Assembly (NCBI GenBank): GCA_019096065.1
Contig: JAGUCH010000002.1
Location: 13,404,501 to 13,468,500, forward strand
Direction: 5' to 3'
Length of the DNA stretch: 64,000 nucleotides
From: Paracyclopina nana
Lineage: Eukaryota > Arthropoda > Copepoda > Cyclopoida > Cyclopettidae
In this document: in pieces, positions 1 through 64,000 of the stretch
Layout of the letters: every line of letters starts with the position of its first letter
Position numbering within the stretch: position 1 is the stretch's first letter
Notes under the pieces: model-generated
What the model saw: only the letters and a program-made list of their open reading frames with translations
What the model was told of the DNA's origin: nothing
Database searches by the model: none
Translations under genes and position numbers: made by a program

Positions 1-351
1 GCTATTGGAAAGCCATATTCACTGTTTGGTAGGTGACATTGATAGATTGCCATTCTCTCTAAATGGATCAACTGTAAGTGGATTGGGAAAGGAATAGAGA
101 AAAGTTGCTCAACCTGTTGTTGGCTTTTGCATGTTCTCGTGTGCAGGACGTTTTCCTATAAGGCCACACACATTCAATCAATTGACAACCGTATAGGGAT
201 TTAGCCTGCAGTCTTTACTGCCATATGCAGTACTTCTGAGCATGATTGGAGCACTCCTCATGATGCTGAGGGATGCATGGAAATCATCTATTATTCATTG
301 TGGTGCTGCAATCACCTATTGACATGCTAACAGCTTTCCCCTTATTTGTAG
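1..351. other. Upstream intron/leader of the Na,K-ATPase gene
   Basis: No confident coding exon is visible here. The stretch ends in a pyrimidine-rich tract and an AG at 350-351, which looks like the splice acceptor of the long coding exon that follows. The reading frame of that exon is open back to an ATG at 273, but those 26 residues do not resemble the family and are probably intron. The true start codon exon is either to the left of the window or in a small exon here that I could not place in the right phase. Confidence 0.5.
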
Positions 352-3300
352 GCTCCAAAGAAGAGCCTGAATTGGACAACCTGAAAAAAGAGCTGGAATT
401 GGATGTGCACAAAATCACTGTTGAGGAATTGTGCCGAAGACTAGGCACCAACTTGGAAACGGGCATTACCACCTCACAAGCGAAGGCTAATTTGGAGAGG
501 GATGGACCCAATTCGCTTACTCCGCCACCAACCACGCCTGAATGGGTGAAGTTTTGCCAGAATTTATTTGGTGGCTTTGCCATGCTTCTGTGGCTGGGAG
601 CTCTCCTCTGTTTTCTAGCCTACTCCATTCAGTGCACCTCGTTTGAAGAGCCGCCAGATGATAATCTCTACTTGGGCATTGTTCTCACTGGTGTTGTCGT
701 TATCACTGGAGTCTTCTCCTACTACCAAGAGTCCAAGTCATCCAGAATTATGGAATCGTTCAAAAATCTAGTTCCCCAATATGCACTGTGCTTGCGTGAG
801 GGAGACAAGATCAACTTGAAAGCAGAGGATCTGACGATAGGTGATGTTGTCGAGGTCAAGTTTGGAGATCGAATTCCAGCTGATATTAGGATTGTTGAAG
901 CTAGGGGCTTCAAGGTGGACAACTCCTCACTGACTGGTGAATCTGAGCCTCAAACAAGGACGCCTGACTTCACCCATGAAAATCCTCTTGAGACCAAGAA
1001 TTTGGCCTTCTTCTCTACCAATGCAGTTGAGGGAACTGCAAGGGGAATTGTGGTAAACATTGGTGACAATACAGTCATGGGTCGCATTGCTGGACTAGCC
1101 TCCGGATTGGATACTGGGGAGACCCCAATTGCAAAAGAGATTGCCCATTTCATCCACATCATTACTGGTGTGGCTGTTTTCCTGGGGGTGACCTTTTTCA
1201 TCATTGCATTTATCCTTGGCTACCACTGGTTGGATGCAGTCATTTTCCTCATTGGCATCATTGTAGCTAATGTCCCAGAGGGATTGCTCGCAACTGTGAC
1301 AGTCTGCTTAACGCTAACTGCCAAGCGAATGGCCTCCAAAAACTGCCTAGTCAAGAATTTGGAGGCTGTTGAAACTTTGGGCTCAACCTCAACAATATGC
1401 TCTGACAAAACCGGTACACTCACCCAAAACCGTATGACTGTGGCTCACATGTGGTTCGATAACAAAGTTTGGGAGGCAGATACCACAGAAGATCAATCAG
1501 GCTCAAAAGACCTGCGTTCAGAGACAGGATGGAAGAAACTATTTAGGGTGGCTGCTTTGTGCAACAGAGCAGAATTTAAGGTTGGACAAGAAACTATTCC
1601 CATTCTTAAGAGAGAGGTGAATGGAGATGCCTCTGAAGCTGCCCTGCTCAAATGTTGTGAACTAGCCCGGAGCAATGTGGTTGGCTACAGGGGGAAATGG
1701 AACAAGGCCTGCGAAATCCCATTCAACTCAACCAACAAGTATCAACTGTCAATACATGAGAAAGGCGATGAAGATAATGATGATGTGGACCAACATTTGC
1801 TGGTGATGAAAGGCGCCCCAGAGCGAATACTTGACAGATGTTCAACAATACTTATCAAGGGAGAGGAGAAGCCACTTGATGATGAGTGGAAGGATGCATT
1901 TAATCATGCCTACATGGAGCTGGGTGGCCTTGGTGAGAGAGTATTGGGATTCTGTGACTTGAAGCTAGATGCCGAAAAGTTCCCCAAGGACTTTAATTTT
2001 GACGCTGAAGAGGTGAACTTCCCTACTGAAGGACTAAGATTTGTTGGATTGATGTCACTTATTGACCCTCCAAGGGCAGCAGTACCTGATGCAGTGACAA
2101 AGTGCAGATCGGCTGGCATCAAAGTTATCATGGTGACTGGAGACCACCCCATCACTGCCAAAGCTATTGCCAAATCTGTTGGAATTATCTCAGAAGGGAT
2201 GGAGACAGTAGAGGATATAGCACAGCGACTCAACATTCCAGTCAATGAGGTGAATCCATCTGATGCATCTGCAGCAGTTGTGCATGGCGCAGAGCTCAAA
2301 GATCTATCAGAGGAGCAAATTGATGATATCCTACGAAACCATACAGAAATTGTATTTGCCAGAACATCACCTCAACAGAAATTGATCATTGTGGAAGGCT
2401 GCCAGAGGCTGGGTGCTATTGTAGCAGTGACAGGCGATGGAGTTAATGATTCTCCTGCACTCAAAAAAGCTGACATCGGTGTAGCTATGGGGATTGCAGG
2501 GTCAGATGTTTCAAAGCAAGCTGCTGACATGATTCTGCTTGATGACAACTTTGCCTCAATTGTTACTGGAGTAGAGGAGGGGAGACTAATTTTTGACAAC
2601 CTTAAAAAATCCATTGCGTACACCCTCACTTCCAACATTCCTGAAATTTCCCCTTTTCTCCTGTTCATAATAGCGGACATTCCTTTGCCCCTAGGAACTG
2701 TAACAATTCTCTGTATTGACCTGGGAACTGATATGGTGCCTGCCATCTCTATGGCTTATGAGGAAGCCGAATCAGACATAATGAAGAGGCAACCAAGAAA
2801 CCCATTCACAGATCGATTGGTCAATGAGCGTCTCATTTCTATGGCTTATGGACAGATTGGCATGATTCAAGCTTCAGCTGGCTTCTTTGTCTACTTTGTC
2901 ATCCTCGCTGAAAATGGATTTTGGCCAAGTAGACTGCTTGGAATTCGGAGGGCTTGGGACTCGCAATCAATCAATGACCTGGAAGATTCATATGGGCAAG
3001 AGTGGACTTATCGCGACCGCAAAGTCCTTGAGTACACTTGTCACACAGCATTCTTTGTCTCCATTGTTGTGGTCCAATGGGCTGATCTCATAATCTGCAA
3101 AACTCGAAAGAACTCCCTCTTCCAGCAAGGCATGAAAAACTACATGCTCAACTTTGGGCTCTGCTTTGAAACAGCACTGGCAGCCTTTCTCAGCTACACT
3201 CCTGGTATGGACAAAGGTCTCCGAATGTATCCCCTCAAATTCAACTGGTGGCTGCCAGCTATCCCTTTTTCCATTCTCATCTTTATCTATGATGAGACCC

Positions 3301-3359
3301 GCAAGTATGTTCTTCGAAACAACCCAGGTGGCTGGGTAGAAAAAGAAACCTACTACTGA
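352..3359 (+). CDS. Na+/K+-transporting ATPase alpha subunit (5' partial)
   Basis: P2C-type cation pump of the plasma membrane that exports three Na+ and imports two K+ per ATP. The sequence carries the TGES actuator loop, the DKTGTLT phosphorylation motif (Asp codon at 1404), KGAPER in the nucleotide domain, MVTGDHP, the TGDGVNDSP hinge, and the ion-binding PEGLL segment of M4. It ends in the family-typical [10 protein letters not shown]. Nearly the whole pump is in one 3.0-kb exon. The first coding exon is missing: the exon starts after an acceptor AG at position 351, in codon phase 1, and the ATG at 273 is probably intronic. In the M1-M2 loop the two border residues that set ouabain sensitivity in vertebrates, Gln (after YSI) and Asn (before LYLG), are both present, so a cardenolide-sensitive form is inferred. 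Which of several paralogues this is cannot be told. Confidence 0.96.
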
Positions 3360-3376
3360 GAAAAACCCGTAATGAA

Positions 3377-3590
3377 TTAAAACCTAGTGTTCTTGATATT
3401 CCTCCGCGACTTCGTTTTACTACGTTATAGGGTAACGCGTAGAGGCATCAGCTGACCCCATTTTGTTCAGTTCATGGGGATTTCTATGTAGTGAATTGAA
3501 CAAAATGAGTACAGCTGATTTTCTCTACGGTTCACCCTATTACGTAGTAAAACGAAGTCGCGGAGGAATATCTAGAACCCTATTAAAACC
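3377..3590. mobile_element. hAT-type fold-back MITE with 8-bp target duplication
   Basis: A 198-bp element (3385-3582) is an almost complete imperfect palindrome. Its ends are TAGTGTTCTTGATATTCC and, on the other strand, TAGGGTTCTAGATATTCC. It is flanked by an exact 8-bp direct repeat TTAAAACC at 3377-3384 and 3583-3590. An 8-bp duplication and a TAGTG-type terminus are the hallmarks of hAT elements. No transposase is encoded. A 51-bp relative with the same ends lies at 13250-13300. Confidence 0.85.
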
Positions 3591-3959
3591 CTCAGAGTGC
3601 TTTTACGTGTACCTTATAACGCTACTTACAATTATTGTCTACCCCCTGATGAGATATTATTCATGACCCTGTTTACTGCTTCTCTCCTAATCGATATGTA
3701 GAAGTACCCCGATGCTGTATAATGTACTAGGTGGCAGCAGCATTCAATGGATTATAACTATATTATTAGCTTTCACACTCTGCAACAGCAAAGGCAAGAA
3801 ACGGTTTTATGGCAAAATAATGCTCATTAATGCTACACATGCGGATTTCAGTTTTAATGTAGTGATCGCTACTAAAAGATCTGTCTGTTCTACACAATCT
3901 ATTTGAAGTAGTAATAATACATGAAGTTGAACGTTTCTTACTCTGTTGATATATGTGTC
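3591..3959. other. Intergenic, no gene seen
   Basis: AT-rich spacer between the Na,K-ATPase gene and the 3' end of the DcpS/HDDC2 fusion gene. Only short open frames without family character are present. It probably contains the 3' UTRs of the two convergent genes. Confidence 0.5.
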
Positions 3960-6167
3960 TCAACTGGATTGTTGGCAGGCCTTTCTTGATTCGTCGCGTT
4001 TTTGCCTCAGCCTAGCATCCCATGCTGCAACCTCAGGCACTTTGAACACACCTTGAGTGGAGTCAAAAAAGTCTTGCAAAAAGTGGCCCTTCTTTGATTT
4101 CTCCTCATACTCGTAGGCTTGCATGACCATATCAAACTTGTCGAGGTCTTTCGCCAGCTTTGCATCGCTGTCACCAGGGTGCTGCTCTTCGTACCTCTCA
4201 AACGCATTGAAGAACTCCAATGCCATCCTGCCTGTAGGGAGTTCCTTGACTAATGACATCATTGCGTTTATTTCCCTGGTGTGTTTATCCTCAGCAGACA
4301 CATTATCGCTCGGAGTGAGATCTCCGACAATGCATTCAGCCATGTCATGCACTAGAGCAATAATGACAGCAGAGCCATTTAAAATTCTTTTGTCATGGAT
4401 GTCCTGAAAAGATTGCCTATCTTTGCATGATATATTTACGATATGCATACACATACCTCCTCAAAAAGCATAGCCATGACTGCCATTCTGAACATGTGAC
4501 TGGCAACTCTTTCAGGATCTCTGACACCAGATCGCACCCAACCCGTGCGAGGCAGCCTGGTGAGCTCGGAGATTTTCAGGATGAACGTGAGCAAATTCTC
4601 GAGTTCAGTCTCGTCTTGAAACACTTGAATTCTCTCCATGCCTGGGAAGCCGACTTCTTTCATCTTTTTCATCAGAATCTTCGTGTCTGCTCCCTTGCCA
4701 TCACTCTCTTTTTGAACTTCCTCCCACAAAAGAATGGCCTCTTCGAGCTCCAAAATCTTCCGGTAGGCTCGACCTTCTAAAGAATTGTGTTGTACTCCCC
4801 GACGTCCATTGACGTGCCAACAGTAGAGCTCATACAACTTAGCTGCTTTGTCCAGGGGCAGCAAGTCGCAAAGGAAATTTCGCACTTCGTTCAACTTGTC
4901 TTCCCACTCGGAATTCTGGTCGGGCTCTTTTCCTATACAAGTGAAAGCAGAAGAAAGGGCCACTTTCAACAGCCTTTTCCTATTGAGCTCCGGAGTGAGA
5001 CACATCACCATAATGGCCATTCGCCAAGCAGACTCTCCGTAGGTAGCATCCCAATGCTCTCCGCACGGCTCGTGCTTGGCTTTGCCCAAGGCCTTGAAGA
5101 ACTCCAGCAATTTGTCCACATTTGCATCGGCCAACAAACCTCCATTATTAAATACTGGTGACTTTTCAGGACCGAAGTCGTACCCTGCTTTCAGATAGAC
5201 ATTGAATAGTTTGTCCGTCTCCTTGACGACAAACGGAATCAGAGCAGATGCATAGTAGCTACTTTGCCTCTCAATATTCCTGATGACCTTAGTCAGCATG
5301 TGAGCTCTCTCCACACGAATGCCCGGGTCTTCATAATTGAGGTGCGTGAAATGCACGTGGAAGTGGAAGTAAGAAGGCTGGTAATGAATGTAGGCCCGTA
5401 TGCGCGAGTGATGCACACCATACTTGGCTTGGATAGCTTTAGTGCCGCTGTCAAGCATTTTCCGCAAGAGTGGCAAATGACGATTGTTGAGATCACGTAA
5501 TGATTTGATGCGTTTGTTGTGGACGATGCCGATCAAGTAGAGATCATCGATCTGCTTGCCACTCCACTTGAAATCGGGAAGAAAGATGAACCCAGACTCT
5601 GGATCAGGGTCCTCAAAAACAATGCGCTCTGTCTCCTTCTCATGGCTCAATATGTTATACACCCAATCCAACGAGAACTTTTCCGTTTTTATATAGGGCA
5701 AGGTGAGTGTCTGAAAATCACGAAAAAAACCAGCATTAATTGATGTCAGGCGAAGCTATAAGGTTATGGCGAAGTACCGCATAAAGTGCAGGAGTTTCGT
5801 TGATAATGTAAGAGGGTGCAGAGGTGTATTTGGCAATATGTTTGTCAGTCGCTGGATAAATGAGGTTGGCTTTGATGGAGTTGAGGGAAGGTTCCGTGAT
5901 GCATTCGTATTTTCCGTAGATGTCGTTAATGAACTCGGTCTTCAAAGTTGAGTTATGCAGCAGTGCCTGCACTTTCTCAGAGGTGAAAGGCATTTTCTCA
6001 AGCAAAAGAACAGCAGGAGATTCATTTTTGTCTGAGCTGAATCTGCCCTCAACAGTGATGAACTTGCTCTTGGAGTGTTCGCTCAACACTCTCGTGACTT
6101 GAAAGTCCTTCAAGTCTTTTAGGCCGTCTTCCGCTTCACATTTGGCCTTCTTGGCCTCGGATGCCAT
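3960..6167 (-). CDS. Fusion of scavenger decapping enzyme DcpS with two HDDC2-type HD domains
   Basis: Three exons (6167-5778, 5710-4457, 4403-3960) encode about 695 residues; the introns are 67 and 53 nt. Residues 1 to about 305 are DcpS: YPATDKH, the WVYNIL helix, and the HIT triad HFHVH at residues 246-250, which hydrolyses m7GpppN to m7GMP in the known enzyme. Residues about 326-480 align with HDDC2 but have lost the metal ligands: the HM site reads SAW and the HD pair reads SS, so this copy should be dead. Residues about 499-690 form a second, intact HDDC2 domain (His535, His567-Asp568, Glu571, then VGD), a 5'-nucleotidase family. The middle exon runs unbroken from the HIT motif through the pseudo-domain into the start of the active HD domain, so the fusion is in the coding frame, not a gene-prediction artefact. 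The coupling of activities is inferred. Confidence 0.87.
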
Positions 6168-6241
6168 CTAGAAGAGAAAACATGAGATGTATGTAAAGGC
6201 TTTGCAAAGACGTAAATTATTCGAGCAGTCAGGGGTGTATT

Positions 6242-6736
6242 TCATTTGCGGCGCTTAGAAGAAGGTGCACTTCCAGGCGTTGATCTTAACGGCCTTTTCG
6301 TTCCGGTTTTGGGTGTTTCTGCGGCCGGGGGAGGAGCCGCAATCGGGGGCTTTTCTTTGGCTTCTGGATTTTCTTTGGGTTCGACGGCTGGCTTCTTCAT
6401 TTCATTCATGGCATCTTGGAACTCCTTTTTAGGCAACTTGAATTCCTCTCCGTCGCTGTCACAGTTGAAATCCCCGCTATTTTCCACTTTGTCGGCGGCG
6501 TCAAGGTTGTACATTGTGCCCAAGTAGTCCCAAATTGCAGCGGGTGTCACGTCTCTCATCCCACTCTTGGACAATTCGTTGTGGATAAGAACCATGTTGA
6601 AATGCTTGGTGATTCCGGCGGGTTTGAATTTCAAGGCAGCCTTCATTAATTTGAGTTCGTTTTCCACAGTCCATAAGTTAGGACTCGAGCTACTAGATAC
6701 GTCGGCGGATTTTCGTTTGACAGCCATCGCTCTCAA
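6242..6736 (-). CDS. MRG/MORF4L-binding protein (Eaf7/CT20 family)
   Basis: Single exon, 164 residues. The N-terminal half has the family block WTVENELKLMKAALKFKPAG, then ITKHFNMVLIHNELS and the AIWDYLGTMYNLDAAD segment that defines Eaf7/MRGBP. The C-terminal third is a low-complexity Pro/Ala/Lys tail ending in a basic SSKRRK, probably nuclear targeting. MRGBP is a small subunit of the NuA4/TIP60 histone acetyltransferase complex and binds MRG15. The start is at 6736, with a second ATG three codons on (6727); either is possible. It lies head-to-tail with the DcpS fusion gene, only 74 bp upstream of its ATG, so the two may share 3'/5' regulatory sequence. A divergent ERGIC1 gene lies on the other side. 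Confidence 0.85.
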   Translation of the reverse strand: MRAMAVKRKSADVSSSSSPNLWTVENELKLMKAALKFKPAGITKHFNMVLIHNELSKSGMRDVTPAAIWDYLGTMYNLDAADKVENSGDFNCDSDGEEFKLPKKEFQDAMNEMKKPAVEPKENPEAKEKPPIAAPPPAAETPKTGTKRPLRSTPGSAPSSKRRK

Positions 6737-7314
6737 AAGTGGGCGAAAATTCGCGAAATCAGAAAATGGAAATGATGTTTTGTTACTTTTGTAAACAAAT
6801 CTTTCCTCTTAGTTGCTATTTCAATTTTATGGCCCAAGCTCTAACTGGCACTCGGTCAGTGTTACCGTCAACAAACAAAAGCGAAATATTTTTATACTTT
6901 ATTCCGATATTGATTGCTCTTCATTTTTTCCCATCATATATTGCATTTCAACGTTGATCATTTCAAACTGAAACGGCAACCGCAGAAATTGATGAGGCTA
7001 CTATTGCCTTAAAAATGACAGCTCGGATAAAATTATAGCGGTGTTTAGTCTGTGTCTCGTTTTAATTGGTCCTCTAGCCTCATCGCTATTGAAAAACAGA
7101 CAAAAATTATTTCCCAGCCTCATTTAGGGCTAGCGGGCACTTTAGAATGACAGATTCTTGGCTCTCCAACCTGAACTTGACTTTTACAGGCATAAAACTA
7201 TCTCTTTAGGGTAACGCCCTCAGAAACTCAGTTGACAAGTCATCAGCTAAGAAAAAGGGAAAAAGCTGAGTGAAGTGAGAATAAGAAGCGGCCGGAAAAG
7301 TCAGAAAGATCAAG
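6737..7314. promoter_or_regulatory. Divergent promoter region between MRGBP and ERGIC1
   Basis: A 578-bp spacer between two genes transcribed away from each other. It must hold both promoters, but I see no clear TATA box at a convincing distance from either ATG and no repeat. No coding exon is recognisable. Confidence 0.4.
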
Positions 7315-8670
7315 ATGACGTTTGACGTGAAAAGGCTGGACATTTATCGGAAAATCCCCAAGGATTTGACCCAACCGACCACGGCGGGTGCCATCATCTC
7401 GGTCTGCTGCGTCCTGTTCATCTGCTTCATGTTGATGACTGAATTACTCTGGTTTATTTCGCCGGATGTTCGATCTGAATTACATGTCGACAATGCCAAC
7501 CCTACTGACAGGATCCCTGTGCGAATCAACATTTCCTTGCCGAGGTTTGTAGATCGTTGCTTAGCTCATTTTCCTCCTCGTCCGCCCATTCTTCTTCCCA
7601 AAGCAGAGTGCACTCGGTATGATCAACAAGTCGTTCATACATCGGGTCCATAAACTCCTCTAGGGGGTCGCCCTCGACCTCCAGAAGGTCGGCGTCAACG
7701 TCGACTTTTACCTCGTCTTCATTTGCTTTGATGCACTTTGAGTGGTCGTGCAAACCCTCAAAAGTCAAAGGCACCCTTTTTGACTTGTCCTCATCATGCT
7801 CGATCTTATCCTGCTTGTTAAACACTAACGGATTTACTTTTTTACTCATTGTCGGCCAACAATTTGCCCCCCAACACTTTAACGATAATTTTACAGCTAG
7901 CAAGTTATGTGTTTATTCTCTTTCATAGTTTCTTTCCTGCTTATTGAATTTTTTTCATTTCCAGGCTAAAATGCGAGTTCCTCGGCATTGACATCCAAGA
8001 CGATATGGGTAGACATGAAGTCGGTTTTATAGAGAACACTATCAAAACTCCTTTAGGTCTTGGCCAGGAGGGCTGTCTATTTGAAGCTCGATTCCACATA
8101 AACAAGGTATTAGCAATTCAATGTGAAATCCAAATGAATTCTGCTTATGTTGCATCTATTTCACAGGTTCCCGGCAACTTCCACGTTTCAACGCATAGCG
8201 TTGATGTGCAACCTGATAGCTATGACTTTTCTCATGAGATTCATGAAATCAGCTTCGGTTCAAAAATCAAGAAAATTAGCCAAAAGGGCATTGGCTCCTT
8301 CAACTCTCTCGCTGATCGAAGCAAATTGGAGTCGAGTGGGCTAGAATCGCATGAATATGTCATGAAAATTGTACCAACCACCTACGAAGATCTGAGTGGG
8401 ACAAAACTCATTGCATATCAGTACACTTATGCATACAGGAGTTACATTTCCTTCGGACATGGAGGTCGGGTTGTTCCTGCCATTTGGTTCAGATACGACC
8501 TGAACCCCATCACTGTCAAGTATCATGAGACAAGGCCTCCAATTTACCATTTCCTGACCACAGTATGTGCAATCGTTGGCGGCACATTTACAGTAGCCGG
8601 TATTATTGACTCGTGTATCTTCACTGGTCTGGAGATTTTTAAGAAACTCGAGCTTGGCAAGCTCAGTTAG
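7315..8670 (+). CDS. ERGIC1: ERGIC1 (ER-Golgi intermediate compartment protein 1, ERGIC-32)
   Basis: Three exons (7315-7544, 7965-8106, 8167-8670) give 291 residues, close to the 290 of vertebrate ERGIC1. The N-terminus has the family signature DIYRKIPKDLTQPT followed by the first membrane segment (GAIISVCCVLFICFMLM). The lumenal part has DIQDDMGRHEVGF and KVPGNFHVSTHS. The second membrane segment near the C-terminus has CAIVGGTFTVAGIIDSCIF. ERGIC1 works with ERGIC2/ERGIC3 in cycling between ER and Golgi. Intron 2 is 60 nt, has no in-frame stop, and could be read through, but conservation (INK joined to VPGNFHV) shows it is removed. Intron 1 is unusually long for this region (420 nt) and carries an antisense ORF described separately. 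Confidence 0.95.
7526..7849 (-). CDS. Candidate DSS1/SEM1-like acidic protein nested antisense in ERGIC1 intron 1
   Basis: A 107-residue open frame on the strand opposite ERGIC1, starting at the ATG at 7849. The C-terminal half is strongly acidic and has the spacing seen in DSS1/SEM1: an LLE...EEF block, then LWEEEWADEEENELSNDL. DSS1 likewise has LLEEDDEFEEF followed by a W-x3-W acidic segment and an FSNQL helix start. The final helix of DSS1 is not present; the frame stops after 8 more residues. The last 19 nt overlap ERGIC1 exon 1 on the other strand. DSS1 is a proteasome-lid and BRCA2 partner. This could be a divergent functional gene, a decayed retrocopy, or a chance acidic frame; the similarity is by eye only. 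Confidence 0.45.
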   Translation of the reverse strand: MSKKVNPLVFNKQDKIEHDEDKSKRVPLTFEGLHDHSKCIKANEDEVKVDVDADLLEVEGDPLEEFMDPMYERLVDHTECTLLWEEEWADEEENELSNDLQTSARKC

Positions 8671-9232
8671 TCATCGTTTGCTAACCAAGAGCTTTTGTGA
8701 TCTGTCTTCTTCCGCTAAAAAGCTTACAAGCTCTCTCTCTTAAATCCATATAACAGCCCTTGCCTTACTTTGCTATGACATGTTACCTTCATACGATATA
8801 GTTAAAGAAGAATCTGTGAGTGTTCATTCAGGCCTACACTTTTTAAGATGACCAGAAAATGGAAAGCATTTTTACTACAATTGTTCAATTTTTAATTGAA
8901 ATACACCCAAGCCGTTTGAATAATGATTAGTGATTTTCAAATTTGAAATTGCGTTACTTCTGCTCTTTCTGTGAAGGTGTCGATTCTATACTGCATTTTT
9001 CGGGATTTCATTGTACACGAAGGGAAATCATTACCTTGGACCTGTTCACATGGTACATTGTAGGGGACATTTTGGTCAAATGTTTTTATTTTTTAGCCTA
9101 CAGCCAATCCGATTAATCGCAAATCTCCCCGAATAATGAAAAGGAATACTTTGAAAAGTCCGCAATGTCAGAAGTCCTGATATATAAAATCCTCATGTGA
9201 AAAGTCCTAATGTAAAAAGTCCTGACGTGAAG
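8671..9232. other. ERGIC1 3' region and short degenerate repeats
   Basis: Convergent 3' ends of ERGIC1 and DDX56. No gene seen. The last 90 bases hold a small degenerate tandem repeat (separate entry). Confidence 0.5.
9148..9232. repeat. Degenerate ~15-bp tandem repeat
   Basis: About five loose copies of a word like AAAAGTCCTNATGTG occur just downstream of the DDX56 stop codon. They would be transcribed in the DDX56 3' UTR as CACAT...AGGACTTTT units. Function unknown; probably a young simple-sequence expansion. Confidence 0.5.
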
Positions 9233-12200
9233 TTAGCGTTTATTTCTTTTTCCTTTGGCTACAAGGGCTTTTAGTGGATCAGCCTGTCTCTGCTCGAACT
9301 TTCTTTTCGCCTTGGAAATCTTGTTGTGTTTGAACTTTTGGCCTTTCTGGTCACTCGAGGCCCTCGCGACTTTCCTCAAACTTCTTGGCACTATGTAATC
9401 GGGGACATTTCTCAACTGCGGCTGGTGCTTCACGGTATGCAAGGCTTTGTCGTGCCTCAGAACCTTGGCATCTTTGGGATTATCAGCCAAATGGGCTTGA
9501 AGCTTGGTTGAGTTGAGGATTTCTTGCCTGATCTCCTTGAGACGAGCTTCTCTAACCGCAATCCTGGTGACAGACCTCCATGCATCCATAGCTCTGTACT
9601 TGAACCCGTCCAACTCCTCAATCTTGAACTGATAAGGCTTGAACACATCTCCTTGATCACTACTGCCAAGGCCATCACGCTCTCTGAGCTCCCTTTCCGT
9701 TTGCTTAGCCCGTTCCAGCTCACGAGCCGCTATCAAGGACAAAGCCGAGCCTTTATTATTGCCCCTAGCAGTGCGTCCCACCCTGTGAATGTAGGAATCC
9801 GTGTCCACAGGGAAGTCAAAGTTGATGACATTAGAGACAAACTGGAAATCGATGCCACGAGCCACACCGGACTCTTTATCCTTCTCTCGCTTACTGTCTT
9901 GATTGTCAATGAGAAATTTCTCATCAGAGGCAACGATGACATCATATATACCCTTGTTGAATTGGGACACAATGTAACACCTCGATGCAGTTGGCAGCTC
10001 AGAGTTGAGCACACACACAGGGATGCCAAATTGCTCAAGGTACAGCTTCACTTGGTAGCATTTGTCAACGTTGTTCACGAAAATAATCGTCTTCCCCTGG
10101 ATGAGCTTGAGCTTGAACAAAGCGTAAATGAGGACAAACTTGTCCTCTTGCTCCATTAGAATCTTGTATTGGGTCAATTGGGAGGAATCTGGCAATGAGG
10201 GCTCTTCCAGCTTAAGGCTGACAGGGTTGTGCAACACTAGCTTTTTTAGCTTAGTCACATCCTCACTCAAAGTTGCACTGGTCAAAACAGCTTGATAGGT
10301 AGTAGGTAAGCTTGCCAGGATAGCTTTCAAGTCTTGCTCGTGGCCAAAAGAAAAGATGAGATCTGCTTCATCAATCACAAGCACTTCAAGTGATTCTTTC
10401 ATATCCAAGTGTCCAGCTTTGATGTGAGCAAGAACCCTAGAGGGAGTTCCCACAATGATGTCCGGCAAGTCTCCAACCAGAAGAGCCTTTTGAGCATCTA
10501 TGTCCACGGCTGTGGGAGATACATCCAAGCTTCTCACGACGCGCCCACAATTACGTGTCAGATCAGTGACAGCTTGGTGAATTTGACCGGCTAGTTCACG
10601 ACTTGGAGCTAGCAAAAGAGCTTTGATACTCTGTTCGCTTGCATTCTTCTTGGAATCGAGCACTTTTTGAATAGCCTGAAAACAATTGAATTGGGTTACT
10701 AGCTGCATACTTTTGAATGGGCTTTCATGCGGAATGAAAAAGTGAAGCGAAAGATAAATTACAGCTTCACTTGGATTTTCTTCAATTTATGAATGAGCGG
10801 GTCGCAAACCCGTTTAACTAGTTCACAGAGTGACTTTTAGAGGAACTGCTTATTTATCATTTTTAATTATATAACTAAGACGAATTTCCAGGAACGGCAA
10901 TGCATAATATTTCCATTATATGTACACAGTCAGAAGGCTGACAGCATGAACGTTTTGATAGATGACATATACCAGATTTGTTGTATTTTTAATCCTTGAA
11001 AGCTTATAATAGTTGACGATGACACGCGATACGTGGAATGGAAACCCTTCTCCAAACAGTACATTGAAACGAAGCGAAAAATGGTGTCTAGTACGAAGAA
11101 TGCACAAGGTTGAGGCGTCAACGACGTGATGCGGACAGCAGGGAGCGGGTGTTAAACAAAACCTTGACTTATAGCATCTTTCAAAAAAATCCTTTTTTAA
11201 CTTAGTACTAAATTGAAGCAGAAAAGCTAAAATGAACAAAGACCTCAATACTATAAGTAATAAGTACAGCCAGTTTAGCACTATTTGGGAGGTCGCATCG
11301 GCTATAGGCTAGCTCAAAACTCGTTCGGAACTATTCCGCTAGAAGGAGCTAAGATTTGTTGTTGGCGGAATTTGCGTAAGCGACCATGCGCTCAAAATAT
11401 ATTTTTGCCATTCGTTCATTCAAAGCGCCAAAATGTAAACATAATAAAAATATCCAAGCATGGATACACCTTCCCCCCCTACGCTGGCGCCATCAAATGG
11501 TGAAGTGGCAAAACGCCTGAACTAAATCTTTTAGCCTAGGCTATACTGGTGTAAGGCTAATCGGTAAAAGGCGAGATGGTGAAAGGCCAATTGGCCAAAG
11601 GCGAGATTGGTGAAAGGCTATGAAAAAAAGGCTAAATTGATAATGATACAAAAGTACAAATCATTTAATGACATCTATTTTGATCATTAAAGTTTTAGCA
11701 ATAAAAGTCAGCTGCATCTTTTAAATGTTGAGCGAAATAACTGGTTTTCATTGCCTAATTTTCCTCAACATTCGAAAAAAGCTTTAAATGTTACGGGTTT
11801 GCTTAGCTTTTTACCTTAGCTTAGCTTCTTCTGGCAAAATGAGAAATGCCTAGTGTCTTGAAAATAAAGTAACCTATTAGCCTAAAACCAAATAGCCTTT
11901 TGTCGAATAGCCTTTAACCAGTATACCCGTCGCATCCCTGTTGCCCCACACTGTTTGCCCCACGCCGTTTGCCTTCCTCCCATTTGCCTTTTTGAACTTT
12001 TCGACTCTTTGGACATTTGCCTTTTTGAACTTTTCGACTCTTAGGACATTTGCCATTTTGAACTTTTCGACTCTTTGGACATGTGCCTATTTCCTGTTTG
12101 CCTTCTTGGACGTTTGGCCCCCCTCCCATTTGCCCTTTAGGATATTTACCCCCCTCCCTTTCGCCTCTTTGGCCGTTTGCCTCTTTGGCCATTCGCCTCT

Positions 12201-15200
12201 TTGGCCATTTGCCTCTTTGGACGTTTGATTCTTTGCTTCTTATGACTATCTGAATGAATTGCAAACTATTTAGACCAGAATTGCGCGCCCCATCTACTTA
12301 GCTGCTGAACTATCCAGTTTGCTCAGTCAGCATTGAGATGCTCCATGTTTTCCTTATTGCTCAACCTTCTACAGTTTCTCACTTGTTACGATTACTTCTG
12401 AATCAATAACAACTACCTTGATACTTTGGATTTACTGCCCTATAATTGGCCTATAGGGCGAAACTAGAAGTACCATATTTCTGCTAGCGGATTTTAGTTG
12501 AAACCATGGAGGGCTGAGAACTGCCTTGTCTAGGTGGACTCGCAATTAAAATTGGCTGGTTCTCTGAATAGAGGTGCAGTATCTTTTGGTTCTCCTTGGT
12601 TCTCTAAACTACTTGTAGTTTAAAAGATTTCCTATGCTAAATATACCTATTTTCAAAGCCCTAGATTCAAAGATATTATCAAGTTTTTGAGGACTATTTC
12701 TAAAAATTAGGGACAATTCACTACTTTTGGGCTGGCTTTTTCCAAGTTTCTTAGCTTTTGCCATGCCAGTACAACAACTGTAGCATGGCCATCATGATTA
12801 CCAGAAAATACTTTTTCCTCAATTCATTGCAAGGAATGGCTCATTTGTCAAAAAACTGGCTCTTTTTATTGAACCCACACTAGATGAACTTGTTTGTTTT
12901 GATCTCACACAGAGTGGAGCTGCAAAAAGTAAGGCTATTTTTTCTTATTCGATCCTTCATGCTCAGGTCTGGATATGATGTGACTCATGATCCAAAATTT
13001 CTTGACTTTCATGAATCTTGCTCAAAATGGTACCATTCTGTTCCTTGAATCAATTGTACTGTTACAAGCTCAAAAAGAGAGCTTTCTTTGTCATTTTGTT
13101 GTCTACAACTCTAAAAAACTTTTTGTTTACTTTTTGTTTGAAGCGCTATTTTTGCCGCAATTGCTACGCACGCTTACTCGTACGCCAAAGAACCAAAAAT
13201 TCAGCACCATCTATTGCATTTTGTCTGTCTTTTGCTCCATTGATCTACCTAGTGTTCTAGATATAACTCCGCCCACTTCGCTCTTATATCTAGAACACTA
13301 GATCTACCATAATGTGTTCTTGTGTTCTACATTGAGTCCATCTGACTCTCCCTATCGGGATGATAAGGTGGCAAGTCATATGGGGTCTATCTGACCCTGG
13401 TCTATCCGACCAATCTGGCTCTTCAGCCATGTATTTTGCCTGCTACAGTAGCAGCTCACCAATGTATTTAGCGTCAGCTAAGGGGGCATTTCCAGCCGAA
13501 ACACAAACTGGCAAAAGTTTCAACTGTCTCTTATCTTTAATGAATTCAGACTGATTGGGAAGTAAATAAAGCACTCCAAAAGCAACCATTGCATTACTAC
13601 CGTCATAACTACCTTCTTAATTAGCTTGCTTGGTGGCATTTTGTAATATGTTTGATATTATGGTTTTGTCTGCCTCAATGTAGGCGCTGGAGCCTTTTTT
13701 TAACCTTGGGTGAGGCCAGACAACTTTAAAGTCTAACCAATGTTCGGCAAAGTTTCAAATGATCAACTGCATTATGCACAAAATGCTCCACATTCAAAAG
13801 AGGCAACTCAGGAAAGTGTCAAAAGAGGCAAATGTACAAAGAGGGAAACGTCTGACGACATTTTTGCAAGAGTTGCAGTAATGTCGACGACTTGAATGGA
13901 ATAATGACGACACTTTTGCCAGAGTTGCAGTGATCTAGACAACATCTATGGAATATCAAAGACACTTTAGCAGTTATCTTAGCGTCGACATTTACTGTGC
14001 ACCTACGACGACACTTATTTGATAGCTGATATTTTGTTGACTGTACCCACATAGTTGTTTTTTAGCAGAATTATAAATGTTACGAATCTTTGCCATAATT
14101 TGAGAGCCTTTTTGTCAAATAAAAAAAAAATTAAAGTTTGATGCAAAACGTTTTGAATTTCACAATACGACCTTTCAAGGCAACAGACCTAAAATATGTA
14201 CAGAGTTTTCAAAAAATACAAAATGTCAAGCTGCTCAAGACTGAACTATTGGGTGTCGACATTAATGCTGCATGAATTTCGGCACAAATGTTACTATGAC
14301 ACAAGTGTCGTCATTGGTGTATCATGGGAAAAAAATATTGTTGACATTACTGCAAAACTACGTTCAAAGCGTCGGCGCATACGCATCATTGTGTGTATTT
14401 TTGTCGACATCAATTTTTCAGACCATTTCATAAACAACCACTTTTGCAACTACCTATCAAAAAATGGCTGGAACTCAGTAAACTCGCCCAATTTATGAAT
14501 GAAATATCATGTCTTCTTCAGCATAGTCTTTTTAGTCAATAGGCCTAAAAAATTGGTCCTTCATGAAAATCTGTTTAGAAGCCAGACTCTTGGTATCAAG
14601 GTTTTCTGCTAGTTTTTTGTTCCAAAAGAAAAAATGTGCATGTTAACATCGAAACTTTTATTGGGACCGTAGATAAGTGCTTACCCACCATAATTACCTG
14701 GCAAAGCTATTGACTTAGAAGAGATGAATGGCTCAAAAAGTGCTCAACTGGCTGTACTTATTGCTCTTTGCTCATTTTCTATCATAGCTTCAAGGGGAAT
14801 GTGGTACTCAATCAAAATACGAATTTTTCAAGGATGCTATCTACAGCCATGATAAGGACTTAACGCCCGCTCTCTGTTGTCCACATCGTGGACGCCTAAA
14901 TCTAGTTTACATACGCAATCATTTTTTGAACAATCAGTCATTTTTGGGGGTGCCGTCACTAAGGCCTAAAATGAGGTGGGTTTTAGGATCTAAAATCAAA
15001 GTGGATTTTACGATCTAACAAATTGGGTTTTAAAGCCAACAGATTTGGCATCAGGGTATTAAGATCTAAGTGGAAAAATCAAATAAAGTTCATCATGGGT
15101 TTTAATATCTAAAGGCCTAGGTTTTATGATCTAACAGACCAAAAAAATATTCTCGAAATCATTTTGCCGACTAAAACCTGAGCAAGCATTACATGAAAAT

Positions 15201-15968
15201 TAAATGCTAAATGCTTAAATGCTATTATTGAAGTGTTGATAATTGACAATTAATGTTCCAACATTTTAGACTTAAAAACCCACGCCTTTAGATCAAAACA
15301 CCCAGGTACAACAAAATGATGCTTTTCCAATGTAGATCTTAAAACCCAGGTGACTAGATCTTAACATCCAGTTGTTAGGCTTTAGCATCCAAATCTTTAG
15401 ATCTTAAAACCTAGGAGAAAAAAAGCTTAGGCTTTAAAACCTATCTTTATAATAGATCCTAAAACCCACCCCTATTTTAGGCTTTAGTGACTTCTCCCAT
15501 TTTTGGGATTGGAATTCCATCAGGGCAAAATATTCAGGCTCATGTTTGCATCCGACCAAGCGAGCGCTGATAACGCACCAACTTCAACTAAGAGCTCAAA
15601 ATAGCATTCTTTCTATGCCAAGCCTAAAAATTAGGACAATGCAAGCTTTTGAGCTTTTTCAGTCCACACCTCAGTATAAATAGGCGAATAGGAGCCGGCA
15701 TTTGACAAGTTACAAAAATATTGTTCAGAAAAATTCCTACATTGCCATGAAAAATGGAAGAGAAAGTACTCACAGGAATGGCAAAAGCACCAGTTTTTCC
15801 AGAGCCAGTCCGACCCTTTGCGAGCACATCTTTGCCTTCTAAGATGAATGGGATTGCTTTTTGTTGGATAAGCGTCGGCTCGCACCAACCAAGCTTAGCA
15901 ATTGCCTTGAGAATTCGGTCATCAAGTCCCATTTCGTGAAACTGCGGGGGTTTCTCGTCCTCGTCCAT
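9233..15968 (-). CDS. DDX56: DEAD-box RNA helicase DDX56 with a 5.1-kb intron
   Basis: Two exons, 15968-15774 and 10675-9233, encode 545 residues (vertebrate DDX56 is 547). Exon 1 gives the Q-motif region and Walker A (GRTGSGKT, residues 52-59) and ends at AIP. Exon 2 resumes with [10 protein letters not shown], then PSRELA, VGTPSR, the DEAD box (residues 167-170), SAT, RGIDF and the GRTARG motif. The C-terminus has the family-specific [10 protein letters not shown] and a basic tail. DDX56 is a nucleolar helicase of large ribosomal subunit assembly (yeast Dbp9). The start was chosen at MDEDEKPP because it matches the family N-terminus. The intron of 5,098 nt is about eighty times the usual length here and is full of repeats. 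Confidence 0.93.
11542..11925. repeat. Inverted-repeat unit with TATACTGG ends
   Basis: Inside the DDX56 intron, about 31 bp beginning TATACTGGTGTAAGGCTAAT at 11542 recurs inverted at 11895-11925 with several mismatches. The left arm continues into several loose copies of an AAAGGCnAnATTGG word. I could not find a matching target duplication, so the type of element is unknown. Confidence 0.55.
11945..12240. repeat. Degenerate tandem minisatellite (33-bp and 15-bp units)
   Basis: Three copies of a 33-bp unit (TTTGCCTTTTTGAACTTTTC plus GACTCTTTGGACA) are followed by four copies of a 15-bp unit GCCTCTTTGGCCATT, with variants between them. Long open frames on both strands here (for example 11914-12264 on the minus strand) are products of the repeat and not genes. 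Confidence 0.8.
12265..13241. other. DDX56 intron, no structure recognised
   Basis: AT-rich intronic sequence without a recognisable gene or repeat. Short open frames around 12987-13301 have no family features. Confidence 0.4.
13242..13308. mobile_element. 51-bp hAT-type mini-element with exact 8-bp target duplication
   Basis: The element at 13250-13300 consists of two perfect 17-bp inverted ends, TAGTGTTCTAGATATAA, around a 17-bp centre. It is flanked by an exact direct repeat GATCTACC (13242-13249 and 13301-13308). The ends match those of the 198-bp element at 3385-3582, and the inner CTCCGC...ACTTCG is also shared, so this is a deletion derivative of the same family. Confidence 0.85.
13850..14360. 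repeat. Direct and inverted copies of a ~55-bp GACGACAC repeat
   Basis: Two good copies of GACGACAcTTTTGCcAGAGTTGCAGT begin near 13855 and 13908, with a third decayed copy near 13960. Inverted, more diverged copies lie at about 14260-14350. This may be the remnant of a fold-back element. No target duplication was found. Confidence 0.55.
14940..15506. mobile_element. Fold-back element (GGGTGCC family) with exact 8-bp target duplication
   Basis: A 551-bp element (14948-15498) starts GGGTGCCGTCACTAAGGCC and ends with the complement of GGGAGAAGTCACTAAAGCC. It is flanked by exact ATTTTTGG copies at 14940-14947 and 15499-15506. Inside, both arms repeat short words of the type TTTTANGATCTAA many times. 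No transposase. A 2.2-kb relative lies at 57789-60032. Confidence 0.8.
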
Positions 15969-16609
15969 TTCGCGATATTTTAAGCCTTCACAAATAATAT
16001 TTCCACTACGCACGTGCGTTGTTTTGATTTTTTTGTAAACACATTCACGTTGACAACCAAGTACTCAGATTTCCGCCAAATGGCCTCAGGAAATGCCAAA
16101 GTGAAAAAGTACACCAAGGATTTTTGTGGAAAGCAAAAGGCATATCTGGTAACTAGGGTAATATCTACGTTTTCTCTCTCCTCTGCTAAAGAACATTCTA
16201 GTCGACCCTAGCTGCTCGTAGTTGCAGCAAAAAGCAACCTGCTACCGAAAAAGCCCCTGGAAAATTAGGCAGAAGAAGCTTGTGCGGAAAGACAAAGACA
16301 CTTGTCTGTTCTCAGAGGTTCAGACTTCAGCTGCAAATGTTGGAGCAAGCGCATAGGAAACTCCCCTTTTTGCTACAAGGCAACGATATTATTAGTTGCT
16401 ATAGTTGCGTGTGAAAAGAGAGAGCTCAAATTCCACGTATTACTCATTCGCCTGTTTTGCCTGCTGCTGTCATTATCAAAGTCTGGACTAAAGTACTTAA
16501 ACAAAACTTATCATTCTTCTACATGCAGCGAGAGCTAAAGCAGCTATCTCTTCGATTTGCACGAAGCAGTAAAAACTTTTAGATGGCTCAGAACTGTTAG
16601 AAGATTAAC
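15969..16609. promoter_or_regulatory. Divergent promoter region between DDX56 and the Na+/H+ exchanger
   Basis: 641-bp spacer between divergent genes. A short open frame from 16080 (MASGNAKVKKYTKD...) ends at a possible donor, but I found no exon for it to join. It could be an upstream exon or chance. Confidence 0.35.
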
Positions 16610-18638
16610 ATGGCCAACGAAGATATCCCACCCGAAGTTCGGGTTGACGAGAAGGAGATTGTCCTGCACAAGTTGGACAGCCTCAGCCTTCTTTTGTACA
16701 CCTTTCTGCTCACCATGACCGTTTTGACAATTTGGCTATTCAAGCATCGACGCATTCGTTATCTACATGAAACTGGGCTGGCTCTTTTCTACGGCCTCAT
16801 CATTGGGGCCATTGTGAGGTATGGCTTGAATGGGTTCGGTGAGCAGTCCATCATGAAGGTGAAGCCAATTAGCTCCTCTGAATTGAAGAATGGCACTCAG
16901 AGTGGGCCACCAGGTGATAGTGACACTTGTTCAAATTGTGAGGATCACAACATATCGATTTCTGTTTCCAGATGTTCTGTGGCTGGAGGTTAGGACAATG
17001 CACAATTATCAAGCAGTCACCAACTTGCTGAACAAAACCTTGGCCTACAGCTTCAAAGGAGAAGTGAGAGATGCTGACAACTCTTTTGACCAGAAGGCCA
17101 CCTTCGATCCCGAGATTTTCTTCAATATCCTCTTGCCGCCCATTATTTTCCATGCTGGATACAGCATGAAGAAGCGCTTCTTTTTCCGCAACATCGGTGC
17201 CATTCTCACGTTTGCCTTCATCGGGACCACTATATCAACATTTGCTGTGGCCGGCATCATGTACGGAATCACCCGAATGTTCTCCCACCTCGCCTCCACA
17301 TTCACTTTCCTTGACACGCTGAGGTTTGGTGCACTAATCAGCGCCACTGATCCTGTCACCATTTTGGCCATATTTAATGACCTCCACGTGGATGTCAACC
17401 TGTATGCTATGATATTTGGCGAGAGCGTCTTGAACGATGCGGTTGCTATGGTTATCACTAGAACACTTGAAGATTATGAAGAATCATCGAAGTTAGATGC
17501 TGTCAATCCCACCCCTGGATATTTGGTGTTTCTGCGCTCTTTCGGAGAATTCGTGGGCGTCTTTGGAGGCTCCTTCATTTTGGGAGCTGTCATGGGCTGC
17601 CTGACTGCCATGCTCACCAAGTTCACCCACATTCGCAATTTCCCCCAATTGGAGTCAACTCTGTTTGTGCTCATGTCATATTCCACCTTCTTGATGGCAG
17701 AATGCGTCAATCTCACAGGAATTGTGGCAGTCCTGTCCTGTGGCATCTGCCAAGCCCACTACACATACAACAACTTGTCAGAGGAATCACGAATCGTCAC
17801 CAAGCAATTTTTTGGCCTCCTCAACTTTATGGCGGAGAACTTCATCTTCTGCTACGTGGGCGTGTCCATGTTCACGTTTCCCAAGCATAACTTTGACGCG
17901 GCCTTCATTTTCGGCTCGTTTCTGGCCATCATAGTTGGCCGGGCACTCAACATCTACCCCCTCTCATTCCTGCTAAACATGGGCAGAAAGTCCAAGATCA
18001 CGTGGAATTTGCAGCATATGATGTTTTTGTCTGGACTCAGAGGTGCCATAGCATTTGCCCTGGCCATAAGGAACACCCTGACGGATGCGCGTCAAATGAT
18101 TCTCACATGCACACTCGTGATTGTCATGGTGACAGTTGTCCTCTGTGGAGGATCCACACTCAGTCTACTGACATGGTTGGGCATTCCACTTGGAGTGGAA
18201 GACGATGAAGACAAATCACCACTCTCCAATTCTGTCACCCCGTCAAGGAGCAATTACAACTCCATGGCTGATCCACCCCCTCTCCCACCTGGTAATGAGC
18301 CAGCAGACAAGTCTCGAGCTGCCAAGGCTTGGTCTGGATTCGATACCATGTATATGAAGCCCTTTTTGACCAACTCCAATCCCACCTTGATGGAAACATT
18401 GCCGGGGTGCTGCCATCCTCTGGCTCGAGCTTTGACTACTACCGAGCAACTTCACAAGCATCCCTCAATGATGAATGGGCACTCAAGGGCAAATGATGAT
18501 GATGACGTGGTGCCAGCAGTTGGCAGCATTGATGAGTACGATGATGAAATCACTGTTGAAGTGAACAATTCTGCCGAAAGCAGCGGGATCAACGATCTCA
18601 AGAACGATGAGGCAAAGCAAAAGTTGCCTTCGTATTGA
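16610..18638 (+). CDS. Endosomal/Golgi-type Na+/H+ exchanger (NHE6/7/9 group, SLC9A)
   Basis: Two exons (16610-16913, 16972-18638; intron 58 nt) give 656 residues. The N-terminal part has the organellar NHE signature [19 protein letters not shown]. The transport core has [33 protein letters not shown] and [11 protein letters not shown], where the ND pair is the cation-binding motif of electroneutral CPA1 exchangers. About eleven further membrane segments follow. The C-terminal tail is shorter than in plasma-membrane NHEs and is polar and acidic. These exchangers let luminal protons out of endosomes and trans-Golgi in exchange for Na+ or K+. The splice junction (SGPP joined to DVLWLEVRT) restores the frame and the conserved text. 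Confidence 0.93.
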
Positions 18639-19109
18639 AATTGTGGTGATGATGATACACATCTGTGATGCAGCAGCAGAAACTCATAGAAAATCTTAAG
18701 CATATTCATTCGCTCACTATTTGAGACAATTATAGTTGAAGTTTTATTATTACGAGTTGGAAAAAGAAGTCAATGCTTTTAGCATTTTTTGGCCAATCGG
18801 AATATAAGTGTGCAATTCTTTCTGTTGATATCTTTTTCTTTTGTAGTTAGTTACCTTTTTTATTGTCTTCCTCATAACGAGGTTTGGTCATGGCTCGCAT
18901 CCTTAATTTAAGATCGTTCTAAAAAAGTGAAGAGCCAAAAACTGTATTTTTCGTTGTCGGTTATTGCGCATATGCTATAGCATGAGTAAAAAGTTATCCG
19001 TCAAATTCTTTAGCATACCTAAAATTACTAGAGTTCTTATAATGGATTGAAAATGAGCAAGAGTATTATGATTCTGCCAAGTTGTGAATCTCGTTTGGTT
19101 GAAAAACTG
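18639..19109. other. Convergent 3' regions of the exchanger and aldo-keto reductase genes
   Basis: AT-rich, no gene or clear repeat seen. It presumably holds both 3' UTRs. Confidence 0.5.
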
Positions 19110-20321
19110 CTACTGCTCAATGTCAGGAAAGATGCATGGAAACTTTTGGATTTTGTAGCCATCAGGCAAATCTTGGTCAAGTTTGGGTTGAAAGTCTGAG
19201 ATGTCAATGACTCGAAAGTCAGAATGAAGTTCATCCAGAAGTTTCATTGCGTAGGCCGGTAATTGGAAGTTTAAAGCCTGCATTGGGAGAAAAAAAAACA
19301 TGTTAGAAGAGGGCATCATGTACATATGACTGTCTATTTATAGAATTACTTGGAAATTTTCCAATACGCGCTCCTTTTTAGTTGACTTTGGAATTGCTAT
19401 CACACCGTTTTGTATGGACCAACGAATCATCACTTGTGCAGGTGATTTGCCCAGGTCTTGAGCAATCTTTAAAATTGGAGATTCTGTCAGTAGCCTGCCT
19501 TTGCCCAAGGGACAGTAGCCTTCGAACGCAATATCATTTTCCTCACAAAACGTCCTGAGCGCTCTGGGGTTTTGAAATGGATGAAATTCGCATTGATTGA
19601 CATGTGGCAAAATGCCACTCGTCTCCATGGAATCCATAAGGTCTTCCAAGTCGGAAATCTGCAACATCAAGAGCATTGCCCCTTTCTAATTAAGTCCATT
19701 TGATGCTAACTCACTTGGAAATTGGAAACTCCAATTGATCTTAGTTTTTCAGCGTCGTATAAAAGTTCCAATTCTCGCCAAGTGTCTGCAATGCACGCTT
19801 TGGGATTGATCACTGATGAGGGACAGTAGGGCCAATGAAGCATGTAGAGGTCTAAGTAATCGGTTTTGAGTCTTGACATTGACTCATGCGCAGCTTTTTG
19901 CGTGGTGGCTCTCCCATAATCTTTGGGCCATAATTTTGTTGATAAAAATAATTCAGCTCTGTCAACGTTGCTGTCTTCAATCGCTTTTGCAAGGAAGGCT
20001 TCCACTCCATACCTTTTTGCAGTGTCAATGTGTCTGTACCCACATTCTGAAACATGTCACCATCATGCATTAATCGAACATTCTAGAAGCTGTCACGAAC
20101 TATTATTGAATAACTCAAAAAGAAATCAGTTAGGTCACCTTTGATTGCGTAGACGACGGTGTCGTGCACATATCCTCCGTTGTGTGTTGTGCCTGAAATA
20201 TGGTGGTTCTCTATGTTGTCATGATTAAGTTTAAGTTTAAGTTTCTGTGATACAAACCTAACCCCAAGATTGGCACTTCCACGCCATTCCTCAAAATGAC
20301 ATTCAAGTTTAATTTGGTCAT
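19110..20321 (-). CDS. Aldo-keto reductase
   Basis: Five exons (20321-20258, 20192-20139, 20046-19715, 19658-19350, 19277-19110) encode 308 residues, a normal AKR length. The parts that place it are GVEVPILGLG, YRHIDTAKRYG (catalytic Asp and Tyr), LFLSTKLWP (catalytic Lys), YMLHWPY (catalytic His), IGVSNFQ, NQCEFHPF, YCPLGKG and IPKSTKKERVLENF. These form the TIM-barrel NADPH-binding enzyme that reduces aldehydes and ketones. The substrate cannot be told. The N-terminal exons are small (64 and 54 nt); the donor TTAG|GTTTGT was chosen because only it gives GLGTTHNGGY in frame. The motif AVEFHPF-like NQCEFHPF is closest to plant/yeast-like cytosolic AKRs, but this is not decisive. Confidence 0.92.
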
Positions 20322-21172
20322 TGCACGCGCTGTCACTTTCTAACTTCATTGACAACTAAAGTCTTATTTTTGAACACACGCTCCTTTTTGCGTTGCTTCG
20401 CTGCAATGAGTGATTTTGATTGACTCAAATTGACCCGAGTTTAGTGATGACTCAAGCTTTGACTCGGTTTGAAAGCTCGAGCTAATCATGCGGCTCGAAT
20501 GAAACTCTAATCTTATTTTTATGATACCAGAATTGTCAAAAGCGCATATTTCCACGCTCTGTGTTTCATTAGACCAAAACATATCTCTATTCACTAAAAC
20601 AAATTTTCGTTTGAACACAGCTGCACGCCTAAAAACCCGAAAAATTTTGACTCGACCTAAGCTACCCTATTTTAGCTTTATCCTCTTACTGACGCTCCAT
20701 ATAAAGAACTAGCCATGAACACGTGATAAAATTGCAGCCATCATGTGGCATATGTCTTCGCATTATCATCAAGTAGGAAACAAAGCTTGAGAGAATAAAT
20801 CAATATTTTAAAATTCTACTTTGAATAATTCATAACACCTGCGAGAATATCGAGCCATGGCAGTAACTTGCGCCTTACTTTGTGAAAGCCGATACACCAC
20901 TCAGAAAATATTTTAGAAACACTCTTTTTATCTAAAAGTACAAGGTTTTTGTTCTTAAAACTTGCCAAAATGCAGATAGCTAATCATGAATAAATATGTT
21001 ATTTTTTTGGGAATCATCACTGAGAAGACTTCATTAAGAAGACATTTAAAACAAGTGGCGTTTTTGGAAAATCATTTGGAAACTCTGGTAGCTCGATGAT
21101 CAGCTGATTATCTTTGTAAACAAATGTGAAAAGGCTTTTTTGACACAAAATAGCAATTGATATTTTGCCACC
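20322..21172. promoter_or_regulatory. Divergent promoter region between aldo-keto reductase and UFD1
   Basis: 851-bp spacer. Around 20435-20510 there is a run of CTCAAGCTTTGACTCGG-like and AAAGCTCGAGC words that loosely resemble the AGCTTGAAA repeats at 62580-62710. No gene seen. Confidence 0.35.
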
Positions 21173-22148
21173 ATGTTTGGCATGAACTTTTTCCCGGACA
21201 TGCCCCGTCCTTTCAAGACTCAGTACAAGTGCTACTCCGTGTCGATGCTGCCTGGAAATGAAAGAAATGATCTAGAGCATGGAGGCAAAATCATCATGCC
21301 TCCCTCGGCATTGGACCAACTGACAAGGCTCAACATTGTCTACCCTATGCTCTTCAAGCTCACCAATGTTCAAGCCGATCGGACAACACATTGTGGAGTT
21401 CTTGAGTTTGTTGCTGATGAGGGGAAAGTTTACATCCCTTATTGGATGATGCAGAATTTGGCCATTGATCAGGGTGGGCTCATCACAGTGGAATCGGCTT
21501 CATTGCCAGTTGCCACCTTTGCCAAATTTCAGCCGCAATCTGTTGACTTCTTAGACCTTACCAATCCTAAGGCTGTGCTGGAGAGCAGGCTTCGTAATTT
21601 TGCCTGCCTTTCCACAGGTGATGTCATAGCAATTGTCTACAACAATAAGGTAAAAAATTACTTAACCTCGTGAATTTGTAGCACTATTTCCCAATTAATT
21701 ATAACTTTAGACCTATGAGATGAGCGTGTTGGAGACGAAGCCTGCTCCCGCAGTATCTGTCATTGAGTGCGACTTAAATGTGGACTTTGCTGCTCCGGTT
21801 GGGTACAAAGAACCTGAGGCACCCAAACCAGCTGGATCTGATGAAGATGAACCCATGGATGTGTCCCATTTGATTCCTGAGCCAAAAGGCTTTGTTCCCT
21901 TTGCTGGAGAAGGGGTGCGACTAGATGGCAAAAAAAAGCGAACCATGAGCGAAACAGAGTCCCCGAAAGTCAAACAAGAATATGTGAGGGGCATCCCTGA
22001 CTATGACTATGAAATTGGCTTCCTGAAATTTATCCGTAACTCCAAGCCAAAAGTTAACAATGGCAAGGCTAGTGGCGACGATGATGAGATCGGTGGATTT
22101 TCAGCGTTCAAAGGTGAAGGAAAGAGTCTAAGGCAAACTAAAAAATAG
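21173..22148 (+). CDS. UFD1: Ubiquitin fusion degradation protein 1
   Basis: Two exons (21173-21649, 21711-22148; intron 61 nt) encode 304 residues. The N-terminal UT3 double-psi barrel has [38 protein letters not shown] and YIPYWMM, all typical of UFD1. The tail has two SHP-type p97-binding boxes, FAGEGVRL (from residue 223) and FKGEGKSL (from residue 292, right at the C-terminus), and an acidic segment SDEDEP. UFD1 with NPL4 recruits ubiquitinated substrates to p97/VCP in ER-associated and other degradation. Confidence 0.95.
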
Positions 22149-22365
22149 TGAAACCAGCATTACTCATCTTGCCCTGTATTCCTTTCACTTGAACGCTGAA
22201 AAATGATAATAAAATTCTGCTCTTGTACCATTTCAATAAAGTATTAAAGGAAAGCTCTTTTTTTTCATTTTTTTAGGAAGTGTTGCATTTAAATCTATGA
22301 AAAGGCATTTTAACTAAGCGAAATAGTTAAGCTAGCATGGTGAAATCACAAACGCTCTACTGATA

Positions 22366-23240
22366 TATAGATCACAAAGATCATAAAGATCGAAAAGATC
22401 ACTGATCTTTGTGATCTATAAATGGACATTTTTTGTTAATATTTAGATCATAGTGGTGGACACGCCTGCAAAGCTGATCTATTCATATTTTGATCACAGT
22501 AAGTGTTTATGATGTGCACATCTTTTTCAAAAGTCTAGGGTAAACTAAGGCCTTGTTCACCTGCAATAATATTAACAAAATTATGTGCTACATTATGCTG
22601 ATATTTTCAAATATATGGTATTGATACAATCATTTTTCAGATTTTGACTTTGGAATTGGTCTTGTGCTATCAAAAGCCATCAAACATAACAGCCATTATA
22701 TGCAAGTGAACAGGCCCTTAATTGATTTATTTGAAAAGGCAGACTATTCCTCTGTTGGCTCTGGGATATTTTACTCATTTTATTTTATTTAGTTTGGTAA
22801 GGGAATAGGGTATTTAGCCCTCAGGTTGATGTAAGTTGCAATAAAAAAGAAAGGAACTAAAAGCCAACAAATACCGCAAGAGATTGAAATTGCTCTATGG
22901 CATTTTGTCTCCACTGTTTTGAATGAGTTTATGAAAAATATAAGTAATATTGACACCATATTGATTTAAGACAGAATAATCAAGCATTCTTCAATCAAGT
23001 CTTGCATTTTTAAATAAATCAATTTAGTAAAATGCTGTGTAGAGTCTTCAATTATCTTAAAAGGTCCACTTATAGATCATGAACACTGATTGTGATCTAA
23101 TTATGAATATCTGTTTTCTCTAACTAGAAAATGTCCATATATAGATAAGCTTAGCTAGCGCGTCCACCACTGTGATCTAAATATTAACAAAAAATGTCCA
23201 TTTATAGACTTTACTATCTTTATGATCTTTGAGATCTATG
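22366..23240. mobile_element. 875-bp fold-back element with ~100-bp arms
   Basis: The arms (about 22366-22474 and 23159-23240) share a long inverted stretch including CATAAAGAT, ATAAATGGACATTTTTTG, TTAATATTTAGATCA and GTGGTGGAC. The outermost ends read TATAGATC and CATAGATC, next to TA on both sides (22364-22365, 23241-23242), which would fit a Tc1/mariner-like MITE, though a 2-bp duplication is weak evidence. The left arm has an extra internal palindrome of GATCTTTGTGATC. No transposase. Confidence 0.65.
22815..22832. repeat. Terminal fragment of the 605-bp palindromic element
   Basis: TAGCCCTCAGGTTGATGT matches the right end of the element at 33694-34298 and the solo arm at 57345-57490. 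It lies inside the fold-back element at 22366-23240. Only this end piece is recognisable. Confidence 0.4.
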
Positions 23241-23495
23241 TATGGATGGAGCCAATAACAAAGGCTGTAGATCATAAGTCGGGGCTGGTATCATAGCAAG
23301 GACCCATGTTATAGGAAAAGCTGTTGACCGGCAGAAAACGTTATTTCTGATAACGTATTGTTCAAAGGACTTATTGTTGAAACATAGGCGACAAATCCAA
23401 TTATGAGAGAAGTACAAGATATATTTTTATGTATTTGGGAAAAAAGGTAATACTTATAGCATTTTAGTCTATGTATTATTTACGGTTGACCATCT
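23241..23495. other. FEN1 3' region
   Basis: Short spacer downstream of the FEN1 stop codon. No gene seen. Confidence 0.4.
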
Positions 23496-24698
23496 TTATC
23501 TTTTGTAGAACCCTTTTTTGCCTCCATTTTTGGCCTTTTTAGCAGATCCGTTCATTTCTTCAGACTTTCTTTTGTTGGTGCTCCCGTTAGGTGTGCTCGG
23601 CAATACTTTAAAGAATGAATCAAGCCTCCCTTGAGTCGAGCCTTGCCTGGCTTTTAAAAGCTTTTTTGCCCCATTTCGAATTCTGTCCTCAGCAAAGCCC
23701 TTTTCTTCACACATGTACTTGACAAGGCCTTCCTCGTCGGGTTTCTCCCACTTGAAATCAAACTCTTCGGCAGGTGTGACCTCAGGCTCCTTGAACAGGC
23801 GCCTTGCCTCGGAGAAGAGCCAATTTTCTGGCACTGCATGCTTCTTCTTGTCTACTTGTTTCATAATAGCCTCAATAGACTTGTGCTCTTGCACAAGCTT
23901 AATGGCATTTTTGGGTCCAATCCCACGAATTTTGTCGCAATAGTCACAGCCGAGTAAAATACACAAATCGATGAACTCATCTTGCGTCATGTTGAAACCT
24001 TCGAGAACTTTGTCTAAGTGGAACTCCTTGATGGGCATTTTCCTGGCTTCACTAAACGTCAAATGTCTGAGCAAGACATTTGACCCAAATGTCAAGGCAT
24101 CCATATCTTCGGTGCCAACAGCATAGACCTTTCCCTTCTTAACGAGCTCTGCACATTGGGATTCTGCCTCACATGGCGCGGCCACGAATGGAACTCCCAT
24201 CAGTTTGAGGAGCGTTTTGCAGTCCTCAACATGGCTCTTGCTCACTTTCACGAGCCTCCTGCTCTGTTTGTCAATCTCTTCCTCATTGCCTTCTTCCTTA
24301 GCCTTCACGAGAGCAGCCTCTGCATCGGCCCTTTTTTCCATACGCTTTTCAAGCTCTCCAGCTTTCATTGTTGGTGGTTTGCCATCAAAAACGTAGACAG
24401 GCTTAATGCCGTTTTCAATCATCCTTATAGTCTGGAAAAATCATCTAATTAAAAAAGTTTAGCTTGAGAAGAAGCTCTTCAAACTCACTCGGTAAAATGT
24501 CCCCATTAAGTGCGAGGTCGTTTCTCCGTCTGCGTTAGTCAACTGGGCTCCGTCTGACCTCACAGCAATCAAAAATTGGTACAGGCTCATGGAGGCGTCG
24601 ATGGCCACCTTCCTGCCGAAGTAATTCTTGATTTCATTCTCCTTGATCGCATGTGGAGCGACGTCGGCGATCAGCTTGCTTAAGCCCAAAATTCCCAT
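23496..24698 (-). CDS. FEN1: Flap endonuclease 1
   Basis: Two exons (24698-24489, 24431-23496; intron 57 nt) encode 381 residues, against 380 in vertebrates. It opens [15 protein letters not shown], has the XPG-N block [19 protein letters not shown], the XPG-I acidic cluster [19 protein letters not shown] and [11 protein letters not shown], and the helix-hairpin-helix [13 protein letters not shown]. The PCNA-binding box QGRLDSFF is followed by a basic nuclear-targeting tail. FEN1 cuts 5' flaps in Okazaki fragment maturation and long-patch base-excision repair. The splice restores [23 protein letters not shown]. Confidence 0.97.
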
Positions 24699-25202
24699 GG
24701 TGGTTAGGCGAAAAATATATTTTTAGCCGAATGCGATTACAAAAATAACAACATTTGGTCATTTGCCGCAACCCCGCGTTTTCCGCGAAAACGCAGGCAT
24801 GGCAGCGTTGCGGTGTGCTACTAGCCAAAATCAATAGCTGTGGGCATTTTCGAACAGTTTTTGACTAGTTTGTAGCCAGGTCTACCTAGAATAATCAGGA
24901 TTTCAATCAATCAACAGTCAACTTTTTGCCGCCGCAGCAGACGACAACTTTTATTTGTTCGGAAACGCCTTGAACTTTAGGGAACGTCCTATCGCAACAA
25001 GTAAGTTTGTCAGGATTGTCGTGCGTTGATTTGCCGAGACTCTCCCGATCAATTGAAGGAGGTATCGAAAAGAGACTTTCCATTCGGTTCGATACCAGAG
25101 AAAGGTATTCGGGCCAGATCGAGGAAAGGCTCTGCTATTAATAATTAATCGCCACAGCAGTATAAGGGCTTTTTGTGACACGCCAGCATAGTTTCAGGCA
25201 AC
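24699..25202. promoter_or_regulatory. Divergent promoter region between FEN1 and thioredoxin
   Basis: 504-bp spacer between divergent genes, somewhat GC-richer in its middle. It includes the thioredoxin 5' UTR. No recognised element. Confidence 0.4.
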
Positions 25203-25579
25203 ATGGTCAGCCAACTAGCTACTCTTGCGGATTTGAACACCACCCTCGAGGAGGCTGGTGATAAGCTGGTCGTGATCGACTTCTTCGCCACCTGGTGCGG
25301 CCCTTGCAAAATGATCGCACCCAAAATCGAGGAGTGGGCCTCCGCTATGGATAATGTGGTGTTCGTTAAAGTTGACGTGGACGAGAACGAGGAGGCCGCC
25401 AAGGAGTACAACATTTCAGCCATGCCAACTTTCATCCTGATAAAAAACAAGGAGAAGGTAAATTTTGCTTTAACCATCGATTTTTCACGGATGTGACATA
25501 CATGGCGAAATTCTAGGTGGCTGATTTGATGGGTGCCAACCCAGACAAGCTAAAGGAACTCGTGGACAAACACGCTTAA
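25203..25579 (+). CDS. Thioredoxin (cytosolic, animal Trx1 type)
   Basis: Two exons (25203-25457, 25517-25579; intron 59 nt) encode 105 residues, the usual length of animal cytosolic thioredoxin. The active site is WCGPC with Cys32 and Cys35, preceded by VVIDFFATW. The cis-proline loop is AMPTFILIKN. There is no signal or mitochondrial presequence. It reduces protein disulfides with electrons from thioredoxin reductase. The gene diverges from FEN1 and converges on WDR24. Confidence 0.97.
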
Positions 25580-25909
25580 CTATCCCGTGGATGTTTTTGC
25601 GGCTTTCCCGCAGCATTTTTCTTCAATGCTGATGACAATGCTGATAAAATCACTGCACACCGTCCTGTTCGAATTTAATTATAAGCTCATTTGTGGCCTT
25701 GTAATGGCCTTCACCTACTTCTCTTTTAGCCGAGCACACACACACACTTAATAAGCAATGTGATATCTGCAATGTATTATTACTTCTCCTCCTCCTTCAT
25801 CCTCATGGTGGCGGAATATGATTTTATAGAATAGCCGAAATGCACCCCCCTAAAATAAAGCTCAACTTTTTTGAGTGTGGCATGTCAGTTGTATACATTT
25901 CATTTCGGT
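25580..25909. other. Convergent 3' regions of thioredoxin and WDR24
   Basis: 330-bp spacer with a short CA-repeat near 25736 and AATAAA-like signals. No gene. Confidence 0.5.
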
Positions 25910-28900
25910 CTACTGATATTCGCAGTGATGCCCACAGCCAGTCGGACAAAGTGTGTTGTCTCCGTACCACTTACGGAGACACTTCAAGTGGCCGCCATGC
26001 GAGCAGCCTTGGCACCAAGCGAAGAGGCCACGCACTATCCGTTTGCACAGGATGCACAAGTTAGGTGTGCGCTTACATCTTTCGCAGTACCAAGACCCAT
26101 GTGGTCTTGATAGGGCCTTACTGCATTTGGTGCAATTGGATAAATAGCTCGTGGACTGATGAGACAGTTGATTAATGAGCACCAAGGGACATTGCTTGAT
26201 GAGCATGGCTGCATCGTTGTAAAGCTGGAATCTCTGAAGCAGCTCGATGTAGGACATAATCCAAAATTCCAACGTGGGCTCGTCAATTAAGTTGCTCATT
26301 CTGGCCCCCATGGTGGACCGCAGGACCAAGTACATGCTTACAGCGGTCTGAACGTCACCTATTTCAGCATACTGAATTAGGGTGTCACGGATGATTCCAT
26401 CCGTGTTCCAGTCAGTCCTTTGTAATGCAGAATCGATGCACAGCAACGAGGAAGTTTGGTCTTCCACGAGCACGGTGTGGAAGTCTGTTGTGGCATTAGA
26501 GGTAGCAGCAATGACCTCTGAGGGCCCACCACCCTCAGCTCCATTGGAAGATGCAATATCCACGGATTGATCCGTTTCGTCTCTCACTTCAGAAAGCATG
26601 TTGAGATTGACACGAGGCTCAAATGCTTCGCTGCGTAGCTCCCACCCGAGAGGCTGGTCATTGCTACCATTATTGCTATCGACAGTAGTGACAGCAACGA
26701 AGTTCTCAAGAACCAAATCAGCAGAGATCTCCGCATCGCCAAAGAAGTCGTTGCAAATGCCTCCGGTCAACATTTGCCCACTAGCTATATTAGTGAGAGT
26801 GAGCTCGTTTTCAGCGAAGTCGCCCTCTTCTTCCTCAGCCTCGCTCACGCCATTCTCCATTTTAGACTCTGCACTAGATGTTTTGCCTCTTGAGTCCCTT
26901 CGGTCTGATCCATTGCGTTTCTTGCTATTGTCACTCCCGCCAGAAGCACCTCCGGAGGCACCACCACGCCTTTGACTTTCAGTAGTGGCGGCTCTGGACC
27001 GGCCAAATTTAGAATCGTCATCGACATTCCCTCCAACTGCACCATCTGGCAAGGAAGATCGTCCGGGCATCCCCGGGAAAAAGGGCTCGTCATCAAATGC
27101 ATCTTCCATGATGCTTTGAGCGTCTTTGGCCAAAAGCCTAATCATCCTCCAAGTCTCTGCAATTTGCTGACGATTGGCAGCTTCGGCAACGCGAGCGTTG
27201 ATCTCGCAAAGAGCGTCTAACGAAGCCCCAGAAAGCTGGTAATTACGAGCACATCTGACAAAAGGTTTTGAGTCAACCCAAGGATTCGCGTCTTCATTGC
27301 CAATGAAGAATTCCTGCAGTTGGCTTGAACATGCCAGAAACATGTCAGTGGTCTCAGTTGCTTGCTGCTGTTGAGGGACTGGTGGAGGCCTGAAAATTGA
27401 AATTTTGATAGCTGTCTTATAGGTAGAGAGGAGATGAAAAACTGTAGAGCAAAAGTGCGAGCACAAATGGAGCACGCGTGAGCAGTAGGATATGAAACAG
27501 CAGAACGTAGCAATTGCTGGTTATGAGAGTACGATACCTAAAGTCACTCGAATCTTCATTACTACTCGATATTCCAAGATAGTGGCCGATTTTGCCTAAA
27601 GGTGATAAAGGCTTGGACGGACTGATATTTTTGGCCTCAACAAAGTCAGCATCAGCCCTAATACAGTATTTTCTCATTTTGCACCAAGGACATAACGCAA
27701 GGATAATAAAGATGGGGCATTTTCGCTATGCAACTATGCATTACCTGAGAGCAATTGAAGTTGGAGGACGAGGTGTGAAAGACCCAAAATCTGACGCAGA
27801 AGATGAAGCCACCAAGGAAATACTCTGCTGAGGAGTTCTTGGTGCAGGTACAACTTCTGGAAATCCTGACAATGCTGAGAACGGAGACGATACCGTGAGG
27901 CTGCCGTCCCTAAAGGCGTGGGAAATCCTGCCAAGATTGCTAAAAGCGAGGCCTGTAGGGTTGGCTTTGGCTGCTGGTTGATGCCCCTCACCAAATGAAT
28001 GGTGTATCAATAAGTTATCCTGAAAATGCATCAATTATTAAGCAACGGAAGGAAGAACAAAAATAAAGGTCTACCAAAAGAACTAAAAAACCCGATACCT
28101 TTTTCAAAATACTGCAGCGCGCGCGAAGTAATGCCCATACATGTTTTATGTGAATTGAGATTGGGAAAGCACATTAAGCATTTCGTAGAATATCAACTGA
28201 TCTTATCTAATAAATTTTTTTTCAGTGAAAACATCGGCTCATAACATAGTTCACTCGCAAGTAGGTGCGAATTTCGCAACGCAGTATCAACTTTCGGAAC
28301 AAAAAAGAAATACCTTCCCCCCTGAAATAAGCCTATCAGGATCCTTGAGCCATTTGAGATCGGTAGCCACATTCTTGTGTTCTGAAAATACAGCCAAGGG
28401 GATATACGGTCTCCTGACATCCCAGACATTGACAGAAAAGTCCCCCACCAGTCCAGAGCAACTAAAAGTAACGAATCAATTATTACTAGCTCAATGAAAT
28501 TAGAAAAGCGATAAATTGAAGATCTTACCTGGCCAAGTGGTAATTATAGCGCGGTCGCCATTTGATTTTCCCAACGGGGCCAATGGAATGGACCAAATAT
28601 TCTAGGTTGGCATTTTGCGAGTTCCAAATTTTGATCTGCTTGTCCCTGCCAGCCGAGGCAAGCGTGTATCTGGACTCGGGGTGCCAATCAACAGCGAAAA
28701 TGTGGTCAGAATGAGCAGGCCACTTCTTCTCCATCCTATCGGGACGTCGGATGTCCCATAGTTGAATATGTCCATTTTCTGACCCCGCAGCAAACAAGTG
28801 GCCATCACCGTGAGGACTGAAGGCCACATCCCGCACACTCAAGACTCCAGACGTGAATGACATGGCGCATTCGTGTAGCCTGAGGTCGAAGAGTTTCATT

Positions 28901-29289
28901 GTGCCATCCTGGGAGCCAGACAGCAAGTAGTTACTTTCCACAGGATGAAAAGTGACGCGGTTGACAGTCCTGGCGTGGTCATCAAACACGTGCTCTTGTT
29001 TCGTCCTGAATGGCCTCTCCAGGTTCCATATGACAATTTTGCCGTTGGTGGCAGCAGTAGCGATAATGCTAGGATCATGCTTGCTCCAGCAAACATCATT
29101 GCAGGAGTAGTTGAGGTTGACACTTTTCGCCCCTCTCAAATTGAGCCCTTCTTCGAAGCAGTCATCCTCGATTTTGTAGATCCTGAAGACAGCGGAGCTG
29201 GCCACGACAACTTGGCTGTCATCTCGGTTGATGTCCAAGTGCAAGGACTTTGAGGAGCCCTCTTGTGCTACGCTAAAAGTTTTGGGCAT
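25910..29289 (-). CDS. WDR24: GATOR2 complex subunit WDR24
   Basis: Five exons (29289-28529, 28461-28314, 28019-27745, 27657-27538, 27389-25910) encode 927 residues. The first about 330 form a WD40 propeller, with VCWSKHDPSIIATAATNGKI, RTVNRVTFHP, LLSGSQDGTMKLFDLR, LWDIRRPDR and NVWDVRRPYIPLAVFSEH. A low-complexity Ser/Gly/Asp-rich middle follows. The C-terminus has the paired zinc-binding fold of WDR24: CTKCSKALS, CERCKRTPNLCILCKRIV, GLFAWCQGCSHGGH and CPTGCGHHCEYQ. GATOR2 relieves GATOR1 inhibition of mTORC1 when amino acids are present. The start at 29289 (MPKTFSVAQEG) was chosen over an upstream in-frame ATG because it begins the conserved region. The junctions at exons 3-5 rest on frame and weak family similarity. 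Confidence 0.9.
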
Positions 29290-29405
29290 TTTAGCCCCCT
29301 GACAATTTGACGAAGAAATGAGAACAAAACAATTCCCAGCGCTGCCAGACAGCACTGAGAAAATTACGCCGTCTCAGTGAGGAGCTGAAAACTAGAGAAG
29401 CCAAG

Positions 29406-30281
29406 ATGTCAAACTGGGCTTTGAGCAATATTTCTGACACTATCGACAACAGGATCAGAGTGACACTGCTGCCAACCTTGATTTTGTTGGCCCGACTATG
29501 GTTGCTAGTACTTTCTGCTGCCACTTTATCAACGTTCACCGTCTATCAGCTCGCAAGGCTGTTTAATCCAGGCCGGTTAGTAACATTGCCTGTATTCTTC
29601 ACTCTCATGAACATCGATGAGGAAAAGGCTTATGGACTTCCCTCCTTCAGACAGTCCAGCCTTTTGCAAGCCAATTTCTCGTTACTGGGAAGGCAATCTT
29701 TGGCACCTCTAGTTCACCATGGAACAGATTATGATGCTCAACTTGTCCTGGAGCTACCAGACAGTGAAACCAATTACTCGGTAAAGTGAATAATTTTCTT
29801 TCAAGAAACGCCAAGTATCAAGGATATACATATTCAGGAAGGAATGTTCATGCTTTGCATGCGTTTATACGATCTGCAAGGGAATATCTCATGGCCAAAC
29901 CCTTTTTATTGGGAAGCTGAAGTGCCCAATGACAAGTATGGTAAATGTCGGTCATCCATCCTCACCGAAACCAGCATGTTAAAAAAATTGGCTCAGCTCA
30001 CGTTTGGTGTTCCTGGCTTGATTTGGGATCCCTGGGGCTGGCGTGACACTAAAGTGATTATAGCAACCTTGGATGATCACTTTGAGCTGAATCACAAAGA
30101 AACCACCTCAAGGGGAACAATAACTATTTTGAGCTACCAACTCCAAGTGGCCTCCTCAACGCTTATGTTCATTCCAAAAATGACTTTTTTGGACAGGCAT
30201 CCTATTTTCATGACTTTTATTGGGTGGTGTATGTTGTTTTTTATATGGGCCTCCCTCATAATCGGATCTGGATTAATATAA
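29406..30281 (+). CDS. Seipin (lipid-droplet biogenesis protein)
   Basis: Two exons (29406-29780, 29838-30281; intron 57 nt) give 272 residues. An N-terminal membrane segment (LPTLILLARLWLLVLSAATL) is followed by a lumenal domain with LPVFFTLMN, SLLQANFSLLG, YDAQLVLELPDSETNYSEGMFMLCM (the core seipin block GMF-V) and a second membrane segment (FMTFIGWCMLFFIWASLII). Seipin forms an ER ring at ER-lipid droplet contacts. It is shorter than vertebrate seipin because there is no long cytosolic tail; the stop follows the second membrane segment by a few residues. An open frame at 30301-30525 after a CAG could add a tail, but I see no matching donor. WDR24 is divergent, 116 bp away. Confidence 0.75.
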
Positions 30282-30574
30282 TAACAATACTTATGCTTCT
30301 ATGTCCATGCTTCCATCCTCAGTTAGGGGAGATTGGGATTCCCGATCTGAGAGAGCCAGGCCTGACGAAGCGGATCTTGGAGGAGGGGGACAAGTTCCCC
30401 CTAGTGGTGGTGGACACCGAGGCCTTGGACCAAGAACTGGAGTCATACTTGGTGAGGGCGAGGCACTTCGGCTGTTTCTACTCATCGAGTGGCTCATGTC
30501 TGATAATTCTGATCTGAAAGACTAAGCAAATTATTTACTCATCGTTCAGCGCAACAGCAATATTTTCAGATGGC

Positions 30575-31957
30575 CTACCCGGTCGTCTCATCATGGCTTG
30601 TGTTGACAACTCGCCGAAACTGGCTTTCAGAGTAATTAGCATATCCCCAACTGCGAGTTGGCCTGTTTCCTCCTCCTAAGCGAATACCCTGGCCTGGGAA
30701 CCGAGAGTGCTTTAAATATAGCATCCACAATAGCAGTCCGGCCATGAGTCCACTCAAGTGATACAGGAGTGTTCGCTTTTCCAATAGAGTCAAGCATTCA
30801 ATGATCTCAAAGAGTAGGAGAGTGGCATTGGAATTCCCACTGAGTATGACCAGCACCTTGAGTGCAAATGCCAATCCTGACAAGCCTTCAACACATTCCG
30901 ATGCATCAATTTGAGCCGCCTTCGTTACCACTAGTTGAGTGAGAACATAGAAAGCACTCGACAGGAGAAAGCTCATGATCAGTATGCCAATTGTTCTGAA
31001 AGTCGGATATCTCTGTTCCAACTGGTGCAGCTTGATAGCAATGGAAACCAAGCATATAATGAAGTGAGCACTTCCAGCATGCTCCAAGGGTCCAGACAGC
31101 ATTCTGAACCATTCTCCTTTGCTGACAATATGATTGGCATTGAGACAAACCAAGGGAGTTCCAGACGTCCAAAAGAACCTGGTGGTCCAGGGTTTTTGAA
31201 TCCATTCTGCATGGAATGCAGTGAGGCCGGTGATCACAAAAAAGGTCACAGGTGACGATTGTACAAGGCCTAGAGGTGTTCTCACTGTCAGATCATAGAG
31301 GAAAGGTATCATGTGTCCAACGAGTATGCCAGCCACAATGCCAGACAGATGGCCAACAAATGATGAATTTGGGACTAGGACTTGGATGATTAGCAGTTCG
31401 GCCCAGACTGCCATTTTCTTTGGCACAGTAAATAAACCAAAGTCCCCGTCACTATCATCTGCTAAGACTTTGAGCGCAAACAGTACTCCAGAAAATCCGA
31501 TGGCACATTGGTTGAGGTAACTGCTGTCAGACAAATGCCTGAATGCAACTGAACAAAGGCACACATAAATGAAACCAGTTAATCCACACAGTAAAGTCAA
31601 GAGTAGAATGAAACCAACTTTTCCATATCTCCCTTCAATGCGAATTCCCTTCCAAGCAAAGGAGATCATGTTGTAGTAAAGGTGCAAATCTGACACATGA
31701 AACAATGGAGCAGTTAGAATGCGGTACCATTGGTGATTTTGCTCCAGCATTGTCGCAGCGTTCAAGCACAGCATGGAAGTTGGCCATAGCGTCCAAACAC
31801 CGAGGAAATGGCTGATGTTCTTCAAATACAAGCACACTTGCAACGCAATCACGCTCAGCGTCACAGGCGGAATTCTGGTGAGGCCAATGGCGGCAAGGAG
31901 CTCATAAAACAATAGCAAAAGGCCTAACTGAGGCCAACGAGATTCACTTCTTAACAT
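30575..31957 (-). CDS. Tandem-duplicated rhomboid protease of the RHBDD1/RHBDL4 type
   Basis: Single exon, 460 residues. Residues 1-220 match RHBDD1: IPPVTL, WYRILTAPLFHVSDLHLYYNM, KGIRIEGRYG, the Ser156 site (CAIGFSGVLFALKVL) and His203 (SFVGHLSG). Residues about 245-415 repeat the pattern: LVCLNANHIVSKGEWFRMLSGPLEHAGSAHFI, Ser360 (EGLSGLAFALKVL) and His400 (LLYHLSG). Both catalytic dyads are kept, but the oxyanion-type Asn96 of unit 1 is Cys302 in unit 2. The tail has FPGQGIRLG (residues 420-428), an SHP-type p97-binding box like that in Derlin-1. Rhomboid proteases of this group cut membrane proteins in the ER for degradation. Unit 2 may be active, or a regulatory or substrate-binding half. 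Confidence 0.88.
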   Translation of the reverse strand: MLRSESRWPQLGLLLLFYELLAAIGLTRIPPVTLSVIALQVCLYLKNISHFLGVWTLWPTSMLCLNAATMLEQNHQWYRILTAPLFHVSDLHLYYNMISFAWKGIRIEGRYGKVGFILLLTLLCGLTGFIYVCLCSVAFRHLSDSSYLNQCAIGFSGVLFALKVLADDSDGDFGLFTVPKKMAVWAELLIIQVLVPNSSFVGHLSGIVAGILVGHMIPFLYDLTVRTPLGLVQSSPVTFFVITGLTAFHAEWIQKPWTTRFFWTSGTPLVCLNANHIVSKGEWFRMLSGPLEHAGSAHFIICLVSIAIKLHQLEQRYPTFRTIGILIMSFLLSSAFYVLTQLVVTKAAQIDASECVEGLSGLAFALKVLVILSGNSNATLLLFEIIECLTLLEKRTLLYHLSGLMAGLLLWMLYLKHSRFPGQGIRLGGGNRPTRSWGYANYSESQFRRVVNTSHDETTG

Positions 31958-32090
31958 TTTTCGTCATATTCTTGCATGACGCGTAACTACGAAATTCGAT
32001 TTGAGTTTGAGACTTATTGTTACTGAGTTTGTTTTGATCCCAGCTTTATTGACGGAAAAATTCAAATACGAGGCGGGAAAATTGTTCCGC

Positions 32091-32819
32091 TTAGCGACCG
32101 AGTAAATTCAAGAACTCCCACCGTGTTTTGGGGTTGTCCCGGAATTCCCCAAGCATGCAACTAGTCACGGTCTTGCTACTTGTCTTTTGGACTCCACGCA
32201 TCACCATGCACATATGTGCAGCCTCAATGACCACTGCCACGCCAGCAGGATCCACTGCAGACATCACAGCATTGGCAATCTCCTTGGTGAGACGTTCTTG
32301 CACTTGCAAGCGTCTCGAGTAGATCTCGACAATCCTTGCCAGCTTGGACAGCCCCAATACTTTTCCTCTGGGAAGGTAGCCAATGCTGACCTGCGCGTTA
32401 TCAATGAGCAAAACATCACCAGTAATTAATTAATCTAGTGTAATTACCTTGCCAATGATGGGTACCAAGTGGTGCTCACATAAGCTATGCAACTCAATGT
32501 CTTTCACCAGAATGAGATCATCGGTGTCCTCATTGAAAACAGCATCTTTGACCGCATTTTTAATTGTGTCGTCATACCCCTTGGTAAAGAACATGAGAGC
32601 TTTTGCTGCTCTCATGGGAGTCTCAATTAAGCCCTCTCTTTCTGTGTCCTCCCCAAGAAGAGTGAGAATTTCGGAAATGTGCGCACTAATGGCTGGTAAA
32701 TTAGCCTCACTGCGGTTTTTATTGCCTATGCTATCAGAGGTGAACCTTTGCCTAGTTCTCCCATTTGAAGGAAGAGCCAAAGAGCTATCACAACTGTGCT
32801 TTCGGCCAAGCTCCATCAT
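32091..32819 (-). CDS. GCH1: GTP cyclohydrolase I
   Basis: Two exons (32819-32448, 32390-32091; intron 57 nt) encode 223 residues. It has [17 protein letters not shown], the zinc site [42 protein letters not shown], and [12 protein letters not shown] with the second zinc Cys and His. This enzyme makes dihydroneopterin triphosphate, the first step to tetrahydrobiopterin, needed for tyrosine hydroxylation and, in arthropods, for pteridine pigments and cuticle catecholamines. The N-terminal extension of about 35 residues is Ser/Arg-rich and not conserved, as usual. The start could be either of two adjacent ATGs. Confidence 0.96.
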
Positions 32820-33693
32820 AGAATGAGGTCAGGTTTTTGTCACTAAAAACATTGTTACGAAGACCGGTTCTAATTGTGGCCAAGTGCAACAGCAATATTT
32901 CATTTCGCACTAACATGACTGATTTTGAGGGTGTGTGCTGGATTCTCACATTTAGATTTGTTTGATAGAAACATAGTCTCCTAAATGTTGGTTTATGTAG
33001 GTAACCATCAGCGTGAGCTATGGAATACCACCGTTGGACGACAGTAGCAAAAAAACCAATGATAGTAGGTTTTATATTTACTTATCAGGCACTTAAAAAG
33101 CGGGGTAAGCGAGAATATGAAAGCATTCAGACCCTACTAGCAGTTCTCAAGTAGCCTTGGTCTGAGATGTTGACAATAAGATCGTATTATATTGGATTGG
33201 TAAACTGAATCAGGAATTTAAAAAAAAAATTCTTACTGCTGTTAATTCGACGACTCTTGCTCTCTTCTAATCATTTCTTATTTACTCTAACTATCTATTC
33301 GCTGGATATTTTAAACAGTTGTGTCAGAAATGAAACAGGATGCTTTTCGAAAAAACCCAAGCCAACCTAACTACCCTAACTCAGAAAAAAATCCGTATAT
33401 TCTGTATGACGATGTGGCCAGTAAAAATGGCTTCTTTTTGCATTTTCTTATCTAACCTATCCCAATTGAAAAATGGAAAGAAGCCCATGTTCTTGGCATA
33501 ATTTTTGTAATTTTGTCTTTTTGCACCACAACTAAATAAAAGGCCATCTATCCCCGCTAAATTAAATTATTTCTTATATGAATTGTGAGCTCATTCATCT
33601 CAATAAAATGAAAATGTCATTTTTTTTCTGCAGAAAATCTACGTAGGTTCTACGGTATTAGTAGTTTGTTAGCCATTTTTGTCATTGTTACTC
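32820..33693. other. GCH1 upstream region
   Basis: AT-rich spacer with no recognisable gene. It contains the GCH1 promoter. Confidence 0.4.
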
Positions 33694-34298
33694 ACATATC
33701 AATCTAAGGGCTACTATTACCCAGAAAAAATTCCCCACCCAAAATATGTACATATTCTGAAAGCTTATGCTCTGGGGGTTCATTAGGTGGTAATTTTAAA
33801 ATCCTGGCCTAGCGCTTCCCATAGCATAAAGTAAAAAACTTCTTGCGCCGAAACCATTGACTTGGTCGAATTTTGCCTGATAAAATACACAAAAATGGCA
33901 TGATCTATCTTTCTTTACTTCATAAGAAAATCGCTAGGATGCCCTGGAATCAAGATATAGTGGCCAGATCGGCCGTTGATGAAGAGATATTGAATTCAAG
34001 CCATTTGACAAAAAAGAAAGCTGCCACCTCTGTCTCTCGATTCTAGGGCATCCTAGCAATTTTCTTATTTAATGAAGAAAGATAGATCGTGCAATTTTAG
34101 TGGGAGTACTTAAAGCCGTAAAATCCGACTTAGTCCATACTTTCGGCGCTAGAAGTTTTTTATTTTATGTTATGGGAAGTGCCAGGCCAGGATTTTGAAA
34201 TTACTACCAAATGAACCCCCAGAGCATAAGCTTTCAGAAAATGTATATATTTTGGGAGGGGAATTTTTTCTGAGTTACAGTAGCCTCAGGTTGATGTG
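33694..34298. mobile_element. 605-bp near-complete palindromic element
   Basis: Left and right halves are inverted copies over most of their length, including the arm centres near 33910 and 34070 (ATCTTTCTTTACTTC, GGGCATCCTAGC). The ends share ATCAAyCTrAGGsCTACT, then CAGAAAAAATTCC. On the right it ends CCTCAGGTTGATGTG. A related single arm lies at 57345-57490 and an end piece at 22815-22832. There is no open frame for a transposase and I could not settle a target duplication. Confidence 0.75.
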
Positions 34299-35318
34299 TA
34301 CTTACCACTGCACCCATAAATCACAACCCTTGTCACAACCAAAATCAGCCAAGAGCCCAAGACTGTAAACGAAATGCTCATTTTATAAATGATAATGTAT
34401 ACGTTCGTTTTCAGTAGTAAATGCAGATTCTACAGATTGAAATGGTTAGCGTTTTAATGCAGATTTGCCAATCAGCACCACAGCTACATAAGCTAGCCAC
34501 TCTTTTTTTGCTTACGTGTGCAAGAGAAAATATGTGTAAGGACGTAAATAAAATTAATTATAAAATTATAAAATACTTTAGATCTAAAAACTGGCACCCA
34601 CCAAATCAAACTCAACCTTAACTAGTGAAAATTGGAACAATTCCATGAATTTGAATGTTGCAAATAAATTGAATTTTGATGCTCGTTGCAAAAGCGGCCT
34701 CTTTGAGAGCACTACCTTACCTAAACACAATCGAAGCTTAACAAACCTCAGGGGAAAATGTGGAAAAAACACCAAATGTAGTTTTTGAACTAATAGTAAA
34801 CTAAATGATGCTAGGCAAATCTGCCACGCACTAGATCTTCCTATCCAGATTTTCATATCAAGTTTTCCTATCTTATGATGAGTCATGACTTCCGCTTCAG
34901 ATCGCAGTTTTCCGCATCAACTTTATTTTGCTCGTTATTCTTTAGGCTAGTGAACAACGGGCCACCGCCTATTAAAGTTGATGATTACCTGAAGTCGAGT
35001 GCGCATTCAGTGCAACTCTGCTTTCTTTTTGCATTGCAATGCATCTGGTGCACTTGAATGGCCGGTTTCTGACACAATCCTATAATATTTAAAAGCTCAA
35101 TTTCATATTAGTGAAAACCTTCTAAACCACTCACATAAAAGCTTAGCTCGTTTAATTTGGCGGAATTTTTCAAATGCTAACGTAGAATCATTTTTATAAA
35201 AATGGGCATTTAGCCGAAATTTTCGTAGTGAACTTGCCTCAAATTAACTGATTCGATTCACTGACGAAATTGACAACAAAGGAAATCAATCGCAGAAATT
35301 TCCATAGTTGCTTTGGAA
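34299..35318. other. Upstream region of NDRG
   Basis: AT-rich, no recognised gene or repeat. Short open frames at 34421-34621 and on the minus strand have no family features. The last few hundred bases presumably hold the NDRG promoter and 5' UTR. Confidence 0.4.
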
Positions 35319-36423
35319 ATGGCGATCAACGACGACGTTGAGCTGCGTAATGTGGCCCTCCAATCTCCGCTGAACCGGACGATGGTCAAGGATGAGGAGT
35401 ACACCGAAGAAACCGTCGAAACGGAGCACGGCAGTGTCACGGTGGCCATCAAGGGCGATCGCTCCAAGCCAGCCATTCTGACGTATCACGATCTCGGGCT
35501 CAACTACATCTCCAATTTCCAAGCACTCTTCAACTACCCTGACATGGCTGAGATCGTACAAAACTTTTGCATTTTCCACGTTAATGCACCCGGCCAGGAA
35601 GATGGCGCGCCCATTTTGCCCGAGGATTTCGCCTATCCCAGCATGGAGGAGCTCTCAGAACAGGTTATTATGCCACACCTTGCAAATGAGAAAGTCGAAT
35701 TCAAATTTCCATCCTAGGTCAATGATGTCATCAACCATTTTGCTGTTGTGAGATATGTTGGGATTGGAGTCGGTTTGGGGGCCAATGTGCTCATCAGGCA
35801 CGCTCTCAAGTATCCAGAGAGGGTCGACAGTCTCATGCTCGTCAATGCCCTGTGCACTGCTCCAGGATGGATCGAATGGGGCTATCAAAAGAGGAACATC
35901 AACCATATGCGGCAGCACGGAGTCACCCAAGCTGTGCTGGACTACTTGATGTGGCATCACTTTGGCTCCGCTCCTGATGAGAGGGCTCACGATCTCACCA
36001 ATGTCTACAGGCACTATTTCAGCAATGATGTCAATGCCACCAACCTTGCCAAGCTTGCTGAGCAATATATCTGGCGTACAGTCATTGACATCGAGCGAGA
36101 GAACAATTTGGACGCCAAGGGTGACACGAATACCCTTAAGGTGATCACAGCTGAAAAATCATCTCAGTAGCAAGTGTCAAAGTTAATTCGTATTGTAGGT
36201 CCCTGTTTTGAACGTGGTTGGTGCATACAGTCCCTTTGTCGACGAAACTGTCACTTTGAATGGAAAACTCAATCCAGCTAATGTCAATTGGTTGAAAATT
36301 CAAGATGCTGCTATGGTCGTGGAAGAACAGCCTGGAAAGATTGCTGAGGCGTTCCGGCTGTTCATGCAAGGCCAAGGATACTGCCTTAAAATCAGGAAAG
36401 CCTCTCAAGGCTTCCTCGCTTGA
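35319..36423 (+). CDS. NDRG-family protein (N-myc downstream-regulated)
   Basis: Three exons (35319-35663, 35718-36140, 36199-36423; introns 54 and 58 nt) encode 330 residues. It has the family core ETEHGSVTVAIKGDRSKPAILTYHDLGLN, FHVNAPGQEDGAP, FPSMEEL-type YPSMEELSEQ, YVGIGVGLGANVLIRHALKYPERV (alpha/beta-hydrolase elbow without a usable nucleophile) and VPVLNVVGAYSPF. NDRG proteins have the hydrolase fold but no known enzyme activity and act in growth, stress and differentiation. The second and third exons begin exactly at conserved blocks. The start ATG at 35319 was preferred. It converges on ORC5. Confidence 0.93.
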
Positions 36424-36594
36424 AAAGCAGCGGACAATTGACGAAGGAGCTCGATGAAGTAGTCGGAATATTTAGCGCTTCATGCATCATCATCCGATCA
36501 TATTTTAGTAGCTTTCAGTTGCCTACTTTGACTTGCCTGCTTCACGTAACCGACGATTCTCAATTTTACTCTTTTGAGAAAATATACACTTTTA

Positions 36595-37827
36595 TTAGTA
36601 ATCCACGTCGTACAAGTACTTGTGCAGCTCGAATCGCACGTTTTTCGCCACTTGGCGGATAAAGTCGAGGCTGACATTGCTCTTGAACTTGGGCTGATCG
36701 AGGTCCTCTCCGCTTTGCGTCAACATCTGAAGGGTGACCAGGGAGGCCACTTGGCTCTGAATTTCCGCAGTTGATGTCACCTTTTGGTCAACGATGACAT
36801 GAAAAATGGCCAGCAGTCGATTGAGGTCAAACATTTTGGGTCCCAAAAGCTGAGACGACCTCTGATGTGCTTGATGCTTCGCCTTGGACTTTTTCACCAC
36901 TCGTCCAGCTCGTCGAGCCATGAAGAACTTTTTGTCAGTGCTGGCCGGGTTGTAGGAGGCAATGAATGCGGCCAATAGCAAGAATTTCGAAAAGAAGGGA
37001 AGCTCGACGTTTAGTCGTTTGGACTTGGAGTCGTCACTCATCATGGAGGAAGTTTCTTGGTAGTGAATGTTAGGCATAACTTTTTTCAAGTGGGGCTCCA
37101 CAGATCTGTACAGAGATCTCGAATTATCTGGCTCAACATTGCCCTCTTTGGTGGGCTTGATGTATTCTTCCCAAACCAGATCTGCAGCCCTTTTGAATTG
37201 AGGCCACGACTTGCATACTGGCTGAAACACGCTCAGAATGAGCTCGACAAAGTTATCTTTCAGCACTTGAGGCTCATCCTTGTCCTCCAAGCTCTTGAGA
37301 AGAATTTTTCGCAGTTCCGCTCTTGAGTAAGGCTTCAGGTGCACGTGAATTGGAGGGTTGGCTGACATATAGTGTGACAGCCTCCATTTTGGCCATGAAA
37401 GTTTGGACACAAGTACAACACTGACGCTGACGTTGACAACCACTTCGTTCAGCTTCATCAGCGCAGGAAGTAACAATGGATCCAGGGATCTGAGCCGTTC
37501 GGCGTTTTTCAGTACAATCACAACCTTATCCTGGTTCAATGTTCCGAGTCTCTCAACAAAGTCGGCGAAAGTTGGGCAGCTACTTGAAAAGAATTGAAGT
37601 TGCCTCAGAATATCTTCGAAAATGTCAGCCAAACGAATAGGGGCAGAAGTGCACGAAACTTGAGCAAAGCCAAGACATGTCGGTATGCTCAAAAGGTAGT
37701 TGATCACCTCGTTCATGAGCGTAGACTTTCCACTTTTGGGCGGTCCTACTACTAAAATGGCAGGAAAGTTAAATGTACAGAGCAGGAGCTTGGTAATTCG
37801 CTTGAATTCATCTTCGCGTCCGAGCAT
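36595..37827 (-). CDS. ORC5: Origin recognition complex subunit 5
   Basis: Intronless, 410 residues. It has the AAA+ Walker A GPPKSGKST (residues 28-36), LNQDKVVIVLKNAERLR at the Walker B site, LLPALMKLNEVVVNVSV, EPHLKKVMPNIHY, VELPFFSKFLLLAAFIASYNPASTDKKFF (the most conserved block in ORC5) and LLGPKMFDLNRLLAIFHVIVDQKV, with C-terminal VSLDFIRQVAKNVRFELHKYLYD. ORC5 is part of the hexamer that loads MCM helicase at origins. Residue 107, an Asp in vertebrate ORC5 (VLDKAE), is Lys here (VLKNAE), so ATP hydrolysis at this subunit is unlikely; ORC5 is known more as an ATP-binding subunit. Confidence 0.94.
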   Translation of the reverse strand: MLGREDEFKRITKLLLCTFNFPAILVVGPPKSGKSTLMNEVINYLLSIPTCLGFAQVSCTSAPIRLADIFEDILRQLQFFSSSCPTFADFVERLGTLNQDKVVIVLKNAERLRSLDPLLLPALMKLNEVVVNVSVSVVLVSKLSWPKWRLSHYMSANPPIHVHLKPYSRAELRKILLKSLEDKDEPQVLKDNFVELILSVFQPVCKSWPQFKRAADLVWEEYIKPTKEGNVEPDNSRSLYRSVEPHLKKVMPNIHYQETSSMMSDDSKSKRLNVELPFFSKFLLLAAFIASYNPASTDKKFFMARRAGRVVKKSKAKHQAHQRSSQLLGPKMFDLNRLLAIFHVIVDQKVTSTAEIQSQVASLVTLQMLTQSGEDLDQPKFKSNVSLDFIRQVAKNVRFELHKYLYDVDY

Positions 37828-38087
37828 TTTGCTAACTTTGCTCTCTTAGTCTTAGATCTCCTTTTTCTCTCTTCTCCCGCCAGTCGAAGGTTTTTGAGAG
37901 TGTAAAAACCGGACAGAGTTCCTTTACCATATTTTCAACTTTAGTTGCATGTAATTGGCATTTTTAGAAAACTTATGACTATCAAATAAAAAACTTCACT
38001 TATAACAGTCAAAAATGTAAACAACTGAATCTGATTTTTAAGTTTGCGAATTCATCACGGTCAACATAAGCGGACTAAAGCAGAAAA

Positions 38088-39171
38088 ATGGGCGACGCTG
38101 GAAATTGGTGTTTAATTGAAAGTGACCCTGGAGTCTTCTCCGAGTTGATTCAAAAGTTTGGTGAGTTCAAAAATGAAAAGCATCTCCGTCAGTGAGGCTC
38201 ACCCATTCATTACTTGCAGGTGTTGAGGGTGTTCAAGTGGAGGAAATTTACAGTCTGGATGAGAGTCAGTTTGTCGAGTTGAAGCCCGTGTACGGACTGA
38301 TTTTCTTATTTAAATGGGTCCACGATGAGAATCCTCAAGGATCTCTCGTCAAAGACTCTCGAGTGCAAGACATGTTTTTTGCCAAACAAGTCATCACGAA
38401 TGCGTGTGCAACTCAGGCAATTTTGTCTCTTTTGCTCAACGTGGAGAGTGACGACATTAAGCTGGGCAAAACCCTGTCAGAATTTAAGGAGTTTTCGGCT
38501 GATTTCGACCCAGCCATGAAAGGCTTGGCGTTGTCCAACTCGGATGATATCAGAGCTGTTCACAACTCTTTTGCCAGACAGAGTGTTTTCGAATTCGACG
38601 GCAAAGCAGCCAAAGAGGACGATGATGTATTTCATTTTGTTGCCTATGTGCCCATCAAGGGGCGTCTCTACGAATTAGGTGAGCCCATTTGACAATAATT
38701 CTTCTAATTATTAACAAAAATTTTATGATTTATTAAATCGTAGATGGGCTAAGAGACGGGCCGATAGACCACGGAGTTGTTCCCGAGGGCTCTGATTGGA
38801 TATCAACTGTCAAGCCTATCATTGAAGCAAGAATTTCCAAGTACCAGGCTGGCGAGATCCACTTTAACTTGATGGCTGTCATCCAAGACAAGCTTGTCAA
38901 CTATAAGAAACAACTAGGGCTTTGCTTGGATGCAGGCAATGACAACGGTGCGACTGAGCTACGCATGAAAATCATAGAGGAAGAGGACCTTAGAAAGAAG
39001 TGGCACAAAGAGAACGTTCGCAGGAGGCACAACTATTTGCCCTTTATCGTTGAACTCCTCAAGGAACTCGCTAGCCAAGATCAACTCATTCCAGTATACG
39101 AAAAGGCCAAAATGAAGAGCATCGAGTTCGAAAGAAAGAAAAAGGCCAAACAATCTGCTGCGTCCACCTGA
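38088..39171 (+). CDS. UCHL5: Ubiquitin carboxyl-terminal hydrolase UCHL5 (UCH37)
   Basis: Three exons (38088-38160, 38220-38678, 38744-39171) encode 319 residues. It has NWCLIESDPGVFSELI, VEEIYSLD, the catalytic Cys87 in TNACATQAILS, His163 in VFHFVAYVP and Asp178 in LYELDGLRDGPIDHG. The UCHL5-type C-terminus (RRKHNYLPFI-like RRRHNYLPFIVELL) is the extension that binds the proteasome subunit RPN13 or INO80G. It removes ubiquitin from chains on the 19S cap. The first intron (59 nt) splits codon 25; both junctions restore known text. Confidence 0.95.
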
Positions 39172-39263
39172 TGATGTTAGCAAATAAAAAGATGGACTAT
39201 TCTGGGCATTTTTTTGTAGTTTTATTACATATCTCAGTTAAGATATCTTGAGGACTAAGATGA

Positions 39264-39678
39264 TTAGGTCCTCGGTGCCTTCTGTCCTTGCTGTTGGTTC
39301 ATGGGGGCCTTCAAAGGATACCTCGGAGGTGGGGTTCTAAAAGAAGGATAATTTAAAGCATTGAAACTAGATGACTTAGAGAGCTCAATCGTACCTGTCC
39401 TTTCGGGATTCCCTTGACCTGTTCCTGACCACTTTGGAGTGAATGGCGCAAGACACGCAGTAGTACAGCTTTGCATAGAGCTTGGGTAGAACGTAAGACG
39501 AGTAGACAGAGGCGTCAGAGATGTCTCTGACAGCAGCGGCCTCCACGATGTTACGGATCACGAACTTGCGGATAGCCTTGTCCTTGGGGCAAGCCTTGCT
39601 ACAGTTGGTGCAACGGATGTACTTGACGTGACCGCGACCGTGCTTGGCGCGTCCATTATTCTTCCTCTTCTTGGTCAT
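39264..39678 (-). CDS. RpS26: 40S ribosomal protein S26
   Basis: Two exons (39678-39395, 39336-39264; intron 58 nt) encode 118 residues. It opens [26 protein letters not shown], has [20 protein letters not shown] and ends in a proline-rich tail ([11 protein letters not shown]). It has the CxxC...CxxC zinc site expected in eS26, which binds mRNA at the exit channel. A likely 5'-UTR intron lies upstream, as a GTAAGT at about 39870 on the minus strand is followed by an acceptor before the ATG; such untranslated first exons are common in ribosomal protein genes. UCHL5 converges from the left. Confidence 0.96.
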
Positions 39679-40482
39679 CTTGGCGAATTAGCAGCTCTAA
39701 AAAAATACAACTCCTAAATAACTGAGGCCAAAGCTTCTCTACAAGAACGTTAAGCAAAAGTAACTGTTGTGAACAAGTAACGCTCGATTTAGAGCCTTTG
39801 AGTGACTTTCTTAAACTAATAACGAACTTAAAATGGCCAAAAAGTTGAAGAGACTAAATGTTTACTTACGTTTGGATCTGCGGCAATGTGGAAAAGGAAG
39901 TTGTTAGCTGATTTTGTTTTGGGCAGAAGTTTGTCACGGCCATGTGAAATTTCGGCCGTTTTGGCAGATTGCCCACAACAACAACATGAGGTTGTGTGAT
40001 TTGACGGAAAGAGTAATCCGTCGGAACATTTGGTATATTTTCACGTGTAAACCTTTTTTATTATAGTTCCCTAACATGTTCTCGTGCCTACTGCAATGGC
40101 AAAAAATGCACCTTATGAATTGATTGGTGAATGGACTTTAATATCACTTTTTCATGCTTTCACCTCCCATGTTTCGAATTTCGATTGCTTTAGCATGCAT
40201 TTTTCATGAAATCCTGCAGCGATTGTCTAATTAGTGGGCACACTTTTTATGAGCTCTGACAGCGCTACAAATAATGTAAAAAGACTCTATTTTACGTCCA
40301 TTGGCCATCCTTCACTCTTGTGCGACTATCTAGTGGTGAAAGTTAACGGTGCGCGCATAGAAAATCACCACACAGACTTGGTTATAGCTCCGAGTGGGCC
40401 ACAACAGAGTCTACCAAGCACGCTTGTACACAGGTGAAGAAGGATAGGAGTTGCACTCTGCTTTTGCTTGAAAATGTGAAAA
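39679..40482. promoter_or_regulatory. Divergent region between RpS26 and the glycosyltransferase-like gene
   Basis: About 800 bp. It includes the RpS26 leader and probable promoter. No other gene seen. Confidence 0.4.
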
Positions 40483-42060
40483 ATGTACAAATACTCCTAC
40501 ACACTTCTGACCTCGAACACAGAGGCCGTGCTAAAATCCAACTCAGTCAAACGAGCTGTGATAGTGAGCCTCACATTTGCATTAACCTGCTACTTGGTGG
40601 TGAATTTGCTGGGCAAAGCCAATTCTAGTCTGGTCCTCATTGAGGACGACGAGCCTCTCAAACCGGGAGAGATAGAATTTGAGCTAGAGCATTGCGGCTG
40701 CAAACGAACACTGCTAGCCAAACATGATATTCCTGCAGGATTGCAACTCAATCAAACGACGTGTGGCATCGATGCATTTCGCCGGGGAATGGGGCAAAGA
40801 ATCGTGGGATTCTCCTTCTATGGAGACATCAACTCAGATTACAGGTAATTTGTCTTTATAGCATGTTTTACATTGAGCCATGCACACTTGTACATGCACC
40901 GCGTATAATAAAAATGCATTTTCTTGCGAATGCATTTTGCTGCTCACGTATTTGTCTGTGGATTTGTAGCCTATAAACATTGCTTTGAAACTTGGCGAAT
41001 TGCCTGAAAATCACATAGCATTTTTGCAAAATGATTGATATACACTGTGCATTTTTTATTAGAGCATATGAAAAATGTAAAACAATTTTTTGTTGCAGTA
41101 AGAAGAAAGGCTACTTTGAAGGGATCGTGGGCAACCTCAAGTTGATGCCCAAATACTATCCCGGATGGGTGATGCGTCTTTATTACGACCTCGACAAATC
41201 TGATCCTGTGCTGAAAGATTTATGTGCACTCGCTTGCTCAGACACCAACCTAGACATATGCGATGCAAAGCACTTACCAGGCACTCCGTTTGTCGACGCC
41301 AGCAAAGTTTTTGCCATGAACTGGAGGTTTTTCCCCACCTTGGACCCTCAGGTACGCTCACAAATTATGCTACCATAAAATAAACCATCAACTAACGCAA
41401 TAACTAACTCAATTTGCATGGGGGAAGATGTGTATGCTATGAATCTGACAATATGTACTAACTTACGCTTAGAATAGAATTATGAAAATCAGAATGAATT
41501 GAAAAGTGAAATATTAGGTGGATTTGTACGTGTCACGTGATTTGGACAGTCGATTTTCCGACCGAGAGCAAGCTGCGGTGCAAGAGTGGCTCGAGTCGGA
41601 CGCAGACTTCCATTTTATGCGCGATCATCCCCATCACGGCACAAAAATCCTGGGCAGTGGCTGGGGAAGCAAGCTGACTGACGCCAAAGTTCGCCAAAGC
41701 TGGAAAGAATCCTGGGCCAAAGGATTCACTGACAGAATGGTGTGGGCCAAACGAAACGACTACGGCCCAGATCAGGGCTTCCTTGCAAGGTATATTGAAT
41801 TGTAGCATCAAGTTTTGAGTAAGATAATTATAATTTTTCCATGTATATATAGGTACATATGGCCTTGGGCAAAGAAAACCTCCATAAGCCACGACTCGTA
41901 TCTGTGCAAAAAATATCCCTACACGAGGGGATTTCCCACGAGGCGCAAAAACGAGCCGAATAATTTCGTGGCCTCTGTAGTGGCCGAAAATCACACGCTT
42001 TGGGTTGAATGTCCTCTTGCTTGCAGGCCCAAAGATCATCCGGATTGGACACACTGCTAG
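40483..42060 (+). CDS. Type II membrane glycosyltransferase-like protein, isoform with last-exon pair A
   Basis: Exons 40483-40844, 41099-41351, 41518-41789 and 41853-42060 give 364 residues. A short cytosolic N-terminus is followed by a membrane anchor (VKRAVIVSLTFALTCYLVVNLLG), as in Golgi glycosyltransferases. The rest has CGCKRT, VGFSFYGD, YYPGWVMRLYYDL and, in the last exons, SRDLDSR followed by REQAAVQEWLESD, MRDHPHH, LGSGWG and YGPDQGFL. The SRDxDSR plus MRDHP pattern is that of a GT-A-like family with a DxD-type metal site found in invertebrates and bacteria; donor and acceptor are unknown. The last two exons are duplicated by an alternative exon downstream, described next. An intron of 63 nt splits the A version. 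Confidence 0.78.
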
Positions 42061-42155
42061 ACTACAATTGCTATATATTGTCAGATTCGAATACACACAG
42101 TTTTCAATCACGTGAAAAACTAAATGTATTATGCATGCATCACAATTCGCTATAG

Positions 42156-42638
42156 GTTGATGTATTGCTGTCACGAGATCTTGATAGCCGACTCAGCCAA
42201 AGGGAGGTGACAGCCGTGGATGAGTGGATGAAGGGCAAAAAAAGGAAGGCCATTCACGCCATGAGAGACAACCCTTCGCATGGTGTGGGACTATTGGGGG
42301 CATCCTGGGGCACTGACTTGACCAAGGACAACGCGAGGAATAGGTGGAAAAAGTCATGGCAGAAAATTTTGAGTGATAAAGAAGCATTTGCTGATCGTCA
42401 TCGCATCGGTCCAGACCAGGAAATGTTGAAAAAGTACGTATGGAATCCCTGGGGGAAATTCTCGTCAGTGCAACATGACAGCTACTTGTGCAAGTACTTC
42501 CCTGGCTCAATTGGCTTTCCAACTCAGCGCAAAATGGAGCCAAACAATTACGTGGCCTCAGTGTGGAAAGACGGAGAAATGATAGAGAAAAGGTGTCCAA
42601 AAGAGTGCAGGCGTCACCCCGAGTGGATTTACTGCTGA
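42156..42638 (+). CDS. Alternative last exon B of the glycosyltransferase-like gene
   Basis: This 483-nt exon begins after a CTATAG acceptor in the same phase as exon A at 41518 and encodes an alternative to the whole A version. It has SRDLDSRLSQREVTAVDEW, MRDNPSH, LLGASWG, IGPDQEMLKKY, HDSYLCKYF, GFPTQRKMEPNNYVASV and a Cys-rich end, matching A block by block but without A's internal intron. Joined to exon 41099-41351 it would give 365 residues (A gives 364). The exon lies 95 bp after A's stop codon and has its own stop. It could be a mutually exclusive alternative or a separate tandem-duplicate fragment; conserved phase and length favour the first. Confidence 0.7.
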   Translation, partial: VDVLLSRDLDSRLSQREVTAVDEWMKGKKRKAIHAMRDNPSHGVGLLGASWGTDLTKDNARNRWKKSWQKILSDKEAFADRHRIGPDQEMLKKYVWNPWGKFSSVQHDSYLCKYFPGSIGFPTQRKMEPNNYVASVWKDGEMIEKRCPKECRRHPEWIYC

Positions 42639-42728
42639 AAAACTAAGATATGTCAGATATGTCACACACAATTAACGAGCTTTAATCATCGACATTGGTG
42701 GTAGCAATAATAAAAAGTGGTACTAAAA

Positions 42729-45700
42729 TCATGCTTTCAAAGTCTTGAACACTTCGGTGGCTAAAATGCTAACGGTGAGAGTTCCGATGGTTTTCTTGGA
42801 GCCCAGAAATTTTGACAGCCTCGTTTCGGGCTCCGCACTGTGCACGTCCAGGACTGCATCAACCAAGTCACGACCTGATTTGAGCAGAGCCTCGAGATCC
42901 ACGCTGGCAGAGCCAACATCTTCACATTTCCCCTCGTCTCCCTCAGATTCGTCCGGTTCTGATACCAAGTTGAAAGTCAGCATTTTTGAGGGTGCATTCT
43001 TCTCTTTATTTGGGGCTGCTGCTCCTGGTTGATCCTGGTCGTGAAAGAGAATTCTGCTCAGCAGTTTTCGCCTTGTACTTTGCGTTTGCTTGTCCATTGG
43101 AATGACTTTACTGAAGTTGAACACAATGCTTTCTCCTGTTGCTTTTGGCTTTGGCAAGGCAAATGGAGTCTCTGTTTCCTCGGGCTTCAAATCCAAGAAA
43201 CTGAAAACAAAAATCATGATAAAATTATGCCTGTTGTAAGATGACCAAGATTATTTACGAGAATTCCACAAAGAGCTTTTGGATCTTTTGGTTCTTCAAG
43301 AAATTGGCGTTTTTCCCAGCTTTGAACTCTGAAATCGTGATGGTAATCGAGTCATTGCCATGTACCGAATGGCGGCTCCCGCCAAGATTCTCGTTTCGAA
43401 CAACGACTCCTTCAGAATCGTGGGAAGTCGAGCTGGACTCGCCTCCAGTTGTGGTCGCATCAGAAGATGAGGATTTGGACGACTTGACTACCTTGACGTC
43501 AGGAGCGGATACGTCTTCCCCTGATGACTCTTCCATGCTGGCTTTCTTGTCATCTGATTTTACTGATTCCTCCTCTGAAGCTTCTGCTTCTTCTTCTTCT
43601 TCTTCTTCGACCTCTTCTTCTTCTTCGACCTCTTCTGATTCTTCTCCTGATTCTTCTTCCGATTCTTCGTCTGAATCCTCTTCCGTTTCCTCTTCCTCAG
43701 TGGCAGATTTTTCCGGTTCAGAAATTATCTCAGAATTTGCGTGCTCTTTTGGCTGGGTTGGTTGCTCGACTTTTTCCTCTTCTTCCTCATCAGAATCCCA
43801 ACCTGATTTTTTTATCTGTGGCAGAGGCTTTTTGGCTTTTTCGGGAGATTCCTTTTTACTGCTTGTGACTTGAATAGGTCCGCGGGGTTTTGGTACAGGT
43901 TTGTCTGATTGAGCTCCGTCGTCTTTGGTTGGTGTTGGAGGAGGGGTTATCTCTTTTTGCCTTTGAATCACCTTTTTCGTATTGACGGCCTCTTGGTGGA
44001 CTGACGAAGAAGACTCATCTGCCTTTGAAGTGGAAGATGAAATCGGTTCAGCAACTGAAGAAAGGGGAGCCTCAGTGACAACTGAGTTATCCTCTTCAAT
44101 TGGTTGCTCTTCTTTATCCTCAACTTTGTCAGGCTCTTGAACCGCTTCTTTTTTCCTCTTTTTTGAAATGTCAGCCAGCTTCTTTGGTTTTCTCGGGGAA
44201 ATGGCCTGAAATGGCATTTAAAGTTTATTTGGATCGCCTTGATTGTGTGGTTTATTCTGTGGAATTTCCCCCTCGTGCACCCTCTTTTATGCACCTCCCC
44301 CTCCCAGTGTGGTGTCAAAAAATAAAAAATTGCCTCCCGCACACCCTTTTTAATTCATCTCTCCCTCCCACTACGTACTATTGCAAAACAAAAATAAAAG
44401 ATTGGGTGGCATATTCAGCGGCATTTCACTCCCGCGCACCCTGTTTTATTAACCTCTCCCTCCCACTCACGCTAACCTGATAGTAAACAATTGCGTAAAT
44501 TACGCGAAATTTCCCTCCCGCGCGCCCTCTTTTATTTACCTCTCACTCCCATGGAATGCGTCAGAAATGAAACTTTAATTTTTCTAGAGAATTAATAAAA
44601 ATATTCATTCACTTACCACTAATCTATTAATTGTACATTTTCTTGGTATTATCACATTATCTCGTTTTCATACGCTAGTTTTGATAATCATGATTAAAGT
44701 TACCTTCATGTCTGAGAGCTCCTTAACTTCGGGTATCCTTGGAGCAGGCGTTGCTTCAGGAGTGGGAGCCTTTTTTCTGCGACCTGTGAGCCTCTCTTGA
44801 TTCGTCGGCAAATGCATGGATCTTTGCTCTCCTTGCAGCAAATCAATTTCAGACAATGCTGATTGAGTTGCCATTGCACTAGCATATTCCAGGGCTCTTT
44901 GTACTTCCTCACGGTGATCCAGCCACTCTTGAATTCGCGAGGTGGCCGCAGTGTGCAATTTGAACCAGTAATCCAAGGACCCAATGACTTTTGGTTCCTT
45001 GGTGAGCTGAGACGACATTGGGCCAGCTGTCAAAAGAACAGAGCCATGCAACTTGTTCGAAGGGTAGTGAACAACTTCGGAAAACTTGATTTCGCCCTGG
45101 CCGATCGTCTTGCAACGTTCGTCAGAGTCGACAGTCATGTGGATCTCCACCATCACCGAAGAGTCCATGAGAAAGTCGAGGAAAGCATCGTCCAACTTGA
45201 CTTTGTAGTAAGCCGAGCAATCCAAGTTGGCTTGTGGGCCCTTCACCACAGGCGTATACTGCATGTCATGCTCGTAGAATGTCCACGTGGCAAAGATGCA
45301 TGGCTCCTCAGTGCCCAATTGAACCAGGCATTCCTTGGTCAAGTTGGCTTTTTGCACGTGAACTTCAAACAAGGATTGGCCGCTGGGTGTGTGCACAGTC
45401 GTGTGCGACTTGAGGCTGCCAGAGACATTGAGATTTTTCGACACTTGCCCATAAGTGTTGTCTCTGAGCTGCATTTCCAGCTTGTGGATGCGAGCTGCGC
45501 GCATGTCAAGCAGTTTCTTGTACTCACTCACTTGGCCCTGGAATTCGGCCTTCACCTGGAACAGCCGTTGCTGCAGAGCCTCAATTTCGTGCTTTTGCTC
45601 CTGATTGATATTGGCCTGCACCCTCAGTAAACTCCTCGTTTTGTCAAGCTCGTTGACAGCCTCCACGTGGTGCACTTGGACCATGGAGAGCTCGGATCTC

Positions 45701-47250
45701 AACTGCTTGACCACATCGCTCTCCAAAGTGGCTTCATCAGCCGGAGCCATATTTGCCCTCTCTAAGAAGTCTGGGTAATGTCCAACTTTGCTGCTGCTCG
45801 TTGTCACCGAAGAAGATCTTTGTCTCAGATATAGTAGAGCTTGCTCCAATTCAAGCGCATCCACGGAATTTTCCTGAGCGAAAAACTTCAGCTTCTCCTC
45901 GTGTCCCTCCATGGTCTCTTTCAAGGCGAAATACTTGGACTGCAAATCCTGAAAGTCAGCCTCCAATTTGGCCACAGTCTCTCGCTCGGTAGCCAATGCA
46001 TCACTGAGCATTTTCTTGTCACTCAAATCTGCTTTGAGAGTCGACTCCAGTTGGGCCACTTGGACTTTCAGCGCATTTTCGGTGGCGGCAAATTGCCTTT
46101 CTCTCTCCACGTTGTACGCAGAGTCCAAGAGTTTGGCATTGGATTCCCTCAAAATGGCATTCTCCTTCTGGACATCTCTCAATTTCTCCTCGGATTCCAA
46201 CAAGGCTTGCTTTGAGGCCGAGTTGTTGCTCAACTCCGAGGCCAAATTTATGGCTTTTCGCTGCTCTTCCCCGAGACTTTCTGTCAATTGAAGATTGTCC
46301 CTTTTCAAGGCGTCCACTTCGTTCTTCAGTTTGCTCACTTGATCCTCCAGAGCTTGCACTTGCGCTTTCATCGTTGACAGCTGGCTGGACTTGGCCTTTT
46401 TGTCCTGCTGCAGCCGGATCAGTTCAATATTTTCAGCCACGTCATGGTAATTTCTCTCTTTGAGCTGCTCCTTGAGCATGCCGATTTCCTCTTCATAGTT
46501 GGACTCTTTGATTCTGGCTTGCTCATTGATTTGCTCCACTTCCAGCTCGAACATGTTCACCTGCTCTTTCAGCATGTTGACAGACTCCTCCAGCATTCGA
46601 TTTTCATTTCTGGCCTCTTCCAGCAACTGCTGAGCTTGGTGTGACAGCAGTTGCTGATGACTTGTGGGAGTGGGCGATGGCATCAGCAAAGAAGGGGCTT
46701 GAGAGGGTGTCATCAGGATGTTTTGCATAGGTGCTCCAGATCTACTTGCGGGCAAAGTCGTTGGCCTTTTGGTCTTCATATTGGACTGCTGATGATGGAC
46801 GGACAGTATTTGCTGCTTCGCAACCATCAGCTTATCCTTGAGTTGTGTGTTGGTTCTCTCGAGCTCACGAATTCTCTGCTGCTGATCTTCAATGAGCTCT
46901 TCGGTTTCCAGATCACGATTTCCCGCTCGCATTGAACTTCCTCCCATTTCGAGGCGCTTCTTGTCGGACATCACTCGAATGAGCTTCGTGGCCAGCTTTT
47001 TTATCTTCTCTTCCTGCTTGACGGCATGCTTCTTGAGAGAGACATTTTCCTCAAGGAGTCGCAGGTACCGATCCTCAAGCTCCTCTCGCGACAATTTCGC
47101 CACAACGCTGCGCTGCTGGTTGAAGGCAGCCATGCTCGTCTTCATGATCATCATGGCCTGGGGATCGTCACTGCCAAGCAACTCATCGCCAGCGTTGTAG
47201 CCAGCATTGCTCGGATCCCTTTCGGGAACGTCATCGTCGTAGTAATCCAT
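42729..47250 (-). CDS. RPGRIP1L: RPGRIP1-like ciliary transition-zone protein
   Basis: Three exons (47250-44704, 44205-43259, 43200-42729) encode 1,321 residues; human RPGRIP1L has 1,315. It starts with MKTSMAAFNQQRSVV, LSREELEDRYLRLLEENVSLK and KLIRVMSDKKR, followed by long coiled coils (about residues 50-580), then C2 segments with VHVQKANL, FATWTFYEHDMQYTPVVKG and FLMDSSVMVEIHMTV. A Glu-rich segment follows (imperfect GAA repeat near 43586-43640). The last part has VEFSFLDLKPEETETPFALPKP, the RPGR-interacting domain, and RKLLSRILFHDQ. The protein sits at the ciliary transition zone with NPHP4. The 498-nt intron 1 carries a degenerate tandem repeat (separate entry). Confidence 0.93.
44250..44560. 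repeat. Four degenerate copies of a CT-rich repeat in RPGRIP1L intron 1
   Basis: A block of the type TTTCCCTCCCGCGCACCCTC, then TTTTATT.ACCTCTCCCTCCCA, occurs near 44260, 44330, 44425 and 44510, about 85 bp apart. Between the blocks are different AT-rich stretches. Strongly strand-biased pyrimidines could form unusual structures. Origin unknown. Confidence 0.7.
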
Positions 47251-47779
47251 GTGGCCAAGATTTGTGCTTCAGAGAGGCATTATTACCAGCATCGTGTCAG
47301 GTAATCCAAGGTCTTTGTGAATCATGGAATATCAACCATACCTGGCTCCTTTTTAAAGCTCATCAATAATTACACAATAGAAAGCTGCAGCATTGAAGGT
47401 ATTTTTGCGCTCGCGCCGGTTGCGTGAGTTCGCGCAAATTGTTCCGAAAAACTAATAGAGTTCCGATAAATTTTTTTGATTAAAGCAAAGAGACTTATAA
47501 GTAGGGAAAAAATCAACCATAGATATTCTGTAAATTATTCAGTTTTTTAGAATACCTTTTTCACCATGTTATATAATTAGTAAAGATGCTTCGAGGTGAT
47601 TTACAAACTGGCTTCAAAAATACGATAAAACAGCAGTAGCAAGCGTAGGCATTTTGGAAAGCGAATTAGAAATCGAACTAGTGATCCGTGACTAAAACCA
47701 CTTATTATATGCACATTCGAACAAATGTCCTGTGCACAAGCTGAAAAAAAATCGTCTCATTACAGAGAAAAATTAGCGC
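47251..47779. promoter_or_regulatory. Divergent region between RPGRIP1L and the MBLAC2-like gene
   Basis: 529 bp, AT-rich, no gene or repeat recognised. Confidence 0.4.
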
Positions 47780-48902
47780 ATGACTGATAACAGCAGTCCT
47801 TATCTTAACGAGGAAAAAGACAATTGTCATAACAACGTCTTTCATAGAACAATGCTACTCAACAGAAGCATCTCTTCGGCGTTTAGACAATTAAGAAGCA
47901 ACATAAGCAACTGGACAAATAATCACCCTTTGTTTAAGCATCGCCAGGTTACGAGCAGCGTCTGGCAAATAGAGGAGAAGTATTTCGACTCTTGGAATTT
48001 AGCCAATATTTTTTTCATCAATGGTTCAAGATGTGACCTGCTAGTCGACACCGGCATTGGAGTGCACGACTTGCCACGTTATTTGCTTTGGTCAAAGATC
48101 CGAGAGGAGCGCGAGAAACCTCTCATAATTGCACTGACACACTCTCACTTCGATCACTCTGGTGGAGCCTATCAATTCCAGAATGTACTAATTTCAATTT
48201 AACCAAGACCGCAACTTGTTTCGAAAAGGTTGCTACATTTCAGCTACCTGGCGTTGGTGCGATCTATGCGCACAAAGACGAGATTGACATTTACAGACGA
48301 CCATCAAAATACCTGACAGCTTCATGGATCATACCCAATGAAGTGTGGCCAAAGCCTGAAGGGTGGTCAGCTCAAGACTACAATGTGAAGCCAGTCAAAA
48401 AGGACATTTTAGAGCCAATTGATGAGGGACATATTTTTGATTTGGGAAATAAGCTCATCAAGGTGATTAGGCGCTTTTTTGCTCATATTCAATTCTCATG
48501 ATAATATTTTTTAAGGTGTTGCATGTGCCAGGCCATTCGAAAGGCAGCTTAGCTTTGCACTGTGCAGAAGAAGGCTTCATTGCAACTGGTGACACCGTGT
48601 ACAAAACGGATCACGAGCTCATTGATTGGTATCCTCAGAGTTCAGTAAGGAAAATGAAGCGCAGCGTCGAACGAATATTAAGCATTGCTAATGAGTCCAC
48701 AGTGGAATTTGCGTTGCCAGGACATAACGAAGTTCTTACCAAGGATGAAACTGTGAAGGCTTGCGAATGCCATTTGCTGCAGTCAACTGGAAATTCGAGA
48801 ACAATTCGCAAATCGTTGTCGAGGACGCGAGCCAGCCTCATTTTGGCGTTAAATAGCAATTGTGTGCTCCCATCTCGAGCACGTGAGTGGATCAAGCAAT
48901 AA
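47780..48902 (+). CDS. Metallo-beta-lactamase-fold hydrolase, MBLAC2-like
   Basis: Three exons (47780-48184, 48244-48462, 48516-48902; introns 59 and 53 nt) encode 336 residues. The zinc-binding motif THSHFDHSGG has His121, His123, Asp125 and His126. It is followed by LPGVGAIYAHKDE, HVPGHSKGSLALHC, FIATGDTVY and FALPGHNEVL, giving the other zinc ligands. The order and spacing fit MBLAC2, reported as an acyl-CoA thioesterase; other MBL hydrolases of the LACTB2 type lack the WxxS/YR pattern seen here. There is a charged N-terminal extension of about 45 residues without a clear targeting signal. The function in this organism is inferred. Confidence 0.85.
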
Positions 48903-50355
48903 AGCTAAATCGTGAGACTTCCAATGAAGAACAGGTTCTATAATATTGTGTAACATCTTGCAAGACCCTCAAAATTAGCAGCCAGGGCGCGACCTACTGT
49001 GAAATCTTGGAAGTTCTATGCAGAGTAAAAAAGCGATGCATTTTTTCCGCGCGTTGAACTCACCGCAATAACTTATCGATATCCTATTAGCAATTATATA
49101 CAATAGGTAAGATATGGCACTATTGAGAAACTCGGCTGGTAATAGCAAGCTTTTATGTTGGGAAATTGGAAATTTATCAGTCAAGGCAACCCAGTCTGTC
49201 TAAAAATTAGAAATTGGCCTCACCATGCAGGCTTCGTTATAATGTCATAACAAAAGGGACAAACACGATTGGGTCTCTGGCATTTGGAAGATGCCATATC
49301 CAGACAAGTGCATACACTTAACTGTTGTTTTTAATCTTCAAGGTTAGCACACACGCCCTAAAGTAGTAATTGGGATAAAACATAGTATCACCAAGTCTAA
49401 AAGTGGCAAGGGCGCCAGCGCAATCCCTACCCTCGATTCCAGCGTCTACACAAAGGAAGTTACGAGCTCAATGCGAAGTTGCGTAACCCAAGTGATGCCA
49501 CACACATCTATATTCTTGGCAACAGCGCGAGCACAGTTATGTGTGGCAGGACTCTTAATTCATTCATCTGCCAGACCTAGAAGTGTGACCACGTTGAGCA
49601 AGACTTGCCTAGGTAGTGGTTTCATCGCAACTTTGAGTGAGAAAGTAGTTTTCGTTTTCGTGGCCTACCCTTGACTCCTGCTACTATAAAGTCATAGAGT
49701 CGGGGGATCGAGTGCGCGTGGTATCCAGAGCAAGGAATTGAGCCCGTTCTAACCTTGCCCTCTTCATTTCGAGCCGGGCTTAGTAAGTATATTCATCACA
49801 ACTTTTGCCATTGCCGCTCCACGGTGTGTGTAACGCATACGCTAGCTAGCCAGCTCTCGCTCCTGATCCTCGAGAAATGAAATTCAAAGTCAGTGTCCAC
49901 GTAGAGCTCGATCGCGCAGCATATCCTGATAAAGTGTGTCAAGAGGATGATGATGGTCCAGAAGCATCGCTCCTTTTTCCTTCCTCTCTAGCGCCAGGGA
50001 AAAATTCCAACAGTTCACGCACACACGCCATTGCGGCAGTGTGCAGCAGCAGCAGTCTTCTTCTTCATCATCATCATCATTAGCAGGGTGAGTTTCACTC
50101 AAATAAAAGCCAGGAGAGAAACTACTACACATGACACACTTCGCATATGGCATTCGCGTCTTCACTCACAAGCTACTTCCTTGATCATTTGGAGCATATA
50201 TATCCCGGAAGAAAGGAATATATTCGCGCATTGCGCCAGCATGTAAAGAGCGTGTGCATTGCATATCATCATTGTTACGACGTCCTCGTAAGGAAGCGAA
50301 TATTGTCTACTTCTAGGCTGAACACCACCATAAATTAGATTAAGCAAGAATAATC
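48903..50355. promoter_or_regulatory. Upstream region of the chitinase gene
   Basis: About 1.45 kb with no coding exon seen. A TATAAA at about 49685 could serve a chitinase promoter with an untranslated first exon, but nothing confirms it. A CTT/CAT microsatellite lies at about 50057-50081. Short open frames at 49471-49674 and 49877-50083 look random. Confidence 0.35.
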
Positions 50356-53300
50356 ATGGCCAGACTGGCAATGGCTGCGGCCATCCTCCTCGGCCTCCTT
50401 GTGTGCATGCTCAGTGCTCAAAGTGACAATAGCAACAGAAGGCTGAGGCTGAGGCCGAGGCTCAAGCTGGGCGACCAGGAGAACAGTGCAACGGCGACAG
50501 ACAAAGACGATGACAGCTCCAGGGATCAAAGGCAGTTGCCGGAAACCAGGGTGAGAACCAGGAGCAGGGTCCGTAGGCCACCCATCATCAAGCCGGGAGA
50601 CCTCCAGGACAATGACAGCTCGTTCACCCTGAGCAGAAACCCATCAAGGCTGGATGAGAGTGACAGTAGTGACTTTGGACAGCCACAACAACAGTTCGTG
50701 CCTTCAAGGGGAGGCTCGTCAGCAGCATTGACCTCCAGAACTCCATCCAGGTCCAACTCCATTTCAGCACCCAAACTCTCATCGCCTAATGACGACGGGT
50801 ACAAGTTGGTATGCTACTACACCAACTGGTCCCAATATAGGCCAAAGAAGGGGAAATTTCTGCCAGAAGACATTGACCCGTTCCTGTGCACTCACGTCCT
50901 CTTCGCCTTCGGATGGATCAAGGATGGCAAGCTCACCTCCTTTGAGGCCAATGATGTATCCGGAGACGGCAAGCTGGGCTTGTACCAACGAGTCCTGGGT
51001 CTCAAGGCTGTCAATCCCAAGCTCAAGATCCTCCTGGCCATTGGAGGATGGAGCTTTGGCACTGCCAAGTTTAAAGAGGTGGCAGAAACCAGATTCAGCA
51101 GGCAAACATTCATCTTTTCCGCCATTCCATTCTTGAGGAAGTTCAACTTTGACGGCCTGGATGTGGATTGGGAGTACCCGAAGGCTTCGGACAAGGAGAA
51201 CTTTTCAGCCTACTTGAAAGAGCTTCGTGAAGCCTTCGAGTTCGAAGCGGAGGAAACTGGCAACCCAAGGCTGCTCCTCTCTGCTGCTGTCCCTGTTGGA
51301 CCTGACAACGTTCGCGGAGGCTACGATGTGCCCACAGTGTCCAAGTACCTCGACTTCATCAACCTGATGGCCTATGATTTCCACGGCAAGTGGGAGAAGC
51401 AAGCTGGTCACAACGCTCCTTTGTATGCCCCATCATCCGACTCCGAGTGGAGGAAGCAACTGTCAGTGAGCTTCGCTGCCAAAATGTGGACCCGCCTGGG
51501 CGCTCCGAAGGAGAAACTTGTCATTGGCATGCCAACCTATGGGCGATCCTTCACGCTGTCTGATCCCAGTCAGTACATTGTCAACTCTGAGGCCAAAGAT
51601 GGTGGCAAAGCTGGCGAATACACTCGCGAGGCCGGTTTCCTATCCTACTACGAGGTAATCAAAATCTTTTCAAAAACTAATTACCGTTAACTAATTATGT
51701 GATGGTTACAGGTGTGCGAGGTTCTAATCAGCGGGGCCAGTTACATATGGGACGATGAAATGAAAGTGCCTTACGTGATCCAAGGCGACCAGTGGGTGGG
51801 CTTCGACGACGAGAAGTCCATCAGGAACAAAATGGACTGGATCAAGGAGAACGGATATGCTGGAGCCATGGTGTGGAGCATCGACATGGACGACTTTAAC
51901 GGCACGATTTGTGGATCTGGGGTCAAATATCCCTTGATTGGAGCCATGCGTGAGGAACTCTTTGGTATCCCCAGGGATGTGGTGGCTCCGGGCATCGAAC
52001 CTGCAGATATCGACTGGGCCTCAGTGGCCACAGCCTTGAGCCCAATCCAGGCCACCACTCTTCCGCCAGCCACCAAAATTGACATCCAAACTCTGCTCAG
52101 GCAAACCTCAGCTGACACCAACAAAAGAGTCCTTCCAGCTTTGCTACAGCAAAAATTGCCCGATAACTTGCGAGAGGCCCGTGTCTTCTGCTACTACACC
52201 AACTGGTCTTACCGAAGGCCAGGCATGGGCCAGTTCACCCCTGAAGACGTCGACCCCAAACTGTGTACCCACATCGTCTTCGCTTTCGCCACAATTAAGG
52301 ACAACAAGATTGCTCCCTCGGAGGACAACGATGTTGGAGATGCCTTCACCGAGGGCACCTATGACCGCATCATGAGGCTCAAAGAGCAAAATCCCAAGCT
52401 CAAAGTCCTGCTCGCAGTCGGAGGCTGGGCCTTCGGATCGGAGCCATTCAGGGAGCTGACGAGCAACTTATTCCGAATGAACGGATTCGTCTACGACTCC
52501 ATTGGCTACCTCCGTGAGCATGGCTTCGACGGCCTCGACATTGACTGGGAGTACCCACGAGGCCCTGACGACCGTGCAGCCTTCGTGTCGCTCATCAAAG
52601 AGTTGAGGCTGGCCTTCGAGGGCGAGGCCCAGAGTGGAGACAATGCCAAACTCCTCCTCACGGCCGCAGTGCCAGCCAGCTTCGAGGCCATCGCTGCTGG
52701 CTACGACGTGCCCGAGCTGTCCAAGTACCTCGACTACATCAACGTGATGACCTATGACTTCCACGGCCAATGGGAGAATCGCGTTGGCCACAACTCGCCT
52801 CTCTTCCCGCTCAACTCCGCCTCGTCCTTCCAGAAGAAGCTCACAGTTGACTACTCAGCCAAAGAGTGGGTACGTCAAGGAGCTCCGTTGGAGAAACTTG
52901 TCATTGGCATGCCGGTCTATGGTCGCACCTTCACCCTGGCTGACCCGTCCAAGTTCGACATTGGCGCTGAGGCCCTTGGCGGCGGAGATGCTGGACGCTA
53001 CACAGGGGAATCTGGCTTCCTGTCCTACTACGAGATTTGCGACTTTCTGCACCAGCCCAATACGACGCTGGTGTGGGACAATGAGCAGCAAGTGCCTTTT
53101 GCATACCGCGAAGACCAATGGGTTGGCTTTGACGACGAGAGGTCCCTCCGCACCAAAGTGGCCTGGGTGAAGACCGAAGGCTTTGGCGGCATCATGATTT
53201 GGTCCGTGGACTTGGACGACTTCCGCGGCTACTGCGGCACAGGCAAATACCCACTCACCAAAGCATTAGTGAAGGAGCTCGAGGGCCACGCAGTCGAGCT

Positions 53301-53550
53301 CAAATATCAGGGGCCCTTCGAGACCCCCAGGGGCGGGGCTGAGCCCAAAAAGGAGAAGAAGCTCTGTCGAAACGATGAGGGCATCGTGAGCTTCCATCGA
53401 GACAAGAACGACTGCCACAAGTATTTCGTCTGCCAGGGTGAGCACGAGCACCACAAGTCTTGCCCCGACGGCCTCGTGTTCAACGAGGACGAGGGTGTTT
53501 GCGACTGGCCGAGTGCAGTGGAGGCTTGCTCACACTTGGTGGCCACTTAA
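50356..53550 (+). CDS. Secreted chitinase with two GH18 domains and a CBM14 (group III / Cht7 type)
   Basis: Two exons (50356-51654, 51712-53550; intron 57 nt) encode 1,045 residues. A hydrophobic leader MARLAMAAAILLGLLVCMLS is a signal peptide or anchor. A Ser/Arg-rich linker follows. The first GH18 starts near residue 148 and has FDGLDVDWEYP with catalytic Glu273. The second GH18 has FDGLDIDWEYP with Glu713. The C-terminal CBM14 (from about residue 984) has the six-Cys chitin-binding pattern ending DWPSAVEAC. Two catalytic domains plus one CBM14 is the Cht7-type architecture of arthropods, acting on cuticular chitin at the apical surface. Both active sites look intact. The codon use is richer in C at third positions than in its neighbours, suggesting high expression. 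Confidence 0.93.
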
Positions 53551-54053
53551 CTTAATTTAAATTCATTCAGTGAAATACGGACACTGGCTACAGCTACTAC
53601 CATAAAATAAAGATGATCAAGATCAAGGCCGCAACACACTCGCATCTTAATTCCCACGACGATTGAAAGTAATGGTAACAAGGTCACTCCTAAGCTATAA
53701 AGGGTAGTATATGCTAATCAGCGTGCTTCTTAGTGGTGTTAGTCATGCGAAATTATTCTCCTTTTTTCTGCTGATCAAGGACTCTCGCATGCCATAAGAA
53801 GGCGAGGTCAAACGAGCTACAAGCAAAAACATGGCCCCTTAGGGACATTTCTAGATTTTCTCTCTACTACCACCATCATCATCATCATCAAAATTGACCT
53901 TGAGCGCATAGCATAGGCGATTGAAAATTATTATTGTTGCCCCTGAGCGGCGAACTGATGTTGATTGACGAGCGCGCCAGTTCGCCTTTAAAAAAGGTGA
54001 AAATTGGAATTTTAATGCCAATCAAACAAATGCAACAAAACAAATCTCGTGCT
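53551..54053. other. Convergent 3' regions of chitinase and quinone oxidoreductase
   Basis: 503 bp with an AATAAA at about 53606 for the chitinase transcript and a CAT microsatellite near 53871-53890. No gene. Confidence 0.5.
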
Positions 54054-55531
54054 TCAATCATCTTCCTTGTCCACCCGAAGCACCAATTTCCCCTTGGCAC
54101 CCTTCGAGTGGATGATATCATAATGCACTTGCTGAACTTCCTCCATCGCGTACTCCCGATTGATCACAGGATTAACCCAACTAAACACACAGAGTTTCAC
54201 TAACCCAACTAATGTTGAAAAGGAAAATTTAGCTCACCCAGCCTCAATGCCAGCAACGATGGCACAGCCCATCTGCTTGTACTCCTCTGGAGTTGAATTC
54301 CCAAGGGCTACTCCATGGATGGAGGCCTCGGGTAGCATGAGATGCCTAGGGTTGATGTTCACCGACCCCCGGCATCCAACGACCATGATTCTTGCGCCAT
54401 TCTTGAGCATTTGCACATCATGGCCCAAGTTGATGTTGGCCAAATGCTCAATGATCACGTCAAAGCCCTCACAGCCGAGCATCTCGACCATCTTCTTCTC
54501 GTACGACTTATGGTTGTGGTTGAACACGTGGTGAGCCCCACACCTAAGAACATGAATTGATGATTCACAAAATAAGGCCAAATGGTATCACAACTCTACC
54601 GTAAAACAACTTCCATGCCATCCTTGGTGCCAGCAGTGCCGACAACAGTGACACCCATAGATCTGGCAATTTGCACAGCAGCGTTGCCGACAGCTCCACT
54701 GGCCCCGTGAATAAGCACAGTTTCCCCAGGTTTGGCCTTAGAAAATAGAGGAAAAAATTGCGAAACAAACCAATTACTCGGGCGCACATGATTGTCTTCA
54801 CCTTGGCTCCCATAATTAGTGCCTTATAAGCAGTGAAATAAGGCACTCCAAGCGCGGCTCCTTGAGCAAAAGACAATCGGGGATGCAAGGGGAAGACATA
54901 AATTGCCTCGGTGACAATGTACTCGGCATATGCCCCGGAATTGCGACCTGTGACGAACACGCGTTGTCCCACAGACAAGCCTTGGACTTCCGAGCCAATC
55001 TTCTCAATGACGCCTGCAGCGTCACTTCCAGGAATATACGGCAGATCCGGCAACCTAATCAAAGCGTGCATTATTACACCCAAGTCCCATAAAAAGCCAA
55101 TATTGTTTTTTTTCTGTTCACCTAGAATACTGGCCTTCGCGAATGTACGTTTCCACGGGATTCACGCCGGCACACTTGACCCGGACAAGTACCTGTGTCT
55201 TTGTCAGGGGAGGCACGATGAGGTTAGTTTTCTGCTGCAGGACCTCGGGGCCTCCGAAATTCTCGACGTGAATTGCGCGCATCATTTTCAGCGGCTCATA
55301 TGGAATATGCTGACCGTCATAGACATAGGTCGAGGCAGCTTTGCCACCAAGTGGCATGGCGGACGCGGCAGCAACAGGTGTTGTCATTCCTTCGCCCAAG
55401 GTCATGGCTTTGGCAGATCCTTGAAAAATGAATCGAATCAACGTGGAATCGAGAGTTCGCCGTGAACGGCAGCCTAACAATAACTTGGTGGGGCAGCCGC
55501 CTCCTCGACTCAGCCCCTGAAAAAAGAGCAT
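54054..55531 (-). CDS. Quinone oxidoreductase (zeta-crystallin type)
   Basis: Five exons (55531-55122, 55054-54802, 54736-54600, 54543-54238, 54180-54054) encode up to 410 residues. The MDR core has [67 protein letters not shown] (the NADPH Rossmann loop AxxGxxG) and [14 protein letters not shown]. There are no structural-zinc cysteines, as expected in zeta-crystallin. It reduces quinones with NADPH. The N-terminal 80 or so residues precede the usual start and begin [20 protein letters not shown], Arg-rich with few acids, which looks like a mitochondrial presequence; a shorter cytosolic form starting at [12 protein letters not shown] is the alternative. All four junctions restore family text in phase. 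Confidence 0.92.
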
Positions 55532-57344
55532 GTCTCAGTGATGACAATGCTGAGCTGAGGAGGCAAAAAACACAAAACTACTTCATTGAGTTCTTCCAGA
55601 TGCAACTCATATTACCTGATTCAGACGCGTTTGCCGACATGAGCTAGCTTTGTTTTCGTTCGTACGTTAGGCCCATCTCGTTTGACGAGTCAGACGAGAT
55701 AAATAAATTACGCGACAAAAAAAAGCAGAGACGTCCGCAAAAATTCAGGCAACTCGTCTCATTCAATATCTTGGGCAATGAGTACTTATGCTAAAGACCT
55801 GTATGTAGTTTTTGCAATGATTCTTTTTTGTAGAAAGATATTGCTTGATTATTTTGTACTATATTCGTATTTTACAGAAAAAAAGTGAAGAAGCTTGAAC
55901 TAAGTCGAGCAGCAATTTTAACAATTCGGGCTTATCCCGATGGGCGATCAGAAAATGAAAATTCTTATCAAAAATATCTCTTTTATCGGCTTACCTTTTT
56001 AAATTACGCACAAGACATAGCAATAATTTTTGGCTTTCCTAATTAACATAGCCATTTTCGCGGCGCCCCTGTCGGCAGGCCGGTCAATTTTCCCTTTCTA
56101 GATGACCGTCCGTTCTTATTCCTAAGGTTGCGAACTACGTACATGCAGCCCTTTAACTTATGCGGCAAAAAGATTTATCAAGCCAAACAGAATAAATGAT
56201 GCCACGCTCCTGTCGCCATTGGCTATAGCACTAAGCAATTTGAAAATGTTCACTAAGATCTACAGGCTAGGGGCTCAAGCAGAAACTCTCTATATTGAGT
56301 TACTGGTTTCTTTTTTGAGGAAGGTTAACTTAGTTTGTGGCATTTCGTAACAGTTTTTGGGGATATACCGTGTAGTCAGCTGGCAGCCAGCTGAACAAGA
56401 ATTCCCAAAGGACCCAAACTCGTCAAGATAAGTCGAAAAATCAAGATTAGACATGTGATACCAGTGATGGTCTGGACGAGGTTAGTCGGTATTTTGCAGT
56501 TTCATGCTTTCGTCAGGTTCGTAACAGGCAAAAGTAAGAAGCAAAAAACTCCAATTTGAAGCTAAGAACTCAAGTATTCATTGTGGACAAGATCACTCTG
56601 TCAAGGTAAGTCTATTTTTGAGATATTCTTGTAATTTTACCTTGGCGGAACAATCAGAAAAATGTACTCATTAATTTTTGAAAAATTTGATTTTCAAATT
56701 ACATAAGTGATTTTAGATAGAATTTTGCTGGTTTTCATTTGAATTACTTAATTTAATTAAGTTTTTGTGATTTCAGATGTAATTATGTGATCTTGATTAA
56801 GCTTGTTTGATTTTTAAAAAGCTAACATTATATTCAACAAAATAATTTATTCTTCAATGTGCCTTCTTGACTAAAGCAAAATTATTTAGAATAATTCCAT
56901 GTGAATGGACTTATGTAGTAGCGGCTCTATTATTAAAAAAACTTATTTTGTTTTATTTAGTAGAGGGTTTTAAATTATTAATTTGATTTCAGAGCCTGCA
57001 AACCAACATCTTTTCAACGTTGTAATTATTATTAATGTAACCCATATGATTTTAAAGATTGGTATTATCACCAATGAGTCAGATTGCGATTTGTCCTACT
57101 GCGATAACAAACCGTAACTGTGACTAGTGAACCTGGTCCTACCACCATGACAGCACGTCCTTAGTCCTACTGGCAAATTATTCAACTTATTTATATATTT
57201 ATTTTCATGTAAAAGGCCTTTGGCAAGGCCTTTGGCCCATATCTCCATTACTTCCAATAGTCAACTTAATTTCGTCGGGATCCTGAAATCTTCAGCATTT
57301 CAGATCAGTAAATCAAACTTGAGTAGTTTTGAAGATAGGATAAA
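55532..57344. other. Intergenic, no gene recognised
   Basis: AT-rich non-coding sequence with short tracts of homopolymer. I see neither an open frame with family character nor a clear repeat. Confidence 0.4.
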
Positions 57345-57490
57345 GTATTTTATGTCATGGGAAGCGCTAGGCCAGTATTTTAAAATTACCACCGAACAAA
57401 CCCCAATAGCATAAGTTTTCAGAATACGTATATATTTTGGGTGGGGAATTTTTTCTGGGTTAAAGTAGCCCTCAGGTTGATGTGTATATA
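57345..57490. repeat. Solo arm of the 605-bp palindromic element
   Basis: A single copy in the orientation of the right arm of the element at 33694-34298, from TTATGTCATGGGAAG through ATATATTTTGGGTGGGGAAT to CCCTCAGGTTGATGTG. No inverted partner is close by. It shows the family is dispersed and is found without its partner arm. Confidence 0.75.
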
Positions 57491-57780
57491 TTATTATCAT
57501 AGGCTGTGCTGGCCTTTCTGTCCGTGTGACCTGAATTATGATTTCAAGATATCGCACTGACATGTGATTTATTTGAATGAAAGCGAAAGGTGTGTCAGCG
57601 TGTCAACAACTCTGTTCAGTTTTGTGGGTTCATAGGATACCTTGCAAAAGTAAGCCTCTACCTTTCAAAAGATAAGAAAATTGCGGTTGCTTTATTTCCC
57701 AGCTCAAAATCTTCAGCATGGGCATCGTAATTTCCAGAAAACTTGCTTTAAGCAACGTTAAATATCTATAGTTTTTAGTC

Positions 57781-60040
57781 AAATTTTCGGGTGCCAGTAC
57801 TTTGATCTAAAAAGGGGTCCGTTTTATAATCTACATGTTAAGGTCTACTGTCGTCTGTTTTATGATCTACTGGCGTCGTTTTAAGGTCTATGTTGGATTT
57901 TTTGGTAACATCTTTACCTGAGTACTTTGATCTACACACCTGTGTATTACTTGTTATAGGGACTCGGAGCAAAGCACTGTACACTAGATGGCGTTAAATT
58001 CAGATGGCTTGACGTCATGTTCGCGTGATCGCTTATGACCCATCGGCCATTTTGGATCGGAGTCGTTACCAGAATTTGATCTCAATAAAAGCCATAAAGA
58101 GCCAGCTGAATAAATTAAAGCAGCCACTTTTATTGCGTAGGCTGATCTAGTAGCACTTTTAATTGATGCACAAGCAGGCCCAAAAGCCAGCCCAAACGCC
58201 AGCCTTAAAGCAGAGTTATCAACGGTGGTCGGAAACGACCAAAGTGGTCGTTTTGGACTTGATTTGGTCGAGAAAAAAAATGGTGGTCGGTGGTCGGAAA
58301 AGTGGTCGTTTTTGAAAATAACCAAAACTATCTAAATAGGCACTTTTAACCAGAATTTGGCAAAAATTAATTTTTTTTAAAAAATGCACATTTTTCCTAT
58401 TGGGCTTTGCTTACGGAGGCTCTGTTAGTAATGATTTTTGACGCTAGGAGGAGCTAATGATAGCCCAGCTAATAGCAGCGTAGGCTAAGCGGGCTGAAAA
58501 TTGAATTTCGATCTGTTTCTGTTTGCACCTGCTCCGCTACAAGCCCCGATCTAAAAAAATTGAACCTCCGATCACTTTTTAAAGTCAACAGATTTGGTAT
58601 ATTTCAACTAATTTACAAATATTTTAGTCTTCTAACTTTTTAAAAGTAAGATTTAATCCAGTTTTGTTGCCATTTTATAGGCACAGTGAGTAATAATTGT
58701 GTGCTTTGCAGGACAATTTGCCCAAGAAAAGCAAGCTTGATACACGGTGGAGCTTTCTGGAAAAGGCAGAAAATCTCTCGTTTCTTGACAAGAACGCCAA
58801 AATATTTCGTTTTTAAAAGTCAAAAAGCCAAATGATAACGATTATGCGACGAACTAGTTGAAGCGACCTTGAAAAAGAATCGGAGGTTACTACTAATGCC
58901 ATCTTTTTTACCTTATTGGGAAAAATGTAACTACACCGTGAGCAAAGCCCAATTGGAAACGATTTTAGATAAATTAAAACTCTCAAAAAGGTTTGATCTA
59001 AAAAAAAATATAAAAATTGAAGCTTCACTTTGCTTAGCAATAGCTTTTGAAGAATCAGACTACTTATCACCAAGCGCTTGGACACCAAAATAATAACCGA
59101 TTTTATGTAAGATTCTTAGGAGTGACTCATTTCTTATGCTAAACATTGCCTTAAAAGACTCTGTAGAAGAAAAAGAGAAATTTCACAGCATGTTTCTGCT
59201 GTTTTTTGGAAGGTGGTCGGAAAAGTGGTCGTTTTTGAAATGATCTGAAAAATGGTGGTTGCAAAAGTGGTCGTTTTGGGCCAAAAAGGTGGTCGGAAGC
59301 CTAAAAATTCGTTGATAACTCTGTCTTAAAGTTGGCAAAAAAGTTGATTATTTAGCAAACAAGACCTTGCAAAATGGTAAGATTATAACAAAATCGTATT
59401 TTTTTTAGTGCCATAAGTAAATTGGGCTTGAAAAAAATGCCCCTTTTCTAAATAAATTAAGACAGAACTATGCATTTTGCCATCTGAGATGGCACACGCA
59501 GGCAGCTTTCAGCCATCTGAGAATCTACGCGCTGACCGCTGGGCGAAATATGGGCCGATTTCCAGTACCCTATAGCTTGGTTTTAATCTAGCTTCAGCTG
59601 ATTATGAGCAAGCAAGAAAATATGCATTAAAAAGGCCTCTTGGCAAAGTCTCAGATATTTCCAAACATTAAATGATTTTTTTCTAAAATAACTTTTGCTA
59701 ATAGAGTGTCTTATAAACAAAATGTTAGAAAATTGTGTTAAGGTTGCTGAGACCCAATTCAGTAATATCTGCAAGGACAGACTAAACCCAAGTAAGGTTT
59801 GAAGGTTAGCCCTTTTATGTAAGACTTTTTTTTAAAGTTATGACTGAAATAGTCGTTGTAGATAAACAGGGCATTAAAACAGATCCTTGTAGATCTTAAA
59901 ACAGACGCCAATAGACACACAGGTACAAAATTGTCTCCAGCTACTCAGCCTTAGATCTTAAAAATATGTTCGTAGATCGTAAAACATAAACACCCTGTAG
60001 ATCTTAAAACGTAGATCAAAGTACGGTTTCCCAATTTTTC
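57781..60040. mobile_element. 2.2-kb GGGTGCC-family fold-back element, interrupted by a hAT element
   Basis: The element (57789-60032) starts GGGTGCCAGTACTTTGATCT and ends in the complement of GGGAAACCGTACTTTGATCT. The flanking 8-mers AAATTTTC (57781-57788) and AATTTTTC (60033-60040) match at 7 of 8 positions. Both arms repeat short GATCTTAAAAC-type words, as in the 551-bp relative at 14948-15498. Without the nested hAT insertion it is 1,131 bp. No transposase frame was found. Confidence 0.75.
58203..59331. mobile_element. 1.1-kb non-autonomous hAT element nested in the fold-back element
   Basis: The element at 58211-59323 has ends CAGAGTTATCAACG on both sides (inverted). The flanking 8-mers CCTTAAAG (58203-58210) and TCTTAAAG (59324-59331) match at 7 of 8 positions. 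CAGAG ends and 8-bp duplications are hAT features. Subterminal copies of GTGGTCGG / AAGTGGTCGTTTT occur at both ends and may be transposase-binding sites. The longest open frame (58869-59093, 74 codons) has no hAT transposase motif I recognise. Confidence 0.8.
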
Positions 60041-60152
60041 TAAATAAAAAGTGTATTTACTTGATTTTGTAAGGTCAGTTTACTTAGAATGCTATCTAAC
60101 GCGTATAACGGTGTGCTTTTTTTGCTGTTAGCGACATTGGTGCGATTGAGGG

Positions 60153-60917
60153 CATCCCCACCAGAACTACATATAGTACATATTCGGTAAAGAATCGTTC
60201 TACGATTTTGTCTCGATTAGTCAGTTAATTTGACTAACAGAAATAATCGTTGATGATTATTACTCGAATTCTTTTTCATTTTTTAACTTCAGTAACCTTC
60301 CAATTATGAATGCTTCTTAAGCAGACAAGACATATTCAGTGACTTCTGGACTTACAAAAAATTCAAAGTACTCTAAGAATTTCAGCTAGCTCCATCTTTT
60401 GCATTTTTTGCACAATATTGTAGCTAAAAATAGTGCAAATTATAGTTGGTCCTCTGTGGTCTAGGGGCAAGGCGCTGGATTCCAAATCTGAGGTTCATGG
60501 GTTCAAACCCACCATGGGTAAACTTTCTTTCTAGCTTTTCTAACTTTCTTTCTTTCACTTAAAATCCATCATAGTCTAAAGATGGAGAAAGCTCCCAAAA
60601 AAATTAATTTTTGACAGGTCCTTGAATAATAACTGAAATCATGTCCTTGAATATGAATTCAATTCCTGAAAAGTTCCTAAATAGTCTGGTTTGGACATGC
60701 CTGAAAGGTTGAGAAAGAATTGTTAACACTTGATTAGGAAATAATTATTAAATAATCATTGGTTTATTTAAATAATCATTCGAGTACTAATCACTTTCTC
60801 AACTCAAAAAAACGTCACCGATTTGATTCCGATTCAGAAAATAATCAAGAATATTAATAGTTCACGAATTATCCTTGATTTTTAACCAAATTTTCAGGCA
60901 AAGTTCTGGTGGGGATG
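60153..60917. repeat. Inverted pair CATCCCCACCAGAACT enclosing 0.73 kb
   Basis: A perfect 16-bp inverted repeat at 60153-60168 and 60902-60917. The enclosed DNA contains a tRNA-like unit and AATAATCAT-type words also in both orientations. No convincing target duplication. It abuts another fold-back at 60915. Confidence 0.55.
60447..60530 (+). other. tRNA-like pol III unit (degenerate tRNA or SINE head)
   Basis: An A-box-like TGGTCTAGGGG at 60457-60467 is followed by a B-box-like GGTTCAAACCC at 60500-60510, at normal tRNA spacing. An anticodon loop TTCCAAA would read CCA (Trp), but the anticodon stem, T stem and acceptor stem pair poorly, so a working tRNA is unlikely. A T/C-rich tail follows. 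A SINE head or tRNA pseudogene fits best. Confidence 0.5.
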
Positions 60918-61480
60918 GGTAAAGCGTTAAAACGATAAATCGTGAATTTTTACGTTTTCTTTTCACGGCCCATAATCATAACATTTTGATTTTATTTTAT
61001 CTGAACTCATTTTCAATGCGTTCAAGATTGTTCACAGCACTTCATCTAAGGAGTAATGCAAATAAAATAGAACTAGTTTAAAGGCTTATAGCTCCAGAAC
61101 CAAAAATATTTCAGCTTAATTTTGATTGCTTTAGCTTTCCAAATTAGTACTGAGCATTAGCTGATTTCATATCAGCGTGCTTTGCTAGCTATCTTCTTGC
61201 TAGAATAATTTTCTTTCTTGAGCTTTGATAGTCTTTTTGCTTTATTAATAAAAGGTGCAAAAATTGCTTCTTGTCACCAAGCCTATAAATATAAAGAGTA
61301 ACAATAGAATTATCATAAAGCAATGGGAGCTTTTTAAATGGCAAAATAATTTCAATTTAAAGTGTGATAAGAATAATTCCATTTTATCGTTTTGCCCCAA
61401 AGTAAAATGAAAAATTGACCGCAAAATTAAAGCGCTATATTTATCGTTTTCTCGATTTATCGCTTTATCTCTTTACCCAT
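60915..61480. mobile_element. 566-bp fold-back element with ATGGGTAAAG ends
   Basis: Ends ATGGGTAAAG (60915) and its complement (61471-61480) continue into inverted, looser copies of CGATAAATCG and neighbouring words. Flanking 8-mers CTGGTGGG-like and CCGGTGCG-like match at 6 of 8 positions, suggesting but not proving an 8-bp duplication. No open frame for a transposase. Confidence 0.55.
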
Positions 61481-61543
61481 GCCGGTGCGGTTAGTGTTTT
61501 CTTTATTTGGACCCGTTTTAGTCGCTGAGGCAGGAATGGCAAG

Positions 61544-62516
61544 CTAAAGGTTAAATTTGTCACTTAGGGGATCTATTTCTTCGCCAAGTTCCGTCATTGC
61601 ATCATATATGATAGAACTGTCAAAATGAATGGCTGATGTTTTCCTTCTGAGCGTTCTTAAGCAGGGTAATGGCATCTTGCCCTTTTCCACCAAAAACTCG
61701 TAGCCACGTTGACCACAAACATACCTCAGTTGCAAAGCTTTTTTGATTGTGGCTGATGACCAAGCATGACATTTTTTTCTTAATAAAGCATCAATTTGGT
61801 CTGGCTCATACAGTTCTGCCATCTTGTAAGCTAGCTCTAGATTCGAAATTGAATTAGATTATTATGGTAATTCAAATAGGGTCATTACCTTCATTTTTGG
61901 CACCTTTTTCCTTAACTGCCTTGACTTCTTTCACTAGGTTGGCATTCTTTTCTTGAGCCCTGGCCAAACTTTCTTGCAGTTCTTCAAGCCTGACCTCAAG
62001 TTGGTGCTGATAATGGTCAGTGGTTTCGATTTCAATCGAGCCGATAGGACTTGGAATTGGTAAGTAAGCTTCAATTTCATTAATATGCTGATTCTCAGTT
62101 TGTGGTGCAATGGGAATATCTTTGTCTGATCTCATTGCATACGTGTGATCATGATTGGCACCAATTTTGGCAATTCTATATTTCCTTGTGAGCATTAGTG
62201 ATGACCCGCGGAAAACAGAAGGGACTGCATCTGGTTTGAGCCATTGCTTGCCCTTAGGAGTGAGTACAAAGCAAGAAGGCTCAAAATGATCCTGGATGGA
62301 ATTAAGAAAGCTCAAAATTAGATTTACGGCTCAAATTTGCGTAACTGATTTTACCTCACAAACCCTTGATGATGAACTCAAGCTACTTATGTTATTGGGG
62401 CCAATGGCCTTCAGCCATTTTTTGCGCATTTCTACTTTTTCAACCCTTGGAAACCGATAAAGTCTACCACCTTTGGCACTTGAATTCTTGCAGTAGATTA
62501 TTCCACAACCTGGCAT
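61544..62516 (-). CDS. THAP-domain protein with a P-element transposase-type helix domain (truncated)
   Basis: Three exons (62516-62355, 62291-61889, 61836-61544; introns 63 and 52 nt) encode 285 residues. The first exon carries a THAP zinc finger: MPGCGIIYC, RLYRFPR, RKKWLKAIG, then VCEDHFEPSCF (the C-x2-H half spans the splice) and the AVPSVF box. A coiled coil (LEELQESLARAQEKNANLV) follows. The last exon has WSSATIKKALQLRYVCG, GYEFLVEKGKMPLPCLRTLRRK, which is the helical region found after the THAP domain in P-element transposases and THAP9. The RNase H-like catalytic part is absent: the frame stops about 30 residues later. It may be a domesticated DNA-binding remnant or a broken transposon. 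Confidence 0.75.
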
Positions 62517-62559
62517 GTTATCGGTTACGGCATAACTTGGAGCAATTTGTAGTTAGTGA

Positions 62560-62720
62560 TGGAACGAGTTTCAGCTTGGCTTGAAAGCTTGAATCTAAAA
62601 CCCAGCTTGAGCTACATAAGCGAAAAGCTTGGGATCGCTCGAACCAAATTTTGAAAAGCTTGAAAAAGCTTGAACCCAAAAAATGCAAAGCTTGAAAAAG
62701 CTTGACACCAAAAAATTTCA
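62560..62720. repeat. AGCTTGAAA-type short tandem repeat
   Basis: Several copies of GAAAAAGCTTGA-like words occur just upstream of the THAP gene. It may be the end of a further element. Loosely similar words occur near 20440-20500. Confidence 0.45.
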
Positions 62721-62879
62721 AAACTTTATCCATTTTTAATCAAAACAAAAAAGGGCGGATTTTAAAATTAGCAAATACTTGAGGGAGTGAAGTACTTAAT
62801 CAAAGTTAAAGCTAGTTCTATCATTATTTGCGCTTTTTGGGTAATTTTGTCAAATCTGGTGACTAATCGCCATTTTTTA
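62721..62879. other. Spacer before the LTR element
   Basis: AT-rich, nothing recognised. Confidence 0.3.
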
Positions 62880-63111
62880 TGTCAAAATACTATTGTACTT
62901 TTGACTTCCTGGCAATCACTCTTTTACGCAACTAACCCTTTTCCTGCTTCCGCCTAACAACACTCACTCTTATGATAGTGCCGTAACCTTGTGCGACAGA
63001 TATATAAGCGCGAGTACTGCAATAAAGAAACAGATTTGATACTGACTTTGAGCTAGCAAGTTGTGCTCATTCCGGCTCGCCATAGTTGTAGGATCTTGGG
63101 AAGTCCAGGAT
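62880..63111 (+). mobile_element. Probable 5' LTR
   Basis: The stretch could run from TGTCAAAATAC to AGGATACA (TG...CA ends). It includes a TATATAAG box near 62999 and AATAAA near 63021. A TGGTGGCATCTGAC at about 63116 would serve as primer-binding site. The borders are by inspection only; the 3' LTR is outside the window so they cannot be confirmed. Confidence 0.35.
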
Positions 63112-63233
63112 ACAATATTGGTGGCATCTGACTTTTCGACCTCACGTCCTCGTTTTTAACCTGGGGGAGGGACTCTGCCCTTTTTGCTTGCTTGCAAAAG
63201 AGCAGACTTTGCGCCGGAATATAGTCAGTGTAT

Positions 63234-64000
63234 ATGCCTGGCTCAGGACGAGTTGCAGGTGAAGAAGACGTACCAGTGGAGCCTGGTAATCAAGAGGAGC
63301 CTGCGGGCAATTTGGATCAATTGGGCAGTCACAGCACTACTGCCATGGCCAACAGGGCAATCAAGGCAATCGATTTGCCTGAATTTTCTGGAGACCGATC
63401 GACGGACAAGCTTGGACCTCGAGCCTGGGTGACACGCATAGATCACCTGCGTACAATTGTCAATCAAGGGGCTGCTGCTGCTGAACAACCCCGCTGGAGT
63501 GATGAAGCCACTGCAAGTTATGCAGCTTTGGCCTTGAAAGGCAAAGCAGGTCAGTGGTATAATATTTTGGCTGAGGAGAAGCGGACGCCCTCCACTTGGG
63601 AGGGGCCTAATGGATTGAAGAAGATTTTTCTTGCTCGTTTCCACCATGTGTGCACCTTGGCTGAAGAATCGGCAATTGAAGACTCCTTGGTACAGGAGCC
63701 TAATGAGACGGTCAAGGACTTCTTTGATAGGGTCAAAACTGGGACCCTGACCTTAATGGAGAACTTCGCACCTTTGGAGAACACCCCCACCACTCTGATT
63801 GCCGCGGGTAAACTGCCAGAGGTCCAGGAATTGGCGAAGAATGAGGCCTACCAATTTATGGTGAAGCGCCGATTTGTACACGGGCTCATCAAGACTATCA
63901 AGTCGCAGGTTGTGGTCCAAGAATACACCAAGTTGGAAGATATAGTTGGCTTCGCATCAAGAGTGGAAGCTTCATTTTCCAATGACAAGAAGGCTTCAGT
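63234..64000 (+). CDS. LTR retrotransposon Gag-like protein (3' partial)
   Basis: An open frame of 255 codons runs from ATG 63234 to the window edge without a stop. It includes AIDLPEFSGDRS, a stretch ending YAALALKGKAGQWYNIL, LKKIFLARFHHV and a following helical part, the usual layout of the Ty3-type retrotransposon Gag domain that packages the RNA. No zinc knuckle is reached yet. The frame is intact over the visible part, so the insertion may be young. Downstream Pol would be outside the window. The family (Ty3 against others) is not certain. Confidence 0.75.
   Translation, partial: MPGSGRVAGEEDVPVEPGNQEEPAGNLDQLGSHSTTAMANRAIKAIDLPEFSGDRSTDKLGPRAWVTRIDHLRTIVNQGAAAAEQPRWSDEATASYAALALKGKAGQWYNILAEEKRTPSTWEGPNGLKKIFLARFHHVCTLAEESAIEDSLVQEPNETVKDFFDRVKTGTLTLMENFAPLENTPTTLIAAGKLPEVQELAKNEAYQFMVKRRFVHGLIKTIKSQVVVQEYTKLEDIVGFASRVEASFSNDKKAS

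What the first reader, a model, noticed from the sequence alone, without database searches (positions are those of the whole stretch)
3960..6167. DcpS fused to a dead and a live HDDC2 domain: a possible one-protein cap-scavenging pathway
Seen: one reading frame goes from the DcpS HIT triad (HFHVH) into an HDDC2-like domain whose metal ligands are lost (HM to SAW, HD to SS) and on into an intact HDDC2 domain. Known: DcpS releases m7GMP, and HDDC2 belongs to an HD-type 5'-nucleotidase family. Inference: the fusion could pass m7GMP on to be dephosphorylated, keeping it out of the nucleotide pool; the dead copy may act in dimerisation. I know of no description of this architecture, but I could not search.
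Basis: partly seen in the sequence, partly recalled or inferred. Interest (0 to 1): 0.88.

Follow-up and report, generated by a model that had tools for sequence, protein, structure and literature searches.

The report
Copepod cap-scavenging enzyme fused to nucleotidase
A gene in this small crustacean-like genome joins the enzyme that clears leftover mRNA caps to one dead and one intact copy of a nucleotide-dephosphorylating enzyme; the same three-part protein appears in several copepods, so it is a stable and apparently undescribed enzyme whose second reaction still has to be measured.

Summary
A minus-strand gene (6167-3960, three exons) encodes a 695-aa protein: DcpS, an HDDC2-like domain without metal ligands, and an intact HDDC2 domain. 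It is no gene-model artefact: 35 of 84 homologues found share the full architecture, including Tigriopus californicus, and for 30 of these the longest contig is 2.1-5.2 kb, as for transcripts. Lepeophtheirus salmonis has it too. The locus holds the genome's only DcpS_N and HD_3 matches. Trees fit one origin. The dead copy is not decaying: 25 of 148 columns are invariant in 36 proteins. The m7GMP hand-off is plausible but unproven. Against it: the live domain keeps the residues that make YfbR selective for deoxynucleotides; the genome has three cN-III-type matches, the family of the known m7GMP nucleotidase, one lacking the nucleophile; three fusion-like DcpS sequences end before the HD part. 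For it: DcpS makes a nucleoside monophosphate, HDDC2 enzymes consume them, and a trypanosome relative accepts ribonucleotides. Verdict: real, conserved, apparently undescribed; a new variant of known enzymes.

The parts
5778..6167 (-). exon 1: start codon and residues 1-130; DcpS N-terminal domain (residues 18-115)
   Evidence: frame, GT-AG intron, codon phase 0; PF05652, 74.9 bits
5711..5777 (-). intron 1 (67 bases, GT...AG)
   Evidence: relative P0001 aligns across the junction without a gap (read)
4457..5710 (-). exon 2: residues 131-548; DcpS C-terminal HIT domain, linker, whole dead HDDC2-like domain, first part of the live HDDC2 domain
   Evidence: (one match in the genome, no stops inside)
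5351..5365 (-). HIT triad HFHVH, residues 246-250
   Evidence: the three His kept in 47 of 47 relatives
4601..5173 (-). dead HDDC2-like domain with its flanks, residues 310-500 (H to S357, HD to S384-A385, D to L450)
   Evidence: counts
4404..4456 (-). intron 2 (53 bases, GT...AG), inside the live HD domain
   Evidence: the HD_3 match continues on both sides; P0001 aligns across without a gap
3960..4403 (-). exon 3: residues 549-695 and stop; HD dyad (H567 D568), last ligand D636, end of the live HDDC2 domain

Best explanation
A copepod-type bifunctional enzyme. Shown by sequence and model: a DcpS with its catalytic triad and most of its cap pocket, then a short, poorly ordered linker, then a tandem of a pseudo-HDDC2 and a live HDDC2. 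Inferred from family knowledge: the DcpS part hydrolyses leftover m7GpppN caps to m7GMP and NDP; the live HD part is a metal-dependent 5'-nucleotidase. Inferred and untested: besides ordinary deoxynucleoside monophosphates, the live site takes the m7GMP made next door and turns it into 7-methylguanosine, keeping it out of the nucleotide pool; the pseudo-HD copy is the built-in partner that replaces the second subunit of the usual HD nucleotidase dimer. The architecture is about 0.95 likely; the confidence below is for the whole mechanism including the m7GMP step.
For: Same architecture in 35 of 84 hits, plus two Lepeophtheirus proteins (P0036, P0039) with DcpS_C and HD_3. Of 16 active-site positions of human DcpS tabulated, 11 (N110, Y113, K142, W175, E185, D205, K207, Y273, H275, H277, H279) are invariant in the window and 35 relatives (roles recalled). 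The live ligands H, HD, D are kept in 37 of 37 relatives that span them (read from the table). This locus has the genome's only DcpS_N and only HD_3 matches; the four other DcpS_C hits look like aprataxin, HINT3, HINT1 and NitFhit (names by my reading). Trees fit one origin with joint inheritance of dead and live copies. DcpS yields m7GMP (PMC3946280 introduction); HD monophosphatases act on nucleoside monophosphates and YfbR does not read the base (PMC8177086 passages); the T. brucei relative also takes ribonucleotides (PMC5098729 section 15). Most characterised HD mono- and diphosphatases are dimers; in the model of P0001 residues 461-520 have block pLDDT 89-96, residues 311-320 (DcpS-dead linker) 51.
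Against: R518, W521, E571 and D576, aligned with YfbR R18, W19, E72 and D77, are invariant in the window and 35 relatives; W19 is said to exclude ribonucleotides, and m7GMP is one. Three UMPH-1 (cN-III) matches in the genome, two with an intact DxDxT motif, could do the m7GMP step; the best is nearest to cN-IIIA structures, with W-G and W-Y at the base-pocket positions by my reading. Five of the 16 DcpS positions vary, among them human L206 (F or Y in 35 of 36) and R145. Three unnamed DcpS proteins 64-73% identical to the DcpS half of fusion P0024 (P0195, P0196, P0197) end after DcpS without the dead motif: intron read-through, a short form or a separate gene, I cannot tell. One unnamed fusion-type protein (P0108) begins at the live domain. 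No base-reading change in the live domain was identified. No dimer could be modelled, and there are no activity data.
Confidence: 0.42

Rival explanations
1. Both active sites work but on unrelated substrates: DcpS on caps, HDDC2 on surplus deoxynucleoside monophosphates. The fusion gives co-expression and a fixed assembly (a DcpS dimer carrying two dead-live HD pairs), with no hand-off of m7GMP.
For: dNMP-type pocket residues invariant; YfbR and YGK1 are dNMP enzymes; only HD_3 match in the genome, so it must also do the ordinary HDDC2 job; cN-III genes present for m7GMP.
Against: Pure co-expression would not obviously keep the two enzymes fused, with all ligands intact, throughout both deep branches of the family. 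Both enzymes meet at nucleoside monophosphates.
Confidence: 0.35
2. The pseudo-HD domain has become a ligand-binding or regulatory module (for example for m7G nucleotides or dNMPs) that controls or feeds the live site or DcpS, as nucleotide-binding sites control HD triphosphatases such as SAMHD1.
For: Its old pocket region is remade and fixed rather than lost: KHEPxGxxW and GxxxWR invariant, 25 of 148 columns invariant, 55% mean pairwise identity against 60% for the live domain and 25% for the linker. 9 of the 25 invariant residues match the HDDC2 consensus and 16 do not (my count). Allosteric nucleotide sites in HD triphosphatases.
Against: The same conservation would follow from packing against the live domain. 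No ligand, no pocket geometry, no coordinates were available.
Confidence: 0.15
3. Artefact: merged gene models or an assembly join of neighbouring DcpS and HDDC2 genes.
For: Merges may exist in predicted proteomes; some DcpS hits carry unrelated domains, for example P0048 and P0052 of Orchesella. Three fusion-like DcpS sequences end before the HD part.
Against: One exon carries DcpS_C, the dead HD and the start of the live HD; for 30 of 35 full-length relatives the longest contig has 2095-5226 bases and two more (P0017, P0024) carry Trinity transcript names; Tigriopus and Lepeophtheirus have it.
Confidence: 0.02

Closest known systems
DcpS, scavenger decapping enzyme (human 1st0, 5osy; mouse 1vlr)
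   Different: Solved DcpS ends about where this protein continues with some 390 residues of HD domains; human L206 is F or Y in 35 of 36
HDDC2 / YGK1 / YfbR HD-type 5'-nucleotidases (4dmb, 5yox, 2pau)
   Different: Fused behind DcpS and a dead copy; 36 of 36 differ from 84 of 84 standalone HDDC2 at S511, R618 and an extra D626, and 35 of 36 differ from most at 516, 616 and 639
cN-IIIB, 7-methylguanosine phosphate-specific 5'-nucleotidase (Drosophila 4nv0)
   Same: Would carry out the same reaction if the live HD domain takes m7GMP
   Different: Unrelated HAD fold, a separate protein, with an aromatic slot for the base; this genome has its own UMPH-1 matches
RelA/SpoT
   Same: An HD domain fused to another nucleotide-processing domain, catalytically dead in RelA (PMC8177086 passages)
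   Different: Other chemistry; dead and live HD lie in separate paralogues, not in one chain

Membership tests
DcpS | N-terminal DcpS domain followed by HIT domain | tested here: met
   PF05652 74.9 bits (cut-off 25) and PF11969 100.8 bits (cut-off 24)
DcpS | HIT triad HxHxH | tested here: met
   HFHVH in the window; three His in 47 of 47 relatives
DcpS | cap-pocket residues of human DcpS (choice and roles recalled) | tested here: met
   N110, Y113, K142, W175, E185, D205, K207, Y273 equivalents invariant in window and 35 relatives; R145, S172, D187, L206 and S272 vary (L206 is F 25, Y 10, L 1). Met for the core, not for every position.
DcpS | domain-swapped dimer; hydrolysis of m7GpppN | not testable with these tools
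   no complex modelling, no assay
HDDC2 / HD_3 5'-nucleotidase (live domain) | HD_3 fold and profile | tested here: met
HDDC2 / HD_3 5'-nucleotidase (live domain) | H...HD...D metal ligands | tested here: met
   H535, H567, D568, D636; kept in 37 of 37 relatives that span them
HDDC2 / HD_3 5'-nucleotidase (live domain) | R, W, E, D pocket residues of YfbR | tested here: met
   R518, W521, E571, D576; R and W rest on an alignment with a two-residue gap, and one of the profile alignments to YfbR placed this stretch without it
HDDC2 / HD_3 5'-nucleotidase (live domain) | metal-dependent nucleoside monophosphatase activity | not testable with these tools
   no assay
HDDC2 catalytic family (middle domain) | HDDC2 fold or profile | tested here: met
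   no Pfam match
HDDC2 catalytic family (middle domain) | H...HD...D metal ligands | tested here: not met
   First H: S in 45 of 47, G and T in one each; second H: S in 45 of 46, A in one; D: S 27, A 18, G 1 of 46; last D: L 40, V 1, M 1 of 42 (read, register). A pseudoenzyme by sequence.
cN-IIIB m7GMP nucleotidase | HAD (UMPH-1) domain | tested here: not met
   Pfam gives HD_3 and no UMPH-1 in this protein; only a functional comparison

The most novel reading that the evidence does not exclude
A complete cap-disposal line in one chain: DcpS makes m7GMP, the remodelled pseudo-HD domain binds the methylated nucleotide and hands it to, or switches on, the live HD domain, which has changed from a deoxynucleotidase to an m7GMP nucleotidase. 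This would be a second, non-HAD route for destroying m7GMP, invented once in copepods.
Probability: 0.15. Interest if true: 0.85.

Novelty: new variant of a known kind. Interest (0 to 1): 0.6.

Why it matters
Until cN-IIIB was characterised it was not known which activity degrades m7GMP after RNA decay (PMC3946280 introduction). A lineage that has welded its only DcpS to its only HDDC2 makes a direct test possible: does an HD nucleotidase act on the DcpS product? It also offers a conserved pseudoenzyme side by side with its live counterpart, in marine copepods and in the salmon louse.

Tried and rejected
Gene-model merge or assembly error: rejected (single exon, 35 full-length relatives). Separate DcpS or HDDC2 elsewhere in the genome: none found at E 0.001 in six-frame searches that score only the best candidates; the other four DcpS_C hits read as aprataxin, HINT3, HINT1 and NitFhit. 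Loss of cN-III, which would have made the fusion the sole m7GMP nucleotidase: rejected, three UMPH-1 matches, though one has lost the nucleophile.

Tandem dead-live HD without DcpS as an ancestor: not seen. Of 174 hits (120 listed) I examined the first 40 new ones, P0085-P0124. The first 24 have the fusion-type live domain (S or T at 511 in 24; R at 618 in 21, two gaps, one L at a cut-off end); most also hold part of the dead domain or of the linker behind it, so they look like pieces of the fusion, but P0108 starts at the live domain and I cannot exclude separate genes. P0109-P0124 are single HDDC2 (G511 and E618 in 16 of 16). Of 307 proteins fetched, 55 carry KHEPxG; the species-named ones among them are Tigriopus and Lepeophtheirus only. 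Of 120 listed DcpS hits (633 in all) I looked at 12 tails; P0195-P0197 end without the dead motif.

Spliced-leader idea: the fusion's ATG follows TTTTCTCTTCTAG, 74 bases after the stop of the gene upstream, and copepod caps could then be trimethylated. Put aside: copepod spliced leaders were found in calanoids (PMC4664967, start of abstract), with no significant hits in cyclopoid or harpacticoid data sets (one passage seen), and Tigriopus, a harpacticoid (recalled), has the fusion.

An early reading of the last dead ligand as D to E was dropped for D to L450 after the profile alignment. Two stray His in truncated relatives (P0041, P0044) inflate the live-ligand counts; I use the 37 rows that really span the domain. 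Profile comparison of the dead domain with YfbR alone gave nothing, and with the live domain only probability 19. The whole-model VIA run did not test the middle domain, so it was folded alone. Foldseek and VIA lists show shared fold only. Barnacles and malacostracans were not specifically tested.

Full report

Not chance and not an artefact. A search with the whole protein (only the 7997 candidates sharing most words were scored) gave 84 hits: 35 with DcpS_N, DcpS_C and HD_3 (P0001-P0035; 44-65% identity over 94-99% of the query), two Lepeophtheirus salmonis proteins with DcpS_C and HD_3 (P0036, P0039), ten that carry the dead motif but stop before or within the live domain (P0037, P0038, P0040-P0047), and 37 DcpS proteins without HD. 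Named carriers: Tigriopus californicus, L. salmonis, and by a fragment Caligus clemensi. For 30 of the 35 the longest contig has 2095-5226 bases and two more have Trinity names, which for a gene with introns points to transcripts (inference). In the own genome (92 Mb, 10 contigs) the fusion locus holds the only DcpS_N and only HD_3 matches; the other four DcpS_C matches look like different HIT proteins. Named non-copepod arthropods in the lists, such as Daphnia, Artemia and many insects, have DcpS of ordinary length, and Nilaparvata and a spider have single HDDC2.

Results against a strict fusion. Three unnamed DcpS proteins, 64-73% identical to the DcpS half of fusion P0024, end after DcpS without the dead motif (P0195, P0196, P0197); P0195 runs into unrelated sequence, as an intron read-through would. 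P0108 is a fusion-type live domain that starts at the live domain. These may be fragments, but a short DcpS form or separate genes in some species are not excluded.

Evolution. The tree of 37 fusions has two deep groups, of 16 (window, P0001, Tigriopus, Lepeophtheirus) and 21 (unnamed), 100/100. In a tree of 12 dead, 12 live and 13 standalone HDDC2 domains, live is one group among animal HDDC2 (100/100) and dead is one group on a very long branch (100/100). The branch between the two groups of carriers reappears in the dead half (100/100) and in the live half (89/96); the deepest order inside each half is weakly resolved. This fits one origin before the groups split. The long branch leaves open how the dead copy arose.

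The dead copy is constrained. Mean pairwise identity in the 36 rows is 48% for DcpS_N, 62% for DcpS_C, 25% for the linker, 55% for the dead and 60% for the live domain; 25 of 148 dead-domain columns are invariant. Of these 25, 9 equal the HDDC2 consensus (including K342, P345, the Trp of RTGW and R360) and 16 do not but are fixed (my count). So it has a job: structural partner, ligand site, or both.

Mechanism. Family knowledge gives the first step: DcpS releases m7GMP (PMC3946280, introduction read in full). HD monophosphatases dephosphorylate nucleoside monophosphates, and most characterised ones are dimers; YfbR does not read the base but excludes ribose through W19 (PMC8177086, passages). 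The T. brucei relative also takes ribonucleotides (PMC5098729 section 15). The live domain keeps R, W, E and D of the YfbR pocket, so dNMP activity is the safe prediction and m7GMP the interesting one. The genome's three UMPH-1 matches mean that m7GMP has another possible consumer: two keep the DxDxT motif, the third reads NFDHT and has lost the nucleophilic Asp (motif). The best one is nearest to cN-IIIA and has W-G and W-Y where fly cN-IIIB has F-G and W-W (positions by my reading). I put the hand-off at 0.42, two independent activities at 0.35, a regulatory pseudo-domain at 0.15.

Comparison and novelty. Each active part is an ordinary member of a known family; the architecture is what is new. 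Paper searches DcpS+HDDC2, DcpS+m7GMP+nucleotidase, HDDC2+nucleotidase, DcpS/fusion protein/copepod (15 of 255 hits listed), YfbR+deoxyribonucleotidase (10 of 22), DcpS+copepod, m7GpppX diphosphatase with copepod genera (8 of 1,374; the term itself in none of the 8), and DcpS/HD domain/bifunctional (8 of 9) showed no description of the fusion in what was listed. The library lacks most subscription papers, so this is weak evidence of absence. Databases already hold the protein under names such as 'm7GpppX diphosphatase'.

Limits. No activity data, no RNA reads, no multimer model, no coordinates to place conserved residues, and few species names.

Noticed in passing
6168-6241 (minus strand): The fusion's start codon is preceded directly by TTTTCTCTTCTAG, a 3' splice-acceptor-like stretch, only 74 bases after the stop of an EAF7-domain (MRGBP-like) gene (6727-6242; Pfam) on the same strand: an operon with trans-splicing, or a 5'-UTR intron, is possible.
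   Followed up: partly
3385-3582: Between the cation-ATPase gene and the fusion gene: a 60-base inverted repeat, 90% complementary, with a second 28-base inverted repeat nested inside; looks like a MITE.
   Followed up: partly
7849-7526 (minus strand): An open frame of 107 aa from an ATG lies on the strand opposite an ERGIC-like gene (name by my reading), where that gene appears to have an intron; no Pfam match.
   Followed up: partly
11981-12235: Tandem repeats of 33, 31 and 16 bases in a row.
   Followed up: no
live HD domain, residues 511, 618, 626 (exons 2 and 3, 4457-5710 and 3960-4403): 36 of 36 fusion live domains differ from 84 of 84 standalone HDDC2 at S511 (G), R618 (E) and an extra D626; the charge reversal at 618 may mark the contact with the dead domain.
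   Followed up: partly
L011, L012: Two cN-III (UMPH-1) genes lie side by side on contig 4 of the genome; the 309-aa frame has lost the first, nucleophilic Asp of the DxDxT motif, reading NFDHT, so it may be a second pseudoenzyme in nucleotide disposal (motif as given).
   Followed up: partly
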